Shown: in pieces, positions 1 to 64,000 of the stretch
Layout of the letters: each line of letters starts with the position of its first letter
Position numbering within the stretch: position 1 is the stretch's first letter
Origin: Rhodanobacter sp. ANJX3
GTDB lineage: Bacteria > Pseudomonadota > Gammaproteobacteria > Xanthomonadales > Rhodanobacteraceae
Length of the DNA stretch: 64,000 bases
NCBI RefSeq assembly: GCF_014200755.1
Contig: NZ_JACHCM010000001.1
Span: 646,367-710,366, forward strand
Reading direction: 5' to 3'
Translations under genes and position numbers: made by a program
The notes under the pieces: model-generated
Databases searched by the model: none
The model's input: only the letters and a program-made list of their open reading frames with translations
What the model was told of the DNA's origin: nothing

Positions 1-1589
1 TTGATCGTCGCGTTGCTGTAGTAACCGCTGAGCGCGTCGGTGCTTCCCGCTGCCGCATCGCTGCCGTTGGCGTCCAGGTTCCAGTTTACCGACGCGCCGT
101 AGCCGAGGTTGACGCTCGCGCCGGCACCGTTGACCGCGCCGCTCGAGTAACCGCCAAACGTGACGTCGCTGCCGCTGTTGTCAGTTAGGTTGAATGTTTC
201 ACCAGTATCACCCGAAGCAGCGTCGATCGTACCGCCTGTGGCGGTGACGGTGTTGTTGTTGCCTTGTATGGTCAAAGAATCCTGATTGACAGATACCTCA
301 TCATCGACACCATTAATATTTATTGAAGGCGTCAAGTCATTATTAAAATAAAGATCAGCATTCGATACGTCAGCATCAATCTGATCGTCAGATTGGTTCG
401 ATTGAAAAAAATTGTTGGCATTTGTAGAACTAAGAGGACTGAGTCCATCTACAACGCCGTATCCTTGGAAAACTCCAGAAGAACTAAAACTAAAAAAAGT
501 TGTTGAACTATCTGCAGCGTTACTTATCGCACATGACGTCATTCCACCACAGTTAAATCCCGCATCGACCAACTGTTGCATAACGTCGTCAGTAGTTAAC
601 AAGTTACTGTTACCAGAAGACGGACTAGGGTTATTCAACTCAAGATCGCTAGTATTTATGCTAACCGTATGATTATTTGATTCTTGCTCTGCCACATTAA
701 GATCATATGCCGTATCCTTGTCAAGATAAGTAACGTCACTGGGATACCCAGAAGGCTGCAAGGAAGCGAACGAAGCACCGGCAGCCTGAATATTCTGATC
801 GCTTGAAGCGATATGACCATTCGCATCAAAGGCTCCGTAATTTATACTTCCATCCGAATTATAGATGATACTTTCTACTGTTGAAAGATATCCGTAATTA
901 TTAATAGCCGAATTAATGACAATCTGATTTACTTGACCACCGTTTGCTGCCGCTGCAATATCCACCGCAGAATTAAAACCGCTAATCGCCGCTGAACCCT
1001 CATCGCCCAGGTTTGCAGTAACATTATCTTCGATAATGGAATCAAGCTCCGATGCATTCCCTGCCTCAGATGAAGCGGCAGCTGCAAATTGGCTATCGGC
1101 ATTTGCAATGCCAGGCGCATCTAACGCGTGCTGCATTTCGTGACCAAAAAAAGATGCGATGTCCTCGCTTTGCAATTGAGCGTTTGATTGTACTGCTTGC
1201 GAAAAAAGCTGGTTCGCCACAAAGTTCGAGCCAAGAATCATCGAGTCGCTCAACGGGTCGTAAGCACCAGAGTTATAGTTAAGAGTCGATCCGGGAGGAT
1301 TGGAGTAGTTAGTGTCGTAAGTAAAAGATTTCAGCAAATTTTGCGACTGAGACTGATTGATTTCATTGATAGCTGTTGGCGAAGAAAGTAAATCGTTATA
1401 AATAGTATTGAAATCGTTCACCAAAGTAATATTCCCAGACATCGCTGATTGAAGAGCGCCAAACATCTTATTGACGTCATCATTAAACGCTGGATTATTG
1501 GGAGGTATCGATGGAGGCGTCGTCGCAGGAGCTGCATCATTGGGGCCAGCCTCGGACATCGCATTGATATCTTGAACATTAATTGACAT
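1..1589 (-). CDS. Large presumed type I secretion substrate with HExxH motif (partial, 5' part)
   Basis: The reading frame is open from an ATG at 1589 to the window edge (529 codons, no stop), so the C-terminus is missing. An AGG-containing ribosome site lies just upstream. The N-terminus (MSINVQDINAMSEAG) is not a Sec signal; it vaguely resembles a double-glycine leader whose GG has become AG. Residues 150-154 read HEMQH, the zinc-binding HExxH motif of metallopeptidases. After about residue 430 the protein becomes a Gly/Asn/Ser/Thr/Asp-rich beta-repeat sequence. The gene is the last of a minus-strand group with HlyB- and HlyD-like genes, so export by that machine is inferred. The first ~440 codons are clearly AT-richer than the repeat part and the rest of the window, which suggests transfer or module shuffling. 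I cannot name a family. A metalloprotease toxin or surface protein is a reasonable guess; the missing C-terminus should hold the secretion signal. Confidence 0.8.
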   Translation of the reverse strand, partial: MSINVQDINAMSEAGPNDAAPATTPPSIPPNNPAFNDDVNKMFGALQSAMSGNITLVNDFNTIYNDLLSSPTAINEINQSQSQNLLKSFTYDTNYSNPPGSTLNYNSGAYDPLSDSMILGSNFVANQLFSQAVQSNAQLQSEDIASFFGHEMQHALDAPGIANADSQFAAAASSEAGNASELDSIIEDNVTANLGDEGSAAISGFNSAVDIAAAANGGQVNQIVINSAINNYGYLSTVESIIYNSDGSINYGAFDANGHIASSDQNIQAAGASFASLQPSGYPSDVTYLDKDTAYDLNVAEQESNNHTVSINTSDLELNNPSPSSGNSNLLTTDDVMQQLVDAGFNCGGMTSCAISNAADSSTTFFSFSSSGVFQGYGVVDGLSPLSSTNANNFFQSNQSDDQIDADVSNADLYFNNDLTPSININGVDDEVSVNQDSLTIQGNNNTVTATGGTIDAASGDTGETFNLTDNSGSDVTFGGYSSGAVNGAGASVNLGYGASVNWNLDANGSDAAAGSTDALSGYYSNATI

Positions 1590-1726
1590 AAATATCTACC
1601 TGAGTATTTGGGAAAATTATTTATATTTAATTAGATAAAATAATGCCTGGTTGTAGACAAACGGAGGAGCGACCTACCTTATTTGCCTTGCGCCTCATAT
1701 CTGAAGCATACCAACCGCGTTAACAT

Positions 1727-2383
1727 TTATTTTTCAAGATTCCCATCGATTTGAATGAAAGTGATGCAGCCGTCTTCAGGCTTTACAGATTCGCGATATT
1801 TCGACTGATTGTATGTCCCTGTATACGCCAAAGCGATATGCGCACCTTTTTTCACGAACGTAATGTGATTGGGATCAGCGAATTCTGTTATGCCATCTGG
1901 CTTTTCATGATGAACCTCCCAGCCTGACTTGACGACATCCCCAAATGCCACATCTGCTCGTACACATTGCTCTTTTTTATCGTCGGACATAAAGGGCCAA
2001 TCAACTCGGAATGTCGATGCTGCACTGGCCGCGCCGTCTTTTCCTGCAGATGGTTTACTTACTTTATACATATAACTAAAAGACACAGGATAACGTGGAA
2101 AATAATCACTGTGCCCACCATCTGGAAAGTCTTTAAATCTTTCTAATTTCATCCCCATCACCGCATCGACATCGGAAGCCGTTATGAATCCATCTTTGCG
2201 ACCAATCAATGTCATAACCTTGCCCCAAAGCTCCGGTCCGGTGTAGGGTGGATTTGCCTTCATCCGAGCCACTTGATCATTCAACGCCATTGAAATTTCT
2301 TCATGGCCAACCGCAGGGCACACGCTTATTACTAACATTGCCAAGCTGATTAGAAAGAACAAGCCATCGCGTATCAATTTCAT
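1727..2383 (-). CDS. Exported protein of unknown function in the type I secretion locus
   Basis: The product has 218 residues. It starts with a clear signal peptide (basic MKLIR, hydrophobic core at 8-22, AVG cleavage site near residue 26), so a periplasmic or outer location is expected. The mature part has two cysteines (C140 and C206) that could form a disulfide. I recognise no catalytic motif or family. The gene sits between the HlyD-like adaptor and the large presumed substrate, all on the same strand, with gaps of 112 and 137 bp. It shares the lower GC of the substrate gene rather than that of the transporter genes. It could be an accessory or protective protein for the secreted product, but only position supports this. 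Confidence 0.75.
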   Translation of the reverse strand: MKLIRDGLFFLISLAMLVISVCPAVGHEEISMALNDQVARMKANPPYTGPELWGKVMTLIGRKDGFITASDVDAVMGMKLERFKDFPDGGHSDYFPRYPVSFSYMYKVSKPSAGKDGAASAASTFRVDWPFMSDDKKEQCVRADVAFGDVVKSGWEVHHEKPDGITEFADPNHITFVKKGAHIALAYTGTYNQSKYRESVKPEDGCITFIQIDGNLEK

Positions 2384-2495
2384 CTTTTATCCTCATTATT
2401 TCTATAATCGCCATGTTGATTGTTTAACGGAATCACTCATTCCATAACATGTACTAGCCTTGAAACATCTTCGACATTCGGTTTCACAAACCACT

Positions 2496-3923
2496 TCACC
2501 GCTCATGCAGACTCTCCCTCGCATGCTGCATCAACGGACTGAGCAAATAGCCAATAATCCGCCGCCGCCCGGTCTTGATTTCCGCGGTCACGGTCATACC
2601 CGGCGTTAGGCGAATTTCCCGATCCTCGATCTGCATGGTGTTCTGCGACAGCGCCAGCTGAGCGGTGAACACCCAGCTCTTTTTGTCGGCATCGTCCTGC
2701 TTGGCATCGTTGGATACCTGCACGACGGTGCCGTGCAGCGTGCCGTAGCGGGTGAACGGGAAGGTTTCCACTTTTACCTCAGCGATCTGGCCATTCTTGA
2801 TGAAACCGATGTCCTGGTTGTCTATGGTGACTTCCACCATCAGCGGACCTTGATCGGGCACCAGCGTCATGATCACCTGCGCAGGAGTCACGACGCCGCC
2901 CACGGTATGGACGGCGAGTTGCTGCACGGTGCCATCCACCGGCGCTAGTAGGCGCATAAGCCGGCCACGCTGCTGCGCCTTGGTCAGGTCTTGGACAAGA
3001 CCGGCCGCCTTAGCATCGTCATCGTGGATTTTTTCCAGCCAGGTACGACGCGTCTGCGCTATATAAGCCTCGCGTTTGCGCTGGGATGCATCGAGCGTTG
3101 CCTCGGCTTCCGCCAGTTTGGCGCGTTCGGCCGAGAGATCTTGCTGTATCTGGATGACAGCCTGCTGTTCGTTGTAATAGTCGTGCAGGCCGACGTCGCC
3201 GTTGACGATCAGGCCGGCAAAGTCCTTTTCCTTTTTTTGTTCGATGGGCAAGGTGTCGGCGAGCTTTCGAATCTGCGCATCGATTTCATGCAAGGTGGCT
3301 GCGTTCTGTGCGATATCGGCGCCCATTTCCTGCACGGTACTGAGGTAATCGGCATACTCGCCTTCCAATACATGGCGCTCTGCCTCCGCCGTAGCTCGAT
3401 CCAAGTCGTTATCTTGGCCCAACACCGGCTCGTGACCCTTGTCGATTGCATCGAGCATCGCGCGACCGCGTAACGCTTCGATACGGGTCGCGCTGAGGTC
3501 GGATTGCGCATGGACGGCGTTGGTCTGCGCATCGGTGGCATCCAGGTCAAGCAGGGGCTGACCACGCTTGACCTGTTGTCCGTCGACGACATGGATGGCC
3601 GTCACTACCGCGGTATCCTGCGACTGGATCGTCTTCACTTCGCCCGTAGGTACGATTTTGCCTTTGGCGGTGGCCACGATATCGAGGCTGCCGAAGCAGG
3701 CCCAGGCAAGAGCCACGGTCAATAGTGCCGCAATGACAAACATTGCAACGCGCGGCGCCGGATGCATCGGCGTATCGCGCAAGGCCAGTGCGGCCGGCTG
3801 AAACTCGTTTTCATGCCGCATACGCGGCACCGTATCGAGTTCGGTGCGTAGGCGCCACGAGGCCTTGAATACCTGCGTGTAACGTTCCCGCAAATCGCTT
3901 AAAGCTTGCTGACGCAGGCTCAT
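2496..3923 (-). CDS. HlyD-family type I secretion membrane fusion protein
   Basis: This periplasmic adaptor should link the inner-membrane ABC exporter to a TolC-type outer-membrane channel. The 475 residues show a cytoplasmic N-terminus, one membrane segment at about 58-77, a lipoyl-like half motif (around the GKIVPTGEVKTIQS stretch), a long Gln/Ala/Glu-rich coiled coil at about 150-330, and a C-terminal beta-barrel part ending with RLTPGMTVTAEIKTG, typical of HlyD. The start at 3923 was chosen over a longer frame because the ABC gene ends at 3928, leaving 4 bp and suggesting coupled translation, and because MSLRQQAL fits the family. No TolC homologue lies in the window. Confidence 0.92.
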   Translation of the reverse strand: MSLRQQALSDLRERYTQVFKASWRLRTELDTVPRMRHENEFQPAALALRDTPMHPAPRVAMFVIAALLTVALAWACFGSLDIVATAKGKIVPTGEVKTIQSQDTAVVTAIHVVDGQQVKRGQPLLDLDATDAQTNAVHAQSDLSATRIEALRGRAMLDAIDKGHEPVLGQDNDLDRATAEAERHVLEGEYADYLSTVQEMGADIAQNAATLHEIDAQIRKLADTLPIEQKKEKDFAGLIVNGDVGLHDYYNEQQAVIQIQQDLSAERAKLAEAEATLDASQRKREAYIAQTRRTWLEKIHDDDAKAAGLVQDLTKAQQRGRLMRLLAPVDGTVQQLAVHTVGGVVTPAQVIMTLVPDQGPLMVEVTIDNQDIGFIKNGQIAEVKVETFPFTRYGTLHGTVVQVSNDAKQDDADKKSWVFTAQLALSQNTMQIEDREIRLTPGMTVTAEIKTGRRRIIGYLLSPLMQHARESLHER

Positions 3924-3927
3924 GGCT

Positions 3928-6093
3928 TCACCCGTGCTGAAGTTGATGCAATCGGGCGTAATGGCCCAACTGATGAACGAGTAACTCGGTATGCGACCCC
4001 TGCTCCACAATGCAGCCGCGATCCATCACGATGATGCGGTTCGCATCGCGCACCGCAGAGAGGCGGTGCGCGATGATGATTACCGTTCGCCCCTGACAGA
4101 TGGAACGCATATTGGCCTGGATAATACGTTCGGATTCATAATCCAACGCACTGGTGGCTTCATCGAAAATCAGGATGCGCGGGTTGTTCATCAGCGCACG
4201 CGCGATGGCTACCCGCTGCCGCTGCCCGCCTGATAGCGTCGAGCCATGCTCGCCCACCATGGTGTCGTAGGCTTCGGGAAGATCGAGAATAAAATCGTGC
4301 GCGCCGGCAAGTTTGGCGGCCGCGATGACGGCTTCCAGCGGCGCACCGGAGTCTACCAGCGCGATATTTTCGCGAAGCGTCCGGTTGAAGAGAATGTTGT
4401 CCTGCAACACCACGCCGATCTGCCGACGTAGCGATGACACGTCGACCATCGCCAGGTCCACGCCATCCACCAGTACGCGGCCGCGTTCGGGAACGTACAG
4501 GCGTTGGATAAGTTTCGTCAGCGTGCTTTTGCCAGAACCGGAGCGGCCGACAATGCCGATCACCTCACCTGGCTGTACGACGAGACTCACGCCGCTCAGC
4601 ACTTCGGGCATACCCGGGCGATACCGGAAGCTGACGTTATCGAGTTCGACGCTGCCTTTTAGCCTTGGCAACGCGCTTCGATTGCTGTTGGCCGACTCAG
4701 TGGGCGCGTTCAAAATGTCACCCAGCCGCTGCATGGAGATACCGGTTTGCTGGAAATCCGTCCATAACTGGGCTATGCGCATGATCGGTTGCGCCACGCG
4801 ACTGGCGAGCATATTGAAGGCGATCAGCTGGCCCACCGTCATGCTGCCATCGATGACTAAACGCGCCCCCACCCAGATAGTGACTACGGTGACCAATTTG
4901 CCGACGTAATTGACGCCTTCCCGCGCAACCGTACCGAGCGCCGTGGTGCGAAAGCCGGATTCCACATAGCCTGCCAGCTGGTTGTCCCAACGCCGCGTGG
5001 TTTGCGGTTCTACCGCCATCGCCTTGACGGTATCGATGCCGCTGATGGTCTCGACCAGAAAGGCCTGGTTCTCGGCGCCACGATTGAACTTGTCACGAAG
5101 CTTCGCACGTAGAGCGGGGGTTAAAACCACGGACAAGAACGCGTAAAGCGGTAACGAAGCAACCACTGCCAACGTGAGCCAACCGCTGTAGCAACACATC
5201 ACCGCGATAAATACAAACGAAAACAGCACGTCCATCACTAGCGTAATGGCATTGCCAGTCAAAAAGCTTCGGATATTTTCCAGCTCGCGGACTCGCGCTA
5301 CGGAATCACCGACACGGCGCGCCTGAAAGTAGGCCAGCGGCAGTGCTAAAAGATGGCGAAACAAGCGCGCACCAAGTTCTACATCGATACGGCTTGTAGT
5401 GTGCGCAAATACGTAGGTGCGCAAACCACTAAGTATCGATTCAAAAGTCATGCAGATCAGCAAACCGACGGCAATGACATCCAGCGTGGTTAGCCCATGA
5501 TGGACCAGCACCTTATCCATCACGACTTGAAAAAAGAGAGGGGTAACAAGCCCAAGCATCTGCAGGAAAAACGAGATCACCAAGATCTCGCCAAGCAGCT
5601 TGCGATACTTGACCACCGCCGGAATGAACCAGCTGAAATCAAAGCGTGACAACTCACCCGCCAGCGACGCGCGCGAAGTAAAAAGCAGCACTTCGCCGGA
5701 CCAGCGCTCTTCGACTTCAGCCGGAGAAAGCAGCTGTGGCGCCGCATGACGCGGATCTTGGATCAAGACTTTCTGATCGTTGGCACGTGCGATCACATAC
5801 GCATGGCCGGCGTGATCGATAACAACGGCAGGTAGAGCCAAATGGGCGATACGCGTCGGTGACGATCGCACAGCTTTGGCTTTGAGGCCGATTTTTCTAG
5901 CGGCCAAAAGAATGAGATCACGCCCAAAGGAACGACCAGGCTCCTGAAACTCGTGGGCTATCTGCGCGGGATTAAACGCAATACCGTGGAATCGCGCAAT
6001 CAGGGCAAGGCACGCAAGCCCGCTGTCTATCTCAGCGACACTCGCCTCAGCAAAACTGTCGTTTCCCGTATCAGCGTGAATATGACTATTCAC
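3928..6093 (-). CDS. HlyB-like type I secretion ABC transporter with inactive peptidase-like domain
   Basis: This 721-residue inner-membrane exporter closely resembles HlyB of haemolysin systems; segments such as FFQVVMDKVLVH and RTYVFAHTTSRIDVELGA are nearly family-invariant. Domains in order: C39-peptidase-like domain (about 20-140), six-helix membrane domain (about 155-440), and an ATPase with Walker A GRSGSGKST, signature LSGGQRQR, Walker B ILIFDEATS and an H-loop (IAHRLS). The peptidase domain has Ser24 (DSGLACL) where active C39 enzymes have the nucleophilic Cys, though the His and Asp positions look kept (GHAYVI, QDP). It is therefore the non-cleaving CLD type that binds substrates. 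The start codon is GTG at 6093. It is first in a group with the HlyD-like gene and the large substrate gene. Confidence 0.93.
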   Translation of the reverse strand: MNSHIHADTGNDSFAEASVAEIDSGLACLALIARFHGIAFNPAQIAHEFQEPGRSFGRDLILLAARKIGLKAKAVRSSPTRIAHLALPAVVIDHAGHAYVIARANDQKVLIQDPRHAAPQLLSPAEVEERWSGEVLLFTSRASLAGELSRFDFSWFIPAVVKYRKLLGEILVISFFLQMLGLVTPLFFQVVMDKVLVHHGLTTLDVIAVGLLICMTFESILSGLRTYVFAHTTSRIDVELGARLFRHLLALPLAYFQARRVGDSVARVRELENIRSFLTGNAITLVMDVLFSFVFIAVMCCYSGWLTLAVVASLPLYAFLSVVLTPALRAKLRDKFNRGAENQAFLVETISGIDTVKAMAVEPQTTRRWDNQLAGYVESGFRTTALGTVAREGVNYVGKLVTVVTIWVGARLVIDGSMTVGQLIAFNMLASRVAQPIMRIAQLWTDFQQTGISMQRLGDILNAPTESANSNRSALPRLKGSVELDNVSFRYRPGMPEVLSGVSLVVQPGEVIGIVGRSGSGKSTLTKLIQRLYVPERGRVLVDGVDLAMVDVSSLRRQIGVVLQDNILFNRTLRENIALVDSGAPLEAVIAAAKLAGAHDFILDLPEAYDTMVGEHGSTLSGGQRQRVAIARALMNNPRILIFDEATSALDYESERIIQANMRSICQGRTVIIIAHRLSAVRDANRIIVMDRGCIVEQGSHTELLVHQLGHYARLHQLQHG

Positions 6094-6230
6094 CTGCGTG
6101 AGCTTTTTTCAGAAAGCTCAAACCATGAGCGATTCCCTGCGCCATGCCATCAGTCCGTGAGGTCCCCGGCGCGGATCATTAGCCAGACGAATACGCGCGG
6201 TCAACAAGCACGTTTTTGCGCTAAGAAGTT

Positions 6231-6299
6231 TCGCTTTTGCCTTAATTCTCTTGAGACTGAAATTAGAAACCGAATGAGTCTCACCAAAGGCAAAAGCGA
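6231..6299. repeat. Interrupted inverted repeat between ispG and the secretion operon
   Basis: A 13-bp arm (TCGCTTTTGCCTT, 6231-6243) pairs with 6287-6299, and a 7-bp arm (TGAGACT, 6252-6258) pairs with 6277-6283. An unequal internal loop (8 and 3 nt) and an 18-nt apical loop separate them. No T-run follows on either strand, so this is not a standard intrinsic terminator. It lies after ispG and upstream of the ABC gene, both on the minus strand. It may be a transcript-end hairpin or a leader structure. The rest of the 274-bp gap shows no gene. Confidence 0.6.
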
Positions 6300-6367
6300 G
6301 CGAATCGAGGATACGAGGTTGTTGAGAGATGAAGTTTCGACGAAAGAAAAAACATCCCGCTGATGGA

Positions 6368-7636
6368 TCAAGACGAATGCGTATCGCGCACCGCGTATTT
6401 ACGTGCCACGTAATCGTCCAGAATGCCGACAAACTCGCTGGCGATATTGTCGCCGCGCAGGGTCATCGCCTTTTCGCCGTCGATAAACACCGGCGCGGCC
6501 GGCGATTCGCCGTTGCCGGGCAGCGAGATGCCGATGTTCGCGTGCTTGGATTCGCCCGGGCCGTTGACGATGCAGCCCATCACCGCCAGCGTGAGGTTTT
6601 CCACGCCGTCGTATTTGATGCGCCACAGCGGCATCTGCTCGCGCACGTGCTCCTGCACGGTCTTGGCCAGCTCCTGGAAAAACTCGCTCGTCGTGCGGCC
6701 GCAGCCCGGGCATGCGGTAACGAGCGGCGTGAACGAGCGCAAGCCCATGGTCTGCAGCAGTTCCTGCGCCACGATCACTTCACCGGTGCGCGCACCGCCC
6801 GGCTCGGGCGTGAGCGAGATGCGGATGGTGTCGCCGATACCTTCCTGCAGCAGTACGGCCAGCGCCGCGCTGGATGCGGTAATGCCCTTGGAGCCCATGC
6901 CGGCCTCGGTCAGACCCAGATGCAGGGCGTAATTGCAGCGTGCGGCCAGATCGCGATACACCGCGATCAGCTCCTGCACGCCGGAAACCTTGCACGACAG
7001 GATGATGCGATCGCGTGCCAGGCCGAGTTCCTCGGCCCGCGCGGCGGAGTCCAGCGCCGAACGGATCAACGCCTCGCGCGCCACGTGCGAGGCATCCCAC
7101 GGTTCGGCGCGTTTGGCGTTTTCGTCCATCAGGGTGGCGACCATGCTCTGGTCGAGCGAGCCCCAGTTGGCGCCGATGCGCACGGGCTTTTTGTACTCGA
7201 TCGCCTTTTCGATGATCGCGGCGAACTGGTTGTCCTTCTTCTTGCCGAAACCGACGTTGCCAGGGTTGATGCGGTACTTGGCCAGCACCTCGGCGCAGGC
7301 CGGTTCGCTCTCCAGCAGCTGGTGACCGTTGTAGTGGAAGTCGCCGATGATCGGCACGTCCACGCCCATCATCGCCAGACGGTCGGCAATGCGCGGCACC
7401 GCGGCGGCGGCGGCAGGCGTATTGACCGTGATGCGCACCAGCTCGGAGCCGGCGCGGGCCAGCTCGGCGATCTGCTTGGCCGTGCTGATCGGGTCCTCGG
7501 TGTCGGTATTGGTCATCGACTGCACGACGATCGGCGCGCCGCCGCCAACGATGATCTTGCCGATCTGGACGCTGACGCTGGGGCGGCGGGGCGCGGATTC
7601 GGCCGGGCGCGGCTGGTAGGGGGATTCGGGGCTCAT
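6368..7636 (-). CDS. ispG: 4-hydroxy-3-methylbut-2-enyl diphosphate synthase (flavodoxin/ferredoxin)
   Basis: IspG converts MEcPP to HMBPP in the methylerythritol phosphate route to isoprenoids. It is a cytoplasmic [4Fe-4S] enzyme. The protein shows the [12 protein letters not shown] start of the TIM barrel, the [11 protein letters not shown] segment, and the C-terminal cluster ligands in CPGCGRT and CIVNGPGE. The 422-residue length from the ATG at 7636 (MSPESPYQ) is slightly longer than E. coli IspG because of a Pro-rich N-terminal extension. A start ten codons upstream (7666) is also open, and neither has a strong ribosome site. The gene stands apart from its neighbours. Confidence 0.95.
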
Positions 7637-7787
7637 AAAGGTAACCGGCAAGCACAGGCGCAACATCGCGCGATAAGCCTTAAGAATACCCGATGCTCCG
7701 TATGCACCAAGACAGCAGCAAGACAGTCGCTTAAGCTGCGCAAAATGATGCGGCTCGTGAGCCGATACCTTTCCCTATCTGCCACCG

Positions 7788-8999
7788 TTGCCCATGACCC
7801 CACTTGAACCGTCCGCCATGTCGGACTCGACGGTGCAGCCAGCGCCGCCCGCCCGGTCCGCCGAACTCCATCGGCTGGCCACTTTGCGCCGTTATCAGAT
7901 TCTGGATACGGCGCGCGAGGCGGCCTTCGACGACATTACCCGGCTGGCGGCGCTGATCTGCGGCACGCCCATGGCGCTGATCAGCTTGGTCGAGCAGAAC
8001 CGTCAGTGGTTCAAGAGCGAGGTGGGCCTGGGCGTCAGCGAAACACCCATCGGCAGCTCGATCTGCGCGCACGCCATTCAACAAGACGGCCTGTTCGTGG
8101 TGCCGGACACCCTGGCCGACGCCCGCTTCGTCCACAACCCGCTGGTCACCGGCGAGCCCAACCTGCGTTTCTATGCAGGCGCACCGCTACACACCGCCGA
8201 CGGTGTCCCGCTGGGCACGGTCTGTGTGCTGGACAGCCAACCGCGCAAACTCACGGCGGCACAGGCCGACGCACTGCAGGCGCTGGCGCGACAAACCATG
8301 GCACAGATCGAACTGCGCCAGCTGCTGGCCCAATCGCAGGAGTCGAACCACTACCGGCGCCAGCTGATGGCGATCGCAGGCCACGATCTGAAAACGCCGG
8401 TGCGCACCGCTTCGTACGCCATCCGCAAGGTGCAGCGCACGCTGACGCCCGAGCAGGGCGCGCCGCTGAATGTGGCGACCGAAGCGCTGGCGCGCATCGA
8501 TCGCGAATTCTCCCAGCTGGCGGCGATGGCCGGTACCGAAGGCGCACTGGTCGCCCCGGATCAGACCGACGTAGCGCTGGCCGACGTGCTGGCACCGCTG
8601 CTGGAACTCTGGCGAGAGGCGGCGTCAGCCAAGGGCCTGCGCCTGCGCTACGTGCCGACGCGGCTGCGCGTGTGCAGCCACCCGGCCTTGCTGTCCACCC
8701 TGCTCGGCAACCTGCTGGCCAACGCGGTGAAGTACACCGAGAAAGGCTCGGTGCTGGTCGGCTGCCGCCGTCGCGGCGATCGCGCGGTGGTGGAGATCAT
8801 CGACACCGGCCTGGGCATGGACGAGCGGCAAACCGGCGACATGTTCGGCGCGTTTCACCAGGTCGATCCGCACAGCGAAGGCCTCGGCCTGGGCCTGTGG
8901 ATCGTGCGCAGCACCGCCGAATCGCTCGGTCATCAAGTGCGCGTGGCGTCGGCGCCCGGCCGCGGCAGCCGGTTTTCGGTGGAAATGCCGCGGGCTTGA
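7788..8999 (+). CDS. GAF-domain sensor histidine kinase (soluble)
   Basis: The 403-residue protein has no signal peptide or membrane segment, so it should sense an intracellular cue. A GAF domain spans about 43-178 (with the typical VLDSQPR end). It is followed by a HisKA domain with the phospho-acceptor His199 in AGHDLKTPV, and a C-terminal ATPase domain with N-box NLLANAVKYT, G1 DTGLGM and G2 GLGLGLW. There is no receiver domain and no response regulator next door, so its partner is encoded elsewhere. The start is uncertain: ATGs at 7788, 7794 and 7818 are all possible and none has a good ribosome site. It is divergent from ispG. Confidence 0.9.
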   Translation: MPMTPLEPSAMSDSTVQPAPPARSAELHRLATLRRYQILDTAREAAFDDITRLAALICGTPMALISLVEQNRQWFKSEVGLGVSETPIGSSICAHAIQQDGLFVVPDTLADARFVHNPLVTGEPNLRFYAGAPLHTADGVPLGTVCVLDSQPRKLTAAQADALQALARQTMAQIELRQLLAQSQESNHYRRQLMAIAGHDLKTPVRTASYAIRKVQRTLTPEQGAPLNVATEALARIDREFSQLAAMAGTEGALVAPDQTDVALADVLAPLLELWREAASAKGLRLRYVPTRLRVCSHPALLSTLLGNLLANAVKYTEKGSVLVGCRRRGDRAVVEIIDTGLGMDERQTGDMFGAFHQVDPHSEGLGLGLWIVRSTAESLGHQVRVASAPGRGSRFSVEMPRA

Positions 9000-9010
9000 T
9001 TCGGGGTCCA

Positions 9011-10975
9011 TCAGCCAGGCGACGATTTCCGCCGCATTGCCGCCAGCAGCAGCCGTCGCTCCACGCGTTCGGCCAAGGTCTGCGGATGTTCCAGCTGCAT
9101 CCGCGCCAGCGCAGCCGGCTCCTCGGGCACGGCCTCGCCCGGATTCAACGCCGCGCGCAGCAGCTGTAAACGACCGCGCCAGCTCGCCTGCGATGATTTC
9201 AGCCAGTTCAGGCCGTCGAGCAGGCGCAGTTCGATATCGGTGAAGTCGCTGCCGAACGGGAACGGCGGCAGCAGGCCGTTGCGTTGAAACGGCGCCAGCG
9301 CTTCGTGCAGATGCTCCGGCGTATTGCGCCGCCACGCGTCGGGTATCGCAAAGTCGAGCGGCAGCTTGCGCTGCGCTTTGGCCTGCGCGCACAGCGCGTC
9401 CAGAAAGCGCGCGTCGCTGATCGACAGCATCGCCGCGATGCATTCGCTGTCGGTCTTGCCGCGCAGGTCGGCGACGCCGTATTCGGTGATGTACAGATCG
9501 CGCAGATGCCGCGGAATCGTCGCCTGCGCGTAGTTCCAGCGGATATTGCTTTCCACGCCCGCGCCGCTTTGACGCGTGGCACGCAGCAGCAGCGCCGAAC
9601 GGCCGTCCGGCAGTTCGTGCGCCATGGCCACAAAGTTGTACTGCCCCCCGACGCCGCTGACCACGCTGCCGTTGTCGAGCGTCTCCGAAACCGCGGCGCC
9701 GAGCAGTGTCGCCATCATGCAGGTGTTGAAGAAACGCGCGCCGCGCCGCTGCAAGCTCGCCAGCGCCTGATGATCGCCGTACAGATGATTGACGTTGGAC
9801 ACCGGGCACATGTCGATCGCATCGGGATCGACGCGTTCGGTTTCGGCGAGCCATTCGTACAGCTCGCGCGTGCCCAGAAAAAACGCCCCGCGCAGATAGT
9901 GACCGCCCGGCGTTGCCGGGTTGAGCCGCCCCTGGGCCGACGCGCGCTCCAGTGCGAGATTGTCCCAGCTGCGGCGCTTGAGCACACCGGCACGCTGCAG
10001 ATGCATGAAACCGTCGAGCACCATTTCGCTGGCGCCATAAAGGCCTTGCGCGAACGGCGCCAGGCCACCGATGCGTTCCGCCATCGCCCGCGTACTGCCG
10101 GTGATATCCAATGCTGCCAGCGCGCGCTGCCACTGCTCGTTTTCCTGCTGGCGCAGCAGCAGGCCTTTGACCAGCGCATCGGACAGTGCGCCGATACCGA
10201 TCTGCAGGCAGCCGCCGTCCTTCACCATCGCGCTGGCGTGCAGGCCGAGCGCGTATTCGGCCGTATCGACCGGCAGGCGCGGCAGCGCGAACAGCCTGGG
10301 CGAGCATGCCGGCCGCAGCTCGACGTCGAAAAAATCGTCCGCCACCTGCGCCATGCCGCTCATGTACGGCAAGTCGGGATGCACCACGGCCACACACAAC
10401 GGTCGCGGCTTGCCGGCGGCCTCGATCTGTTGCAGAAGGTCGAGCGTGAGATCGGGATTGCACGACAGGCTGTAGTGCACGCCGTCCGGCCCCTCGCGCC
10501 GCGCCACCAGCTGCACGATCACGTTGATGTCCTGCAACGCGAGGTCGCGCGCCACGTGTGTATAGTTCTGACTGATGTACTGCCGCTGCGCCGAACCCGA
10601 GTGCAGCAGCGCGCCGGACTGCATGTAGAACTCGTGCACCTCGATATTCGACGGCACCGCGTCGCGCGCCTGATCCAGCGCGTACTGCGGGTCGACCTGA
10701 TCGGCGCCGAAATGCCGCTCGAGAAACGGCTTCAGAAAACGCGCCTCCAGCCCCGGCTTGGGCTGCGGCCGCGTCAGCGACAGCGCGGTAAACAGCCGCA
10801 TCGAACGCGACCTGTCGTTGGCGGTGTGCTTGTATAACGCGTTGAGCAAACCATGCGGTTTGCCCAGACCAAGCGGCGCCGCCACGCGAAGATCGACGCC
10901 GACACGATCGCTAACGTGCTTGGCGCACGCCTCGGTGTCGGTATAACAGTGCTCAATCGGCATGGGCCAAATCAT
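9011..10975 (-). CDS. Acetyl-CoA hydrolase/CoA-transferase family protein
   Basis: The protein of about 654 residues belongs to the acetyl-CoA hydrolase/transferase family, which moves or hydrolyses CoA thioesters through a glutamyl-CoA intermediate. Supporting segments are LQIGIGALSDALVKGL in the middle and the C-terminal ITEYGVADLRGKTDSEC, typical of the family's second domain. It is longer than the ~500-residue succinyl-CoA:acetate enzymes because of extra N-terminal and C-terminal sequence; long forms of this kind occur in xanthomonads. The substrate cannot be told from sequence. I place the start at 10975 (MIWPMPIEH); 10963 (MPIEH) is equally plausible, and an upstream frame to 11062 is less likely. 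It converges with the kinase gene. Confidence 0.85.
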   Translation of the reverse strand: MIWPMPIEHCYTDTEACAKHVSDRVGVDLRVAAPLGLGKPHGLLNALYKHTANDRSRSMRLFTALSLTRPQPKPGLEARFLKPFLERHFGADQVDPQYALDQARDAVPSNIEVHEFYMQSGALLHSGSAQRQYISQNYTHVARDLALQDINVIVQLVARREGPDGVHYSLSCNPDLTLDLLQQIEAAGKPRPLCVAVVHPDLPYMSGMAQVADDFFDVELRPACSPRLFALPRLPVDTAEYALGLHASAMVKDGGCLQIGIGALSDALVKGLLLRQQENEQWQRALAALDITGSTRAMAERIGGLAPFAQGLYGASEMVLDGFMHLQRAGVLKRRSWDNLALERASAQGRLNPATPGGHYLRGAFFLGTRELYEWLAETERVDPDAIDMCPVSNVNHLYGDHQALASLQRRGARFFNTCMMATLLGAAVSETLDNGSVVSGVGGQYNFVAMAHELPDGRSALLLRATRQSGAGVESNIRWNYAQATIPRHLRDLYITEYGVADLRGKTDSECIAAMLSISDARFLDALCAQAKAQRKLPLDFAIPDAWRRNTPEHLHEALAPFQRNGLLPPFPFGSDFTDIELRLLDGLNWLKSSQASWRGRLQLLRAALNPGEAVPEEPAALARMQLEHPQTLAERVERRLLLAAMRRKSSPG

Positions 10976-11078
10976 GCCAGACGCGTCGATGATTAAGCCA
11001 CGCCAGCAAACGCGGCCTGACCAAACGCCGCCGGCTTCGGACGCACGACATTGACGAAGCATGGCCTAGACTCGCGGC

Positions 11079-12530
11079 ATGACCGTCAAGCCACTCATCG
11101 CCTCACCAACGCACCGCCTGCTGGCGCAGCAGGCGCTCAGCCGCGCGGCCGGCGCGCCACTGATCACCGGCAACGCGGTCGAACTGCTGATCGACGCCGC
11201 CGCGCACTACGAGGCCTGGCTCGAGGCGATCCGCGGCGCCACCCGGCGCGTGCTGCTGGAGAACTACATCATCCGCGACGACGCGGTCGGCCGCGAATTT
11301 CGCGACGCGCTGACCGAGCGAGCGAAAGCCGGCGTGATGGTCGCCGTGATCACCGACTGGGCCGGCTGCCTGGGCCAGTCGCGCTCCTCGTTCTGGAATC
11401 CGCTGCGCGCGGCCGGCGGGCATGTGCACTTGTTCAACCCGCCGCAGCTGGGCGAATCGTTCGGCTGGCTCAGCCGCGATCACCGCAAGCTGCTGGTGGT
11501 GGACGGCGTGCAGGGCTTTCTCTCCGGCGTGTGCATCAGCGCGAAGTGGCTGGGCGACGCTTCGCGCAACGTGCCGCCGTGGCGCGATACCGGCGTGGCC
11601 ATACGCGGCCCCGCCGTGGCGGAAATCGAGGCCGCGTTTCAACAGAGCTGGAGCGGCGTGGTCAGCCCTGCACTACCGGCGTTTTCCGCCGTGGCTGATC
11701 CGATCGATCCGGTCGGCTCCACGGACGTGCGCATCATCGCCACGCAACCAGCCAGCGCCAGCATGTATCGGCTCGATCAGCTGATCGCCGCCATGGCGAC
11801 CAAAACGCTGTGGCTCACCGATGCGTACTTTGTCGGCGTGTCGCCCTATGTGCAGGCGCTGGTTTCGGCTGCGCGCGACGGCGTCGACGTGCGCCTGCTT
11901 GTGCCTGGCAGCAGCGATATCCCGATCGTAGCCGGCATGTCGCGCGCCGGCTACCGGCCGCTGCTGAAGGCCGGCATCCGCGTCTTCGAATGGAACGGCT
12001 CGATGCTGCACGCCAAAACCGCCGTCGCCGACGGCCAGTGGGCGCGCGTGGGGTCGTCCAATCTCAATATCGCCAGCTGGCTGAGCAATCACGAAATCGA
12101 CGTGGCGGTAGAGGACGAAACCTTCGCCGGCCAGCTCGCCGCGCAATACGAGCGCGATCTGGATAACGCCACCGAGATCGTGCTGGTGCCCCGCCAGCAC
12201 CGTCGCCACACCACCGAAAAAGTACGCAGCAGCGAAACGCGGCCGCCGCGCGTACGCCACGGCGGCGGCAGCTCCAGCCGCGCCGCGGTTGGCGCACTGC
12301 GCATCGCCAACAGCGTCGGCGCCGTGCTGACCAATCGCCGCGTGCTCGGCGATGCCTCGATCGGGCCGATGCTCCTGGGGACATTGGGGCTGGCGATGTT
12401 GATGGTGATTGCCATCTTGTGGCCAGCCTGTATAGCGTGGCCATTCGCTGTATTGGCCGCCTGGTTCGCTCTCAATCTGGGGGTTCGCGGCTGGCGTATT
12501 CGTGCGCGTCGCCGACCGCAGATCGATTGA
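11079..12530 (+). CDS. Phospholipase D-type cardiolipin synthase family protein
   Basis: This 483-residue protein has two PLD (HKD) motifs: HRKLLVVD at 135-142 and HAKTAVAD at 311-318, each followed by the expected Gly/Ser-Asn stretch (GSSNLN). It probably makes cardiolipin or a related phosphatidyl transfer product at the inner membrane, like ClsB/ClsC. No N-terminal membrane segments are present, but there are one or two hydrophobic segments near the C-terminus (about 425-470) that could anchor it, ending in a very basic tail (RIRARRRPQID). A region rich in Arg and His precedes them. It is divergent from the CoA-transferase gene. The exact substrate pair is not known. Confidence 0.88.
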   Translation: MTVKPLIASPTHRLLAQQALSRAAGAPLITGNAVELLIDAAAHYEAWLEAIRGATRRVLLENYIIRDDAVGREFRDALTERAKAGVMVAVITDWAGCLGQSRSSFWNPLRAAGGHVHLFNPPQLGESFGWLSRDHRKLLVVDGVQGFLSGVCISAKWLGDASRNVPPWRDTGVAIRGPAVAEIEAAFQQSWSGVVSPALPAFSAVADPIDPVGSTDVRIIATQPASASMYRLDQLIAAMATKTLWLTDAYFVGVSPYVQALVSAARDGVDVRLLVPGSSDIPIVAGMSRAGYRPLLKAGIRVFEWNGSMLHAKTAVADGQWARVGSSNLNIASWLSNHEIDVAVEDETFAGQLAAQYERDLDNATEIVLVPRQHRRHTTEKVRSSETRPPRVRHGGGSSSRAAVGALRIANSVGAVLTNRRVLGDASIGPMLLGTLGLAMLMVIAILWPACIAWPFAVLAAWFALNLGVRGWRIRARRRPQID

Positions 12531-12678
12531 CTCCAATCGGTCCAAAGCAAGCGTAAGCAGATAGCTCATTCGCCAACGAGCTTTATCGCGATAAATTCCG
12601 CCTCGGCGCACTCAAACTCGGACATCTTCGGATAAGTCATAGCAAATACAGCAACTTGAATGATCGCCCGAACCATAA

Positions 12679-13233
12679 ATGACGCAATTTCTTTCGCTTA
12701 AATTTTTAGCGTGCGAAACGGTCGCCGGCTGGTTTAGGATTCCCCACATTCGCCAAGCCCTCCAACGAGACTGGAACGTTTCCGGGCTTTGCACGGCCGA
12801 AGTTATGAGCCGGTTTTCGCAACCGTGGTCCAAGGAAGATATCGCTTTGAGCGGCCCCAACGATTTTGATTTGAGCGCAGCAGGTTTTCGCCGGTCAGAA
12901 AGCGACCTTCGCGCCTTCATAGAAGCCTTCGCCGTGCGCATGGAAAGCGCCCTCCCCTCGCAGACCGTTGTGCAACGAAAAAAAGATGGCCTGTTTTCGA
13001 AACAGAGCCATGTCGTGAACGTTTCCATCGAAACAGTGAATCATCGTTATGCACTGAGCTTTCAGGCCGGCCGTCTTTCGGCCGAACGAAGCAAGGTCGT
13101 GCGCGGCGTGACGTTAAAGAACGAGCCGATGGAAGTACCGGCTTGGCTTGAGTCACTTGGCATGGACGTAGAAGCACTCGCCACTCACAGCGGCTCCGCA
13201 CAAAACGTGCTGCATGACTTTCTGATGTCCTGA
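12679..13233 (+). CDS. Uncharacterised protein, first gene of the YbjQ/PspA group
   Basis: The 184-residue product has no signal peptide, membrane helix or motif that I recognise. It is a soluble mixed alpha/beta-looking sequence. It lies 52 bp upstream of the first YbjQ-like gene on the same strand and is the first member of a four-gene run ending in pspA, so it may be a partner of the membrane-stress function. The ATG at 12679 lacks an obvious ribosome site. The 148-bp gap before it would be where the operon promoter lies, but I could not identify a convincing sigma-54 or sigma-70 site there. Confidence 0.75.
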   Translation: MTQFLSLKFLACETVAGWFRIPHIRQALQRDWNVSGLCTAEVMSRFSQPWSKEDIALSGPNDFDLSAAGFRRSESDLRAFIEAFAVRMESALPSQTVVQRKKDGLFSKQSHVVNVSIETVNHRYALSFQAGRLSAERSKVVRGVTLKNEPMEVPAWLESLGMDVEALATHSGSAQNVLHDFLMS

Positions 13234-13285
13234 TTTCGGCAGCAAAGCTCAGAAAAATTCACAATAGGCCTCACCGGAGATCTGG

Positions 13286-14251
13286 ATGTCCTGGTTTGAT
13301 CGGTTCAAAAGTCCGCGCGATAACCGCCACGATCCTGCGCTTTCCGGAAGTGATGGAAGGACACAGCACGACGCTGGACTCAGCGATGCGGAGCGCCTGG
13401 TGCAATGGGAAGAAGCGCTGCAGAAAAAGCAGTTGCCGCCATTCGTCAAGGATCGCCTAACCGCCGCCGCCACTGGCAAAACGCCATGGCTTGCCACCAT
13501 GACGCCGGTCGAGCTCCTGACAGCTCGCAGCCATGGCATGCAACCCATTGCGTTGGTTTCGGGCACGTGTTGGTATCACTACGGTTTTTCCTGGACCAAG
13601 GGACACGCCGCCGGATGGCAGACGGCGATCAAGCGCATGCAGATGGAAGCCGCCGCGGCCGGAGCAAATGCCATCGTCGACGTACGCATGCGAAAGATCA
13701 GCATGGAGTTCGAAGCGAGCATGGATTTCACCGTCATCGGCACCGCGGTGCGTGTCAAGGATCTGCCGCCCAGTCCCAATCCCATCGTGGCTACCGTCGA
13801 CGCGCTTGAATTCGTGCGTCTGCTGGAGGCCGACATCGTTCCTGCCGGCATCGCCATCGGCGCGCACTACGAGTGGTTGAACTCGTGGAACCGCAGCCTA
13901 GCCGGCCAGGCGAGTTGGTATAACCAGCCGCTGACGCAACTGGGGCACTTTTGGGAAAGCGTGCGACGCCGAGCGATGCAGGATCTGCGCAATAGCGCCC
14001 GATCGATGGGCAACGGCATTCTTGCGCACACGCATTTCGGGCAACTGGTCGAAGCAGGCGATGAACGGAACCGCAGCTATCTCGGGCGCCATATCGTGGT
14101 CGGCACCGTCGTCGACTGTAAAAGCATGGATTCCTTCCATCACGCGATCCGACCTGTGGTCGACATGTGCGACGGCGAATCGCCGCTGCTCAATGCAGCA
14201 CCGAACGGACACAACGTATACGCCACCAATGAGGAAGAAGGCTCGATATGA
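13286..14251 (+). CDS. Duplicated YbjQ-like (heavy-metal-binding fold) domain protein
   Basis: The 321-residue protein has an N-terminal 80-residue charged lead, then two copies of a YbjQ/DUF74-like domain. Copy one (about 85-160) has VSGTCWYHYGFSW, an amphipathic helix (KRMQMEAAAAGANAIVDVR) and the closing strand FTVIGTAV. Copy two (about 170-300) is more divergent and ends with HIVVGTVV. YbjQ proteins form pentamers of unknown function. A good GGAG ribosome site precedes the ATG. Its stop overlaps the next gene's start (ATGA). No signal peptide, so cytoplasmic. Confidence 0.85.
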   Translation: MSWFDRFKSPRDNRHDPALSGSDGRTQHDAGLSDAERLVQWEEALQKKQLPPFVKDRLTAAATGKTPWLATMTPVELLTARSHGMQPIALVSGTCWYHYGFSWTKGHAAGWQTAIKRMQMEAAAAGANAIVDVRMRKISMEFEASMDFTVIGTAVRVKDLPPSPNPIVATVDALEFVRLLEADIVPAGIAIGAHYEWLNSWNRSLAGQASWYNQPLTQLGHFWESVRRRAMQDLRNSARSMGNGILAHTHFGQLVEAGDERNRSYLGRHIVVGTVVDCKSMDSFHHAIRPVVDMCDGESPLLNAAPNGHNVYATNEEEGSI

Positions 14252-15069
14252 CCGATACCAACACCATTCCGCAGCACGCGCTGGAGCGACTCAAGGGGTT
14301 GCGCAGCGAGGGGCATTCGGGCGGCATCTTCACCTCCGATTTCTCGGTCAATGAGTTCCTGCTGGTGCGCAAGGCGGGCTTCGAGCCAGTCGGACTTTGC
14401 GTTGGCACCTGCATCTACCACCTGGGCGTACAGTACGGACGCTGGAGCAAGAATCAGGAAATGGATGTGCTATCGCAAGCGATGTATGAGGCGCGCGAAC
14501 TCGCCATGACGCGCATGCGCGAGGAAGCCAAGAGCATGGGCGCCGACGGCATTGTCGGCGTCGATCTCACGGTGAAGCGGCTAGAGTGGGACAGTGATGT
14601 GCTGGAGTTCATGGCCATCGGCACCGGTGTGGTGCACGCGAAGGGCCATGGCGGATTCAAGGGACCCAAGGGCCAGCCGTTCACCTCGGATCTTTCCGGC
14701 CAGGATTTCTGGACCTTGCTGCAGGCAGGCTATCGCCCGCTGGAAATGGTGATGGGATCGTGCGTGTATCACGTAGCCCACCAGGGCATGTTCAAGACGC
14801 TCGGCAACGCCGGCAACAACGTGGAGCTGATCAATTTTTCGCAAGCGCTGTACGACGCGAGGGAGATCGCCATGGAGCGCATGCAGCACGAAGCCATTGA
14901 GGCGGAAGCTGAAGGCGTGGTGGGAGTCGACCTGCACGAGGGCTCGCACAACTGGCAGCCGCACATCATCGAATTTTTTGCCGTTGGTACCGCCGTCGTG
15001 CCCATTTCGAAAGAGCTGGATGCATCGACCATCCCGGACCCGCAACTGGTTCTGTCCGTCAACAATTAA
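14248..15069 (+). CDS. Tandem YbjQ-like domain protein
   Basis: This 273-residue protein contains two clear YbjQ-like copies. The first has CVGTCIYHLGVQYG, then a helix with MREEAKSMGADGIVGVDL and the strand FMAIGTGVV. The second has MGSCVYHVAHQG, MQHEAIEAEAEGVVGVDL and FFAVGTAVV. Both keep the Cys-x-Tyr-His cluster near the start of the domain, which might bind a metal; that is a guess from residue type. The gene overlaps the preceding duplicated-YbjQ gene by 4 bp and is followed after 25 bp by pspA, so the three are almost certainly cotranscribed. Confidence 0.87.
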   Translation: MTDTNTIPQHALERLKGLRSEGHSGGIFTSDFSVNEFLLVRKAGFEPVGLCVGTCIYHLGVQYGRWSKNQEMDVLSQAMYEARELAMTRMREEAKSMGADGIVGVDLTVKRLEWDSDVLEFMAIGTGVVHAKGHGGFKGPKGQPFTSDLSGQDFWTLLQAGYRPLEMVMGSCVYHVAHQGMFKTLGNAGNNVELINFSQALYDAREIAMERMQHEAIEAEAEGVVGVDLHEGSHNWQPHIIEFFAVGTAVVPISKELDASTIPDPQLVLSVNN

Positions 15070-15094
15070 CGCCCGTCACATCCGGAGAACACCG

Positions 15095-15796
15095 ATGAGC
15101 ATCTTCGAACGCATGGCTGATTTGCTGCATGCCAAGACCAACAAGCTGCTGGACAAGATGGAGGATCCCAACGAGACCCTCGATCTGTCCTATGAAAAAA
15201 TGATCACTGGCCTGCAGGAAACCAAGCATCACCTGGCTGACGTGGTGACCGAGCAAAAGCTGCTCGAACGACAGATCGCCCAGATCCAGCAGGAAGCCGA
15301 CACCGCGCAGGACAATGCGCGACTGGCGCTACAGTCATCTCGCGAAGACCTTGCCAAGGCCGCCCTGGCGCAGCGGCAGGCGGCGCTGGAGAAACAAGTG
15401 ACACTGAACAAGGCGCATGAAAACATCTCCGCGCAGGCGAAGAAGCTGATCGACTACCAAAGCACGCTGGAAAATCGCATCGAGCAGTTCCGCACCCAGA
15501 AAGACGTGATGAAAAGCAGCTACGCCGCCGCGCAGGCGCAGGTCAAGGTCACCGAGTCGCTCACCGGCATCGGCAATCGCCTGGGTAATGTGACCGACGC
15601 GATGCGCCGTGCCGAAGACAAGGTCAACGGCATGCAGGCCAAGGCGGAAGCTATGGACGGACTGCTGCAGTCGGGGGTGCTCAACGATCCGCTGGATCAT
15701 CGAAGCAATGTGGAAAAAGAGCTTCAGACCCTGCGCAGCAACAATGCCGTGGATGCCGAATTGGAAAAGCTCAAGGCAGAGCTCGGCAAATCCTGA
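15095..15796 (+). CDS. pspA: PspA/IM30 family membrane-stress protein
   Basis: PspA is an ESCRT-III-like protein that coats and protects the inner membrane when it is damaged or the proton gradient falls. The 233-residue product starts with the amphipathic helix region MSIFERMADLLHAKTNKLLD, followed by almost continuous coiled coil to about residue 215. Length matches the family. The ATG at 15095 follows GGAG with proper spacing; a longer open frame upstream overlaps the previous gene and is not used. There is no pspF, pspB or pspC beside it. Its neighbours are the two YbjQ-duplication genes, which suggests a variant Psp system. Confidence 0.93.
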   Translation: MSIFERMADLLHAKTNKLLDKMEDPNETLDLSYEKMITGLQETKHHLADVVTEQKLLERQIAQIQQEADTAQDNARLALQSSREDLAKAALAQRQAALEKQVTLNKAHENISAQAKKLIDYQSTLENRIEQFRTQKDVMKSSYAAAQAQVKVTESLTGIGNRLGNVTDAMRRAEDKVNGMQAKAEAMDGLLQSGVLNDPLDHRSNVEKELQTLRSNNAVDAELEKLKAELGKS

Positions 15797-15976
15797 GTAG
15801 AGCAAGACGGGCAAGAGCTCTTTCGACGGCCCAATGCGCAACGGGCCTGCCCATATCGGCCGTGCCGGACGATCCCATCGACACCGGCACGGCAATATCG
15901 CACCTCTCGCCAACTTAACGCGACCGCCCGCAATCGTTCATTTCTTCAAGCGCACGCATGGTAGGCTCGCTCTCCC

Positions 15977-17323
15977 ATGTTTGTACCTGAAGAAAAAAGC
16001 GCCAAATCGATTCTCACACCCAGCACGCTGAACCGGCTGGTGCGTGACTTACTGGGCGACGTGTTTCCGTTCGTATGGATCGAGGGCGAGCTGTCGAACG
16101 TCGCCAGGCCGGCATCGGGGCATCTGTACTTCACCCTGAAGGACAGCGGCGCGCAGGTGCGCTGCGCGATGTTCAAACCGAAAAGTGCGTCGCTGCGCTT
16201 TCGTCCGGTCGACGGCATGCAGGTGCTGCTGCGCGCAAAGGTCGGCCTGTACGAGCCCCGCGGCGAGTTTCAGCTGGTTGCCGAGTCGATGGAGCCAGCG
16301 GGCGAAGGCGCGCTGCAGCGCGAATTCGAGCAGCTCAAGGCGCGGCTCGATGCCGAAGGCCTGTTCGCGCCTGCGCGCAAGCGTCCGCTGCCGCGCTACG
16401 CCCGGCGCATCGGCGTGATCACCTCGGCCACCGGCGCGGCGGTGCGCGATGTGCTCAGCGTGCTGGCCCGGCGCTGGCCGCTCGCTGACGTCGAGGTGTT
16501 GCCCGTGCCTGTGCAGGGCCGCGACGCCCCCCCGGCCATCGTGAAAATGCTGAAGAAAGCCTCCGCCAGCCAGCGCTACGACGTGCTGCTGCTGACCCGT
16601 GGCGGCGGTTCGCTGGAAGACCTCTGGGCGTTCAACGACGAAGCCGTCGCGCGCGCCATCCATGCCAGCGCCGTGCCCGTCGTGTCGGCCGTCGGCCATG
16701 AAATCGACTTCAGCATCGCCGACTTCGTTGCCGACCTGCGCGCACCCACGCCCTCGGCCGCGGCCGAGCTGCTGGTGCCCGATGCCGTGGCGGTTGCCCG
16801 GCATCTGCAGCAGCTGCAGCAGCGCCTGCTGACGCTGCAACAGCGCAAACTGCAGGCGCATTCGCAGCGTGTCGATCATTTGCTGGCTCGACTGCAGGCA
16901 CAGCGTCCGCAGGCGCGCCTGGCCCGCGATCGCGAGCGGCTGATCCATTTGCAGAGCCGGCTCACCGCGGTGCTGCGCGAACAGAGCCAGCAGCGCCATA
17001 CGCGACTCGAACGACTGCACAACCGCTTGCTAGCGCAGCATCCGCGCACAAGGCTGCCGCTGCTGGCGCGCCGGTTGGCCGAACAGGATCAGCGTTTGCG
17101 TCGCGCCATGGCGCTCACGCTGGAGCGCAAACAGACGTCCATCCGCCATATCGCTCGCGCGCTGCACGCGATCAGTCCACTGGCCACGCTTGAGCGCGGC
17201 TACGCGATCGTGTTCGACGACACCGGGCATGTGCTTCGCTCGGTCGCCGCCACCCAACCGGGCGATCGACTGACCGCGCGGCTTGCCGATGGCGAGCTGC
17301 GCGTCAAGGTCACCGACGACTGA
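15977..17323 (+). CDS. xseA: Exodeoxyribonuclease VII large subunit
   Basis: XseA forms, with XseB, a nuclease that trims single-stranded DNA from both ends. The 448 residues show the N-terminal OB-fold ([24 protein letters not shown]), the catalytic domain with [31 protein letters not shown] and [14 protein letters not shown], and a long Gln/Leu/Arg-rich coiled-coil region before the conserved LERGYAIV end. Length is normal. No xseB is visible in the window. It follows pspA after 180 bp with no gene between. Confidence 0.96.
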
Positions 17324-17374
17324 TCAGACCTGACACTGCCTGCGCATAAGCGTCTCGGCTAGCCCGAGCTTTGA

Positions 17375-18145
17375 CTAGCCCGGGGCGTCCGTGGCCTTGT
17401 CCGCCAGCCGCACCAGCGCACTGGCCGCGCTGACAAACTCCGACGGCATCATCACGATGGTCATAGTGTTCTGTTCGGCGCCAACCTCGGTGAGCATCTG
17501 CATGCGGCGCAGCTCCATCGCCATCGGCGTCTGGCCCATCTTGGTGGCCGCTTCGGTGAGCATAAGCGCAGCATCGTGCTCGGCTTCGGCCTTGATGATG
17601 CGAGCGCGCTTTTCGCGATGAGCCTCCGCTTCCTGCGCCATCGCGCGCTGCATCGACTGAGGAATTTCCACGTCCTTGATCTGCACGCGATCGACCATCA
17701 CGCCCCACGGCTCGGTGACCTTGTCGATGATGTCGCCCAGCATGCTGGAAAGCTTTTCCTGCTCCTTCAGCAACTCGTCCAGCGAGTGCTGACCCATCAC
17801 GCTGCGCAGGCTGGTGAGCGCCGTCTGGCGCACAGCGTCCTCGAAGTTGGCCACCTCGATGATCGCGCGCTCGGGGTTGATCACCTTGTACCAGACGACC
17901 GCGCGCACCTTCACCGGCACGTTGTCGTTGGTCATGGTTTCCTGCGGCTCGATGTCCTGCGTGACCACGCGCATATCGATCATCTGCATGCGGTCCACTA
18001 CCGGAATGATCCAGGTCAGACCCGGCCCCTTGGTGGTCTGATACTTGCCGAGCCGAAACACCAAGCCGCGCTGATACTGCTGCAGAACCCGCAGGCCGGA
18101 AATAAATAGAAAAGCGATAAAGACGATCGGTATCAGCAGAGACAT
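17375..18145 (-). CDS. SPFH/Band 7 (slipin-type) membrane protein
   Basis: The 256-residue protein starts with one membrane helix (LLIPIVFIAFLFISGL) and is followed by a prohibitin-homology domain, with typical segments GLVFRLGKYQ, GPGLTWIIPVVDRM, EPQETMTNDNVPVKV and WGVMVDRVQIKDVEIP. The rest is an Ala/Glu-rich helical region. Proteins of this type form membrane scaffolds (stomatin/slipin). Many have a NfeD partner next door; none is seen here. The start at 18145 (MSLLIPIV) is preferred to one five codons upstream. It converges with xseA, 51 bp apart. Confidence 0.9.
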   Translation of the reverse strand: MSLLIPIVFIAFLFISGLRVLQQYQRGLVFRLGKYQTTKGPGLTWIIPVVDRMQMIDMRVVTQDIEPQETMTNDNVPVKVRAVVWYKVINPERAIIEVANFEDAVRQTALTSLRSVMGQHSLDELLKEQEKLSSMLGDIIDKVTEPWGVMVDRVQIKDVEIPQSMQRAMAQEAEAHREKRARIIKAEAEHDAALMLTEAATKMGQTPMAMELRRMQMLTEVGAEQNTMTIVMMPSEFVSAASALVRLADKATDAPG

Positions 18146-18314
18146 GGACGTTGCACCCACGACATGAGGAAGTTGCAGACCGCCATTGTACGCCTGCCCT
18201 ATGCCGACAACGCCTTCGACCGATGACGGCCACTGGCGGGCTTATCGCATCTCACGATCGCTGAACATGCCGCTCTTCTATCCTTTGCGAACTATCGGTC
18301 GCAGGACTCCCGCC

Positions 18315-19745
18315 ATGCTCAAAAAAACCTATCCCTACTACCTTGCCAACCAGCCGCAGCAGCCGAACACCGATCTCGAGGTGCTGGACAAGTACACGGG
18401 TGAGGTCGCCACCCGCGTGGCGGTACCGAACGCCAAGGCGACCGAAAAGGCGATCGTGGCCGCGGTGAAGGCCACCAGACCGATGCGCGATTTCAAGCCG
18501 TGGGCGCGTCAAGCGGTCTTGCAGCATTGCGCGAAGCGCTTTGCCGAGCGCCGCGACGAGTTGGCCGAAGCGCTGTGCATCGAGGCCGGCAAGCCGATCA
18601 AGGATGCCGCCGGCGAAGTCACTCGCCTGATCGAAACGTTCCAGATCGCCGCGGAGGAATCCGTGCGTACCAATGGCGAAACCTTGAACCTCGAGCTGGC
18701 CAGTCGACTGGACGGTTACCACGGCTATACGCGGCGCGTACCGCTGGGGCCGGTCTCGCTGATCAGTCCGTTCAATTTTCCGCTGAATCTGGTCGCGCAC
18801 AAGGTGGCGCCGGCAATTGCGGCCGGCTGCCCGTTCGTCCTGAAGCCCTCGGAGAAAACGCCGATCGGCGCGCTGATCATCGGGGAAGTGCTGGCCGAAA
18901 CCGATCTGCCCAAAGGGGCGTTCTCGATTCTCACGCTCGACGGTAAGCACGCCAATGCGCTGGTCGAGGACGAGCGCTTCAAGCTGCTGTCCTTCACCGG
19001 CGGCCAGATCGGCTGGGACATCAAGGCGCGCGCCGGCCACAAAAAAGTGACGCTGGAACTCGGCGGCAACGCAGCGTGCATCGTCGACGCGGACCAGGGG
19101 CCGAAACTGGACTACGTGGTCGAGCGGCTGGTGTTCGGCGCGTTTTATCAGTCGGGCCAGAGCTGCATCGGCGTGCAGCGCATCATCGCGCACGACGACA
19201 TCTACGACGCGCTGAAAAAGAAGCTGGTCGCTGCCGTGAAAAAGCTCAAGGCCGGCGATCCGAAACGCAAGGACACCTTTCTCGGCCCGATGATCGACGT
19301 GGCAGCGGCCGAGCGCCTGTACGGCTGGATCGAGGAGGCCCGCAAGGCCGGCGGCAAGCTGCTGTGCGGCGGCAAGCGCAACGGCAACATGCTCGACGCC
19401 ACGCTGATGGAAAACGTGCCGCACGACGCCAAGGCCAACCGGATGGAAGCGTTCGGCCCGTTCGCCCTGCTCACCCGCTTCAGCCAATTCGATGACGCCA
19501 TCGCGATGGTCAACGACTCCGACTTCGGCCTGCAGGCCGGCATCTTCACCGATAGCCTGGCGCACGCCATGCGCGCCTGGAACGAGCTGGAACAGGGCGG
19601 CGTGGTGGTCAACGATATTCCCAGCTTTCGCGTGGACAACATGCCCTACGGCGGCGTGAAGCTTTCCGGCCTGGGCCGCGAAGGCGTGCGCTATGCGATC
19701 GAGGACATGACCGAAATGCGGTTGATGGTGATGCGCGAGCGTTGA
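18315..19745 (+). CDS. NAD(P)-dependent aldehyde dehydrogenase
   Basis: The 476-residue protein is a full-length aldehyde dehydrogenase. The catalytic Cys284 lies in SGQSCIG, the general base Glu248 in LELGG and the oxyanion Asn154 in SPFNFP. The cofactor-binding stretch (KPSEKTP) and C-terminal dimer segment (PYGGVKLSGLGREG) are present. It oxidises an aldehyde to the acid; the substrate is not evident, though the sequence style resembles glyceraldehyde-3-phosphate or lactaldehyde-type members. The start at 18315 (MLKKTYPYY) matches the family; a longer frame from 18186 is unlikely. It is divergent from the slipin gene. Confidence 0.93.
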   Translation: MLKKTYPYYLANQPQQPNTDLEVLDKYTGEVATRVAVPNAKATEKAIVAAVKATRPMRDFKPWARQAVLQHCAKRFAERRDELAEALCIEAGKPIKDAAGEVTRLIETFQIAAEESVRTNGETLNLELASRLDGYHGYTRRVPLGPVSLISPFNFPLNLVAHKVAPAIAAGCPFVLKPSEKTPIGALIIGEVLAETDLPKGAFSILTLDGKHANALVEDERFKLLSFTGGQIGWDIKARAGHKKVTLELGGNAACIVDADQGPKLDYVVERLVFGAFYQSGQSCIGVQRIIAHDDIYDALKKKLVAAVKKLKAGDPKRKDTFLGPMIDVAAAERLYGWIEEARKAGGKLLCGGKRNGNMLDATLMENVPHDAKANRMEAFGPFALLTRFSQFDDAIAMVNDSDFGLQAGIFTDSLAHAMRAWNELEQGGVVVNDIPSFRVDNMPYGGVKLSGLGREGVRYAIEDMTEMRLMVMRER

Positions 19746-19776
19746 GCCTGCGGCGCCGACTGGCCGTCAGCTAAAG

Positions 19777-20553
19777 TCATGCCCGGCCGCTGGGTTTCAT
19801 CGGCCCGCGTACCGGCATGGTGTTCCATCCCAGCGCCTCGTAGACATGAAACTGCGCCACGCCGATGTATTCGTGCAGAGCCAGGTCGCAGAGTTCGAGA
19901 TTCGCCGCCTGCGGCCAGAAACCCAGCGTCGCCGATACCACATCGCCACTGGCAGGGATGGGCCTCATGCCGAAATGCTGGAAATACAGCAGGCTGCGAC
20001 GCAGATGCGCGCCCGAGGTCACCAGCACCAGCGTCTGCGGATCGCAGACCAGCATCAAGCCGCGGCTATAGCGCGCGTTGTCGAACGTGTTGGTGCTCTG
20101 CGTTTCGGTTTGGATGTCCTGTGGCGCCACACCCAGCTTGGCCAATATACCGGCGTAGACGGTGGACTCCGCGGTGCCGTGGTGCTGCGCATCGCCGCCG
20201 CTGACGAAAATCAGGCACTGGCCACCCGAAAGCTTGCAGCTGCGATAAAGCGTGACGGCTTCGAGGATGCGGCCGTTGGCGAACAACGTCGGACGCAATG
20301 GGCCGTCATCGTCGATACGTGCCGTGCCCGCGCCGAGCAGCACGATCACATTGCGCGGTGACCAGTGCACGAAAGGCGTGGCGGAATACTCCCGTTGCAA
20401 ATGACCCAGCAGCCATGCCGGCACCGGCCCGCAGGCCACGGCCAGAAACAACGCCAGGGCGATCACGCCGATGCTACGGGCCAACCAGCGCCATCCCGCG
20501 CGACCGGCGGCGAACGAAAAAAGCACAAGCAATCCAAGCAGGGAGAGCGACAT
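19777..20553 (-). CDS. YdcF/ElyC-like DUF218 membrane protein
   Basis: The 258-residue protein begins with two hydrophobic helices (about 1-20 and 28-52), followed by a DUF218 domain: VIVLLGAG, a Glu-containing nucleotide-like pocket region (SGGDAQHHGTAEST), TNTFDNARYS and VLVTSGAHLRRSL. ElyC of E. coli, with this fold, affects peptidoglycan and lipid-carrier metabolism; the biochemical function of the family is not firmly known. The start at 20553 (MSLSLLG) puts the membrane segment first. It converges with the aldehyde dehydrogenase gene and is divergent from the VOC gene. Confidence 0.85.
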   Translation of the reverse strand: MSLSLLGLLVLFSFAAGRAGWRWLARSIGVIALALFLAVACGPVPAWLLGHLQREYSATPFVHWSPRNVIVLLGAGTARIDDDGPLRPTLFANGRILEAVTLYRSCKLSGGQCLIFVSGGDAQHHGTAESTVYAGILAKLGVAPQDIQTETQSTNTFDNARYSRGLMLVCDPQTLVLVTSGAHLRRSLLYFQHFGMRPIPASGDVVSATLGFWPQAANLELCDLALHEYIGVAQFHVYEALGWNTMPVRGPMKPSGRA

Positions 20554-20716
20554 GAGGTAGTCCGGAGCGGCGCCTGCAGAGTAGCGCAGCCGGTCGTCTG
20601 TCGGCACGGGACGCCGCGCCGGATCGTTCCTTGCAGGAAACACACTGGTGACGATCGGCCTATTGAACGACCGACCTGCCGTGACCACGTTGCTGTCACT
20701 CCACCGGACGCCTGTC

Positions 20717-21229
20717 GTGAACAAGCCACTGCTGCACCTCTTTGCCGCGCTATTGCTGACCGTTGCTACGCTACCCGCGCTGGTCCATGCGACTCATGAC
20801 TCGGGCGACTATGTCGCCGTGCAGGTTCCCAACCTGCCCCAGGCTGTCACGTTTTTCCGCGACGTGATGAACTGCAGCGTCATCAGCGACGGTGGCGATA
20901 CGGCATCCGCCGCCGCTTCGCTGATGGCCTGCGGACGCGACACCACGGTCGAAATCACTCAGGTCTCCACACATCCCGCGCCGCGTGCGATCGGGGCTTC
21001 ACCGACGCTCACGCTCGACGCCGACGATGCGCCTGCCGTCGCCAGCTGGCTGCGCGCCAATCACGTCCATCTGGTGGGATCGCCGATCCGTCTGACCACC
21101 GGCCAGGACGCGGGCAAGCTTGCCGTGACTTTTCTTACGCCATGGGGCCAGCCGCTGCGTCTGGTCAGCCGGATGAAGGACGACGATCTGCTGGAATCCG
21201 CGCCGACGTCCCGCGTAGCCGTGCAATAG
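20717..21229 (+). CDS. Exported VOC/glyoxalase-fold protein
   Basis: From a GTG at 20717 the product has about 170 residues and starts with a signal peptide (basic start, LLHLFAALLLTVATLPALVHA). The mature part is a single VOC module with VAVQVPNLPQAVTFFRDVM and the closing VTFLTPWGQPLRLVSR. Periplasmic VOC proteins are uncommon, and no metal-ligand set can be assigned with confidence. An ATG at 20648 is in frame but would put 23 extra residues before the signal peptide. Its function is unknown. Confidence 0.75.
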   Translation: MNKPLLHLFAALLLTVATLPALVHATHDSGDYVAVQVPNLPQAVTFFRDVMNCSVISDGGDTASAAASLMACGRDTTVEITQVSTHPAPRAIGASPTLTLDADDAPAVASWLRANHVHLVGSPIRLTTGQDAGKLAVTFLTPWGQPLRLVSRMKDDDLLESAPTSRVAVQ

Positions 21230-21259
21230 GCAGCAGTCGGTCATAGGCACGCCATGTAG

Positions 21260-21287
21260 CGCTCAAGAGCGGCGTCGCTCTTGAGCG
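21260..21287. other. Perfect hairpin without T-run
   Basis: An 11-bp perfect stem (CGCTCAAGAGC, 21260-21270, with its complement 21277-21287) encloses a 6-nt loop, 30 bp after the VOC gene and about 85 bp before the alpha/beta hydrolase. No U-tract follows, so termination would be weak. A Rho-dependent end point, mRNA-stabilising hairpin or protein-binding site are alternatives. Confidence 0.55.
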
Positions 21288-21371
21288 TTGACTCACGCGG
21301 TTTTCATTGCCACGTTTTTCATCGATGCGCTGATATCAAGAGTGTCCCCTCCCCGATATAGGTAGCATTCG

Positions 21372-22208
21372 ATGACCACCATCCAAGTCAATCAGGACCG
21401 AAGCGGCAAGCCGGTCGAGCTTTTCTACGAAGACGTCGGCAGCGGCGCGCCGGTGGTGTTGATCCACGGCTGGCCGGTCAGCCAGCAGATGTGGGAAAAC
21501 CAGATCCTGGCTCTGGCCGGCAAGGGTTTTCGCGTCATCAGCTACGACCGCCGCGGTTTCGGCGAGTCGTCCAAACCGTGGGACGGCTACGACTACGACA
21601 CGCTGGCCGACGATCTGAAAGGCTTGCTGGTGGGGCTCGACCTCACCGGCGTCACGCTCGTGGGCTTTTCGATGGGCGGCGGCGAAATCGCTCGCTATAT
21701 GAGCCGGCATGGCGGCGAGCGTGTCAGCAAGGTGGCCTTCATCAGCGCAGTAACGCCGTTCATGCTGAAGACCGACAACAACCCGGATGGCGTGGACAAA
21801 AGCGTATTCGACGGCATGGTCGAAGGCATCACCAAGGACCGTCCAGATTTTTTGGAAAGCTTCGCCAAGGGCTTTTTCGGCGTCAGTGCCCTGCACCACG
21901 CCGTGAGTTCGGCCGTGCTGGACTGGAACCAGTCGCTGGCGCTGCGCGCGTCGCTGAAAGCTACGCTCGACTGCGTGCGTTCGTTCAGCGAAACCGATTT
22001 CCGCGACGACCTGAAAAAGATCGACGTTCCTACCTTGATCGTCCACGGCAAGAGCGACAAGACCGTACCGTTCGAGACCAGCGGTGAACGCACCGCCAAA
22101 CTGCTTCCTTCTGCCACATTCAAAGCCTATGACGGCGCTCCACACGGGCTGTACATCACGCACAAGGATCAGCTCAACCACGATCTGCTGGCGTTTCTCG
22201 GTGCCTAG
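21372..22208 (+). CDS. Alpha/beta hydrolase, non-haem chloroperoxidase-like
   Basis: The 278-residue protein has the alpha/beta hydrolase fold with the oxyanion segment IHGWPVSQQMW, nucleophile Ser100 in GFSMGGGE, the acid in VHGKSDKTVP and the base His in GAPHGLY. The sequence is of the cofactor-free haloperoxidase/esterase type; in vivo these are usually esterases. No signal peptide is present. It ends 15 bp before a strong intrinsic terminator and appears to be a single-gene unit. Confidence 0.92.
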   Translation: MTTIQVNQDRSGKPVELFYEDVGSGAPVVLIHGWPVSQQMWENQILALAGKGFRVISYDRRGFGESSKPWDGYDYDTLADDLKGLLVGLDLTGVTLVGFSMGGGEIARYMSRHGGERVSKVAFISAVTPFMLKTDNNPDGVDKSVFDGMVEGITKDRPDFLESFAKGFFGVSALHHAVSSAVLDWNQSLALRASLKATLDCVRSFSETDFRDDLKKIDVPTLIVHGKSDKTVPFETSGERTAKLLPSATFKAYDGAPHGLYITHKDQLNHDLLAFLGA

Positions 22209-22223
22209 CTGCCGTTAGCGTTA

Positions 22224-22266
22224 CGGATACGAAAAAGGCGCCAAGCAGGCGCCTTTTTCGTATCCG
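22224..22266. terminator. Bidirectional intrinsic terminator
   Basis: A perfect 19-bp stem (CGGATACGAAAAAGGCGCC, 22224-22242, with its complement 22248-22266) and a 5-nt loop contain A5 and T5 runs, so it can act on both strands. It separates the alpha/beta hydrolase (plus) from the CheY-like gene (minus), which converge here. Confidence 0.93.
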
Positions 22267-22307
22267 TTGGTCACTGGTATCGGGCCAATGTCGGTCTATG
22301 GAATGGC

Positions 22308-22673
22308 TCAGACCTTCTCGCGGTCGCACAGCAACGTGGCGACAGCTTTCAACATCGTTTTCGAGTCGTACGGCTTGAGCAGGGTTTCGTAGTTGTGAAA
22401 ATCCTGCGGTATCTCTTCCTTGCCGTACCCGGATGCAAATACGAACGGCACGCCTTGCTCGCGCAACTGTTCCGCCAGGGGAAATACCAGATCGCGACCA
22501 AGGTTTACATCGAGAATGGCGGCGTCGAAACCGTCGATCTTCGATACCCGAAGCCCTTCGGCGAGGCTGGTCACGCCGTGGACTTCGTAGCCCGCATCGG
22601 AAAGCAGGTCGTCCAGCACCATCGCGATGAACACCTCATCTTCGACCATCAGTACGCGCGGTTTGTAAGTCAT
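22308..22673 (-). CDS. Single-domain (CheY-like) response regulator
   Basis: The 121-residue product is only a receiver domain. It has the acidic pocket Glu11/Asp12 (VEDE), phospho-acceptor Asp55 (AILDVNLG) and the conserved Lys in LLKPYD. It lacks an output domain, so it acts by protein contact or as a phosphate relay or sink. The type resembles receivers that work with HWE-family kinases. No kinase is adjacent; the soluble GAF kinase lies 13 kb away. The start at 22673 (MTYKPRVL) is the family start. Confidence 0.9.
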   Translation of the reverse strand: MTYKPRVLMVEDEVFIAMVLDDLLSDAGYEVHGVTSLAEGLRVSKIDGFDAAILDVNLGRDLVFPLAEQLREQGVPFVFASGYGKEEIPQDFHNYETLLKPYDSKTMLKAVATLLCDREKV

Positions 22674-23020
22674 GGATAGCCTCCTCGTCGGTCCGCGATT
22701 TCCTGCGGCGCAAAAAAATACAGCATCTTTGACGATAAGATGGCCGCGCCTAGGTGATGACGCTGTGTCGCGGCGGTGAAAGGCCCGCATGCCGTTCACA
22801 AAATTTGCCAGCGCAGGCATCTCGCTGCCGCAGTCGAACCCGTACGAACGCGCTTTCTTGCGGAACGCTCAGCGCCGACGCTGAAGCGACGCCGTAATGC
22901 TGTCAGTAACCCTTGGCGACTACCAGCCAGCCCTCGCTAGCTACCCGTATCGGCACCGGTGTACGCTCCCCACCCTCGCCGCGATCTGCGCAAGCGATAG
23001 CCAGGGGAAAGGGAAAGCAC
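22674..23020. other. Intergenic region without a recognisable gene
   Basis: These 347 bp lie between the divergent CheY-like and prohibitin-like genes. Both strands were read. I see no convincing coding frame, hairpin terminator or repeat. Promoters for both genes must lie here, but no hexamer pair stands out. The last 25 bases are purine-rich and hold the ribosome site of the downstream gene. Confidence 0.6.
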
Positions 23021-23935
23021 ATGAAAAATCTGCTGTTGAACAGCGGCACAGGCGCCGCCGGAAAATTTTCGGTCGGTGCGATTCTGATCGTCGTTATCGT
23101 CATTGTTCTTCTGTTGAACAGCGTCTTCGTCATCTCGCCCAGCGAGGAGGCCGGCACGCGTTGGCTCGGGGGTACACCGATGACGACCGCGCCGCTGACC
23201 ACCGGCATGCACTTCAAGGTGCCGTTCTTCGAAAACGTCGACCGCATTCAGACCAGCCGCTCGGTCTACACGCTCAACGCGCTGGACGTCTATACCAACG
23301 ACAATCAGAAAGTCACCATCGACGTCAGCATCATTTATCAGATCCCCAGCGCCGCAGTGATGAACCTGCTTTACCACGTCGGCCGCGCCGGCGCCTTCGA
23401 TATCGACGGCACCATCCTGCCGGTGGTGCGCGACCGCGCGCTGGCCGCCTTCGCACGCTACAACACGCTGACCATTTCCGACCAGCGCTCGCAGATCACT
23501 CTGCAGATGCGCAAGGACGTCAGCGAAGCGCTGCTGCGACTGTTCGGCGTGGAGACCATCGACGTGCAGCTCACCGGCATCCACTACTCGCCCGTGTTCG
23601 ACCAGTCCATCGAGGAAGCCGTGCGCGCCAAGAACCTCGCGGTGCAGGCGGAAAACACCGTCGCGCAGAAAAAGTTCGAAGGCCAGCAGAAAACCGTCAC
23701 CGCCTCCGCCGAAGCACAGGCCGCGGTCGAAAGCGCCAACGGCGAAGCCCAGGCCACCGTGCTGCAGGCCGACGCTCAGGCCAAGGCCATCGCCACCGTC
23801 GGCAACGCGCTGAAAACCAACCCCGACTACGTCCACTTCTACGGTATGCAGCGCTGGAACGGCATCCTGCCCCAGGTCGTCGGCGCCGGCTCGATCCCGA
23901 TGATCGATTTGAAGGGAGGAGATGTGGGGAAGTAG
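23021..23935 (+). CDS. Prohibitin-like SPFH membrane protein
   Basis: The 304-residue protein has an N-terminal membrane helix (about 15-37, VGAILIVVIVIVLLLNSVFV) followed by an SPFH domain (SPSEEAGTRWLGG, FENVDRIQTSRSVYTL, VTIDVSIIYQI) and a long Ala/Gln/Glu helical tail. The bulk is probably outside the cytoplasm, as in HflK/HflC and prohibitins, which form rings around membrane proteases. The ATG at 23021 follows a purine-rich AGGGGAAAGGG site. It is the second SPFH gene in the window and is only distantly similar to the slipin gene at 17375. Confidence 0.88.
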   Translation: MKNLLLNSGTGAAGKFSVGAILIVVIVIVLLLNSVFVISPSEEAGTRWLGGTPMTTAPLTTGMHFKVPFFENVDRIQTSRSVYTLNALDVYTNDNQKVTIDVSIIYQIPSAAVMNLLYHVGRAGAFDIDGTILPVVRDRALAAFARYNTLTISDQRSQITLQMRKDVSEALLRLFGVETIDVQLTGIHYSPVFDQSIEEAVRAKNLAVQAENTVAQKKFEGQQKTVTASAEAQAAVESANGEAQATVLQADAQAKAIATVGNALKTNPDYVHFYGMQRWNGILPQVVGAGSIPMIDLKGGDVGK

Positions 23936-24112
23936 GCATGGTGATCACCCCGCTTCTAGCGCTCGCCAAAAGTGGAACTAGGAGGTCAAGGCTACTCCGC
24001 GTGGGTGCGATGGCGCCCAGCGCCATGTTCGGACGCCCGATGTCGTATGCCCTTAGCGCCTGTTTAACGCGTATCGTCCATGCCTCCGATCCGAGCCTGA
24101 TGAAATACGCCC

Positions 24113-24592
24113 ATGACGACACTGCAGCCCTTTGCGCAAAGCGGATTTCTCGCCCATCTGGAGCGTCTCGCCGATGCCCCGACACCCGCTGCCGAGGTGC
24201 AACTGCCTTCGCAGCTGACGACGCTAGTTTTGAACGCCGATGGAAGCGGCACGCTGACCCGGGCGGCCCACGAGCTGATCGCGCTGCTGAAAGCCCGCAA
24301 AGCTTTACTCCAGACGACGTTCGACACCGCGCTGGTCGCCGACGAACTTCGCCGATACCAGAAATTCTCCAAACCCGGGCAGCCCTCGCCGCACATCGTC
24401 GGGCTTCGGCAGAAGCAGGCCGCCACGCGACAAGCCGGCAACGTGGCGAGGCAGTCGCTCGTCAAGTCAGCGGCGGCCTTTGTGCGGGAGGCCGGTATCG
24501 ATGTGCCTCAGCGCGTGGCGATTGAGGTTTTCATCGACAAATGGATCGATACGAGCCTGCCGAAGGGAATCTCGCCATCGCCATCGACATAG
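24113..24592 (+). CDS. Small hypothetical protein
   Basis: The 159-residue product has no signal peptide or recognisable domain. The composition looks natural (Leu/Ala-rich helical middle, basic segment RQKQAATRQ, C-terminal VFIDKWIDTSLPKG), more so than the overlapping minus-strand frame. The ribosome site is not obvious. Function unknown; a plasmid- or phage-derived helical protein is possible. The gene lies between the prohibitin-like gene and a LysR regulator, convergent with the latter. Confidence 0.5.
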   Translation: MTTLQPFAQSGFLAHLERLADAPTPAAEVQLPSQLTTLVLNADGSGTLTRAAHELIALLKARKALLQTTFDTALVADELRRYQKFSKPGQPSPHIVGLRQKQAATRQAGNVARQSLVKSAAAFVREAGIDVPQRVAIEVFIDKWIDTSLPKGISPSPST

Positions 24593-24653
24593 CCGTGCCA
24601 ACCTCTTCAGGGATCAAGAGACTCTTGCACGACGGCAAAAGTCGAAAAATCCG

Positions 24654-25556
24654 TCAACCTTCATCCCAGCGCCAAGCCTCACGCAACCGCTCACCGAGAT
24701 ATTCGATGAACGCACGCACGCGCGGTGCGAGATGGCGGCTGTGTGGATAGATGGCGTGCAGCGGTGCGGAAGATATGCGGTACTTCGGCAACACGCGGCG
24801 CAGGCGGCCGGCGGCGATATCGTCACCGACGTCCCAGATCGACTTCAGCACAATGCCTGCGCCTTCCAGTGCCCAGGTGTGCGCTGCGCTACCGTCGTTG
24901 CTGAGCAACGGACCGGTGACGCGCACAGTCATGGAGTCACCGTTTTCGAAGCGCCAGTCGGTCCAGGGCTGGTCACGCATGATGATGCAGCGGTGCCCGA
25001 CCAGCTCGTCGGGATGCTTAGGGACGCCGTACTTTTTCAGATAGGCAGGCGCCGCGCACAGCACGCGATAATTCGGCGCCAGCTGCCGTGCGATCAGTGA
25101 CGAATCGGCGAGGCTGCCGAAACGGATGGCCATATCCGCACCGTTCTCCAGCAGATCGATAACGGTATCGGTCAATTCGAGCTGCACGCTCAGCCGCGGA
25201 TGCAGCCGCTGAAAATCGCTGACGATCGGCGCGATCCACTGCCGGCCGAACGCCCTCGGCGCGCTCAGGCGAAGCAATCCGCCGACGGTTCCCCGACGGC
25301 GTGAAATCAAGGCTTCGGCCTCTTCCACCTCGGCCAGAATCCGCACGACCTGCGCGTAAAACAGTACGCCCTCCTCGGTCAGCGTCTGGCGTCGCGTGGT
25401 GCGCTGGATCAGGCGCACACCCAGACTCTTTTCCAGCTGCGCCAGCCGTTTGCTGACGACCGCCAGTGAGATATCAAGCTCACGTGCGGCGGCCGACAGG
25501 CTCCCGGCAGAAACGATGCGGGCAAACGCGGCGAGGTTCGGGAGGCTATCGATCAT
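24654..25556 (-). CDS. LysR-type transcriptional regulator
   Basis: The 300-residue protein has the N-terminal LysR winged helix (FARIVSAGSLSAAARELDIS, VSKRLAQLEKSLGVRL) and a C-terminal periplasmic-binding-like effector domain. It resembles the CrgA/DmlR subgroup (RRRGTVGGLLRLSAP, YLKKYGVPKHPDEL). It is divergent from an exported SnoaL-like gene 147 bp away and probably controls it; this is the usual LysR arrangement. The effector is unknown. Confidence 0.93.
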   Translation of the reverse strand: MIDSLPNLAAFARIVSAGSLSAAARELDISLAVVSKRLAQLEKSLGVRLIQRTTRRQTLTEEGVLFYAQVVRILAEVEEAEALISRRRGTVGGLLRLSAPRAFGRQWIAPIVSDFQRLHPRLSVQLELTDTVIDLLENGADMAIRFGSLADSSLIARQLAPNYRVLCAAPAYLKKYGVPKHPDELVGHRCIIMRDQPWTDWRFENGDSMTVRVTGPLLSNDGSAAHTWALEGAGIVLKSIWDVGDDIAAGRLRRVLPKYRISSAPLHAIYPHSRHLAPRVRAFIEYLGERLREAWRWDEG

Positions 25557-25702
25557 GGCGATGATTATCTACAAAATGGAAAGGATTCATCCTTTCCACG
25601 CCAGTATTTCGGCTGCAAACAAAGAGTGATGCTCTGCTTCGGCCGGCAAAACTACCGACCGGGCGCCCTGTCGCGCTGCCTCTTTAGCAATGGAGCCATC
25701 TC

Positions 25703-26263
25703 ATGTCACCAGCACCGATCAAACGCCGCCGATCCACTCGTTTTCTGCTGCTTGCGTCGTGGGGCGTCGTCTTGGCCGCGCCGGCCTTGTCGGCCACGGA
25801 CACACTGGTCGAGCCGGAGACGGTAGTGGTCGACAGGAGTCTGCCGAAAGATCGGCTCGACTCCCAGCTATTGGCCGCGCGTCGTTATGACACGTTCTGG
25901 ACCAGCGGTGACGAAGCGCTGGCGCGCGCAGCGCTGGCTCCCGGTTTCATCGACCGCACCCTGCCATCGGGACGTCCGCAGGGCGTTGCCGGTCCACTCG
26001 CCGCGTCAAAAGCGTTCCACGCGGCCGTTCCCGACTTGCACTGCACGGTCGAGCAGATGATCGTCGCGGGTGACCGCGTCGTCGCGCACCTGCATTTCAC
26101 GGGTCACTTCACCGGCCAGTTCAAGGGCATGCACGGCAAAGGTCAGGCGATCGACTTTATCGCTACCGACATATACCGGATTGCCGAAGGCCGCATCGCT
26201 GAGAACTGGCATCTGGAAGACAACCTGACCTTCCTGCAGCAGATCGGCGCCCTCGCCAAATAA
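25703..26263 (+). CDS. Exported SnoaL-like (NTF2-fold) protein
   Basis: The 186-residue protein has an N-terminal signal peptide (KRRRSTRFLLLASWGVVLAAPALSA, cleavage about 31) and a SnoaL/ester-cyclase-like domain: FWTSGDEALARAALAPGFIDR, FHAAVPDLHCTVEQMIVAGDRVV, and the closing IAENWHLEDNLTFLQQIG. Members act on small ring compounds or simply bind ligands. It is divergent from the LysR gene and the likely target of it. Confidence 0.85.
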   Translation: MSPAPIKRRRSTRFLLLASWGVVLAAPALSATDTLVEPETVVVDRSLPKDRLDSQLLAARRYDTFWTSGDEALARAALAPGFIDRTLPSGRPQGVAGPLAASKAFHAAVPDLHCTVEQMIVAGDRVVAHLHFTGHFTGQFKGMHGKGQAIDFIATDIYRIAEGRIAENWHLEDNLTFLQQIGALAK

Positions 26264-26470
26264 GAGGTCAGTCGGAGATACCGAATCCGAGTCTTCCGAT
26301 GCGCTGGCGAACCAGCACGCCGGCCGTCGACGTTTTCTCGCCAGGGCCGGCACCACCGCTAGCGCGCTGGCCACGTACACCGTGCCAAAGACGGCTTCGG
26401 CGCGGGCAACGCGGAGATATTGAACCGGCTCTAACGTCGTGCCGCGTTGCTCCAAGCAAGGCGTGTACTT

Positions 26471-26941
26471 TCAAGCGCCGCGTAGGCGCAGCATCAGTCC
26501 CTTCAGAAAATTCCGCAGCAGCTGGTCGCCGCAGAGGCGAAAATTCTTGTGATCGGGCTGGCGGAACAGCGCGCTGAGTTCGGGCTTGGAAATCGGGAAA
26601 CCGGCGTCGGCCAGAATCTGGTGCATGTCGACGTCCTTAAGCTCGAACGCGACGCGCAGCTTTTTCAACACCACGTTATTGGTGACGCGCTTTTCGATCG
26701 GTCGCGGCGGCTGGCTCTCGTCGCGGCCGCGGCGCTGCACCACCAGGCCGTCGAGAAAATGTGCCAGGACGGTATTGCTGCACTCGACGTAGCCCTCCTC
26801 GCCGTCCTTTTTCAGAAAGGCCTGCACATTCTCTTTCTCGATCGGAAAATTCGCATCTGCCAGCTTGGTGATCTCCACCACCTTGCCGTCGCTGAGATCG
26901 AGCATGTAGCGGATGCTGCGTATGACGTCGTTGTTGATCAT
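26471..26941 (-). CDS. DUF1456 family protein (YehS-like)
   Basis: The 156-residue protein has two copies of the DUF1456 repeat. Copy one has NNDVIRSIRYMLDLSD and the FLDGLV end; copy two has NNVVLKKLRVAFELKDVDMHQIL and the FLKGLMLRLRG end. E. coli YehS has the same layout; its function is not known. Length matches. The linker between the repeats is basic. The 207-bp gap to the convergent SnoaL gene shows nothing. Confidence 0.9.
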   Translation of the reverse strand: MINNDVIRSIRYMLDLSDGKVVEITKLADANFPIEKENVQAFLKKDGEEGYVECSNTVLAHFLDGLVVQRRGRDESQPPRPIEKRVTNNVVLKKLRVAFELKDVDMHQILADAGFPISKPELSALFRQPDHKNFRLCGDQLLRNFLKGLMLRLRGA

Positions 26942-27049
26942 CGAGGGTCCGACAAAAGCGTGGAAAAGACCGCCATGCTACCGCGACGGTAAAGTGACTG
27001 CGGCCATAGGCCGCCCGATCCTCTTGCCGCATGCGAAACTTGCCCCACC

Positions 27050-27646
27050 ATGAGCGAATTGCCGCATACGTTGGCCGGCCCATGCCGGCATCAGGACGAC
27101 ATCAAGAAAAGCCGTTTTCTGGCGCAGGCTGCGCCCGTGGAATCGACGGCGGCAGCGCTGGCGTTTGTGCAGGAGGTGGCCGATGCCACGGCCACACACA
27201 ACTGTTGGGCTTATCGCACCGGCCAGGACTATCGCTTCAACGACGACGGCGAACCCGGCGGCACCGCCGGACGACCGATCCTGCAGGCGATCGAAGGTCA
27301 GGGCATGGATCGCGTCGTGGTCGTGGTCACGCGCTGGTACGGCGGGATCAAGCTCGGCGCGGGTGGCTTGGTGCGCGCGTATGGCGGCACCGCGGCGGAA
27401 TGCCTGCGACGCGCCGAGCGGCTGCCGATCGTATCGATGGCACGCCTCGGTCTGCACTGCGATTTCGCCGAACTGAGTTTGCTGAAGGGGCGACTGAAGG
27501 ACTGGCAGGCCGATATTCACAGCGAAACCTTCGACGCCGACGGCGTAGAGCTGCAATTGCAGTTACCGGAAAGTCGCGTCGCCGAGGCGCAGGCGCGCAT
27601 CATGGACATCAGCCGCGGGCGCGGCATGGCCGTATGGCTGGATTGA
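27050..27646 (+). CDS. YigZ/IMPACT family protein
   Basis: The 198-residue protein has the UPF0029 domain with IKKSRFLAQ, THNCWAYR, NDDGEPGGTAGRPIL and VTRWYGGIKLGAGGLVRAYGG, followed by the small C-terminal ferredoxin-like domain. IMPACT relatives bind regulators of translation in eukaryotes; the bacterial role is unclear, possibly RNA or protein quality control. It is divergent from the DUF1456 gene. Confidence 0.93.
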   Translation: MSELPHTLAGPCRHQDDIKKSRFLAQAAPVESTAAALAFVQEVADATATHNCWAYRTGQDYRFNDDGEPGGTAGRPILQAIEGQGMDRVVVVVTRWYGGIKLGAGGLVRAYGGTAAECLRRAERLPIVSMARLGLHCDFAELSLLKGRLKDWQADIHSETFDADGVELQLQLPESRVAEAQARIMDISRGRGMAVWLD

Positions 27647-27838
27647 ATCGGCGATCATGCGCCCCACTTCAATGGCAACGTCTGCGTTCGACAGCGGGCG
27701 CGCAATCGCTGAAAGTTCCAGCCCGCGGCCCTTCGACTTCGTGTCGGCGCGCCGAGGGTGAACGGTGAGGGTGGCTTGCCGACCTGATCTGCGCGCTTCG
27801 GACAGCCAAAAATTTATCGACCCATCTTGCGAGAACTC

Positions 27839-29611
27839 ATGAGCGACTCCTCGACTGACAAACCCCGCTCTGTTCGCCGCGTAGGCGCATTGCGCCAGCT
27901 CTGGCCTTTCATCAAACCGCATCGCGCGCTGGCCATTGGGTGGCTGTTCTTTCTGGCGCTTTCATCGGGCGCGTCGCTGGTGCTGCCGATGGCTTTTCGG
28001 CACATCATCGACCAGGGTTTTGGTCACTCCAGTCTGGGCGTTATCAACGCCACCTTTATCGCACTGTTCGGCGTGGCGCTGGTGCTGGCCTTTGCCACTG
28101 CCGCACGCTACTTCTGCATCACCCTGCTGAGCGAGCGGGCGCTGGCGTCGCTGCGCGACAAGCTCTATTCGCATCTGATTCGCCTCGACGTCGGTTTTTT
28201 CGAAAAGAGCCGCGTGGGTGAACTGACCTCGCGCCTGAGCGCCGATACCGAAGTGGTGCAGGCCTTGATCGGATCGGGTGTATCGATTGCGCTGCGCAGT
28301 GCGGTCATGCTGCTGGGCGCGGCCGTGGCGATGGTCTGGACGGCGCCCTCGCTGGCTGGCCTCACCGCGCTGGTGATTCCCGGCGTCATGCTGCCGATCT
28401 TGATCTTCGGCCAGCGCGTGCAGAAGCTGTCGCGCGCCAGCCAGGACCGGCTGGCTGACGCCGCGGCCATCGCCAACGAAACCTTGAACGCCTCCACGGC
28501 GGTCAAGGCCTATGCCCGCGAGGACATCGAAAGCAGCCGCTACGGTTCGGCCATCTACCGCGCGCTGGCCACCGCCCGTCGCCGCATCGGCATGCGCTCG
28601 CTGCTGACCACGGCGGTCATCGTGCTGGTCTTCGGCGCCATCACGCTGGTGCTGTGGGTCGGCGCACGTCATGTGCTGCAGGGCACGATGGATGCCGGCG
28701 TGCTGGGCCAGTTCGTGCTGTACGCCATTTTCGCTGCCGGCTCGGTCGCCGGACTGTCCGAAGTCTGGGGCGACGTGCTGCGTGCGGCCGGCGCGATGGA
28801 ACGCATCGGCGAACTGCTGGCCGAGCGCGCCAGCATCACCGCACCGGCCAACCCGACGCGGCTCGCCCAGCCCGTGCGCGGTGAGATTCGTTTCGAGGGC
28901 GTGACGTTCAACTATCCCACCCGCCCGGACGCTGCGGCACTGCATGACTTCACCCTCGTCATCAACCCGGGAGAGACGGTCGCGCTGGTCGGCCCATCCG
29001 GTGCCGGCAAGAGCACGGTGCTGTCGATGCTGCTGCGTTTCTACGACCCGCAGGCCGGACGGATATGCATCGACGGCGTCGACCTGCGCGCGCTGGCGCT
29101 GGACGACCTACGCAAAACGATTGCCCTGGTGCCGCAGGAAACCATCATCTTCAGCGGCAGCGCGGCGGACAATATCCGCTTCGGCCGACAGGAGGCCAGT
29201 GACGAGGAAGTACGCGAGGCTGCGCGCTCCGCGGAAGCAGATGGTTTCATCAGCGCACTCAACGACGGCTACGCGGCCGAAATGGGCGAGCGTGGCGTGC
29301 GCCTGTCCGGCGGCCAGCGCCAGCGCATAGCGATTGCCCGCGCGATCCTGCGCGATGCGCCGCTGCTGCTGCTCGACGAAGCCACCTCCGCGCTCGACGC
29401 GCAGTCCGAAGCCGCCATCCAGCAAGCGCTAGAGCGGCTGGAAAAAGGCCGCACGACCCTAGTCATCGCCCATCGCCTGGCTACCGTCAAACGCGCCGAC
29501 CGGATCGTGGTGATGGACGGCGGTCGTATTGTGGCGCAAGGCACGCACGACGACCTGCTGGCTGAGGGTGGGCTGTATTCGGAACTCGCGAAGCTTCAGT
29601 TCGTCGCCTGA
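27839..29611 (+). CDS. MsbA-like ABC exporter (half transporter)
   Basis: The 590-residue protein fuses a six-helix exporter membrane domain (about 25-325) with an ATPase: Walker A GPSGAGKST, signature LSGGQRQR, Walker B LLLLDEATSALD and H-loop IAHRLAT. It would work as a homodimer. It resembles the large group annotated as lipid A or multidrug exporters; substrate unknown. The ATG at 27839 follows GAGAA. A TTG four codons upstream is a less likely start. It is followed after 87 bp by the secreted aminopeptidase. Confidence 0.92.
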   Translation: MSDSSTDKPRSVRRVGALRQLWPFIKPHRALAIGWLFFLALSSGASLVLPMAFRHIIDQGFGHSSLGVINATFIALFGVALVLAFATAARYFCITLLSERALASLRDKLYSHLIRLDVGFFEKSRVGELTSRLSADTEVVQALIGSGVSIALRSAVMLLGAAVAMVWTAPSLAGLTALVIPGVMLPILIFGQRVQKLSRASQDRLADAAAIANETLNASTAVKAYAREDIESSRYGSAIYRALATARRRIGMRSLLTTAVIVLVFGAITLVLWVGARHVLQGTMDAGVLGQFVLYAIFAAGSVAGLSEVWGDVLRAAGAMERIGELLAERASITAPANPTRLAQPVRGEIRFEGVTFNYPTRPDAAALHDFTLVINPGETVALVGPSGAGKSTVLSMLLRFYDPQAGRICIDGVDLRALALDDLRKTIALVPQETIIFSGSAADNIRFGRQEASDEEVREAARSAEADGFISALNDGYAAEMGERGVRLSGGQRQRIAIARAILRDAPLLLLDEATSALDAQSEAAIQQALERLEKGRTTLVIAHRLATVKRADRIVVMDGGRIVAQGTHDDLLAEGGLYSELAKLQFVA

Positions 29612-29698
29612 GGCCCCTAGCGTAGCAGGCATGACTTTCGGCAGTGTCCGCCGGAACGCATCCCCTCCAGCATCGACGGTTTTGGGGAGCAGATCGTC

Positions 29699-32353
29699 AT
29701 GCGGAGACTCTACATGCGCCGGTTGCTGGTATCGGGTATCGCCCTGGCCCTGAGCGGTGCCAGCCTCGTCGGCATCGCAGCGCCGACCACGTCGCCAGCC
29801 GAAGCATCGGCACTGGCGCCGACCCAACTGCCGCGCGGCGTGGTGCCGAGCCATTACGATGTCTCCATCGTGCCGCACGCGGCGGCGATGAATTTCGATG
29901 GTCAGGTCACCATCACCGTCGACGTGCAGCAGCCGACCGCCAGCATCACTCTCAATGCCGAGGACATGGTGTTCTCGAAAGTGGCCCTGACCTCGGTCAA
30001 CGGCAAGCCGGTGGCGACCCCGAAGGTTAGCATCGATGCCGACGCGCAGACGGCGACCTTCACCTTCGCCAAGCCGCTGGCCGCCGGCAGCTACAAGCTG
30101 GCGATGACCTACACCGGCAAGATCGGCACCCAGGCCAATGGCCTCTTTGCGCTGGACTATGACAGCAAGGCCGGCAAGCAGCGCGCGCTCTACACGCAGT
30201 TCGAGAACTCCGACGCGCGCCGCTTCATTCCCTCGTGGGACGAGCCCGCCTACAAGGCCACCTTCAACCTCGACGTCACCGTGCCATCGGACCAGATGGC
30301 GGTAAGCAACATGCCGGCGGCCTCGACCACCAAGCTGGCCAACGGCCTGAGCCGCGTGACGTTCCAGCCGTCGCCGAAGATGTCGACCTATCTGCTGTTT
30401 TTCGGCACCGGCCAGTTCGATCGTGCCACCACCACGTCCGATGGCACCGAGATCGGCGTGATCGCGCAGAAGGGCTCGGTCGGTCAGGCCGATTTTGCGC
30501 TGAAGTCGGCGAAGGACGTGCTGCACGAATACAACCAGTATTTCGGCGTGCCCTACCCGCTGCCCAAGCTGGACAATATCGCGGCACCTGGGCAGAGCCA
30601 GTTCTTCAGCGCGATGGAAAACTGGGGCGCGATCTTTACCTTCGAATACAGCCTGCTGCTGAATCCAGCCATCGCCACGCAGAGCGACAAGCAGGAAGTG
30701 TTCAATACCGCCGCCCACGAAATGGCGCACCAGTGGTTCGGCGATCTGGTCACCATGCGCTGGTGGGACAACCTGTGGCTCAACGAGGGCTTTGCCTCGT
30801 GGATGGCCAGCCGTACCACCGAGAAGCTGCATCCGGAGTGGCACACCCACCTTTACGCCGTAGGTGTGCGCGAAGGCGCCATGAGCGTCGACGCGGTCGC
30901 CACCACGCATCCCATCGTGCAAAACATCGCCACCGTCGAGCAGGCCAGCCAGGCTTTCGACACCATCACCTATTCCAAGGGTGAGGCCGTCATCGGCATG
31001 CTCGAAGGCTACGTGGGCGAGGACGCCTGGCGTGCCGGCGTTCAGCGCTATATCAAGGCGCACGCTTACGGCAACACGGTGTCCGACGATTTGTGGAAGG
31101 CGATGGACGCGCAAGGCAACAAGCCGATCACCGCGATCGCGCACGACTTCACCCTGCAGCCCGGCATTCCGCTGATCAAAGTGGAAGCGGCCAGCTGCCA
31201 GTCGGGCACGACTACGGTCAACCTCACGCAGGGCGAATTCACCCGCGATCGCCCCGACAAGACGCCGTTGCGCTGGCATGTGCCGGTAATCGCGCAGTCG
31301 CTCGGCGGTGCCCCGGTAAGCACCCTGGTCGACGGTCACGGAACGCTCAATGTGCCGGGGTGCGGCCCGATCGTGGTCAACGCCGGCCAGAGCGGTTACT
31401 ACCGCACGCTGTACACGCCGACGGCATTCAAGGCGCTGAGTGAATCCTTCACCAAGCTGCCCGAGATCGACCAGCTCGGCCTGATGGGCGATACCTGGTC
31501 GCTCGGCATGGCCGGCCTGCAACCAGCGTCGGACGTGCTGGATCTGGTCCAGCGCGTGCAGGCCGACGCCAGCCCGGAAATATGGGAAGAAGTTGCTGGC
31601 GTACTGTCCGGTCTGGACAACTACTACAAGGGCGATACCGCACGCCAGGCCGTGCTGCGCAAATTCGCCATTGCACGCCTTGCACCGGAGTTTGCTCGCA
31701 TCGGCTGGACGCCGCAGACCGGTGAAAGCGGCCCGACCAAGATCCTGCGTACTGAACTCATCGCTACGCTCTCGCAGCTGGGCGACCAGGACCTCATCCC
31801 CAGGGCGCGCGACTACTATGCGCACCCGGATACCATGCCGTCGGAGCTGCGCAAGTCCATTCTCTACGTTGTTGCCAGCCACGCCGACGCGGCCACCTGG
31901 GACAAGCTGCATGCCCAGGCCAAGGCCGAGACCACGCCGCTGATCAAGGACGAACTCTACGGCCTGCTGTCCACCAGCGAGGACGAAACGCTGGCCAAGC
32001 GCGCGCTGGATCTCGCTCTCACGCCCGAGCCCGGCGCCACGACCAGCGCGGGCATGCTTTCCGACGTCTCACGCCGTCATCCGGACCTGGCCTTCGACTT
32101 CGCCGTGGCCCACCGCGACCAGGTCGACAAGCTGGTCGACTCCACCTCCAGCAGCCGTTACTACCCAAGCCTGGGCGCAGCGTCGGTGGATCCGGCGATG
32201 ATCGGCAAGATCGAAGCCTATTCCAAGGCCCATATCGCCGTAAGCTCGAGGCGCGCGGCCGACACCACCATCGCAGGCATACGCTATCGCATGATGATTC
32301 GCGAAAAGCGCCTGCCGGCCATCGACGCGTGGTTGAAGAAGAACGGCGGCTGA
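29699..32353 (+). CDS. Exported M1-family zinc aminopeptidase
   Basis: The 884-residue protein has an N-terminal signal peptide (MRRLYMRRLLVSGIALALSG..., cleavage near 27) and the M1 fold. The zinc site is His340-Glu341-x-x-His344 (HEMAHQWFG) with the third ligand Glu363, exactly 18 residues on (NLWLNEGFASW). The substrate-binding exopeptidase motif reads SAMEN (304-308) rather than the usual GAMEN. The C-terminal half is the ERAP1-like helical domain. It probably cleaves N-terminal residues from peptides in the periplasm or outside. Its end is marked by a strong intrinsic terminator. Confidence 0.94.
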   Translation: MRRLYMRRLLVSGIALALSGASLVGIAAPTTSPAEASALAPTQLPRGVVPSHYDVSIVPHAAAMNFDGQVTITVDVQQPTASITLNAEDMVFSKVALTSVNGKPVATPKVSIDADAQTATFTFAKPLAAGSYKLAMTYTGKIGTQANGLFALDYDSKAGKQRALYTQFENSDARRFIPSWDEPAYKATFNLDVTVPSDQMAVSNMPAASTTKLANGLSRVTFQPSPKMSTYLLFFGTGQFDRATTTSDGTEIGVIAQKGSVGQADFALKSAKDVLHEYNQYFGVPYPLPKLDNIAAPGQSQFFSAMENWGAIFTFEYSLLLNPAIATQSDKQEVFNTAAHEMAHQWFGDLVTMRWWDNLWLNEGFASWMASRTTEKLHPEWHTHLYAVGVREGAMSVDAVATTHPIVQNIATVEQASQAFDTITYSKGEAVIGMLEGYVGEDAWRAGVQRYIKAHAYGNTVSDDLWKAMDAQGNKPITAIAHDFTLQPGIPLIKVEAASCQSGTTTVNLTQGEFTRDRPDKTPLRWHVPVIAQSLGGAPVSTLVDGHGTLNVPGCGPIVVNAGQSGYYRTLYTPTAFKALSESFTKLPEIDQLGLMGDTWSLGMAGLQPASDVLDLVQRVQADASPEIWEEVAGVLSGLDNYYKGDTARQAVLRKFAIARLAPEFARIGWTPQTGESGPTKILRTELIATLSQLGDQDLIPRARDYYAHPDTMPSELRKSILYVVASHADAATWDKLHAQAKAETTPLIKDELYGLLSTSEDETLAKRALDLALTPEPGATTSAGMLSDVSRRHPDLAFDFAVAHRDQVDKLVDSTSSSRYYPSLGAASVDPAMIGKIEAYSKAHIAVSSRRAADTTIAGIRYRMMIREKRLPAIDAWLKKNGG

Positions 32354-32373
32354 TCGGTCCTCCGCTGAAATGG

Positions 32374-32406
32374 AAGAGGCCCCGCAGTGCGGGGCCTCTT
32401 TTTTTT
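32374..32406 (+). terminator. Intrinsic terminator of the aminopeptidase gene
   Basis: A 12-bp GC-rich stem (AAGAGGCCCCGC with its complement at 32389-32400), a 3-nt loop and eight consecutive T (32399-32406) lie about 20 bp after the stop codon. Confidence 0.96.
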
Positions 32407-32489
32407 ACGCTCCGTTGATTCGCGTCATCCTGCTGGGCCTCAGGAACACCGACGCATCGGTGCCTTGACGCCGGGGCGAACCGTGCTTT

Positions 32490-32816
32490 CTAAGCTTTGT
32501 TGTCTTCGAATACCTTCCGCGCGATCTGCAGCGCAGACATCGCCGTTGGCCAACCGGAATAGAAGGCCAAATGGGTCATCGTGGCAATGATTTCGTCTTT
32601 AGTAATGCCGTTGTCCAGGGCCTTTTTCAAATGGAACGGCAGCTCGTTGGTGCGGTAGAGCGAGATCAGGCTGGTAATCGTCACCAGGCTGCGATCGCGC
32701 GCCGACAGCGCCGGGTTCTCCCAGACATCGCCGAACAGCACCTTGTCGGTGATCTCGGCCAGGTGGGGTGCGATATCGCCAAACGATTGGCGTGCGTTGG
32801 TGGGTTCGTCAGCCAT
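32490..32816 (-). CDS. Carboxymuconolactone decarboxylase (CMD) family protein
   Basis: The 108-residue protein is a CMD-fold single domain with ALSARDRSLVTITSLISL, HLKKALDNGITKDEI and HLAFYSGWPTA. It lacks the CxxC pair of the AhpD peroxidase branch, so it is closer to the gamma-CMD type. It is the last of three genes (cupin, SDR, CMD) divergent from a LysR regulator. This trio is common in Proteobacteria; the substrate is not known. Confidence 0.9.
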   Translation of the reverse strand: MADEPTNARQSFGDIAPHLAEITDKVLFGDVWENPALSARDRSLVTITSLISLYRTNELPFHLKKALDNGITKDEIIATMTHLAFYSGWPTAMSALQIARKVFEDNKA

Positions 32817-32885
32817 GCATTTCTCCGGTAGGTGCCAAGCGCGTTCGATCGGTTGTTGGGATGATCGTGGATCAGCGACCGACGA

Positions 32886-33644
32886 TCAGTGAGCGACGAA
32901 ACCGCCGTCGACCGGCAAAGCGACGCCGAGCACAAAGCTCGCGCCCGGGCTGCATAGCCACAGCACCGCCGCGGCGATTTCTTCCGGACGGCCCATGCGG
33001 CCGATCGGCTGGTCGCGCAGAAATTCTTTCATCGCCGCAGGGTCGATACCGTCGCCCATCGGCGTATCGATGCAACCGGGGCACACGGCATTGATGCGAA
33101 TGCCGCGCGTGGCGTAATCCAGCGCGGCGCTCTTGGTCAGGCCGATCACGCCGTGCTTGCTGGCGTGGTAGGCCGAGCGACCGGCCAGTCCGACGAGCCC
33201 GCCCAGCGAGGAGCAGTTGACGATCGCCCCGCTGCCCTGTTGGCGCATCTGCAGCAACTCGTGCTTCATGCAGGTCCAGATGCCACGCAGATTGACGGCA
33301 TTCACTTCGTCGAACGCCTCCGAAGTTTCGTCAGTGACGTCGCCCATTGGGCCGAGAATGCCGGCGTTGTTGTACGCCATGTCCAGCCGACCGAACGTGG
33401 CGACCGTGCGTTCGACCATCGCAGCCGCCTGCGCTTCGTCGGTGACGTCGCAGACAACGCTGATGGCCTGATGACCGACTGCCGTCAGCGCGTCGGTGAC
33501 AGCCCTCAATGCCGCCTCGTTGCGATCGGCAAGCACGACTGCCGCGCCCGCCTGGGCAAATGCCTTGGCCGTCGCCAGCCCCAGGCCGGAGCTGGCGCCG
33601 GTGACGAGGGCGACCTGGCCCTTGAAGTCAAAGGTCGGATTCAT
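32886..33644 (-). CDS. Short-chain dehydrogenase/reductase
   Basis: The 252-residue protein is a classical SDR: cofactor motif TGASSGLG, NNAGILG, the catalytic Ser and the YHASK pair (SAYHASKHGV), and CPGCIDTPM after the active site. It oxidises or reduces an alcohol/ketone using NAD(P). The start at 33644 (MNPTFDFKGQVALVTG) is the family start. The neighbouring cupin and CMD genes on the same strand suggest a shared pathway for a small carbonyl or aromatic compound. Confidence 0.93.
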   Translation of the reverse strand: MNPTFDFKGQVALVTGASSGLGLATAKAFAQAGAAVVLADRNEAALRAVTDALTAVGHQAISVVCDVTDEAQAAAMVERTVATFGRLDMAYNNAGILGPMGDVTDETSEAFDEVNAVNLRGIWTCMKHELLQMRQQGSGAIVNCSSLGGLVGLAGRSAYHASKHGVIGLTKSAALDYATRGIRINAVCPGCIDTPMGDGIDPAAMKEFLRDQPIGRMGRPEEIAAAVLWLCSPGASFVLGVALPVDGGFVAH

Positions 33645-33759
33645 CGATGGTTTCCTCGGATTCGAAAGTGTTTGGTTTGAGTTGTCTTGGCGCCGCTCGG
33701 CGCGCCTTGCCATGGCTGCCGCGCTGGACAAGCGGCCATGCCCGGGAGCCAGAAGCTAG

Positions 33760-34170
33760 TCAGCCCGGCGTCGCACCGGCCAGATATTCCTCGTCGGTGA
33801 CTTTCTCGAGCCAGATGACGTTCTTTCCGTCCAGCGCCTCCTGCACGGCGATATGCGTCATCGCCGTGGTCGAGGTCGCGCCATGCCAGTGCTTGTGGCC
33901 CGGCGGGCACCAGATCACGTCGCCGGCACGAATTTCGACGATCGGCTCCCCCTCGCATTGCGTCCAGCCACAGCCGGCGGTGACGATCAGCGTCTGGCCC
34001 AGCGGGTGGGTATGCCAGGCCGAGCGGGCACCGGGTTCGAACGTCACCGCCGCACAGGAAACCCGCGCCGGCGCCGGCGGATTGTTCAACGGGTCGATGC
34101 GTACCGTGCCGGTGAAATAGTCGTCCGGGCCTTTCTGGGAAGGCTGCGAGCCCGCGCGCTTCAGTTCCAT
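33760..34170 (-). CDS. Cupin-domain protein
   Basis: The 136-residue protein has one cupin barrel with both motifs: [17 protein letters not shown] and [14 protein letters not shown]. The His/Gln residues fit a metal site. It resembles small cupins related to manganese-dependent hydroxynitrile lyases, but activity cannot be told from sequence. First gene of the cupin-SDR-CMD group; the 135-bp divergent gap with LysR should contain the control region. Confidence 0.9.
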
Positions 34171-34305
34171 GGTGATGCTCCTCGTCGCTGGCGTGGAAAG
34201 AGCGAACCTCGTCGCCAGCGTCGAGGTCCGGCGTTCAAGGTAGTCTGCGAGGACACATGCGACTAGATGCCAATATGCGTATGAAGTTATGAGAAAATCT
34301 CAGCA

Positions 34306-35205
34306 ATGGCACGCGTCAACACCAACGATCTGGTCGCCTTTCTCAGCGTGGCGCGCGAACGCAGCTTTACCCGTGCCGCCGCCAAGCTGGGCGTATCGCC
34401 GTCCGCGCTTAGTCATACGATGCGTGGCCTCGAGGAACGCCTGGGCATTCGCCTGCTCACCCGCACCACGCGCAGCGTGACGCCGACCGAGGCCGGCGAG
34501 CGCCTGCTGCGCTCGGTCGGCCCCCGGCTCGACGAAATCGAGGCCGAGCTGGACGCACTCGGCGACCTGCGCGACAAGCCCGCCGGCACCATCCGCATCA
34601 ACGCCGATGAAAACGCGCTGACCTCGGTGCTCTGGCCAGCGCTGCGCCGATTTCTGCCGGACTACCCGGACATCAAGGTCGAGGTCGTGACCGATTACGG
34701 CCTGACCGACATCGCGGCGGAGGGCTTCGATGCCGGCGTCCGCCTGGGCGGCATGGTCGCCAAGGACATGATCGCGGTGCCGATCGGCCCCGCCATGCGC
34801 ATGCTGGTGGTCGCCGCGCCGGCGTATCTGAAGGGCCGAGCCAAACTGAAAACGCCGCAGGATCTCACCCGTCATTCCTGCATCAACCTGCGCCTGCCGA
34901 CCTACGGCGGCCTCTATGCCTGGGAGTTCGAAAAGAACGGCAAGGAGCTGCGCGTGCGCGTCGAAGGGCAGCTGATTTTCAACAGCATCCTGCCGATGCT
35001 CGAGGCGGTGCTGGACGGCTTCGGCATCGCCTACCTTTCCCAGACGCAGGTGCAATCGCACCTCGACAGCGGCGCACTCGTCCAACTGCTCACCGACTGG
35101 ACGCCGCCCTTCACCGGCTATCACTTGTACTACCCGAACCGACGCCAGCCGACTCAGGCATTCACCGTGTTGCTCAATGCGCTGCGCTGTTGCGGTGCCG
35201 CGTAA
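34306..35205 (+). CDS. LysR-type transcriptional regulator
   Basis: The 299-residue protein has the LysR DNA-binding domain (FLSVARERSFTRAAAKLGVS, SHTMRGLEERLGIRLL) and the effector domain of the DmlR/CrgA subgroup (KPAGTIRINADENA, RAKLKTPQDLTRHSCINLR). It is divergent from the cupin-SDR-CMD genes and is their likely regulator. The following 249 bp, up to the exonuclease gene, show no gene or terminator. Confidence 0.93.
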   Translation: MARVNTNDLVAFLSVARERSFTRAAAKLGVSPSALSHTMRGLEERLGIRLLTRTTRSVTPTEAGERLLRSVGPRLDEIEAELDALGDLRDKPAGTIRINADENALTSVLWPALRRFLPDYPDIKVEVVTDYGLTDIAAEGFDAGVRLGGMVAKDMIAVPIGPAMRMLVVAAPAYLKGRAKLKTPQDLTRHSCINLRLPTYGGLYAWEFEKNGKELRVRVEGQLIFNSILPMLEAVLDGFGIAYLSQTQVQSHLDSGALVQLLTDWTPPFTGYHLYYPNRRQPTQAFTVLLNALRCCGAA

Positions 35206-35454
35206 CCCGCAGGAAAACTTCCCCCTGCTTTTAGCGACCGGGTGGTGCGAGCACAGAACATGGAGCGCCAGGGCCTTCATGTCATTTTCTCTTCGACACT
35301 GCCGAGGGTGTGACCGTGCTTTTCAGCGACCCTCCGCGCACGCAAGACGCGGCGTTGCGGGAGGTTCTAGCCTGAAGCACGCGTGACAATGCGACGCGTC
35401 GCGGAGTCACGGGCATTGCCGCAGCATTGACGCTTCACCGCCTAACTTCAACGC

Positions 35455-36462
35455 ATGTCCGATCCCCTGCTCCAGCCGCGCCCCGAAGGCCTTTATTGTC
35501 CGGCCGGCGATTTCTTTATCGACCCGATGCTGCCGGTGGCGCGGGCGGTTGTAACGCATGCGCATGGCGACCACGCGCGCTCGGGCAGCGGGCGGTATCA
35601 GGTCGCGGCGGCGGGTATCGGGCTGATGCGCGAGCGGCTGGGCCAGGATGCGCTGATCGACGCGCACGATTACGGCGAAACCTTTCGCATGGGCGAGGTC
35701 GAGGTCTCGCTGCATCCGGCCGGGCACGTGCTGGGTTCGGCGCAGGTCCGCATGGCCTACGGCGGGCGCGTGGTCGTGGTGTCGGGCGATTACAAGCGCG
35801 ATCCCGATCCCACCTGCGTGCCGTTCGAGCCGGTGTCTTGCGATGTGTTCGTCACCGAGTCCACGTTTGGTCTGCCGGTGTACCGCTGGCCGCCGATGAC
35901 GCAGGTGATCGACGACCTGCTGGCGTGGTGGGACGACTGCGCGCAGAAACAAATTCCGGCCGTGCTGTTCTGCTACGCGCTGGGCAAGGCGCAGCGCATC
36001 CTTGCCGAGCTCGCACCGCGCACCGAGCGCATGGTGCATCTGCACGGCGCAATGCTGCGGCTGGTCGAGAGCTATCGCGAGGCCGGCGTGCGGATGGTGC
36101 CGACCGAGCCGGTGAGCGAGTCCGCGCGCGGCCGCAACTTTGCCGGTGAACTGATCCTTGCGCCGCCCTCGGCCGCCGGCTCGCCGTGGATGAAGCGCTT
36201 CAGCAAAGCCTCGACCGGCTTCGCCTCGGGCTGGATGCAGATACGCGGCAACCGTCGCCGCCGCGGTTACGACCGCGGTTTCGTGGTGTCCGATCACGCC
36301 GACTGGCCCGGCCTGATCCGCAGCGTCGAAGACAGCCAGGCCAGCCGCATCTACGTCACACACGGCGATGGCGATACGCTGATTCGTCACCTGCGCGATC
36401 TCGGCCACGACGCGCAGTCGTTGCACGTATTGCGCGGCACCGACAACGAGAGCGGCGGCTGA
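35455..36462 (+). CDS. Ligase-associated DNA exonuclease (metallo-beta-lactamase fold)
   Basis: The 335-residue protein has the metallo-beta-lactamase motif THAHGDHARSG, then HPAGHVLGS, the metal Asp in VVSGDYKRD and the beta-CASP-like second part ending in VVSDHADW and VTHGDGD. It is the exonuclease of the known group ligase, exonuclease, Lhr-like helicase and PdeM. Its TGA overlaps the ligase ATG by one base (TGATG), so the two are translationally coupled. Role: inferred end processing in DNA repair. Confidence 0.93.
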   Translation: MSDPLLQPRPEGLYCPAGDFFIDPMLPVARAVVTHAHGDHARSGSGRYQVAAAGIGLMRERLGQDALIDAHDYGETFRMGEVEVSLHPAGHVLGSAQVRMAYGGRVVVVSGDYKRDPDPTCVPFEPVSCDVFVTESTFGLPVYRWPPMTQVIDDLLAWWDDCAQKQIPAVLFCYALGKAQRILAELAPRTERMVHLHGAMLRLVESYREAGVRMVPTEPVSESARGRNFAGELILAPPSAAGSPWMKRFSKASTGFASGWMQIRGNRRRRGYDRGFVVSDHADWPGLIRSVEDSQASRIYVTHGDGDTLIRHLRDLGHDAQSLHVLRGTDNESGG

Positions 36463-38057
36463 TGCACCGCTTCGCCACGCTGTATACCGAACTCGATCGC
36501 ACCGCCTCGACCCTGGCCAAACGCGGGGCCATCGCCAGCTATCTGCGCGACGCCCCCGCGGGCGACGCCGCCTGGGCGGCATACGTGCTCGGCGGTGGCA
36601 AGCTGCGCCGGCTGGCCACCTCGACCGAACTGCGTCAGGCGCTGGCCGCCAGCACCGGCTACGCCGACTGGCTGATCGACGAGAGCTACGAGCAGGTCGG
36701 CGACCTGGCCGAAACCATTGCGCTGATGCTGCCCGAAGGCGACGGCTCGCTGGCCGATGAGCCCTTGCAGACATGGATGGAACAAAAGCTGCCCGCGCTG
36801 GCGAAGCTGGAAAGCGCCGATCGCGTCGCGCAGCTGCAGGCCTGGTGGCGCGCGCTAAGGCCGGCGCAGGTGTTTCTGCTCAACAAGCTGATCACCGGCT
36901 CGCTGCGCGTCGGCGTATCGCATCGCCTCGTAGTGCAGGCGATCGCGCAGTGGTCGGGCCAGCCGACTGACCTTATCGCGCATCGCATGAGCGGCCAGTG
37001 GAAACCCGCCGCCGATGCGCTGACCGCGTTGACGCACGCCGCCGGCGACGACGAACATCTGGCCGATCGCCCCTACCCTTTTTTTCTCGCCTCGCCGCTG
37101 GAGCACGAGGTGGAAATGCTCGGCGACATGGACGAATGGATGGCCGAATGGAAGTGGGACGGCATCCGCGCGCAGCTGATGCGCCGCGATGGCCACGTCG
37201 GCCTGTGGTCGCGCGGCGAGGAGCGTCTCGACGGCCGCTTCCCCGAAATCGAAGAGGCCGCCGCCGCGCTGAAATCCGACGGCGTCATCGACGGCGAAAT
37301 CCTCGCCTGGGATGCGCAGGAAAAATTGCCGCGCCCGTTCACCGCGCTGCAGAAGCGCATCGGCAAACTGAAGCCTGGCGCCAAGCTTCTAACCAGCGCA
37401 CCCGTGTGTTTCATGGCGTATGACCTGCTCGAGCACAACGGCAGCGATCTGCGCGAACAGCCGCTGCGCGAACGCCGCGACATGCTCGCCGCACTGATCG
37501 ACGGTGTCGATCCGGCGCTGATGCTGTCGCCTCCCGTGGTTGCCGACTCATGGACCGCGCTGACCGTCGAGCGCCAGCAGTCGCGCCAGCGCCAGACCGA
37601 AGGCCTCATGCTGAAGCGGCTCGACTCGCCGTATCGCGTGGGCCGCAAGCGCGGTGACTGGTGGAAGTGGAAGGTCGATCCGTACACGCTCGACGCCGTG
37701 CTGCTGTACGCGCAGCCGGGCCACGGACGCCGCTCCGGCCTGTTCACCGACTACACCTTCGGCGTCTGGGACGGCGATACGCTGGTGCCGGTGGCCAAGG
37801 CCTATTCGGGCCTCGACGACAAGGAGATCGGCCAGCTCGACCGCTGGATTCGCGCGCACACTACTGACCGTTTTGGTCCGGTGCGCGCGGTAGAAGCCAC
37901 GCACGTGTTCGAGCTCGCGTTCGAAGCGGTGCAGCTTTCCGCACGGCACAAATCCGGCGTGGCCACGCGCTTTCCGCGCATCCTGCGCTGGCGCACCGAC
38001 AAGAGCATCGCTGATGCCGACAAGCTCGACGACCTCCGCCGCCTGGCGTCGGGCTGA
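36462..38057 (+). CDS. ATP-dependent DNA ligase
   Basis: The 531-residue protein is an ATP-type ligase: N-terminal DNA-binding helical domain (about 1-200), adenylation domain with nucleophile Lys231 in EWKWDGIRAQ, IDGEILAWD, ligase motifs MAYDLLE, EGLMLKRLDSPY and WWKWKVDP, then an OB-fold. It differs from the essential NAD-dependent LigA and belongs to the repair-associated LigB-like group. It starts on the last base of the exonuclease gene, and its end overlaps the helicase start by 44 bp. Confidence 0.95.
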   Translation: MHRFATLYTELDRTASTLAKRGAIASYLRDAPAGDAAWAAYVLGGGKLRRLATSTELRQALAASTGYADWLIDESYEQVGDLAETIALMLPEGDGSLADEPLQTWMEQKLPALAKLESADRVAQLQAWWRALRPAQVFLLNKLITGSLRVGVSHRLVVQAIAQWSGQPTDLIAHRMSGQWKPAADALTALTHAAGDDEHLADRPYPFFLASPLEHEVEMLGDMDEWMAEWKWDGIRAQLMRRDGHVGLWSRGEERLDGRFPEIEEAAAALKSDGVIDGEILAWDAQEKLPRPFTALQKRIGKLKPGAKLLTSAPVCFMAYDLLEHNGSDLREQPLRERRDMLAALIDGVDPALMLSPPVVADSWTALTVERQQSRQRQTEGLMLKRLDSPYRVGRKRGDWWKWKVDPYTLDAVLLYAQPGHGRRSGLFTDYTFGVWDGDTLVPVAKAYSGLDDKEIGQLDRWIRAHTTDRFGPVRAVEATHVFELAFEAVQLSARHKSGVATRFPRILRWRTDKSIADADKLDDLRRLASG

Positions 38058-40458
38058 AGCCCGCCTGCGCGCGTGGTTCGCCACGCTCGATCGCAAGCCC
38101 GCTGCTTTTCAGCGCGCGGCATGGAAAGCATGGGCGGAAGGCCACAACGGTTTGATCCATGCGCCCACCGGCACCGGCAAAACGCTGGCGGCGGTGGGCG
38201 GCCCGCTGATCGACGCGGTGCTCAATCCCGCGCGCGGCCTGCAGCTTTTGTGGATCACGCCGCTGCGTTCGCTGGCCACGGACACGGCGCAGCATCTGAC
38301 CACGGCGGTCGAAGCAATGGAGCTGCCGTGGCGCGTGCTTCGCCGCACCGGCGACAGCAGCAGCGCCGAGCGCGCGCGACTGCGCCGCGGCGACTGCGAA
38401 CTGCTGGTCACCACGCCGGAGAGTCTGGCCCTGCTGCTGAGCTATCCCGACGTCGCCGAGCGCTTTCGCCATCTGCGCGGCGTGGTGGTGGACGAGTGGC
38501 ACGAACTCATCGGCAACAAGCGCGGCACGCTGCTGCAGCTGGGTCTGTCGCGGTTACGCACTCTGAAGCCCGAAGTGCGCGTGTGGGGACTGTCGGCGAC
38601 GCTGGGTAATCTCGATGAAGCGATGCAGACGCTCGCTGGCGACGGCGTGCTGATCGGCGGCAGCGGCAACAAGAAAATCCAGATTCAGACCGCCCTGCCC
38701 GATGCTGGCGAACGCTTTCCCTGGGCCGGCCATCTCGGACTGAAGCAGTTGGCGCGAGTGCTACGCGCCGTACTCGACGTACGCTCGGCGCTGGTGTTCG
38801 CCAACACGCGATCGCAGGCCGAGCTGTGGCACGAGGCGCTCGCCGCCGTGTGGCCCGAAGCGCCGGAAACGCTGGCCGTGCACCACGGCTCGATCGATCC
38901 CAAGCTGCGCTTCGCGGTGGAAGAAGGTTTGCGCCAGGGCACGCTGCGCTGCGTGGTCGCCACGTCGAGCCTCGACCTCGGCGTGGATTTTTCCAGCGTC
39001 GACCGGGTGATCCAGATCGGCAGCCCCAAGGGCGTGGCGCGGCTGCTGCAGCGCGCCGGCCGCAGCGGCCATTCGCCGGGCCTGCCGTCGAAAATTCTGT
39101 GCGTGCCCACGCACCTGCTGGAGCTGGCCGAGATCGCGGCCGCGCGGCGCGCGCTGGCCGCCCACCATCTGGAGCCGCGGCATCCGCTGCGCGGCTGTCT
39201 CGATGTGCTGGCCCAGCATCTGCTGACACGCGCGCTCGGCGGCGGTTTCAAAGCGGACCAGGCCTATGCCGAAGTGCGCTCCACGCGTGCCTATGCGCAG
39301 CTGCCGCGCGCGCAGTTCGATGCCGTGCTGGCCTATCTGCAAAACGGCGGCACGGCATTGGTCGGCTATCCGGAATACCAGAAACTGCAGTGCGATTTGG
39401 ACGGCCATTTCCACGTCGAAAGCAAGCGCGTCGCGCGATTGCATCGCCTTTCCATCGGCACCATCACGGCCGACGGCAGCCTGCAGGTGCGGTATATGAA
39501 AGGCGCGCGGCTCGGTGCCGTGGAAGAAAGTTTTGTTTCGCGGCTGCGACCGGGCGACCGTTTCCTATTTGCCGGCAAACATCTGGAGCTGGTGCGCGTG
39601 CGCGACATGAATGCCTACGTGCGGCCGGCGCCGAATCGCCAGGGTGGCGTGCCGCGCTGGATGGGTGGGCGCATGCCTTTGTCCAACGAGCTGTCGACCG
39701 AATTGCGCCGCACCTTGGCCGACACCGATGCGCCCGAAGCCGAGATGCGCGCTCTGCATCCGCTGCTGGCGATCCAGCGCGCGCAGTCGCGTTTGCCCAA
39801 TGTCGACGAGGTGCTGATCGAACGCACGCATACGCGCGACGGCGAACATCTATTCGTCTATCCGTTCGCCGGCCGGCTCGCGCACGAAGGCCTGGCCGCC
39901 GTGCTCGGCTATCGGCTGGCGCAGATCGCCAAGGCGGACTACGGCTACGCAGTCAACGACTACGGCCTCGCCATCACCGCACGCAGGCTGCCCGCACTGG
40001 ATGCCGAGACCATGCGCCAGCTGCTGCATCCGTGGGGCCTGCGCCGCGATATCCGCACCAGCATCAACCTCACCGAACTGGCGCGGCGGCAGTTTCGCGA
40101 AGTGGCGCGCGTAGCCGGCCTCGTGTTCAACGGCTACCCAGGCCAGGACAAGACGCTGCGCCAGCTGCAGGTGTCCAGCGGCCTGCTGTTCGACGTGCTG
40201 CGCCAGCACGATCCCGAGCATCCGCTGCTGTGGCAGGCCGAGCGCGAAGTGCTCGACCAGCAGCTCGACTATCCGCGCCTGCGCGACTGCCTGATCCGTA
40301 TCGCGCGCGGCAAAATCCTCTACGTCGAACCGCCGCGCCTCACGCCGCTGTCGTTTCCGCTGTGGGTGGAGCGCCTGCGCGGCGGGGTGCACGCGGACGA
40401 TTGGAAAAGCCGCGTCGAGCGTATGCTGGCCACCCTCGAAAAAGCCGCCGACCGATGA
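38014..40458 (+). CDS. Ligase-associated Lhr-like DEXH-box helicase
   Basis: The 814-residue superfamily 2 helicase has motif I APTGTGKT, motif II DEWH (VVDEWHEL), motif III SATLG, and the C-terminal RecA domain with VATSSLDLGVDF and QRAGRSGH, followed by winged-helix and DUF4096-like Lhr core domains. It probably translocates on single-stranded DNA during repair. The start at 38014 lies inside the ligase end, and no later start keeps the helicase's N-terminal helix, so the overlap seems real. Its stop overlaps the PdeM start (ATGA). Confidence 0.93.
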   Translation: MPTSSTTSAAWRRAEARLRAWFATLDRKPAAFQRAAWKAWAEGHNGLIHAPTGTGKTLAAVGGPLIDAVLNPARGLQLLWITPLRSLATDTAQHLTTAVEAMELPWRVLRRTGDSSSAERARLRRGDCELLVTTPESLALLLSYPDVAERFRHLRGVVVDEWHELIGNKRGTLLQLGLSRLRTLKPEVRVWGLSATLGNLDEAMQTLAGDGVLIGGSGNKKIQIQTALPDAGERFPWAGHLGLKQLARVLRAVLDVRSALVFANTRSQAELWHEALAAVWPEAPETLAVHHGSIDPKLRFAVEEGLRQGTLRCVVATSSLDLGVDFSSVDRVIQIGSPKGVARLLQRAGRSGHSPGLPSKILCVPTHLLELAEIAAARRALAAHHLEPRHPLRGCLDVLAQHLLTRALGGGFKADQAYAEVRSTRAYAQLPRAQFDAVLAYLQNGGTALVGYPEYQKLQCDLDGHFHVESKRVARLHRLSIGTITADGSLQVRYMKGARLGAVEESFVSRLRPGDRFLFAGKHLELVRVRDMNAYVRPAPNRQGGVPRWMGGRMPLSNELSTELRRTLADTDAPEAEMRALHPLLAIQRAQSRLPNVDEVLIERTHTRDGEHLFVYPFAGRLAHEGLAAVLGYRLAQIAKADYGYAVNDYGLAITARRLPALDAETMRQLLHPWGLRRDIRTSINLTELARRQFREVARVAGLVFNGYPGQDKTLRQLQVSSGLLFDVLRQHDPEHPLLWQAEREVLDQQLDYPRLRDCLIRIARGKILYVEPPRLTPLSFPLWVERLRGGVHADDWKSRVERMLATLEKAADR

Positions 40459-41102
40459 TCGAATCGCGTATCCGCCTCGCCGGCGATAGCTGGACCTTGC
40501 ACGCCGACCGGGCCATGTACTGGCCGCGGCACAAGGCGCTACTGGTCACCGATGTGCACTTCGGCAAAGGCTCCGTTCTGCGGCGTTCCGGCGTGGCGGT
40601 CCCGACAGGCCAGACGGCTCACGATCTCGCCCGACTCGATGTATTGATCGCCCATTACCGGCCTACGCGCGTCTTCGTACTCGGTGACCTGGTTCACGGC
40701 GCCGCGCCGCTCGATGCTCCCTGGATCCAGCAGGTCAACGCGTGGCGACAGCGACACGCCGCCATCACCATGACCCTGATCGCCGGCAACCACGACCGCC
40801 ATTTCGACGCGCGCGACCTCAGCTTCGAAGTCATCCCCGAATCGCTGCGCATCGACAACATCCTGCTGCGCCACGAACCCGCCACCATCGAGGGCCGCTA
40901 CGTTCTCGCAGGGCACGTCCACCCCGGCATCATGCTGCACGACGGCTGGCGAAAGCATCGCCTGCCGGCCTTTCGTTTTGGCGAGCACAGCGGACTGCTG
41001 CCCGCGTTCGGTACGTTGACGGGGTTGCATGAAACACCGCCTACACCCGGCGAACGCATTGTTGCCGTTACACCGGCGGGGTTGGTGCCGGTTGCGACTT
41101 AA
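40455..41102 (+). CDS. pdeM: Ligase-associated DNA damage response endonuclease PdeM
   Basis: The 215-residue calcineurin-type phosphoesterase has all metal motifs: DVHFGKG, GDLVHG, GNHDRH and GHVHPG. The family partner context (ligase, Lhr-like helicase, exonuclease upstream on the same strand, with overlapping starts) fits the described PdeM group. Known members cut phosphodiesters with manganese; the substrate in vivo is not settled. It is the last gene of the operon. Confidence 0.93.
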   Translation: MIESRIRLAGDSWTLHADRAMYWPRHKALLVTDVHFGKGSVLRRSGVAVPTGQTAHDLARLDVLIAHYRPTRVFVLGDLVHGAAPLDAPWIQQVNAWRQRHAAITMTLIAGNHDRHFDARDLSFEVIPESLRIDNILLRHEPATIEGRYVLAGHVHPGIMLHDGWRKHRLPAFRFGEHSGLLPAFGTLTGLHETPPTPGERIVAVTPAGLVPVAT

Positions 41103-41150
41103 GCTCGAGACAAGCGCACGCAGATCCTTCGCCGTCCGTTCGGATTATTT

Positions 41151-41849
41151 TTACTTGGGATTATCCAACTCCGGCACGCCGCTGCTGCGGTCGGCATAGG
41201 CCGCCTGAAAGCTCGGCCGACGCTGCCAGCGCTTCCAGAACGCATCCAGATGTTCGAAGCGCTCATCCAACGGGGTCGCGTTGACTGGGAACTTGGAAAA
41301 AGCGATGGCGGTGGCCAGCGTGATGTCCGAGAAGGTCGGTGTATCGCCGCCGAGCAGCCACTCGCGTCCATCCGACAAATGCTGATTGACTAGACCCGCA
41401 TGCGCCAAGGCTTCCTTGCGGCAGTGCTCGCCCCAGGCGTGATTGGTAGTGAGTTCAAGCTTGGGTCCAAGACCCTGATGCAGAACGTGGAAAGCGGTCA
41501 CGATGCGATAGAGGATGTGCACCCAGATGCGGTTATCCCACATGTTGTCGAGGCCTTGCTCCAGCGCGCTCTCGCCCATGATCTTGCGCCCGGGGAAAGA
41601 CTGATCGAGATACCGCACGACGGCAGCCGTCTCGGAAATAAAACTGCCGTCAGCCAGCTGCAAGGTGGGCGTTTCGCCCCACGGGTTCATTTTCAGATGC
41701 GGCCATTGCCGCTGCTCGCCGACCGGCGACATATCGTAAATGCGCTCATCAAACTGATCGGCAATACCCTTTTCATGCAGGAAAAGGCGAAGGCGCTGGG
41801 GGTTGGGGAAGGCCGAAGGGGATGTGAAGAGGCGGAGTTTGTTTGTCAT
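41151..41849 (-). CDS. Glutathione S-transferase family protein
   Basis: The 232-residue protein has a thioredoxin-like N-terminal half (LRLFTSPSAFPNPQRLRLFL, GETPTLQLADGSFISETAAVVRYLD) and an all-helical C-terminal half. The Pro-Ser/Glu glutathione-binding pair SET is present. It should conjugate glutathione to electrophiles or act as a peroxidase. It is divergent from the TetR gene, which lies behind a palindromic operator, so it is the likely regulated gene. Confidence 0.9.
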   Translation of the reverse strand: MTNKLRLFTSPSAFPNPQRLRLFLHEKGIADQFDERIYDMSPVGEQRQWPHLKMNPWGETPTLQLADGSFISETAAVVRYLDQSFPGRKIMGESALEQGLDNMWDNRIWVHILYRIVTAFHVLHQGLGPKLELTTNHAWGEHCRKEALAHAGLVNQHLSDGREWLLGGDTPTFSDITLATAIAFSKFPVNATPLDERFEHLDAFWKRWQRRPSFQAAYADRSSGVPELDNPK

Positions 41850-41932
41850 GGTGCTGTTTCCTCAATGTTGGTGCGCATGGCGTTGAAGATGCCGGAAGAC
41901 GACGGCGGCGCGGATTTACGTGTGGAAGAATG

Positions 41933-41974
41933 TACCTACCGATCACTTGGTAGGTATACTTTGCAGGATATAAT
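41933..41974 (+). promoter_or_regulatory. TetR-type operator overlapping a sigma-70-like promoter
   Basis: A perfect inverted repeat TACCTACC (41933-41940) / GGTAGGTA (41949-41956) with an 8-bp spacer lies in the GST/TetR divergent gap. Its right arm overlaps a -35 (TTGGTA, 41947-41952), followed after 16 bp by a perfect -10 TATAAT (41969-41974), directed toward the TetR gene. Binding by that repressor would block its own transcription and probably that of the GST gene. Confidence 0.8.
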
Positions 41975-42021
41975 CTCCGCCGTCAACAACCGTGTTCTGT
42001 TTTCGCTCGAGGGCTGCAGCC

Positions 42022-42597
42022 GTGAAAAATGATGTGAGCTCAAATTCCAGGGAAAACATCCTGGCAGCAGCACGAAGCGCCGCGCAGGCGCGCGGCTACG
42101 GCGGATTGAATTTTCGCGAGCTCGCCGAAGATGTCGGCATCCGGGCCGCCAGCATGTATCACCACTTCCCCAGCAAGGCCGATCTCGGCGCTGCCGTAGC
42201 GAAACGTTATTGGGAGGACTCAGCGAATCGTCTGGATGCTTTGCTGGCCGATTCCTCGGATCCGATCCAAAGCCTGCGCGATTATCCAGACACGTTCCGC
42301 AAGCCGCTGGAGAGCGACAACCGCATGTGCATGTGCAGCTTCATGGCTGCCGAGTACGACGACCTGCCCGAAGCGGTAAAGAAAGAAGTGCAGACCTTTG
42401 CCGACGTGAATGTCGCGTGGCTGGCCAAGGTTCTTATCGCTGCAAGCGTGGTCAGTCCTGAAAAGAGCGAACCACGCGCGCGCGCCATTTTTGCGGCCGT
42501 CGCTGGCGCCCAATTGATGGCAAGAAGCCGTTCGGATATCGCGCTGTACGACTCACTGATTGATAGTTATCGCGCAGCTGGTCTTTTGCCAGCGTAA
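42022..42597 (+). CDS. TetR/AcrR-family transcriptional regulator
   Basis: From a GTG at 42022 the product has 191 residues; an ATG ten codons upstream (41992) is open but close to the promoter. The N-terminal helix-turn-helix reads LNFRELAEDVGIRAASMYHHFPSKADL. The C-terminal ligand domain has a CMCSFMAAEY segment with two Cys, as in regulators that respond to electrophiles or thiol-reactive compounds; this fits the GST neighbour. An operator palindrome lies upstream. Confidence 0.9.
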   Translation: MKNDVSSNSRENILAAARSAAQARGYGGLNFRELAEDVGIRAASMYHHFPSKADLGAAVAKRYWEDSANRLDALLADSSDPIQSLRDYPDTFRKPLESDNRMCMCSFMAAEYDDLPEAVKKEVQTFADVNVAWLAKVLIAASVVSPEKSEPRARAIFAAVAGAQLMARSRSDIALYDSLIDSYRAAGLLPA

Positions 42598-42858
42598 CAG
42601 CGAAATCGGCCACAGGCACATAAGCGCGTTTTGGCTGTCCGGCTGCCATGTTTGTATGCGTAGCTGGCGTGGGATAAATGGAGCGCTTGAAAAATTCTTG
42701 TTTATCCCGGCTTTCAATTCGTTTCTCGCCATACGAATCTTCTGCATTAAAAACACACGCGCGCCTGAGCCATACTGATGACGCCTTTGTTCGGATCGAT
42801 AAGGCGTGTATTGCCGCGCTCCTGCGGCGATTTCAGCGGACCGCATTCAGACACCGAC

Positions 42859-43374
42859 CTAAGGAATGTGCCTCCGCATACGTTGGGTCATCAGCACGGG
42901 GGCAAAGCGTAATGGCGCAACTTTTTCCATCGGAACGAAACCCTCGCTGACATACAAGCGCATGGCCGATGAGTCACAACAGACCACTTCAAGCTGCACT
43001 GAGCGAGCCCGCATTGATACCGCCCAATCAACGATCGTTCGCAACAGAAGACGCGCCAAACCGTGGCCTCGACACTCCGGCGCTACCCACATTTGGTAAA
43101 CGTTGACGATGGTGCTGTCAGAGCGATCGACTTTACCCCAGGCCAAACCGGCTGTCTTCGCGCCGACGTAACCGATCAATGGCAGGTCGAAGCCCGAGTT
43201 GCTCGCCACACGAAGCCGCGAATCCCACTCATCATCGGTGTGCGATTGCTCTAAAGCGAGAGTGCTTGAAAAAGCATTGGGCGACTCTTCAAGCGCCGAC
43301 AAACGCAGGTTCCGATAAGTCCGAAATTCTGTTGCTTTGAATGTTCGAACGGTGATGGCGCGATGAGCTGGCAT
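42859..43374 (-). CDS. GNAT-family N-acetyltransferase
   Basis: The 171-residue protein has the GNAT acetyl-CoA motif A (VAPECRGHGLARLLL) and motif B (AMRLYVSEGFVPME). It moves an acetyl group to an unknown amine. It begins 3 bp after the cutC stop on the same strand, so it is probably the third gene of the asparaginase-cutC unit. Upstream of the TetR gene, the 261 bp after 42597 hold no gene. Confidence 0.87.
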   Translation of the reverse strand: MPAHRAITVRTFKATEFRTYRNLRLSALEESPNAFSSTLALEQSHTDDEWDSRLRVASNSGFDLPLIGYVGAKTAGLAWGKVDRSDSTIVNVYQMWVAPECRGHGLARLLLRTIVDWAVSMRARSVQLEVVCCDSSAMRLYVSEGFVPMEKVAPLRFAPVLMTQRMRRHIP

Positions 43375-43377
43375 GGG

Positions 43378-44130
43378 TCAGCCGCCCAAGGCCAATTGAT
43401 TTTTAGCATGTCGCGCTTCGTTCAATGCCGTGCTGATGCTTCGTACTTGTTCGACATCGCTCTGCCACTCGCCGCCCTGCATATCTTTCAGCAACGATGG
43501 ATGCCATTTCATCTGCGACGCAAGCAGCCGCTTCGCCGACGCATGAAACTCGCTCGCTCCCGTCAGCGCGATCAACTCGCCGATGTTTCCGACACTCACC
43601 CCTGCCCCCGGCATCATGGCGATACGTCCCCCAGCCAGCTCGACCAGCTGACGAATCAACTTGGCTCCCTCGATCGCCGTCAACTGCGCACCTGAGGTCA
43701 GCACGCGCTCGCAACCCAATGCGATCACGTCTTCGAGTGCCGAAAGCGGATCGCGAGTGAGATCAAAGGCGCGGTGGAAGGTCACTCCCATATTGCCCGT
43801 GGCGGCCATCAGCGAACGGCAGCGCAGCAGGTCGATGTGGCCGTCGGCATCGAGCGCGCCGAGGACTACACCATCGCAACCAGCCTTTGCGCAGGCTTCG
43901 ATATCGCGCAGCATGGTCTCGCATTCGAGGTCGCTGTAGAGAAAGTCGCCGGCGCGGGGACGAATGAGCACGTACAGCGGAATGGTGAGCTTTTCGCGCG
44001 CCAGCGCGATCTGCGCATACGAGGGCGTGAGGCCGCCCAGCTCCAGCGCGGTGCACAGTTCGACGCGCCCTGCACCGCCTGCCTGTGCGGCCAGCGCTGA
44101 GGCGACGGAGTTGGCGGCGATTTCCAACAT
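43378..44130 (-). CDS. cutC: Copper homeostasis protein CutC family
   Basis: The 250-residue protein has a TIM barrel with the CutC hallmarks: LEIAANSVASALAAQAGGAGRVELC, GGLTPS, IRPRAGDFLYSD, DGVVLGALD and VLTSGA. Despite the name, its role in copper is disputed. The start at 44130 overlaps the asparaginase stop by 3 bases (ATGA). It is followed directly by the GNAT gene. Confidence 0.92.
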   Translation of the reverse strand: MLEIAANSVASALAAQAGGAGRVELCTALELGGLTPSYAQIALAREKLTIPLYVLIRPRAGDFLYSDLECETMLRDIEACAKAGCDGVVLGALDADGHIDLLRCRSLMAATGNMGVTFHRAFDLTRDPLSALEDVIALGCERVLTSGAQLTAIEGAKLIRQLVELAGGRIAMMPGAGVSVGNIGELIALTGASEFHASAKRLLASQMKWHPSLLKDMQGGEWQSDVEQVRSISTALNEARHAKNQLALGG

Positions 44131-45179
44131 CACGAAAAGCTCGTGCTGTAGACGCTTGATGAGGGGATCAGGCCATCCTGTTTTTTGGCATCGCACACGG
44201 CATAGGAGAAGCCGTGCTGGATCGCCCAGGCGCCGACGTCGCCGTGTTTGTTCATGGCGAGAAAGCCGACCTGCAGCTCTTTCGTCTGGGTGGGCCGACG
44301 GCGGATGATGCGCATCACGGCCTCTTTGCAGGCCTCCTGCGGGGAGCGCCCCTGGCGCATCAACTCGACCACGAGGAAGCTGCCCGCGTTGCGGATCACC
44401 TCTTCGCCGACGCCGGTGGAGGTGGCCGCGCCGACTTCGCCATCCACGTACAGGCCGGCGCCGATGATCGGGCTGTCGCCGACCCGGCCGCGCATTTTCC
44501 AGGCCATGCCGCTGGTGGTGCAGGCGCCGGCGAGGCGGCCCTGCGCATCGATGGCGAGCATGCCGATGGTGTCATGATTGCCGGCGCCGCCGGGCATACC
44601 GGGGCTGCCGCCATGGCCGTAGTCGTGCACTTCGCTGTTGATCGACGGCTGGTAGCGCGCGGTCTTCAGCCACTCGTGCCAGGCCTTGTCCGATTCGGGC
44701 GTCAGCAGTTCCTGCTTTTTGAAGCCCTGCGCCAGCGCAAACTGCAGCGCGCCCTCGCCGACCAGAAGCACGTGCGGCGTACGGTCCATCACCAGGCGCG
44801 CCACGCAAATGGGATGCTCGATATGTTCGAGCGCGGCGACCGCGCCGCAGTTGCCGTCGGCGTCCATGATGCTGGCGTCGAGCGTGACGTGACCATCGCG
44901 ATCCGGATAACCGGCCTTGCCGACGCTATGGTTTTTCAGATCGGACTCGGGCACCTGCACGCCGGTTTCCACCGCATCGAGCGCGTGGCCGCCCTGGCTC
45001 AGCACCGTCCACGCCGCCTTGTTGGCGGCCACGCCGAAATCCCAGGTCGAGACGACACGCGCGCCGGAGAAAGCCTGGCTCGTCGATGCCTGCTTCGCCG
45101 CCAGCTTGCCGGCCCATGCCAGCGCCGAGGCGGACGCGCCCAGCAGCGAGGCCTTCAGGAAATTTCTGCGATCGGTCAT
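44130..45179 (-). CDS. Exported N4-(beta-N-acetylglucosaminyl)-L-asparaginase-like Ntn hydrolase
   Basis: The 349-residue protein is of the aspartylglucosaminidase/isoaspartyl peptidase family. Its chain should self-cleave before Thr204 (NHDTIGM), which becomes the catalytic nucleophile; AGACTTSG and RVGDSPIIGAG follow as in the family. The N-terminus carries a Tat signal (DRRNFLKASLLG...), so it folds in the cytoplasm before export. It probably removes Asn-linked sugar or isoaspartyl groups from peptides outside. It starts after the csp terminator, so it needs its own promoter; cutC follows by overlap. Confidence 0.92.
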   Translation of the reverse strand: MTDRRNFLKASLLGASASALAWAGKLAAKQASTSQAFSGARVVSTWDFGVAANKAAWTVLSQGGHALDAVETGVQVPESDLKNHSVGKAGYPDRDGHVTLDASIMDADGNCGAVAALEHIEHPICVARLVMDRTPHVLLVGEGALQFALAQGFKKQELLTPESDKAWHEWLKTARYQPSINSEVHDYGHGGSPGMPGGAGNHDTIGMLAIDAQGRLAGACTTSGMAWKMRGRVGDSPIIGAGLYVDGEVGAATSTGVGEEVIRNAGSFLVVELMRQGRSPQEACKEAVMRIIRRRPTQTKELQVGFLAMNKHGDVGAWAIQHGFSYAVCDAKKQDGLIPSSSVYSTSFS

Positions 45180-45201
45180 GCGGTGCTCCATTGCGGAAAA
45201 T

Positions 45202-45228
45202 AAAAAACCCCGCACAGTGTGCGGGGTT
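45202..45228 (-). terminator. Intrinsic terminator of the cold-shock gene
   Basis: A 10-bp stem (AACCCCGCAC, 45206-45215, with its complement 45219-45228) and a 3-nt loop are followed on the minus strand by a run of T. It lies between the cold-shock gene and the asparaginase gene, both on the minus strand. Confidence 0.93.
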
Positions 45229-45258
45229 CCTTTGTGCCTCACAACGCAGGCCTGTCGA

Positions 45259-45465
45259 TCAGGCCGCTGCCTCGACCGCCGAGGCCTGGGCCCCCTTCGG
45301 CCCCTGGGTCACTTCGAACTGCACGCGCTGGCCTTCCTGCAGGCTGCGAAAGCCCTTGGTGTTGATGGCCGAAAAATGGACGAAAACGTCATCCCCACCG
45401 TCCTCGGGCGCGATGAAACCGAAACCCTTGGCATCGTTGAACCACTTGACCGTACCGAAACGCAT
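45259..45465 (-). CDS. Cold-shock domain protein
   Basis: The 68-residue protein is a CspA-type RNA chaperone with RNP1 KGFGFI and RNP2 VFVHFSAI. The C-terminus is an Ala/Glu-rich short tail (ASAVEAAA). The ATG at 45465 is the family start (MRFGTVKWF). The 159 bp upstream may act as a long cold-responsive leader; no structure was proven. Confidence 0.95.
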
Positions 45466-45624
45466 TGCGTGAACCTCTGAACATGGATTGGGTGCGCCAG
45501 GCGCGCGCAGAACCACCCTCGTTCCCCTGGTTCGCCGCCCCCGACCTGCCGAAAAATATCAACATGTCCGGTCTCAGCGCAATATCCGCGACCTAGGAAA
45601 TTACCGTAGACCGCGACGGCATCC

Positions 45625-46371
45625 TCAGCTCTCGAGCAGTGCCGCGAGAATGCGCGGCACCTCGGCCGTGGCCGCCGCCAGGTGCGCAAAGATTTCCTCG
45701 ATGCTGATTTCCGACTCGTCGCCGCAGCCGGCGGCAAAGTTGGCGACCAGCGCGAGGCAGGCGTATTGCAGCTCCAGCTCGCGCGCCAGCGAGGCCTCGG
45801 GCATGCCGGTCATGCCGACCAGATCGCAGCCGTCGCGCTTCATGCGCGCGATCTCGGCGCGGGTTTCCAGTCGCGGTCCCTGGGTGGCGCCATAGCAACC
45901 ACCGGCGATCACCGCGATGCCGGCCTTGGCCGCGGCGGCCAGCACCGTCTGCCGCAGCGACTCGGTATACGGCTCGCTGAAATCGATGTGCTTTACCTCG
46001 GCACCGTCGGCGTCGCAGAAGCTGGTATAGCGGCCGTGGGTGTAATCGATGACCTGATCGGGCACCACGATCACACGTGGCCCCATATCGGCACGAATGC
46101 CGCCGACGGCGTTGACGCCGATGACTTTGCGCGCGCCCAGACTGTGCAACGCCCACAGGTTGGCACGGTAATTCACTCGATGCGGCGGCAGGCTGTGGCT
46201 TTCGCCGTGACGGGCCAGAAAGGCCACCCGCTTGCCGGCAAAATCGCCGATCACCACGTCACCGGCGGCCGGGCCGTACGGCGTATCCACTGCATGCCGC
46301 ACGGTATTTTCCAGCCCGGGAAACTTGTACAGGCCGCTGCCACCGATCACGGCGAGGTCGATGTTGCTCAT
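45625..46371 (-). CDS. S-methyl-5'-thioinosine phosphorylase
   Basis: The 248-residue protein belongs to the MTAP/PNP family: GGSGLYKFPGL, ARHGESHSLPPHRVNYRAN, NAVGGI and GMTGMPEA. Gammaproteobacteria with this type usually phosphorolyse methylthioinosine rather than methylthioadenosine; specificity is inferred from lineage. It is last in the operon CYTH, nagZ, hpt, and is 4 bp from hpt. It supplies hypoxanthine, which hpt can reuse. Confidence 0.92.
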   Translation of the reverse strand: MSNIDLAVIGGSGLYKFPGLENTVRHAVDTPYGPAAGDVVIGDFAGKRVAFLARHGESHSLPPHRVNYRANLWALHSLGARKVIGVNAVGGIRADMGPRVIVVPDQVIDYTHGRYTSFCDADGAEVKHIDFSEPYTESLRQTVLAAAAKAGIAVIAGGCYGATQGPRLETRAEIARMKRDGCDLVGMTGMPEASLARELELQYACLALVANFAAGCGDESEISIEEIFAHLAAATAEVPRILAALLES

Positions 46372-46374
46372 AGC

Positions 46375-46929
46375 TCAGCCCTCCTTCAACGCATAAATGG
46401 CCGGCAGATTGCGGCCCTGCTCGTGAAAGTCCATGCCGAAGCCGAACACGTAGCGGTCGGGGAGTTCGATGCCGTGAAAGTCGGCGCTGATGCCTTCGAC
46501 CAGGCGATCGTGGCGCTTGGTGCACAGGCTGACGATCAGCACCCTTTTTGCGCCGCGTTGGTAGCAGTCGTCGCGCACGGCTTTCAGCGTGTGGCCTTCG
46601 TCGAGGATGTCGTCGACCAGCAGCACCACCCGATCGACCAGCGACACCTGAGGCTCGCGCAGCCAGTGCAGTTCGCTACCGGTGGTTTCGCCGCGATAGC
46701 GCGTGGCGTGGACGTAGTCGAATTCGAGATCGGTGCGGATGGCCAGAGCCAGCTGACCGGCGAAGATCAGCGCGCCGTTCATCACGGTGAGAAACACCGG
46801 ACGCTCGCCGTCGAGCGCCGCATCGATCTTGTGCGCCATCTCGGCGATGACGCTGTCGATCTCTTGGCGCTCATGCAGCAGGTCGGCAGTAGCGAGCGCA
46901 TCGGCGAGCGAAGGTGTGAGCGTGTTCAT
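46375..46929 (-). CDS. hpt: Hypoxanthine(-guanine) phosphoribosyltransferase
   Basis: The 184-residue protein has the PRPP motif VVLLVDDILDEGHTL, typical of the family, and the FGFGMDFHEQGRN end. It makes IMP (and perhaps GMP) from the free base. The start at 46929 overlaps the nagZ stop (ATGA). Pairing with the thioinosine phosphorylase suggests coordinated purine salvage. Confidence 0.94.
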   Translation of the reverse strand: MNTLTPSLADALATADLLHERQEIDSVIAEMAHKIDAALDGERPVFLTVMNGALIFAGQLALAIRTDLEFDYVHATRYRGETTGSELHWLREPQVSLVDRVVLLVDDILDEGHTLKAVRDDCYQRGAKRVLIVSLCTKRHDRLVEGISADFHGIELPDRYVFGFGMDFHEQGRNLPAIYALKEG

Positions 46930-47960
46930 GCGTTTTCCCGATCGGCGTTCAACGCCGTGATGCGCGCGACGAAACGATCGCGCTGTGGATTGTTGAGAAG
47001 ACCGGCCCAGCTGGCGCCGATGGCGCCGCGAAGCGCGGCAAGTTCGGGCGATAGGGCGCTCAGGCTCGCGCGGTCGGAGGCGCGATCCTGCACGGCGGCG
47101 ATCGCCTGCGCCACCACGTCGGGGAAACAGGCCAGTACCAGATCGCAGCCCGCGTCGAGGTGGGCGCACACGCGCTCTTCCACGCTGCCGGCGGCACCGG
47201 CGGCGGCCATGCTGATGTCGTCGCTGATCACCGCGCCGGCAAAACCCAGCTCGCCGCGCAGGATCTGCTCGATCCATACGCGCGAATAGCCGGCAGGCTC
47301 GCCGTCGATCGCCGGATAGGTGACGTGCGCCATCATCACCGCCTCGACCTTGGCCTCGATGCATTCGGCAAACGGCAGCAGATCGTCACGGCGGATGGTG
47401 TCCAGATCGCGCGGGTCGATCGCCTGCGCCTTGTGCGTATCGGCAGCGACCGAGCCGTGGCCGGGGAAATGCTTGAGTACCGCTGCCATACCGCCCAGAT
47501 GCATGCCGCGCACATAGGCCTGCGCCAGCTCGGCGGTGATCGCCGGATCGGCATGGAACGCGCGCAGGCCGATGGCCGCGTTGCCACGCGCCAGATCGAC
47601 CACCGGCGCAAAGCTGAAATCCACGCCGCTGGCGCGCAGCTCGCTGGCCATGACCCAGGCGTGCTCCTCGGCCAGCCGCACCGCTTCCAGCGGATCGCGA
47701 TCGTATACCTCGCCGATGCGTGCCAGCGCCGGCAGCCGGGTGAAGCCGTCGCGGAAGCGCTGTACCGGGCCGCCTTCCTGATCGACCGCGATCAGCAGCT
47801 CGTCGCCGCCGACCTCGCGGATGGCATCGCACAGCGCCACCAGCTGTTCGCGGCTGGCGTAGTTGCGCGAAAACAGCAGCACGCCGACGACGCCCGGCGC
47901 CGCGAGCCAGGGCTTTTCGTGATCGGCCAGTTCGAGGCCGGCGATACCGATCATCAGCAT
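46926..47960 (-). CDS. nagZ: Beta-N-acetylhexosaminidase NagZ
   Basis: The 344-residue glycoside hydrolase family 3 enzyme removes GlcNAc from anhydro-muropeptides during cell-wall recycling. The family motif KHFPGHG is followed by the catalytic His/Asp loop, with AVDQEGG upstream and ISDDISM for the nucleophile. No signal peptide; cytoplasmic. The start at 47960 (MLMIGIAG) overlaps the CYTH gene's end by 7 bp. It is in a run with hpt and the phosphorylase. Confidence 0.95.
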   Translation of the reverse strand: MLMIGIAGLELADHEKPWLAAPGVVGVLLFSRNYASREQLVALCDAIREVGGDELLIAVDQEGGPVQRFRDGFTRLPALARIGEVYDRDPLEAVRLAEEHAWVMASELRASGVDFSFAPVVDLARGNAAIGLRAFHADPAITAELAQAYVRGMHLGGMAAVLKHFPGHGSVAADTHKAQAIDPRDLDTIRRDDLLPFAECIEAKVEAVMMAHVTYPAIDGEPAGYSRVWIEQILRGELGFAGAVISDDISMAAAGAAGSVEERVCAHLDAGCDLVLACFPDVVAQAIAAVQDRASDRASLSALSPELAALRGAIGASWAGLLNNPQRDRFVARITALNADRENA

Positions 47961-48475
47961 GCCGCGTCCTCCGCGGCGCGCTCTGCCGGCGACCACTGCG
48001 TGAACGGATGGGCGATCAGGTTGACGTTGTAGTAACGCGTCAGCGCGCTCACTTCTGCGCCCAGCCAGGCGGGTTTCGGAAACGCGGCGTCCACTGCCGA
48101 CAGTTCGATCTCCGCCACGATCAGACCTTGGTTCTCGCCCAGAAATTCATCGATCTCGAACAGTGCCTCGCCGACGTGTACGTGGTGACGAATCTTTTCC
48201 AGCACGCCGTCGCACAACGTGGCCAGCAGCGCCTGCGCGTCGGCCAGCGCAATGGCGTACTCGAACTCGGCCCGCTCGATACCCGCCACCGCCGCCTTGA
48301 TGTTCAACCAGGCCTGGTCGCCGGCGATGCGCGCGCGCACGGACGCGCGTGCGTCGCCATTGCGCAGCGCCTGCGCACCGACCAGATAACCTTGCGCGAT
48401 GGTCTTGCTGTGCGAAACGCCGGCGCGCCAGCTGTCGTCGCGCAGAAGAAATTTTCGTTCGATTTCGATGGCCAT
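47954..48475 (-). CDS. CYTH-domain protein (inorganic triphosphatase-like)
   Basis: The 173-residue protein has the CYTH start IEIERKFLL and later the acidic/basic strands VRARIAGDQAWLNIK, EIDEFLGENQGLIVAEIEL. These form a triphosphate-binding tunnel with metal. Most small bacterial members hydrolyse tripolyphosphate; adenylate cyclase activity is the alternative. It is the first gene of the nagZ-hpt-phosphorylase run. Confidence 0.93.
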   Translation of the reverse strand: MAIEIERKFLLRDDSWRAGVSHSKTIAQGYLVGAQALRNGDARASVRARIAGDQAWLNIKAAVAGIERAEFEYAIALADAQALLATLCDGVLEKIRHHVHVGEALFEIDEFLGENQGLIVAEIELSAVDAAFPKPAWLGAEVSALTRYYNVNLIAHPFTQWSPAERAAEDAAC

Positions 48476-48487
48476 GGCTTTTAGTTG

Positions 48488-48516
48488 AAAAGTGCGGCCA
48501 TGGATGGCCGCTTTTT
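48488..48516. terminator. Intrinsic terminator between rlmD and the CYTH gene
   Basis: An 8-bp GC-rich stem (GCGGCCAT, 48494-48501, with its complement 48504-48511) has A/T runs on both flanks. It lies 20-50 bp after the rlmD stop on the minus strand and separates it from the CYTH-led operon. The very short 2-nt loop must open by a pair or two in RNA. Confidence 0.8.
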
Positions 48517-48534
48517 GATCTTCGCGTTAAAGGA

Positions 48535-49872
48535 CTAACGCATAAATACAGCAATGGATTCGACGTGCGAAGTGTGCGGAAACATATCCATCACGCCGGC
48601 GGACTTCAGGGTAAACCCGTGCCGATCGACCAGGATGCCGGCATCGCGCGCCAGCGACGCCGGATGGCACGACACGTAGACGATGCGGCGCGTCTGCTTG
48701 TGCGGCAGGTATTCCAGCACCTTGTCGGCGCCAGCGCGCGGTGGATCGAGCAGCATCTTGTCCCATGGTTGGCGCGCCCAGTCGGCGCTGCGCTGATCCT
48801 CGAACAGGTTGGCCACCTGAAAGCGCGCGTTGGCGATGCCGTTGCGCGCGGCGTTCTGCGCCGCGCGTTCGACCAGACCGTGCTCGCCTTCCACGCCGAC
48901 GACTTCAGCGACGCGCCGGGCGATCGGCAACGTGAAATTGCCCAAGCCGCAGAACAGGTCGAGCACGCGATCGGTCGGCTGCGGATCGAGCAGCTCCATC
49001 GTGCGCGCCATCATCCGCACATTCATGCCGGCATTGACCTGGACGAAATCCAGCGGCTGAAATTCCAGCTCGACGTCGTCGATGGCCGTGTCTGCGCTGG
49101 GAATGCGGAAGGCCAGACGCGGGTTCTCCGGCCACAGCGGATGCACACTGCTGTTGCCGCCGGGCTGCAAAAAGATAGCCAGATCGTGCTGCTGACCGAA
49201 CGCGGTGAGCTTGGCCAGATCGGACTCACTCAATGGCTGCATGTGCCGGAAAACCAGTCCCATAGTGTCGTCGCCCGCAGCGAACTCGATCTGCGGAATA
49301 TCGCTGGCCGCATCCATGCCGTTGATCAGATCGGCCAGCAGGCCGATCTTCGGACCGAGCGCCGGATGCATCACCTCGCACTGCTGGACGTCGGCAACAA
49401 AGGCGTGGTTACTCTCTTCGCGGAAGCCGACCAGCACGCGGCCCTTCTTCACCACGTTGCGAACGGAAAGCCTGCCCTTGCGCCGATAGCCCCACGACTG
49501 ATCGGTCAGCGGCGGCAGCCACTGCTGCGGCGTCACCTTGCCGATGCGCTCGAAGTTTTCGGTCAGCACGCGCTGCTTGGTGGCGATCTGCGAGTCCGCG
49601 TCCAAATGCTGCAACGAACAGCCGCTGCATTCGCCGAAATGCCGGCAGCGCGGCTCGACCCGGTGCGGCGAGCGGGTGATCAGCTCGACCACCTCGGCCT
49701 CGTCGAAATGCCGATGGCGTTTGCGCAAGCGCAGCAGCACGTGTTCGTCCAGCAGCGCGCCGCTGACGAACACCGCCTTGCCGTCGACGCGGGTGACGCC
49801 GCGACCGTCGTGGCTGAGGTCGGTGATCACCGCTTCGAACGGTGTGGTGGATACGGAATTGGATCGGGACAT
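48535..49872 (-). CDS. rlmD: 23S rRNA (uracil(1939)-C(5))-methyltransferase
   Basis: The 445-residue protein begins with a TRAM-like domain, followed by the [4Fe-4S] ligands in CRHFGECSGC and a Rossmann methyltransferase with LDLFCGLGNFTLPIA. The catalytic nucleophile is the Cys in YVSCHPASLARD. It methylates U1939 of 23S rRNA with SAM. Length is as in E. coli RumA. It has its own terminator downstream. Confidence 0.96.
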   Translation of the reverse strand: MSRSNSVSTTPFEAVITDLSHDGRGVTRVDGKAVFVSGALLDEHVLLRLRKRHRHFDEAEVVELITRSPHRVEPRCRHFGECSGCSLQHLDADSQIATKQRVLTENFERIGKVTPQQWLPPLTDQSWGYRRKGRLSVRNVVKKGRVLVGFREESNHAFVADVQQCEVMHPALGPKIGLLADLINGMDAASDIPQIEFAAGDDTMGLVFRHMQPLSESDLAKLTAFGQQHDLAIFLQPGGNSSVHPLWPENPRLAFRIPSADTAIDDVELEFQPLDFVQVNAGMNVRMMARTMELLDPQPTDRVLDLFCGLGNFTLPIARRVAEVVGVEGEHGLVERAAQNAARNGIANARFQVANLFEDQRSADWARQPWDKMLLDPPRAGADKVLEYLPHKQTRRIVYVSCHPASLARDAGILVDRHGFTLKSAGVMDMFPHTSHVESIAVFMR

Positions 49873-49979
49873 AGGTAATCAGCAAGCCAGAAAATCGGCG
49901 CATCGACGGATGCGAAACACATTAGCCGCCGATTATCACAGATCGATTGCCACGCCGCCTTGCGGCAAGGACAACGCGC

Positions 49980-50582
49980 CTATTTCTGCTGCCAGGCGCC
50001 TGAAGCGTTCTGCACATACCAGCCGGCCTTGGCTCGATCGATCCAGCCCTTGGCAAACGTCGCCTGGATCTGCGCCTGCCACTCGGGATGGCCGTTGGCA
50101 CTGGCCACTTCGCGATACAGCGCGGCGCGATCGCGGTTTTCGTCGGCCACCGTGGCGGACGCCTGGGCACGCTCACTCAGCGGCACCTTGGACGCGTCAC
50201 GCATGGCGACCATGCCATCGCGGGTGAAGCCCACCGCGCCGCTGTCCAGCAGCGCTCCTAGCGGCCCTTGAAAGCGTCCACTCATGCGGGCGCTGATGGC
50301 TTCGGTAGCGGCGGTCTGCACACGGATGTTCGGCACATCGGCCGCGGCGGCGGTGGGAATCAGCACGTCCAGCAGCATCGCCGACGGGTGCTGGCCGCTA
50401 TCCGCTGCCGGCGGCGGATCCTTGGGCGCGGGCTTGGCCGGGCTGGCGCTGTCGATCACGTTGCCGATGAACTGATCGGCGGCCTTTTGTGCGGCGGCCT
50501 CGGGGAAATACACGTTGATGGTGACGCAGCCGACCAGGGCGATGGCCAGAGTGGCGAGGAGTCCGACGACGAGTTTGCGCAT
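49980..50582 (-). CDS. DUF1318 (YdbL-like) lipoprotein
   Basis: The 200-residue protein starts with a lipoprotein signal (LATLAIALVGC, Cys at about residue 19) and then VTINVYFPEAAAQKAAD, a strand resembling YnbE-type sequences. A linker (Pro/Ala-rich) leads to a C-terminal DUF1318 region like E. coli YdbL: SERAQASATVADENRDRAALYREVA and ending YVQNASGAWQQK. It lies 45 bp after the YdbH-like gene. In E. coli YdbH, YnbE and YdbL act together in phospholipid transport to the outer membrane; here the two small partners may be one protein. Inferred location: outer membrane facing the periplasm. Confidence 0.85.
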   Translation of the reverse strand: MRKLVVGLLATLAIALVGCVTINVYFPEAAAQKAADQFIGNVIDSASPAKPAPKDPPPAADSGQHPSAMLLDVLIPTAAAADVPNIRVQTAATEAISARMSGRFQGPLGALLDSGAVGFTRDGMVAMRDASKVPLSERAQASATVADENRDRAALYREVASANGHPEWQAQIQATFAKGWIDRAKAGWYVQNASGAWQQK

Positions 50583-50626
50583 GAGCCTTCCAACGTTGAA
50601 TAACGACAAGGGGTGAAAGAAACGCC

Positions 50627-52648
50627 TCAACGCACCTGCGGCGCGGCGCCGTTGATGGCCCCCTGCAGACGCTCCACCAGGGTCGGCCAGTCGACCTGTG
50701 CCTGATGGCCGACGACCTGCAAACGCGGCAGGCCGCTGCCTTCGAGAATAGTGTAGCTGTCGCCGCCGGAGTCCAGCCCGCTCATCCGGCAGACCGATGC
50801 CTGCAGCGTGCAGTTGAGGCCGATGCGCTTGTAGCCGAAGGTCTTGAACAGCTTGAGCACCACGCCCTGCAGGCCGGCCGCGATGCCGCCACCGCCGACC
50901 GTGGTGAGATTGTTGACCGCGCGCTGGCTGATCCGCCCGCCGCTGCCGGCCAGCAGGCGTGCGTCGAACGCCACAGGCTTCCAGTCGACCAGTTGCAGCT
51001 TGTCGATCGAGCCGTCCATGCGGCCGGTGATGCTGCCGAAGTCGAATACGCTGGTCATCGCGCCCAGATCGAGCTGGCGCAGGCTCATGTCACCGCTCAG
51101 CGCGGGACTCGGGCCGAACGGCTGCTGCACGGACAGCCGAGTGATGTCGACAAAGCCGCCAAACAGGCTGGCCGACAGTCCGCCCTGCAACTCGATGCGA
51201 TCGTCGATCCAGCGCAGCGAGGGAATCGCGCCGGCCAGGGTGCCGGGAAACGCGGGCCAGCCCATGGCACGGCTGAACGCGCTCATGTCGATGCCGAGCA
51301 GAACCAGGGAGGTGGTGAGCCGCTGCCCCTTCGCCGCAGCCGGGCGCCAGTCCAGCTGCCCTACGCGTAGATGACCGTTCAGCAACGGCACGTCGAGTGG
51401 TTTTTGCAGGCTCAGCAGGCCATCGCGACTTTGCCAGTGCGCCTGGGCGGCACCGTTGGTCAGGCGATAAAATTGCAGGCCGCTCCAGCCCAGCGTGGTG
51501 GCCGGCCGATCGCCCTGCACCGCCCAGTCCATGCCGCCGCGCAGATTCCTGATCGCCACACTACCGTCTGCCTCGGCCAGATCGAGATTATCTGTGTTGA
51601 AGGCGAACGCATGCAGCCCATCGGCGCGCATATCCACGGTGCCGCTGAGCTGCCCCGCACTGGTGAGGTTGCGCAGACCCATCGTGGCCAGCCACGCCTC
51701 GCCGTAGCGCTGATACGCGGCCGGAAAACTGGCGTGGAAGCGATCCAAGCTCAGGGTTTTCAGCATGCCTTTGGCATCGAATGCCAGCGCGCCCTCGAGC
51801 TGCAGCGCGTCGGCGTCGTTGATCTGCAGGCGATTCAAGGCGAAGGCACCGTTCTGCGCGGTAGCCTGCAAGCTCAGCGGCACGGCATGGTTCGGCAGCT
51901 TGGCGTAGATCGGCCCGAGCAGGATCTCGCCGCCACGCAGGCTGGTTTCCAGATCGATCTGTGCCGGCCCGTCGGTAGTGTCCAGATCGAACTGGCCCCC
52001 ACCGCTGAGCCGCTGCGCCGCCAGCGTGCCGGACGGCGTATCGAAGCCCGCGTCGCTGAGAGTGAACTGACCGGACGACTGCAATCCGACATCGCGCACG
52101 TCCAGCGCCAGCTTGGCGTCGAGTTTGCCGCCGGTCGCGTGGCCCGACCACACCGTGCCGAGCAGGCCCTGCAACCAGCCGGCGGGCAGGTTTTTCAGGT
52201 CGATCTGCAGGTGGCTCAGCTGATCCAGCGGCATGGCGGTGCTGACCTGCGCCTTGCCCTGGGCGATGTCGATCTGCAGGGTATTGGCCGCTTCGCTGAG
52301 CTGCATGACCGCATGCGCGTTGCTCAACGCACCGCCTGGCGCATTCGCCAGCTGCACGCCGCTGTCGACAATCCAGCGCAGCTGCGAGTCGCGCTGCAGG
52401 CTGCCATCCAGCGTCAGGCCGAGCCGATGCCAGCCCATGGCCGCAATATCCGCCTGTGCGGCATGCAGCTGCAGGCGCAGGCCGCCCTTGCCGTCCTCAC
52501 CGATGCGCACGTTCACCGACTGCAGTCGAACGCCCGGCACGCTGACGGCCCTGGCGCTCAGCACGATATCCGCCCGCGCGGGCGCTACCCACAGGCTGCC
52601 CAGCAGGAGCAGGCAGCACAGCAAAAGATGGCTTGATGTCGAACGCAT
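50627..52648 (-). CDS. YdbH-like AsmA-superfamily envelope protein
   Basis: The 673-residue protein has an N-terminal signal/anchor (SSHLLLCCLLLLGSLW) and then a long series of beta-strand repeats in the style of AsmA-like bridge proteins. The C-terminal part has GRISQRAVNNLTTVGGGG and GYKRIGLNCTL, typical of the YdbH family. E. coli YdbH, TamB and YhdP carry phospholipid across the periplasm. It is somewhat shorter than E. coli YdbH (about 880). The start at 52648 (MRSTSSHLL) places the signal first. It is followed by the YdbL-like lipoprotein. Confidence 0.85.
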   Translation of the reverse strand: MRSTSSHLLLCCLLLLGSLWVAPARADIVLSARAVSVPGVRLQSVNVRIGEDGKGGLRLQLHAAQADIAAMGWHRLGLTLDGSLQRDSQLRWIVDSGVQLANAPGGALSNAHAVMQLSEAANTLQIDIAQGKAQVSTAMPLDQLSHLQIDLKNLPAGWLQGLLGTVWSGHATGGKLDAKLALDVRDVGLQSSGQFTLSDAGFDTPSGTLAAQRLSGGGQFDLDTTDGPAQIDLETSLRGGEILLGPIYAKLPNHAVPLSLQATAQNGAFALNRLQINDADALQLEGALAFDAKGMLKTLSLDRFHASFPAAYQRYGEAWLATMGLRNLTSAGQLSGTVDMRADGLHAFAFNTDNLDLAEADGSVAIRNLRGGMDWAVQGDRPATTLGWSGLQFYRLTNGAAQAHWQSRDGLLSLQKPLDVPLLNGHLRVGQLDWRPAAAKGQRLTTSLVLLGIDMSAFSRAMGWPAFPGTLAGAIPSLRWIDDRIELQGGLSASLFGGFVDITRLSVQQPFGPSPALSGDMSLRQLDLGAMTSVFDFGSITGRMDGSIDKLQLVDWKPVAFDARLLAGSGGRISQRAVNNLTTVGGGGIAAGLQGVVLKLFKTFGYKRIGLNCTLQASVCRMSGLDSGGDSYTILEGSGLPRLQVVGHQAQVDWPTLVERLQGAINGAAPQVR

Positions 52649-52672
52649 GTCGCGCCATTCTGCCAAACTCAG

Positions 52673-53467
52673 ATGAACGATATGGATTTCGTTATGCATC
52701 GATGGTTTTCCGACTCATCTTCGAAGGCGGCCGCGTCCATCGACAGCCCAGCCGCTGGTTCCGTCAAACCCTTGCAAGCCACTCATTTACGCGTACTCGT
52801 CGCCGACGACGATCCCGGCAGCTGCCGCTTCCTGTGCGATGGATTGCGCTCGATGGGCGCGCGCGCCGAGGCCTGCGGCAATGGCCTGTCGGCGCTGGAG
52901 CGAGCGCGGCTGGAAACGTTCGATCTGCTGCTACTGGACTGCCGGATGCCTGGCGCCGGTGCGCTGGAAATACTGACTCTGCTGCGCGAAGACGCCGAAG
53001 CACTGTCCGCCGACAGCACGGCCGTGGCGACGACCGCCGAACTGGCGCCGGCCGATCGCAAGGCGCTGCTCGGCGCCGGCTTCAGCGAGATTTTGCTCAA
53101 GCCCTGCGGGCTGAGCGATCTGCAGCGCCTGCTGACGCTGTCGGATCGCAGCGGCATCGCCATACTCGACGACGGCGCCGCGCTGATGACCACCGGCGAT
53201 ACCACCACGATGCGCGCGCTGCGCCTGCTGCTGCGCGAAGAGCTGGCGGTGCTCGAGCGCGAGCTGGACCAGGTCAGCCTGGATCGCGTCGACTTCGGCG
53301 AGCGCCTGCATCGGCTGCGGTCGTCATGCGGATTTTGCGGCGCCGCCACGCTCTCGACGCAGACGGCCTTGCTGCAAAGACAGCTGGCCCGAGCCGATGC
53401 CGCGCCGGTCTCGCTGGTGCGTTTCCGCCGCGCGCTGCTGGCGACGATCCAGGCGCTGGATCGCTGA
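52673..53467 (+). CDS. REC-Hpt two-domain signalling protein
   Basis: The 264-residue protein has a receiver domain (about 38-155) with the acidic cluster ADDD, phospho-acceptor Asp89 (LLLLDCRMPG) and Lys143 (ILLKPCG), then an Hpt-like domain (about 175-264) with His213 in RLHRLRSSCGFCGA, matching the HxLKGSS type loosely. It could pass phosphate from a kinase to another regulator. No kinase is next to it. The start is weakly supported; ATGs at 52673, 52682 and 52694 are in frame. It is divergent from the YdbH-like gene and converges with recO. Confidence 0.85.
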   Translation: MNDMDFVMHRWFSDSSSKAAASIDSPAAGSVKPLQATHLRVLVADDDPGSCRFLCDGLRSMGARAEACGNGLSALERARLETFDLLLLDCRMPGAGALEILTLLREDAEALSADSTAVATTAELAPADRKALLGAGFSEILLKPCGLSDLQRLLTLSDRSGIAILDDGAALMTTGDTTTMRALRLLLREELAVLERELDQVSLDRVDFGERLHRLRSSCGFCGAATLSTQTALLQRQLARADAAPVSLVRFRRALLATIQALDR

Positions 53468-54178
53468 TCAGCGGCGCGTGCTGGCCATGGCCAGCACGCG
53501 CCAGGCGCGCAGCTCGCCGCCGCCGAGATGAAAGCGGATGATCTCGCGCATCAGGTCGCGCAGCGTACGCAAGCCGGCATTGTCCGGCATCCGATCCTGC
53601 TGAAGCGCGAGCAGATCGCTGCCTCGGATGGCCCGCGCATGGCTGGCTACGCTGCGCACGGCACCCTGATCGGCCCGATAGCGGTAGTGCTCGTCGGCTT
53701 CCAGCGGCTCGCCGTTTTCAGCGTCGAGCTCCAGCTGCAGGCCATAGCCGATCGCTTCCAGCAGATCGCGCTCGAACCGACGCAGCGTCCACGCCAGCGG
53801 CTCGCCGCCGGCCAGCCGTACCAGCGTGGTCGCATAGGCATCGAACAGGCTGGGAAACGGATCCTGCCGCTCGGTCAGCCGCACCACCAGCTCGTTGAGA
53901 TAGAGGCTGGCCAGCGCCGCGTCGCCGACCATCCGCAGCGGCACGCCGACCGGTTCGACCGCGGTCAACGTGGCCAGCTCGCCGCGCAGCAGCAGATCCA
54001 TCGCGATCGGCTGGAACGGCTCCAGCTGCGCCCGCTTCAGGCGGGCCTTTTCGCCGCGCACGCCGCGCGCGATCACACCGATGCGGCCGTGCTCGCGCGT
54101 CAGACACTCCAGCAACAACGACGTCTCGCGGTAAGGCCGCGCGTGCAGCACGTAGGCGGGTTGCTGTTCGATGCGCAT
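53468..54178 (-). CDS. recO: DNA repair protein RecO
   Basis: The 236-residue protein has the RecO N-terminal OB-fold (AYVLHARPYRETSLLLECLTREHG, RGVRGEKARL) and the helical C-terminal domain. It lacks the zinc-finger cysteines found in some relatives. With RecF/RecR it loads RecA onto gaps. It is the last gene of the conserved lepA-to-recO block and is separated from era by an inverted repeat, not by a clear terminator. Confidence 0.93.
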   Translation of the reverse strand: MRIEQQPAYVLHARPYRETSLLLECLTREHGRIGVIARGVRGEKARLKRAQLEPFQPIAMDLLLRGELATLTAVEPVGVPLRMVGDAALASLYLNELVVRLTERQDPFPSLFDAYATTLVRLAGGEPLAWTLRRFERDLLEAIGYGLQLELDAENGEPLEADEHYRYRADQGAVRSVASHARAIRGSDLLALQQDRMPDNAGLRTLRDLMREIIRFHLGGGELRAWRVLAMASTRR

Positions 54179-54190
54179 GGCGGCTGTCTA

Positions 54191-54302
54191 GGGGAGAGGG
54201 ACGAGTCGCGAGGGCGTAAATCCGAATCGCCTTCTTCGGCGTTATGTTTCGAAGAGCCTTCCTGAGGGCGCCCTCGCTACTCGCCTCTCGTCCCTCGCTC
54301 CT
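54191..54302. repeat. Long imperfect inverted repeat between era and recO
   Basis: Left arm 54191-54216 and right arm 54269-54302 are mutually complementary except for a few mismatches and a 7-nt insertion. The core CGCCCTCGC and TCGTCCCTC segments match. The central 52 nt includes its own small hairpin (CGCCTTCTTCGGCG). There is no T-run. The right arm reaches the last codon of era. This looks like an intergenic palindromic repeat of the REP/ERIC kind; no second copy was noticed in the window. Confidence 0.65.
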
Positions 54303-55242
54303 AATCCGTATACCCGAACTTCTTCAGCATGTTCTCGTCGTCCACCCAGCCTTCGCGCACCTTGACCCACAGCTTGAGGAAGACCTTGCGCTCGAACATG
54401 CGCTCCATATTGCGGCGGGCGCCGCTGCCGATCGCCTTGAGCTGGGCGCCACCGTTGCCGATGACGATGGCTTTCTGGCCGTCGCGCTCGACCCAGATGA
54501 TGGCGTGGATTTCGGCGATGCCGTCGGGCCGGTCGCTGAACTGCTCGATTTCTACCGTGGTGGCATACGGCAGCTCCTGATCGAGCCGCAGCATCAGCTG
54601 TTCGCGCACCATTTCGGCGGCCAGAAAGCGCTCGCTGCGGTCGGTGACCTCGTCATCGGCATACTGCGGCGGCTGCACCGGCAGGCGCTTCAGGATCGCC
54701 TGTTCGAGCTCGCTCAAACCCTGCTTTTTCAGCGCGCTGACGTAGTGGATTTCATCGTAACTATGCTTGGTCACCAACTCGGTGACGAACGGCAGCATCA
54801 CCGTCTTGTCCTTGTTGAGGTCGACCTTGTTGATCACCAGAATGCGTGGCGACGACTGCTCGACCAACGCCGCATATAGCGCCTCGTCCTCATCGGTGAA
54901 ACGACCGGCCTCGATCACCTGCACCACCAGATCGACGTCGCTGATCGCCGAACGCGCGGCGCGATTCAGGCTGCGGTTCATGGCGCGCTTGGCACCGCGA
55001 TGCAGACCGGGCGTATCGACGTACAGAATCTGCCCCGCTTCGCTGGTGGCGATACCGAGAATGCGGTGGCGCGTGGTCTGCGGCCGCGGGCTGACGATCG
55101 ACAGGCGAAAGCCGATCAGCGCGTTCAGCAGCGTGGATTTGCCCACGTTCGGACGGCCGGCCAGCGCCACCGTACCGCAGCGAAAATCCTCGTGCGGCAG
55201 CTCGGGGCCGGTGTCTTTGGGGTGGTCCAGTTCGTGGTTCAT
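54301..55242 (-). CDS. era: Ribosome assembly GTPase Era
   Basis: The 313-residue protein has the GTPase motifs GRPNVGKST (G1), the switch region PQTTRHRILG, DTPGLH (G3), NKVDLNKD (G4) and SALK (G5), followed by a C-terminal KH domain (GRQKAIVIGNGGAQLKAIG-like segment, LWVKVREGW end). It binds the 3' end of 16S rRNA in 30S maturation. The start at 55242 (MNHELDHP) is preferred; the frame is open much further. It follows rnc by 140 bp. Confidence 0.96.
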   Translation of the reverse strand: MNHELDHPKDTGPELPHEDFRCGTVALAGRPNVGKSTLLNALIGFRLSIVSPRPQTTRHRILGIATSEAGQILYVDTPGLHRGAKRAMNRSLNRAARSAISDVDLVVQVIEAGRFTDEDEALYAALVEQSSPRILVINKVDLNKDKTVMLPFVTELVTKHSYDEIHYVSALKKQGLSELEQAILKRLPVQPPQYADDEVTDRSERFLAAEMVREQLMLRLDQELPYATTVEIEQFSDRPDGIAEIHAIIWVERDGQKAIVIGNGGAQLKAIGSGARRNMERMFERKVFLKLWVKVREGWVDDENMLKKFGYTD

Positions 55243-55382
55243 GAGGTGAATTGCTCGACAAGTCGGACGGCAAGTGTAGTGCTTCGCCGCAAACAGCATG
55301 GAAAGGTGACCGGTGCGCACGAAGTCCCCGGCGGGTTGGGAGAGGCCCGCCGAACGCCAAAGGGCGGCCATGGCGAGAGAAA

Positions 55383-56048
55383 TCAGGATTTTTTGCGCTG
55401 CTTTTCCAGCAGCTCGCTCAGCACGATGTCGGCCGCGTCCTGCTCGGCGGCGCGGCGGCTGTCGCCGCGCGTCTGTGCGCTCAGCGGCAGCGGCTGATCG
55501 ATGGCGCAACGGACATCGAACGTCTTGGCGTGATCCTCGCCGTGGCTGGCGAGCAGATCGTATTGCGGCAGCGGCCAGCCGCCGGCCTGCAGATACTCCT
55601 GCAATCGGGTCTTGGCATCCTTGGAGGATCGACGCAACGCGATGACCCGCTCGCCAAACAGGCCGCGCAGCACTTCGCGACAGGCGTCGAAGCCGCCATC
55701 GAGATACACCGCGGCGATCAGTGCCTCAAAGGCATCGGCCAGAATCGAATCGCGACGAAAACCGCCGCTCTTTAGCTCCCCGGGCCCGAGCTTGAGCTCG
55801 TCACCCAGCGCCAGTTCGCGCGCCACCGCGGCGAGAGCCTGGCCGTTGACCAGCTGCGCGCGCAGCCGTGAAAGCTCGCCTTCACTGGCCTTGGGATGAA
55901 CCTCGAACAGCAGTTCGGCGATGACGGCACCCAGCAACGCATCGCCAAGAAACTCCAGTCGCTCGTTGTTCGGCTTGCCGACGCTGCGGTGGGTGAGCGC
56001 CAGCTGCGCCAGCGCCGGGTCGCGAAAACGATAGGACAGTTGCACCAT
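55383..56048 (-). CDS. rnc: Ribonuclease III
   Basis: The 221-residue protein has the RNase III signature NERLEFLGDALLG with the catalytic acidic residues and the second acidic site ADAFEALIAAVYLDGG, followed by a C-terminal dsRNA-binding domain (DAKTRLQEYLQ, RRAAEQDAADIVL). It cuts double-stranded rRNA precursors and mRNAs. It starts directly after the DUF4845 stop, suggesting coupled translation. Confidence 0.96.
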   Translation of the reverse strand: MVQLSYRFRDPALAQLALTHRSVGKPNNERLEFLGDALLGAVIAELLFEVHPKASEGELSRLRAQLVNGQALAAVARELALGDELKLGPGELKSGGFRRDSILADAFEALIAAVYLDGGFDACREVLRGLFGERVIALRRSSKDAKTRLQEYLQAGGWPLPQYDLLASHGEDHAKTFDVRCAIDQPLPLSAQTRGDSRRAAEQDAADIVLSELLEKQRKKS

Positions 56049-56432
56049 TTACTGGCCTACATTGCCCTGCAGCGGCACACTCTTGTGGAAGTGCAGCAGA
56101 AAATCGATGTTGTACATGAACGGGATTTGCTTGTCGTAATCGACATTGAGCGTGTTGCCACCGCCCGCATCGCGCTTGATCGTGATATCGCTCGGCTTGA
56201 TGGTGGCGTCGTCGACGTACTGGAAGCCCAGCTTGAAGAACAGGTCGCGACGGATATCGTCGAGCGTCTTGCCGTTGGTGCCTGCGGTGGCGATCTGGTT
56301 CATCGCCTTGCTGACACCCATCGATTCAGAATAGGACGGGAACAACTTCATCGCCATATAGGCAAAAAAGCCGACGATGATGATGAGAAACAAAAACCCG
56401 ATCAGAGTGACGCCCGACTGTTTCGATTTCAT
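56049..56432 (-). CDS. DUF4845 membrane protein
   Basis: The 127-residue protein has a type IV pilin-like N-terminus: KSKQSGVTLIGFLFLIIIVGFFAYMAMKLFP, with one membrane helix (about 7-28). The rest is a periplasmic domain with no known activity. It is conserved between lepB and rnc in xanthomonads and other gammaproteobacteria. The start at 56432 is preferred over a longer frame. The 271 bp to lepB hold no gene; a small hairpin lies close after the lepB stop but has no T-run. Confidence 0.88.
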   Translation of the reverse strand: MKSKQSGVTLIGFLFLIIIVGFFAYMAMKLFPSYSESMGVSKAMNQIATAGTNGKTLDDIRRDLFFKLGFQYVDDATIKPSDITIKRDAGGGNTLNVDYDKQIPFMYNIDFLLHFHKSVPLQGNVGQ

Positions 56433-56703
56433 AGTCCCCTCACTATGCCGCCAGGTGGCGTGCTTATGGTCTGCGTATTGCATATCGAAGAATACGGCGC
56501 GATAAAACATCGCGGCCATGCCTAAAAGATAACCTGCCTGAAAAATGACCCGCGCGGATTCACTCGTCCCTTCGATACCTCTGGCTGCCACCGGCATTGC
56601 CGACGCACCGCTCGCGCCAGCGGATTCTCGCACGGCCGGCGCGCTTGTGTTCAATTCGATTGCCGGAGTAGCAGTCCGGCAGAATCGGATGACGCAATCT
56701 CGC

Positions 56704-57636
56704 CTAGTGAATCAGCGTGCCGATGCGCGAGAAATCCACGCCACCGGTGTGCAGGCCCTTCCAACTCATCCAGATCAGAAACGCCTTGCCGGCCAGGTTC
56801 TGCTCCGGCATGCAGCCCCACCAGCGGCTGTCCAGGCTGTTTTCGCGATCGTCGCCCATCACTAGATAGCAGCCTTGCGGCACCAGCGAGGGCACTTTGG
56901 AATTCGGGATCGAACGCGTAGGGCCGCGAAGCGGCATGCGCGCGATCAGATGATCGCGCGTGCCGAGGTGTTCGTTCCACACGGTGGCCTCGAAATTCAG
57001 CAGTTGGGCGTCTTCTTCGCGCTGCGGGTTGCCCTTGAACGGACCGATTTCCTCGTCGACCACCGGCTTGCCGTTGATGATGATCTGGCTATCGTGCACC
57101 TCAACGGTGTCGCCCGGCAGGCCGATGATCCGCTTAATCCAGTTCTGGCTCTGCACCGGCAGATGCGGCGTCGGGCAGGTGTCATCCGGGCCGAGGGCGG
57201 GCTCGCCGTCTTCGCCGCCGCCGACGCGAATCATCTGACCGCTTTCATCTTTGCAGAGATATCCAGGAAAGCGGAATACCACCACGTCGCCGCGCTTGGG
57301 TTCGCCAATGCTGAGGAACTTGGTGTTGAAGGCCGGCATGCGCAGGCCGTAGGCAAACTTGTTGACCAGAATAAAGTCGCCGACATCGAGTGTCGGCATC
57401 ATCGAGCCGGAGGGAATGCGAAAAGGCTCGGCCACGAACGAACGCAGCAGCAGCACCACCAACACCACCGGAAACAGCGAGCGCGCCCAGTCTACCGCCA
57501 CCGGATCGGTGTACTCGGTGCCGGCGGCATCGAGACGTGCCTTGCGCTTTTTGTACAGAAACAGGCGATCCAGGCCCCACACCACGCCGAACAGCACAGT
57601 GAGGCCAAGCAGAATCGCCGAAAAATCAAAATCCAT
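56704..57636 (-). CDS. lepB: Signal peptidase I
   Basis: The 310-residue membrane protease has two N-terminal membrane helices (about 5-23 and 52-70), the catalytic Ser in PSGSMMPTL and the Lys in WIKRIIGLPGD, followed by the conserved VMGDDRENSLDSRWWG. It removes Sec and Tat signal peptides. It is encoded right after lepA, as in other gammaproteobacteria. Confidence 0.96.
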   Translation of the reverse strand: MDFDFSAILLGLTVLFGVVWGLDRLFLYKKRKARLDAAGTEYTDPVAVDWARSLFPVVLVVLLLRSFVAEPFRIPSGSMMPTLDVGDFILVNKFAYGLRMPAFNTKFLSIGEPKRGDVVVFRFPGYLCKDESGQMIRVGGGEDGEPALGPDDTCPTPHLPVQSQNWIKRIIGLPGDTVEVHDSQIIINGKPVVDEEIGPFKGNPQREEDAQLLNFEATVWNEHLGTRDHLIARMPLRGPTRSIPNSKVPSLVPQGCYLVMGDDRENSLDSRWWGCMPEQNLAGKAFLIWMSWKGLHTGGVDFSRIGTLIH

Positions 57637-57716
57637 GGAGTGCTCCGTCGTTATCGATCCAGACCGGTTTCAATTCGATATCGGTCAGATCATCGCCTAA
57701 ATCGATGACCCAGCGC

Positions 57717-59507
57717 TTATTTATCTACCCGCAACACCGCAAGAAACGCTTCCTGCGGAATTTCCACCCGCCCGACCTGCTTCATGCGCTTCTTGCCTTC
57801 CTTCTGCTTTTCCAGAAGTTTCTTTTTGCGGCTCACGTCGCCGCCGTAGCACTTGGCCAGAACGTTCTTGCGCAGCGCTTTCACGGTGGAGCGAGCGATG
57901 ATCTGCGCGCCCACGGCAGCCTGGATCGCCACGTCGAATTGCTGGCGCGGGATAAGGTCTTTCATGCGTTCCACCAGCTCGCGGCCTTTGCGGTCGGCAT
58001 GGCTGCGGTGCAGGATCAGGCTCAGCGCGTCGACGCGGTCACCGTTGATCAGCACATCGGTGCGCACGAATGGGCCGGCCTCGAAGCGCTCGAAGTGATA
58101 GTCCATCGAGGCATAGCCGCGCGACACGGATTTCAACCGGTCGAAGAAATCCATCACGACTTCGGCCAGCGGCATTTCGTAAACGATCTGCACCTGCGTG
58201 GCCAAGTACTGGATCGAGCGCTGCACGCCGCGCTTGTCCTGGCACAGCGTGACGATGTTGCCGATGTAGGCCTCAGGGGTGAGGATGCTGGCCACGATGA
58301 TCGGCTCGCGGATTTCCTGCACTTGCGGCGACGACGGCAGCTTGGAAGGGTTGTCCAGCATCATGATGCTGCCGTCGGTTTTCAGGATCTCGTAGATCAC
58401 GGTGGGCGCGGTGGTGATCAGATCGAGATCGTATTCGCGCTCCAGCCGCTCCTGCACGATTTCCATGTGCAGCATGCCGAGAAACCCGCAGCGAAAACCG
58501 AAGCCCATCGCCTCGGACGACTCCGGCTCGAAAAACAGCGCGGCGTCGTTCAGGCGCAGCTTGTCCAGCGCCTCGCGCATCGCCGGGTAATCGTCGGAGG
58601 ACACCGGAAACAGGCCGGCGAACACGCGCGGCTGCATGTGCTGAAAACCCGGCAGCGCCTTCTCCGCCGGCTTGCCTGCATGGGTCAGCGTGTCGCCGAC
58701 CGGCGCGCCGTGCACGTCCTTGATCGAGGCGTTGATCCAGCCGACTTCGCCCGCGCCCAGATGGTCGAGCTTCTTGCGCTTGGGCGTGAACACGCCGACG
58801 TCGCCGACTTCGTGGGTGCGGCCGGTCGACATCACCAGCAGCTTGTCGCCGGGACGGATCTCGCCCTGCATCACGCGCACGAGCGACACGACGCCCAGGT
58901 AATTGTCGAACCACGAGTCGATGATCAGCGCCTGCAGCCGATCGGTATCGCGCGGCTTAGGCGGCGGAATGCGGGCGATGATCGCCTCCAGCACCTCGAT
59001 CACGTTGAGGCCGGTCTTGGCGCTGATCGCCACCGCGTCGGTGGCATCGATGCCGATCACGGCCTCGATCTCGAGCTTTACCTTTTCGATATCGGCCGTC
59101 GGCAGATCGATCTTGTTGAGCACGGGAATCACTTCGAGCCCCTGCTCCACCGCGGTGTAGCAGTTGGCGACCGACTGTGCCTCGACACCCTGCGCCGCAT
59201 CGACCACCAGCAGCGCGCCTTCGCATGCGGCCAACGAGCGGCTGACCTCGTAGGAGAAATCCACATGCCCGGGCGTGTCGATGAAATTCAGCTGATAGGT
59301 CTTGCCGTCACGCGCGGTGTACGGCAGCGACACCGACTGCGCCTTGATGGTGATGCCGCGCTCGCGCTCGATCGGGTTGTTGTCCAACACCTGCGCTTCC
59401 ATCTCGCGATCGGCCAGACCGCCGCACAGCTGGATGATGCGATCGGCGAGCGTCGACTTGCCGTGGTCGATATGGGCAATGATGGAGAAGTTGCGGATCA
59501 ATTCCAT
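57717..59507 (-). CDS. lepA: Elongation factor 4 (LepA)
   Basis: The 596-residue translational GTPase has G1 [10 protein letters not shown]3 DTPGHVDF, G4 NKIDLP and the LepA-specific C-terminal region ([43 protein letters not shown]). It acts on the ribosome in initiation/elongation control. The start at 59507 (MELIRNFSI) is the family start. It lies between mucD (215 bp) and lepB (80 bp). Confidence 0.97.
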
Positions 59508-59722
59508 GGAGCGCTGGCGGCCTGTCGAACGTGGGTCTGCCGCCACACGCGGCGCGCAGGCAGCGCACCACCGACGGGTGATGCTAACCCGGCATTATTG
59601 CATGGAACGCACCGCCCCGGCCGCATGGCCACGGCGGAGATCGAGAGGTGCCGCTTGAGCGATACGAGCTGTCGCCACACCCGGCATCAGGCCGAAACGT
59701 GGCGGCAGCACAAGCACCGCGC

Positions 59723-61201
59723 TTATTTGCCGTCCGGCACCGTCAAGCCGATGAATTGGCTCTGGTCGCCGCGACGCACCAGCAGCAGCACGGTATCGCC
59801 TGCTTTCAGGCCCTTGGTGGCGGCCTGGAAGGCGGTGACGTTGCCGACCCGCTGCTGGTTCACCATCAAAATGATGTCGCCTTGCTGCAGGCCGGCGCTG
59901 GCCGCCGCGCGCCCGGTGATGCCGCCGATCTGGACACCTTCGCCGGATTTCAGGCCCAGCTGCTGACGGGTTGCCGCATCGATGTTCTGCACCGAAAGGC
60001 CCAGCGCGGTCGAACCCGATGGCGCGGACGCAGAGCCGCCGTCGGACGCGCTCGACAACGTCTTGTCATCACGCGGAGCGGCGCCCACGACGACCGGGAT
60101 GGTTATTTTCTTGCCGTCACGAATGATGTCCAGCGTTGCCTTGGTGCCCGGCTTGGTCAAGCCGACCAGCGGCGGCAGATCGGGCGCTTGGCTGATGGGC
60201 TGGCCGTTGTATCCGACGATGATGTCGCCCTGCTGTATCCCGGCCTTGCCGGCAGCACTGCCGGCGTCGACGTCGGAAACGATGGCGCCATTCGCATTGG
60301 GCAGCTTCAGCGCCTTGACCACATCGTCGCTGAGTGGCCCCACGTGCACGCCGAGCTGACCGCGAGTGACGAAGCCATGTGCCTTGATCTGCTCGACCGC
60401 GCTCATCGCCACGTCGATCGGGATCGAGAACGCCACGCCCTGGTAGCCTCCGGTGCTGGAATAGATCTGCGAATTGACGCCGACCACCTGGCCCTGCAGG
60501 TTGAACAGCGGACCGCCGGAGTTGCCGCGGTTGATCGGCACGTCGGTCTGGATAAACGAGGTGTACGGTTGGTCGGCACTGCCCAGATTGCGTCCGACGG
60601 CACTGACGATGCCCTGCGTCACGGTGTAATCGAAACCGAACGGCGAGCCGATGGCCAGCACCCACTGGCCGGCCTTGAGCGTGCGCGAATCGCCGACGCT
60701 GACTGCCGGTAAGTTGTCGCCGTCGTTGATCTTCAGCACGGCGATGTCGTATTTCGGATCGGTACCGACGACCTTGGCAGTGAACGTGCGCCGATCCTGC
60801 AAGCGCACGGTCACCTCGTCGGCGCCGTCGACAACGTGGTTGTTGGTCAACACGTAGCCATCGCGCGAAATGATGAAACCCGAACCCAGCGAGGTGTGCT
60901 TCTGGTCTTCCGGCGAGGGCATCATCGGCATGCCGAAAAAGCGTCGAAACATTTCCGCCTGCGGATCGTCCGGGCTGCCGTCCTGATCGGGATCGGTCGA
61001 CGCGCGCGACGGCTTTCGGCTCTTGCCGTTGTATTTGGCTTCAACGTGCACCACGGCAGGCGCGTTTCTCTCGACGATGCCGGTGAAATCCGGCAGGCCG
61101 CCAGTAGCCATCGTGGTGGTCTGCGCCCATGCGCTGCCGGTGGCGACAGCAAGACTCAGCGACACGCCGCACGCCAGAGTGCGCAAGACGGGAAATTTCA
61201 T
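59723..61201 (-). CDS. mucD: Periplasmic serine protease, DegP/MucD type
   Basis: The 492-residue protein has a signal peptide (MKFPVLRTLACGVSLSLAV...) and the trypsin-like domain with His in TNNHVVDG, Asp in DPKYDIAVLKI and nucleophile Ser in NRGNSGGPLF. Two PDZ domains follow. It degrades or refolds misfolded envelope proteins and is part of the sigma-E response. The ATG at 61201 has a very strong AGGAGGAG ribosome site. It lies downstream of rseA behind a terminator, so it needs its own promoter. Confidence 0.95.
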   Translation of the reverse strand: MKFPVLRTLACGVSLSLAVATGSAWAQTTTMATGGLPDFTGIVERNAPAVVHVEAKYNGKSRKPSRASTDPDQDGSPDDPQAEMFRRFFGMPMMPSPEDQKHTSLGSGFIISRDGYVLTNNHVVDGADEVTVRLQDRRTFTAKVVGTDPKYDIAVLKINDGDNLPAVSVGDSRTLKAGQWVLAIGSPFGFDYTVTQGIVSAVGRNLGSADQPYTSFIQTDVPINRGNSGGPLFNLQGQVVGVNSQIYSSTGGYQGVAFSIPIDVAMSAVEQIKAHGFVTRGQLGVHVGPLSDDVVKALKLPNANGAIVSDVDAGSAAGKAGIQQGDIIVGYNGQPISQAPDLPPLVGLTKPGTKATLDIIRDGKKITIPVVVGAAPRDDKTLSSASDGGSASAPSGSTALGLSVQNIDAATRQQLGLKSGEGVQIGGITGRAAASAGLQQGDIILMVNQQRVGNVTAFQAATKGLKAGDTVLLLVRRGDQSQFIGLTVPDGK

Positions 61202-61316
61202 GACTCCTCCTAGTAGGGTTGGCTTGATGAAAAACATGGGCGCCGCCCGATCGCTCGACTTGCGAACCTCGCCGCCGCAGGCGGGATGCCCGGTAACCAG
61301 GCAGCGGCATCCGCCC

Positions 61317-61350
61317 ATAAAAAAACCGTCGGCCCGGGTGGGCCGACGGT
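61317..61350 (-). terminator. Intrinsic terminator between rseA and mucD
   Basis: An 11-bp stem (ACCGTCGGCCC, 61325-61335, with its complement 61340-61350) and a 4-nt loop are followed on the minus strand by a run of seven T. It would stop the rpoE-rseA transcript before mucD. Confidence 0.93.
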
Positions 61351-61402
61351 TCGGAGACAAACACGATGGGCGGCGGCACCCGTCACTGGCGTAACGGCAA
61401 AT

Positions 61403-62086
61403 TCAGTGCACCGCGGCCGCAGCCTGTCGCGGCGGATTCTGCGAAACCGGCTGCTGCTGTGGATCGAGCAGCAATAAGTAGCTACCGTCGTTATTGTTCA
61501 AAGTGCGGTAGCGGTGCATCAGCGGATACGCCGAGAGACGCTTGCTGCCGTACACCGGCTGATTGCCGCCCGGAAAAATCTCGCTGGTGGCGGACGCCTG
61601 CTGGCTCAACGTGCCCGCCGAATTGCCGCTCAGCCAGGACGGCACCGTGGCCGGAATCGACGATTTGCGCGCTGGCGTGATGTCGGCAACGGCACTGCTG
61701 CCGGCCGCCCGCTGACCGCTGGGTGCCGCCGCGGTGCGATCCACATCCGCCACAGGCTGGCCGATCATCAGCGCGGCCGCGGCCACGCTGGCAGCGATGG
61801 CGCCGCCGGCGGACCAGCGCAGCCAGTGATTGCGCTTTGTGCCGACAGGCGCAGCCTCCTGATCGATCGCCAGCATCACCCGAGAGGCGAAACTCGACGA
61901 CGCCAGCGCCGGCAACTGCCGACGCAGCCCATCGCGAGCCAGGTTGTAACGCGTCCACGTCTGCTGCAGCGAGACGTCGTGATCGAGCCGGCGCAATAAA
62001 AAGCGCATGGCCTCTTTCGACAGCTCGCCGTCGAGGCCGGCGGAAAGGTCTTCGTTGGCGTTCGGGGTCATGTCTGGCTTGTTCAT
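61403..62086 (-). CDS. rseA: Anti-sigma-E factor RseA-like
   Basis: The 227-residue protein has an N-terminal cytoplasmic sigma-binding domain (NANEDLSAGLDGELSKEAMRFLLRRLD, QTWTRYNLARDGLR), one moderate membrane helix (about 89-112) and a periplasmic part without recognised domains. It should hold RpoE inactive until regulated proteolysis. The start overlaps the rpoE stop by 3 bases (ATGA). No rseB (mucB) or rseC follows it, as in other xanthomonads. Confidence 0.92.
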   Translation of the reverse strand: MNKPDMTPNANEDLSAGLDGELSKEAMRFLLRRLDHDVSLQQTWTRYNLARDGLRRQLPALASSSFASRVMLAIDQEAAPVGTKRNHWLRWSAGGAIAASVAAAALMIGQPVADVDRTAAAPSGQRAAGSSAVADITPARKSSIPATVPSWLSGNSAGTLSQQASATSEIFPGGNQPVYGSKRLSAYPLMHRYRTLNNNDGSYLLLLDPQQQPVSQNPPRQAAAAVH

Positions 62087-62706
62087 GTCTTGTCCTCGCG
62101 GTCCGACAATAGCGGCCGCAGCTTTTCATCGATCGCTTCACGTGCCCGGAAGATGCGCGAACGCACCGTACCGATCGGGCAACCCATCGCCTCTGCGATT
62201 TCGTCATAACTCAGACCGTCCACTTCGCGAAGCGTGATGGCGGTACGCAGTTCTTCGGGCAAGGCTTGGACAGTGGAAAATACGGATTGTTCAATTTCCT
62301 GGCGCATCATTTCGCGTTCGGGCGTGGCGCTGTCATGCATGCGCTCGGCGCCTGCCATGAAAACCGCATCCTCGGCGTCCACATCGTCGGTCGGCGGACG
62401 GCGGCCCATCGCCACCAGATGGTTTTTGGCCGTATTTACCGCAATCTTGTACAGCCACGTATAAAACGCGCTGTCGCCGCGGAACGAACCGAGGGCCCGC
62501 CACGCGCGAATAAACGACTCCTGCGCAATATCCTCGCACTCGGCGTGGCTGCGCACGTAGCGGGATACCAGGGCGATGACCTTATGCTGGTACTTGCGCA
62601 CCAAGAGGTCGAAAGCTCGCTTGTCCCCGTTCTGAACACGCTCGACCAGCGCGCGATCCAGTTCGTTTTCGCCCATTCGGGCTGTATCCATCGTCAATGC
62701 CGTCAT
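62083..62706 (-). CDS. rpoE: RNA polymerase sigma-E factor
   Basis: The 207-residue ECF sigma factor has region 2 (DLLVRKYQHKVIALVSRYV, ECEDIAQESFIRAWRAL, YTWLYKIAVNTAKNHL) and region 4 (LPEELRTAITLREVDGLSYDEIAEAMGCP, GTVRSRIFRARE). It directs the envelope-stress response. The N-terminus has a ten-residue extension before MGENELDRALV, so 62676 is an alternative start. A consensus sigma-E promoter lies 37 bp upstream, so it should activate itself. rseA overlaps its end. Confidence 0.96.
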   Translation of the reverse strand: MTALTMDTARMGENELDRALVERVQNGDKRAFDLLVRKYQHKVIALVSRYVRSHAECEDIAQESFIRAWRALGSFRGDSAFYTWLYKIAVNTAKNHLVAMGRRPPTDDVDAEDAVFMAGAERMHDSATPEREMMRQEIEQSVFSTVQALPEELRTAITLREVDGLSYDEIAEAMGCPIGTVRSRIFRAREAIDEKLRPLLSDREDKT

Positions 62707-62742
62707 CCGCTGCGGGAACTGGGTTAAAACTGGACACGCGGG

Positions 62743-62769
62743 TCAGACAGCAACCTGCCGGTCAAGTTC
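62743..62769 (-). promoter_or_regulatory. Sigma-E promoter of rpoE
   Basis: On the minus strand the -35 GAACTT (62764-62769) and -10 TCTGA (62743-62747) are separated by exactly 16 bp. This is a full match to the E. coli sigma-E consensus. Transcription would begin near 62736, leaving about 30 nt before the ATG at 62706. An autoregulatory loop is expected. Confidence 0.9.
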
Positions 62770-62886
62770 AGCGTGTGCGTGATTATTCCGTCAAACATAG
62801 CGCAACGCCCGTTGGAAGATTGTCAGACCAGACCCGGCCTGCACGCATATCCGCTTGGCAGGGTTATGGGGACAGCCGAGCCGGGC

Positions 62887-64000
62887 TCAAGCCGCCACCG
62901 TCGTGCGCTCATCCAGCAGTCGCTGACGTTCGGCCAGCAGGCTGCCGAAATGGAGCGGCGGCTGGGGCCGGCAGAAAAGATAGCCCTGCAGCTCATCGCA
63001 CCGATGCTCACGCAGAAATTCGAAATGCTGCTCGGTCTCGACGCCCTCGGCCACTACGGCGCGATTGAGCCGATGCGCCATGTCGATGGTCGCGCGCACG
63101 ATCGCCTCGTCGTCCGGATCGACGCCGATATTGCGGACGAAACTCTGGTCGATCTTGATGCGATCGGTCGGCAGCCGCCGCAGGTAATCCAGCGAAGCCG
63201 CTCCGGTACCGAAATCGTCGATCGCGATGTGACAGCCGAGCCGGTGCAGCGCGTTGAGATTCTCGATCAGGTTTGGCGCCGCCTTGATGCTGATGCTTTC
63301 GGTAATCTCCAGCTCCAGGAGATCTGGATCGAGCCCGGTGTCGGTCAGCACCCTCGCCACGGTATCCAGAAGATGCGGCTCCATCAGCTGCACGGCGGAC
63401 AGATTCACGCCCAGGCGCAGGCGCAGCCCGTACTGTCGCTCCCATTCCTGCGCCTGCCGGCAGGCGGTGCGCATGACCCATTCGCCGATCGAGACGATCA
63501 AGCCGGTTTCCTCGGCCAGCGGAATGAAAACCGCGGGACTGATCATGCCGAGCTCCGGATGCTCCCAGCGCACCAGCGCCTCCATGCCGACGATGTCTTC
63601 GCTGCCTGTATCCACCTGCGGCTGGTAGACCACGCGCAGCTCGCCGTTGCCCTCGGCGTGACGCAGACGCGAACGCAGCACGGTGCCATGCTGCTTCGCG
63701 TATTCCGGGCTCATCTCGTAGATCTTGAAGGTATTTCGACCCTGCTTCTTGGCCGCATACATCGCCTCGTCCGCGTGCCGGAGCAGGATTTCGGTGTCAC
63801 CGGCATCGTCGGGGAAAAAGCTCAGCCCCATCGACACTGTGACATTCAGCGTAACGCCCGTATCCAGATTCAGCGGCGTGCTCATCGCCTGCACGATCTT
63901 TTCGGCCACACGCTGCACGTCGTCGTTCTTGACGATATGCCGCAGCACGATGATGAACTCGTCACCGGCATAGCGCGCTACCGTATCGGACGCACGCACG
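62887..64000 (-). CDS. GGDEF-EAL cyclic-di-GMP protein (partial, 3' part)
   Basis: The frame runs off the window, so the N-terminus is missing. The visible 371 residues contain the end of a GGDEF domain with the signature AGDEF (RYAGDEFIIVL) and a complete EAL domain (MEALVRWEHP, NLSAVQL, LELEITES, IDDFGTG, IKIDQSFV, VAEGVETE), with the metal and catalytic residues of active phosphodiesterases. It therefore probably breaks down cyclic-di-GMP; whether the GGDEF half makes it cannot be judged from sequence alone. It is the first gene upstream of rpoE, 180 bp away and on the same strand. Confidence 0.93.
   Translation of the reverse strand, partial: VRASDTVARYAGDEFIIVLRHIVKNDDVQRVAEKIVQAMSTPLNLDTGVTLNVTVSMGLSFFPDDAGDTEILLRHADEAMYAAKKQGRNTFKIYEMSPEYAKQHGTVLRSRLRHAEGNGELRVVYQPQVDTGSEDIVGMEALVRWEHPELGMISPAVFIPLAEETGLIVSIGEWVMRTACRQAQEWERQYGLRLRLGVNLSAVQLMEPHLLDTVARVLTDTGLDPDLLELEITESISIKAAPNLIENLNALHRLGCHIAIDDFGTGAASLDYLRRLPTDRIKIDQSFVRNIGVDPDDEAIVRATIDMAHRLNRAVVAEGVETEQHFEFLREHRCDELQGYLFCRPQPPLHFGSLLAERQRLLDERTTVAA

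What the first reader, a model, noticed from the sequence alone, without database searches (positions are those of the whole stretch)
1..6093. Type I secretion locus with an uncharacterised HExxH-bearing substrate and an exported companion
Seen: HlyB-like ABC gene, HlyD-like gene, exported 218-residue protein, and a long open frame with HEMQH at residues 150-154, followed by Gly/Asn-rich beta repeats, all on one strand. The last two genes are AT-richer than their neighbours. Known: HlyB/HlyD pairs export uncleaved proteins with C-terminal signals, often RTX proteins. Inferred: the substrate is a secreted zinc protease or surface adhesin with protease-like N-terminus. I recognise no family for either protein, so this is the best candidate for something undescribed.
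Basis: partly seen in the sequence, partly recalled or inferred. Interest (0 to 1): 0.8.

Follow-up and report, generated by a model that had tools for sequence, protein, structure and literature searches.

The report
Exported toxin with matching immunity gene
This soil-bacterium gene cluster looks like a weapon against rival bacteria: a one-step export pump, a large exported protein whose front end resembles toxins that relatives inject by another route, and a small partner protein that probably shields the producer.

Summary
In detail: HlyB-type ABC, HlyD, an exported 218-residue protein and a long frame with HEMQH, one strand. Beyond a 97-base assembly gap at the window edge the frame continues into repeats, a Tyr/Gly/Asp linker, a matrixin (M10) domain and an 'LHQLVQAMASF' tail; no RTX repeats. 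The N-terminal domain is homologous to the HExxH domain of antibacterial X-T4SS effectors (hhalign 99.0%, E 8e-18), the companion to exported proteins encoded beside them (95.8%, E 7e-9). Of 10 such substrates with a visible N-terminus in Dyella and kin, all 10 have an exported-type gene directly upstream; 7 of 8 loci with a visible 5' side have the T1SS. Front ends diverge while the carrier is conserved: tandem D. nitratireducens genes are 31% identical in front, 92% at the back. One front end is lipase-like by motif. A sulfotransferase gene follows in 7 of 9 loci. Best reading: a T1SS-exported polymorphic antibacterial toxin with immunity protein, a variant of a published hypothesis (FrpC/FrpD). 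Killing, protease activity, immunity and sulfation are inferred, not shown.

The parts
3928..6093 (-). HlyB-type T1SS ABC transporter; C39-like domain (about 5668-6039) with Ser where C39 peptidases have Cys ('DSGLACL'), so probably a docking domain, not a leader peptidase
   Evidence: loss of the Cys read from the sequence, motif recalled
2496..3923 (-). HlyD-type periplasmic adaptor (ATG start)
1727..2383 (-). Companion: exported 218-aa protein, putative periplasmic immunity protein related to X-Tfi-type proteins; hydrophobic signal about 2306-2383
3..1589 (-). N-terminal 529 aa of the T1SS substrate; runs off the window into a 97-N assembly gap
300..1589 (-). N-terminal HExxH domain (residues 1-430) homologous to X-Tfe effector domains; putative toxin domain
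1128..1142 (-). HEMQH, putative zinc site (residues 150-154); H/E/H invariant in 13 aligned relatives
999..1001 (-). Glu197 of 'DEGxAxIxGxN', invariant; candidate third zinc ligand (inferred)
3..299 (-). Start of Gly/Asn-rich beta repeats (resemblance to DUF3060 below cut-off here, above it in one relative); continues outside the window in L004:14551-15903 with linker, M10 domain and tail

Best explanation
A type I secreted, modular ('polymorphic') antibacterial toxin with its immunity protein. The HlyB/HlyD pair, probably with a TolC encoded elsewhere, exports the roughly 1,000-residue protein by its uncleaved C-terminal tail ('LHQLVQAMxxF'). Outside the cell, beta repeats display the N-terminal HExxH domain, a predicted zinc metallopeptidase of the kind found in X-T4SS antibacterial effectors, which acts on the envelope of a neighbouring cell. 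The 218-aa companion goes to the producer's periplasm and blocks the toxin domain there. The C-terminal matrixin domain is a second protease, possibly one that processes or releases the protein. The sulfotransferase encoded just downstream may sulfate the Tyr/Asp-rich linker. SHOWN by sequence: gene order, domain homologies, conserved tail, paired companions, fast-diverging N-termini on a conserved carrier. INFERRED: export, killing, target, catalysis, immunity, processing, sulfation.
For: N-domain against X-Tfe domains: hhalign 99.0%, E 8.3e-18 over 271 columns (7 against 14 rows); reversed control 0.1%. Pfam X-Tfes_XVIPCD in 5 of 6 HExxH relatives outside T1SS loci that were scanned. Companions against the proteins upstream of X-Tfes: 95.8%, E 7.3e-9 (13 against 7 rows); 90.5%, E 1.4e-6 with only 7 directly toxin-adjacent rows; reversed 0.2% and 0.1%. 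An exported-type gene sits directly upstream in 10 of 10 T1SS-type substrates with a visible N-terminus, 190-280 aa in nine and 434 aa in the MAG (N-terminal hydrophobic stretch computed for 7 of them, judged by eye for the other 3). ABC+HlyD adjacent in 7 of 8 T1SS-type loci with a visible 5' side, and in 0 of 8 loci of the X-Tfe-like group. Median pairwise identity 30% N-domain, 23% companion, 57% M10+tail (some companion pairs aligned over short stretches only); tandem D. nitratireducens genes 31% in front, 92% in the M10+tail part. Lipase-like front end with WD40-type companion in L043 and six small exported genes in L057. Published X-Tfes are antibacterial with immunity genes upstream; XAC0096 is called a putative HExxH metallopeptidase (PMC6759196, passages).
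Against: No experiment on any member. The toxin-domain model is useless (pLDDT 37.4) and the companion model matches no solved immunity protein convincingly. XAC0096/XAC0097 or any other characterised pair were not compared here. The HExxH activity of X-Tfes is itself only predicted in the passages read. T1SS releases to the medium; how the toxin would reach a target periplasm is unknown. The L043 lipase call rests on GHSLGG and a weak hit (E 0.036). The window's own gene crosses a gap, so its intactness is unproven. The paralogue on C2 has no T1SS beside it and no M10 domain.
Confidence: 0.7

Rival explanations
1. The substrate is a nutritional or matrix-modifying exoprotease (serralysin-like role) and the companion is a periplasmic inhibitor that protects the producer; rivals are not the target.
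For: Two metalloprotease-type domains (HExxH N-domain, M10 matrixin E 4.6e-21); T1SS exports serralysins (recalled).
Against: The N-domain is shared with antibacterial T4SS effectors; front ends and companions diverge together while the carrier stays conserved; one front end is lipase-like; a run of small exported genes in L057 fits competition better than feeding.
Confidence: 0.13
2. A surface adhesin or biofilm protein with an anchoring or assembly companion, comparable to the adhesion role suggested for FrpC/FrpD (title of a reference seen).
For: Long beta repeats; exported partner; FrpD is an outer-membrane lipoprotein that binds FrpC (PMC6759196 passages).
Against: HExxH plus E197 conserved in 13 relatives; homology to T4SS effectors; the companion of the window has no clear lipobox (read from sequence, pattern recalled).
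Confidence: 0.08
3. A factor aimed at a eukaryote (plant, amoeba, fungus), comparable to the RaxX-RaxST-RaxAB signal system in Xanthomonas.
For: Sulfotransferase gene next to a T1SS-type substrate in 7 of 9 loci, as in raxX-raxSTAB (PMC6637879 passages).
Against: RaxX is a 60-residue peptide with a double-glycine leader; here a large protein with a C-terminal tail and an ABC whose C39 domain lacks the Cys; immunity-like companions are not needed against eukaryotes.
Confidence: 0.06

Closest known systems
X-T4SS effector / immunity pairs (X-Tfe/X-Tfi), HExxH type (XAC0096/XAC0097 in print)
   Same: Homologous N-terminal HExxH domain and homologous exported partner encoded directly upstream, as judged from XVIPCD proteins found here, not from XAC0096 itself
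   Different: No XVIPCD; carrier is beta repeats + M10 + C-terminal tail next to a T1SS; the T1SS-type N-domains form their own group (9 of 40 rows, support 100/98, with long branches and odd composition)
FrpC/FrpD of Neisseria and RTX proteins with Smlt3024-like N-termini
   Same: T1SS protein with an N-terminal domain bound by an exported partner; proposed in print as T1SS antibacterial effector and immunity protein (PMC6759196 passages)
   Different: Other domain families, with RTX repeats and self-processing there; no HExxH domain, matrixin domain or sulfotransferase mentioned in the passages read
CDZ of Caulobacter (CdzC/CdzD/CdzI, T1SS CdzAB)
   Same: Antibacterial T1SS system with immunity gene
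   Different: CDZ toxins are 84-86 aa glycine-zipper proteins with N-terminal signals (PMC5380434 passages); here about 1,000-1,640 aa with a C-terminal tail
RaxX-RaxST-RaxAB
   Same: Sulfotransferase gene beside a T1SS and its substrate
   Different: 60-aa peptide substrate, double-glycine leader removed by RaxB (PMC6637879 passages); relation of the two sulfotransferases not tested
Serralysins and other M10 proteases exported by T1SS
   Same: M10-type zinc site, T1SS
   Different: M10 domain is C-terminal, Asp where serralysins have a third His, and no RTX region (ligand pattern recalled)

Membership tests
Type I secretion system with HlyB-type ABC | HlyB-type ABC and HlyD adaptor above curated cut-offs | tested here: met
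   TIGR01846 1023.7/725.55 bits; TIGR01843 367.7/208.65
Type I secretion system with HlyB-type ABC | Substrate with C-terminal secretion signal, no N-terminal signal | tested here: inconclusive
   L, V, A, M, F invariant in the tail of 10 aligned substrates, no strongly hydrophobic N-terminus in 7 N-domains; export not tested
RTX protein family | GGxGxDxxx nonapeptide repeats | tested here: not met
   0 in both halves of the window's gene; at most 1 in any of the relatives counted; no RTX family in the Pfam scans
X-Tfe (X-T4SS effector) | C-terminal XVIPCD (PF20410) | tested here: not met
   absent from the Pfam scan of the window gene's C-terminal half and of full-length T1SS-type relatives in L031 (two), L043, L045, L057; the C2 paralogue was not scanned
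X-Tfe (X-T4SS effector) | HExxH effector domain homologous to that of XVIPCD proteins | tested here: met
X-Tfi-type immunity protein | Exported protein encoded directly upstream of the effector, homologous to the proteins in that place beside XVIPCD effectors | tested here: met
   homology remote (9% identity); not compared with a characterised X-Tfi
X-Tfi-type immunity protein | Neutralises the cognate toxin | not testable with these tools
   needs a bench test
Peptidase M10 (matrixin) | PF00413 above cut-off with HExxHxxGxxH/D and Met-turn | tested here: met
   75.8/24 bits; HEIGHALGLAD...SIMN (ligand pattern recalled); in G214 the third ligand position is Ser
Polymorphic toxin system | Variable N-terminal domain on a conserved carrier, each with a paired upstream gene (sequence level only) | tested here: met
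   31% against 92% in tandem genes; lipase-like variant, extra small exported genes; orientation is N-terminal toxin, opposite to most described systems (recalled)
Polymorphic toxin system | Toxicity of the variable domain and protection by the paired protein | not testable with these tools
   needs a bench test
CDZ bacteriocins | Small glycine-zipper peptides with N-terminal signal | tested here: not met
   size and sequence; definition from PMC5380434 passages
Tyrosylprotein sulfotransferase | Sulfotransferase with protein-tyrosine activity | tested here: inconclusive
   PF13469 E 3.8e-19; best solved-structure hit of the 7-row profile is TPST1, E 9.1e-5; activity untested

The most novel reading that the evidence does not exclude
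A family of type I secreted polymorphic antibacterial proteins in Rhodanobacteraceae, in which X-Tfe-type warheads and X-Tfi-type immunity proteins are carried by a T1SS substrate instead of being injected by a T4SS, and in which a dedicated sulfotransferase sulfates the tyrosine-rich linker before export: a weapon class with N-terminal warheads and a possible second case of bacterial tyrosine sulfation.
Probability: 0.3. Interest if true: 0.85.

Novelty: new variant of a known kind. Interest (0 to 1): 0.66.

Why it matters
T1SS is mostly known for host-directed toxins, proteases, adhesins and small bacteriocins (recalled). The same kind of effector-immunity pair behind two unrelated export routes would show that warhead and immunity gene travel as a unit and that the carrier decides the route. 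It would also give the published but untested idea about FrpC/FrpD a second, independent and tractable case, with a two-toxin operon open from end to end in a named species (Dyella nitratireducens). The sulfotransferase makes a second bacterial tyrosine-sulfation system testable; a 2019 paper calls RaxST/RaxX the only documented example (PMC6637879, passage).

Tried and rejected

Dropped before counts: degenerate loci L060 (G308) and L122 (G214:C13), which hold only a short ABC remnant and an M10 or tail fragment; loci whose 5' side is off the contig (L042, L045, L046, L056) were left out of the T1SS-adjacency count, and loci whose 3' side is off the contig (L034, L119, L120) out of the sulfotransferase count. 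D. choica (L042 and L119) and G115 (L034 and L056) are each seen as two contig ends of one genome. That G365, G320 and G382 are D. nitratireducens, D. monticola and D. choica is inferred from equal contig lengths. The X-Tfe set (14 rows) was picked with a motif filter and holds one gene twice (L014 and G389); 3 of 18 genomes hit showed no HExxH frame and were not aligned. The D. choica, G810 and MAG companions were not in the companion comparison.
Full report
OBSERVATION. The window starts inside a minus-strand operon: HlyB-type ABC 3928-6093, HlyD 2496-3923, exported 218-aa protein 1727-2383, substrate 1589 to beyond the edge. The ABC and HlyD pass the curated T1SS cut-offs. The C39-like domain of the ABC has Ser in place of the catalytic Cys ('DSGLACL'; motif recalled), as expected for a transporter of substrates with uncleaved C-terminal signals. 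Companion and substrate are AT-rich (39-50% GC) against the transporter genes (53-60%) and the chromosome from 6.5 to 12 kb (63-70%).

BEYOND THE EDGE. The window is G000:C1:646367-710366. To its left lies a 97-N assembly gap; then the same frame continues for 450 residues to a stop. The two sides share a repeat ('NSGSDVTFGGYSS'; 117 bases at 79% identity), which is the likely cause of the gap (inferred). The left part holds Gly/Asn-rich repeats, a Tyr/Gly/Asp linker, a matrixin domain (PF00413, E 4.6e-21) with HEIGHALGLAD, and a tail with LHQLVQAMASF. A sulfotransferase gene follows (PF13469, E 3.8e-19). RTX nonapeptides are absent.

A SECOND COPY AT HOME. The same genome has a second substrate-companion pair on contig C2 (L009): 1,128 aa with HETQH and the same kind of tail but no matrixin motif, and a 273-aa companion 31% identical to the window's. 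It has no T1SS genes within the 20 kb fetched.

WHAT THE N-TERMINAL DOMAIN IS. A profile of these two N-domains finds relatives in 18 of 398 genomes of the order, the own genome included. Of six HExxH relatives outside T1SS loci scanned with Pfam, five carry X-Tfes_XVIPCD (PF20410), the VirD4-recognition domain of antibacterial X-T4SS effectors; the sixth, from the own genome, has a Gln-rich C-terminus but no match. Profile-profile comparison of 7 T1SS-type against 14 X-Tfe-type rows gives 99.0% and E 8.3e-18 over 271 columns; reversed rows give 0.1%. In 13 aligned rows H150, E151, H154, E197 and N206 are invariant, which suggests a zinc site with Glu as third ligand (inferred). A tree of 40 domains puts the 9 T1SS-type rows on one side of a branch (100/98), one change against a shuffled mean of 8.3; long branches and odd letter make-up in these rows weaken this, and the root is not known.

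WHAT THE COMPANION IS. An exported-type gene lies directly upstream of the toxin gene in 10 of 10 T1SS-type substrates with a visible N-terminus: own1, own2, D. nitratireducens a and b, D. monticola, D. choica, G115, G214, G810 and the Lysobacterales MAG. Nine are 190-280 aa; the MAG's is 434 aa and WD40-like, matching its different front end. The six X-Tfe-type loci examined for this also have one. T1SS-type companions (13 rows, extra L057 genes and the G308 remnant included) and X-Tfe-side proteins (7 rows) are homologous at 95.8%, E 7.3e-9; with seven directly adjacent companions, 90.5% and E 1.4e-6; reversed 0.2% and 0.1%. In L057 six small exported genes stand between HlyD and the substrate, three of them close paralogues, like an immunity array.

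MODULARITY. Across loci the median pairwise identity is 30% for N-domains, 23% for companions (some pairs over short stretches only), 57% for M10+tail, 76% for ABC and 63% for HlyD; the last two medians include a second T1SS of the own genome. In D. nitratireducens two substrates stand in tandem, each with its companion: 31% identical in front, 92% in the M10+tail part. Along their alignment, blocks of 50 columns show about 20-35% over the first 450 columns, mixed values with large gaps in the repeats, and 80-100% from column 1100 on. In the MAG (L043) the carrier bears a front end with GHSLGG, lipase-like only by motif and a weak match (E 0.036). This is the pattern of polymorphic toxins, here with the variable part at the N-terminus.

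LINKAGE TO T1SS. ABC and HlyD lie next to the pair in 7 of 8 T1SS-type loci whose 5' side is visible: window, L031, L034, L043, L057, L119, L120; not L009 (window). None of 8 loci of the X-Tfe-like group has them (L032, L033, L035, L039, L040, L041, L121, L123). Four Dyella genomes with the carrier or a remnant (G308, G320, G365, G382) have no XVIPCD match at all, while own, G115 and G214 have 9, 2 and 8, so the T1SS version occurs without X-Tfes. VirB10-type genes occur in 5 of these 7 genomes, G320 and G365 among them.

TAIL AND SULFOTRANSFERASE. The tail keeps L, V, A, M and F in all 10 substrates aligned. A search with it in six genomes finds these substrates and one fragment (G214:C13) at E 1e-16 or better, and nothing else below E 0.02; all but the fragment were in the model. 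A sulfotransferase, 63-68% identical to the one beside the window's substrate, follows the substrate in 7 of 9 loci with a visible 3' side, the own one counted. Its profile matches TPST1 best among solved structures, weakly (E 9.1e-5). In the nine substrates of the seven sulfotransferase loci the 60 residues before the M10 domain hold 4-6 Tyr with 5-11 acidic residues; in G214, which lacks the gene in the 577 bases visible, they hold 1 Tyr. Tyrosine sulfation is therefore a reasonable but untested guess.

DISTRIBUTION. Carrier at E 1e-20: 7 of 398 genomes of the order, 1 of 369 in the class sample, which is the own genome. N-domain, both types: 36 of 233 genomes of the family. Named carriers: Dyella choica, D. 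nitratireducens, D. monticola, Dyella sp. ASV21 and a Lysobacterales MAG. The own genome is placed in the same family as these Dyella.

WHAT IS KNOWN. X-Tfe/X-Tfi pairs are a known antibacterial system; XAC0096 is called a putative HExxH metallopeptidase, and the S. maltophilia X-Tfe genes lie in small operons with a putative immunity gene upstream (PMC6759196, passages). HExxH domains are listed among X-Tfe domains (PMC6536674, passages), and XAC0096/XAC0097 as a pair (PMC10933484, passages). PMC6759196 found another X-Tfe, Smlt3024, homologous to the N-termini of RTX proteins and suggested that FrpC/FrpD is a T1SS effector-immunity pair. The idea of T1SS antibacterial effectors with X-Tfe-like heads is thus in print as a hypothesis, for another domain family. 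In a large review of polymorphic toxins the passages found mention the type I system for RTX toxins (PMC3482391, passages). Searches for T1SS with polymorphic toxins or immunity proteins (listings and starts of abstracts, not the papers) showed no description of the present family; the library lacks most subscription papers.

MECHANISM AND CONFIDENCE. T1SS export by the tail: likely (0.9). Companion as immunity protein: 0.75. HExxH domain as a metallopeptidase toxin against bacteria: 0.65-0.7. M10 as processing protease and sulfation of the linker: open (about 0.4 each). How the protein crosses the target outer membrane is unknown.

Noticed in passing
L005:5000-12739 (G000:C9): A second T1SS operon in the same genome (ABC about 60% identical to the window's; HlyD; a TolC-like gene) flanked by two genes that look like glycosyltransferases by eye; its substrate was not identified.
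   Followed up: no
L057:5267-9664 (G214): Six small exported genes in a row between HlyD and the substrate, three close paralogues: possible immunity array against toxins of relatives.
   Followed up: partly
L043:4518-10765: T1SS-type substrate of 1,637 aa with GHSLGG (lipase-like) front end and a WD40-type companion with a signal-like N-terminus.
   Followed up: partly
L036:8535-9329, L037:7561-8412, L038:7352-8197: Proteins of 264-283 aa with signal-like N-termini, matched by the N-domain profile but without HExxH, at the same chromosomal place in three genomes.
   Followed up: no
L031:10368-11123: TPR protein with a signal-like N-terminus between HlyD and the first companion in D. nitratireducens.
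   Followed up: no
L060:9435-11177 and L122:9600-9920: Decayed T1SS-type loci: short ABC remnant, with in L060 a companion and an M10 fragment, suggesting loss of the system.
   Followed up: partly
L035:8913-10885 (G000:C7): Third HExxH relative in the own genome, 396 aa with Gln-rich C-terminus but no PF20410 match, beside an X-Tfi-like gene.
   Followed up: partly
G214:C17:20920-21246: XVIPCD match at an open frame of 1,236 aa, longer than the other XVIPCD frames listed.
   Followed up: no
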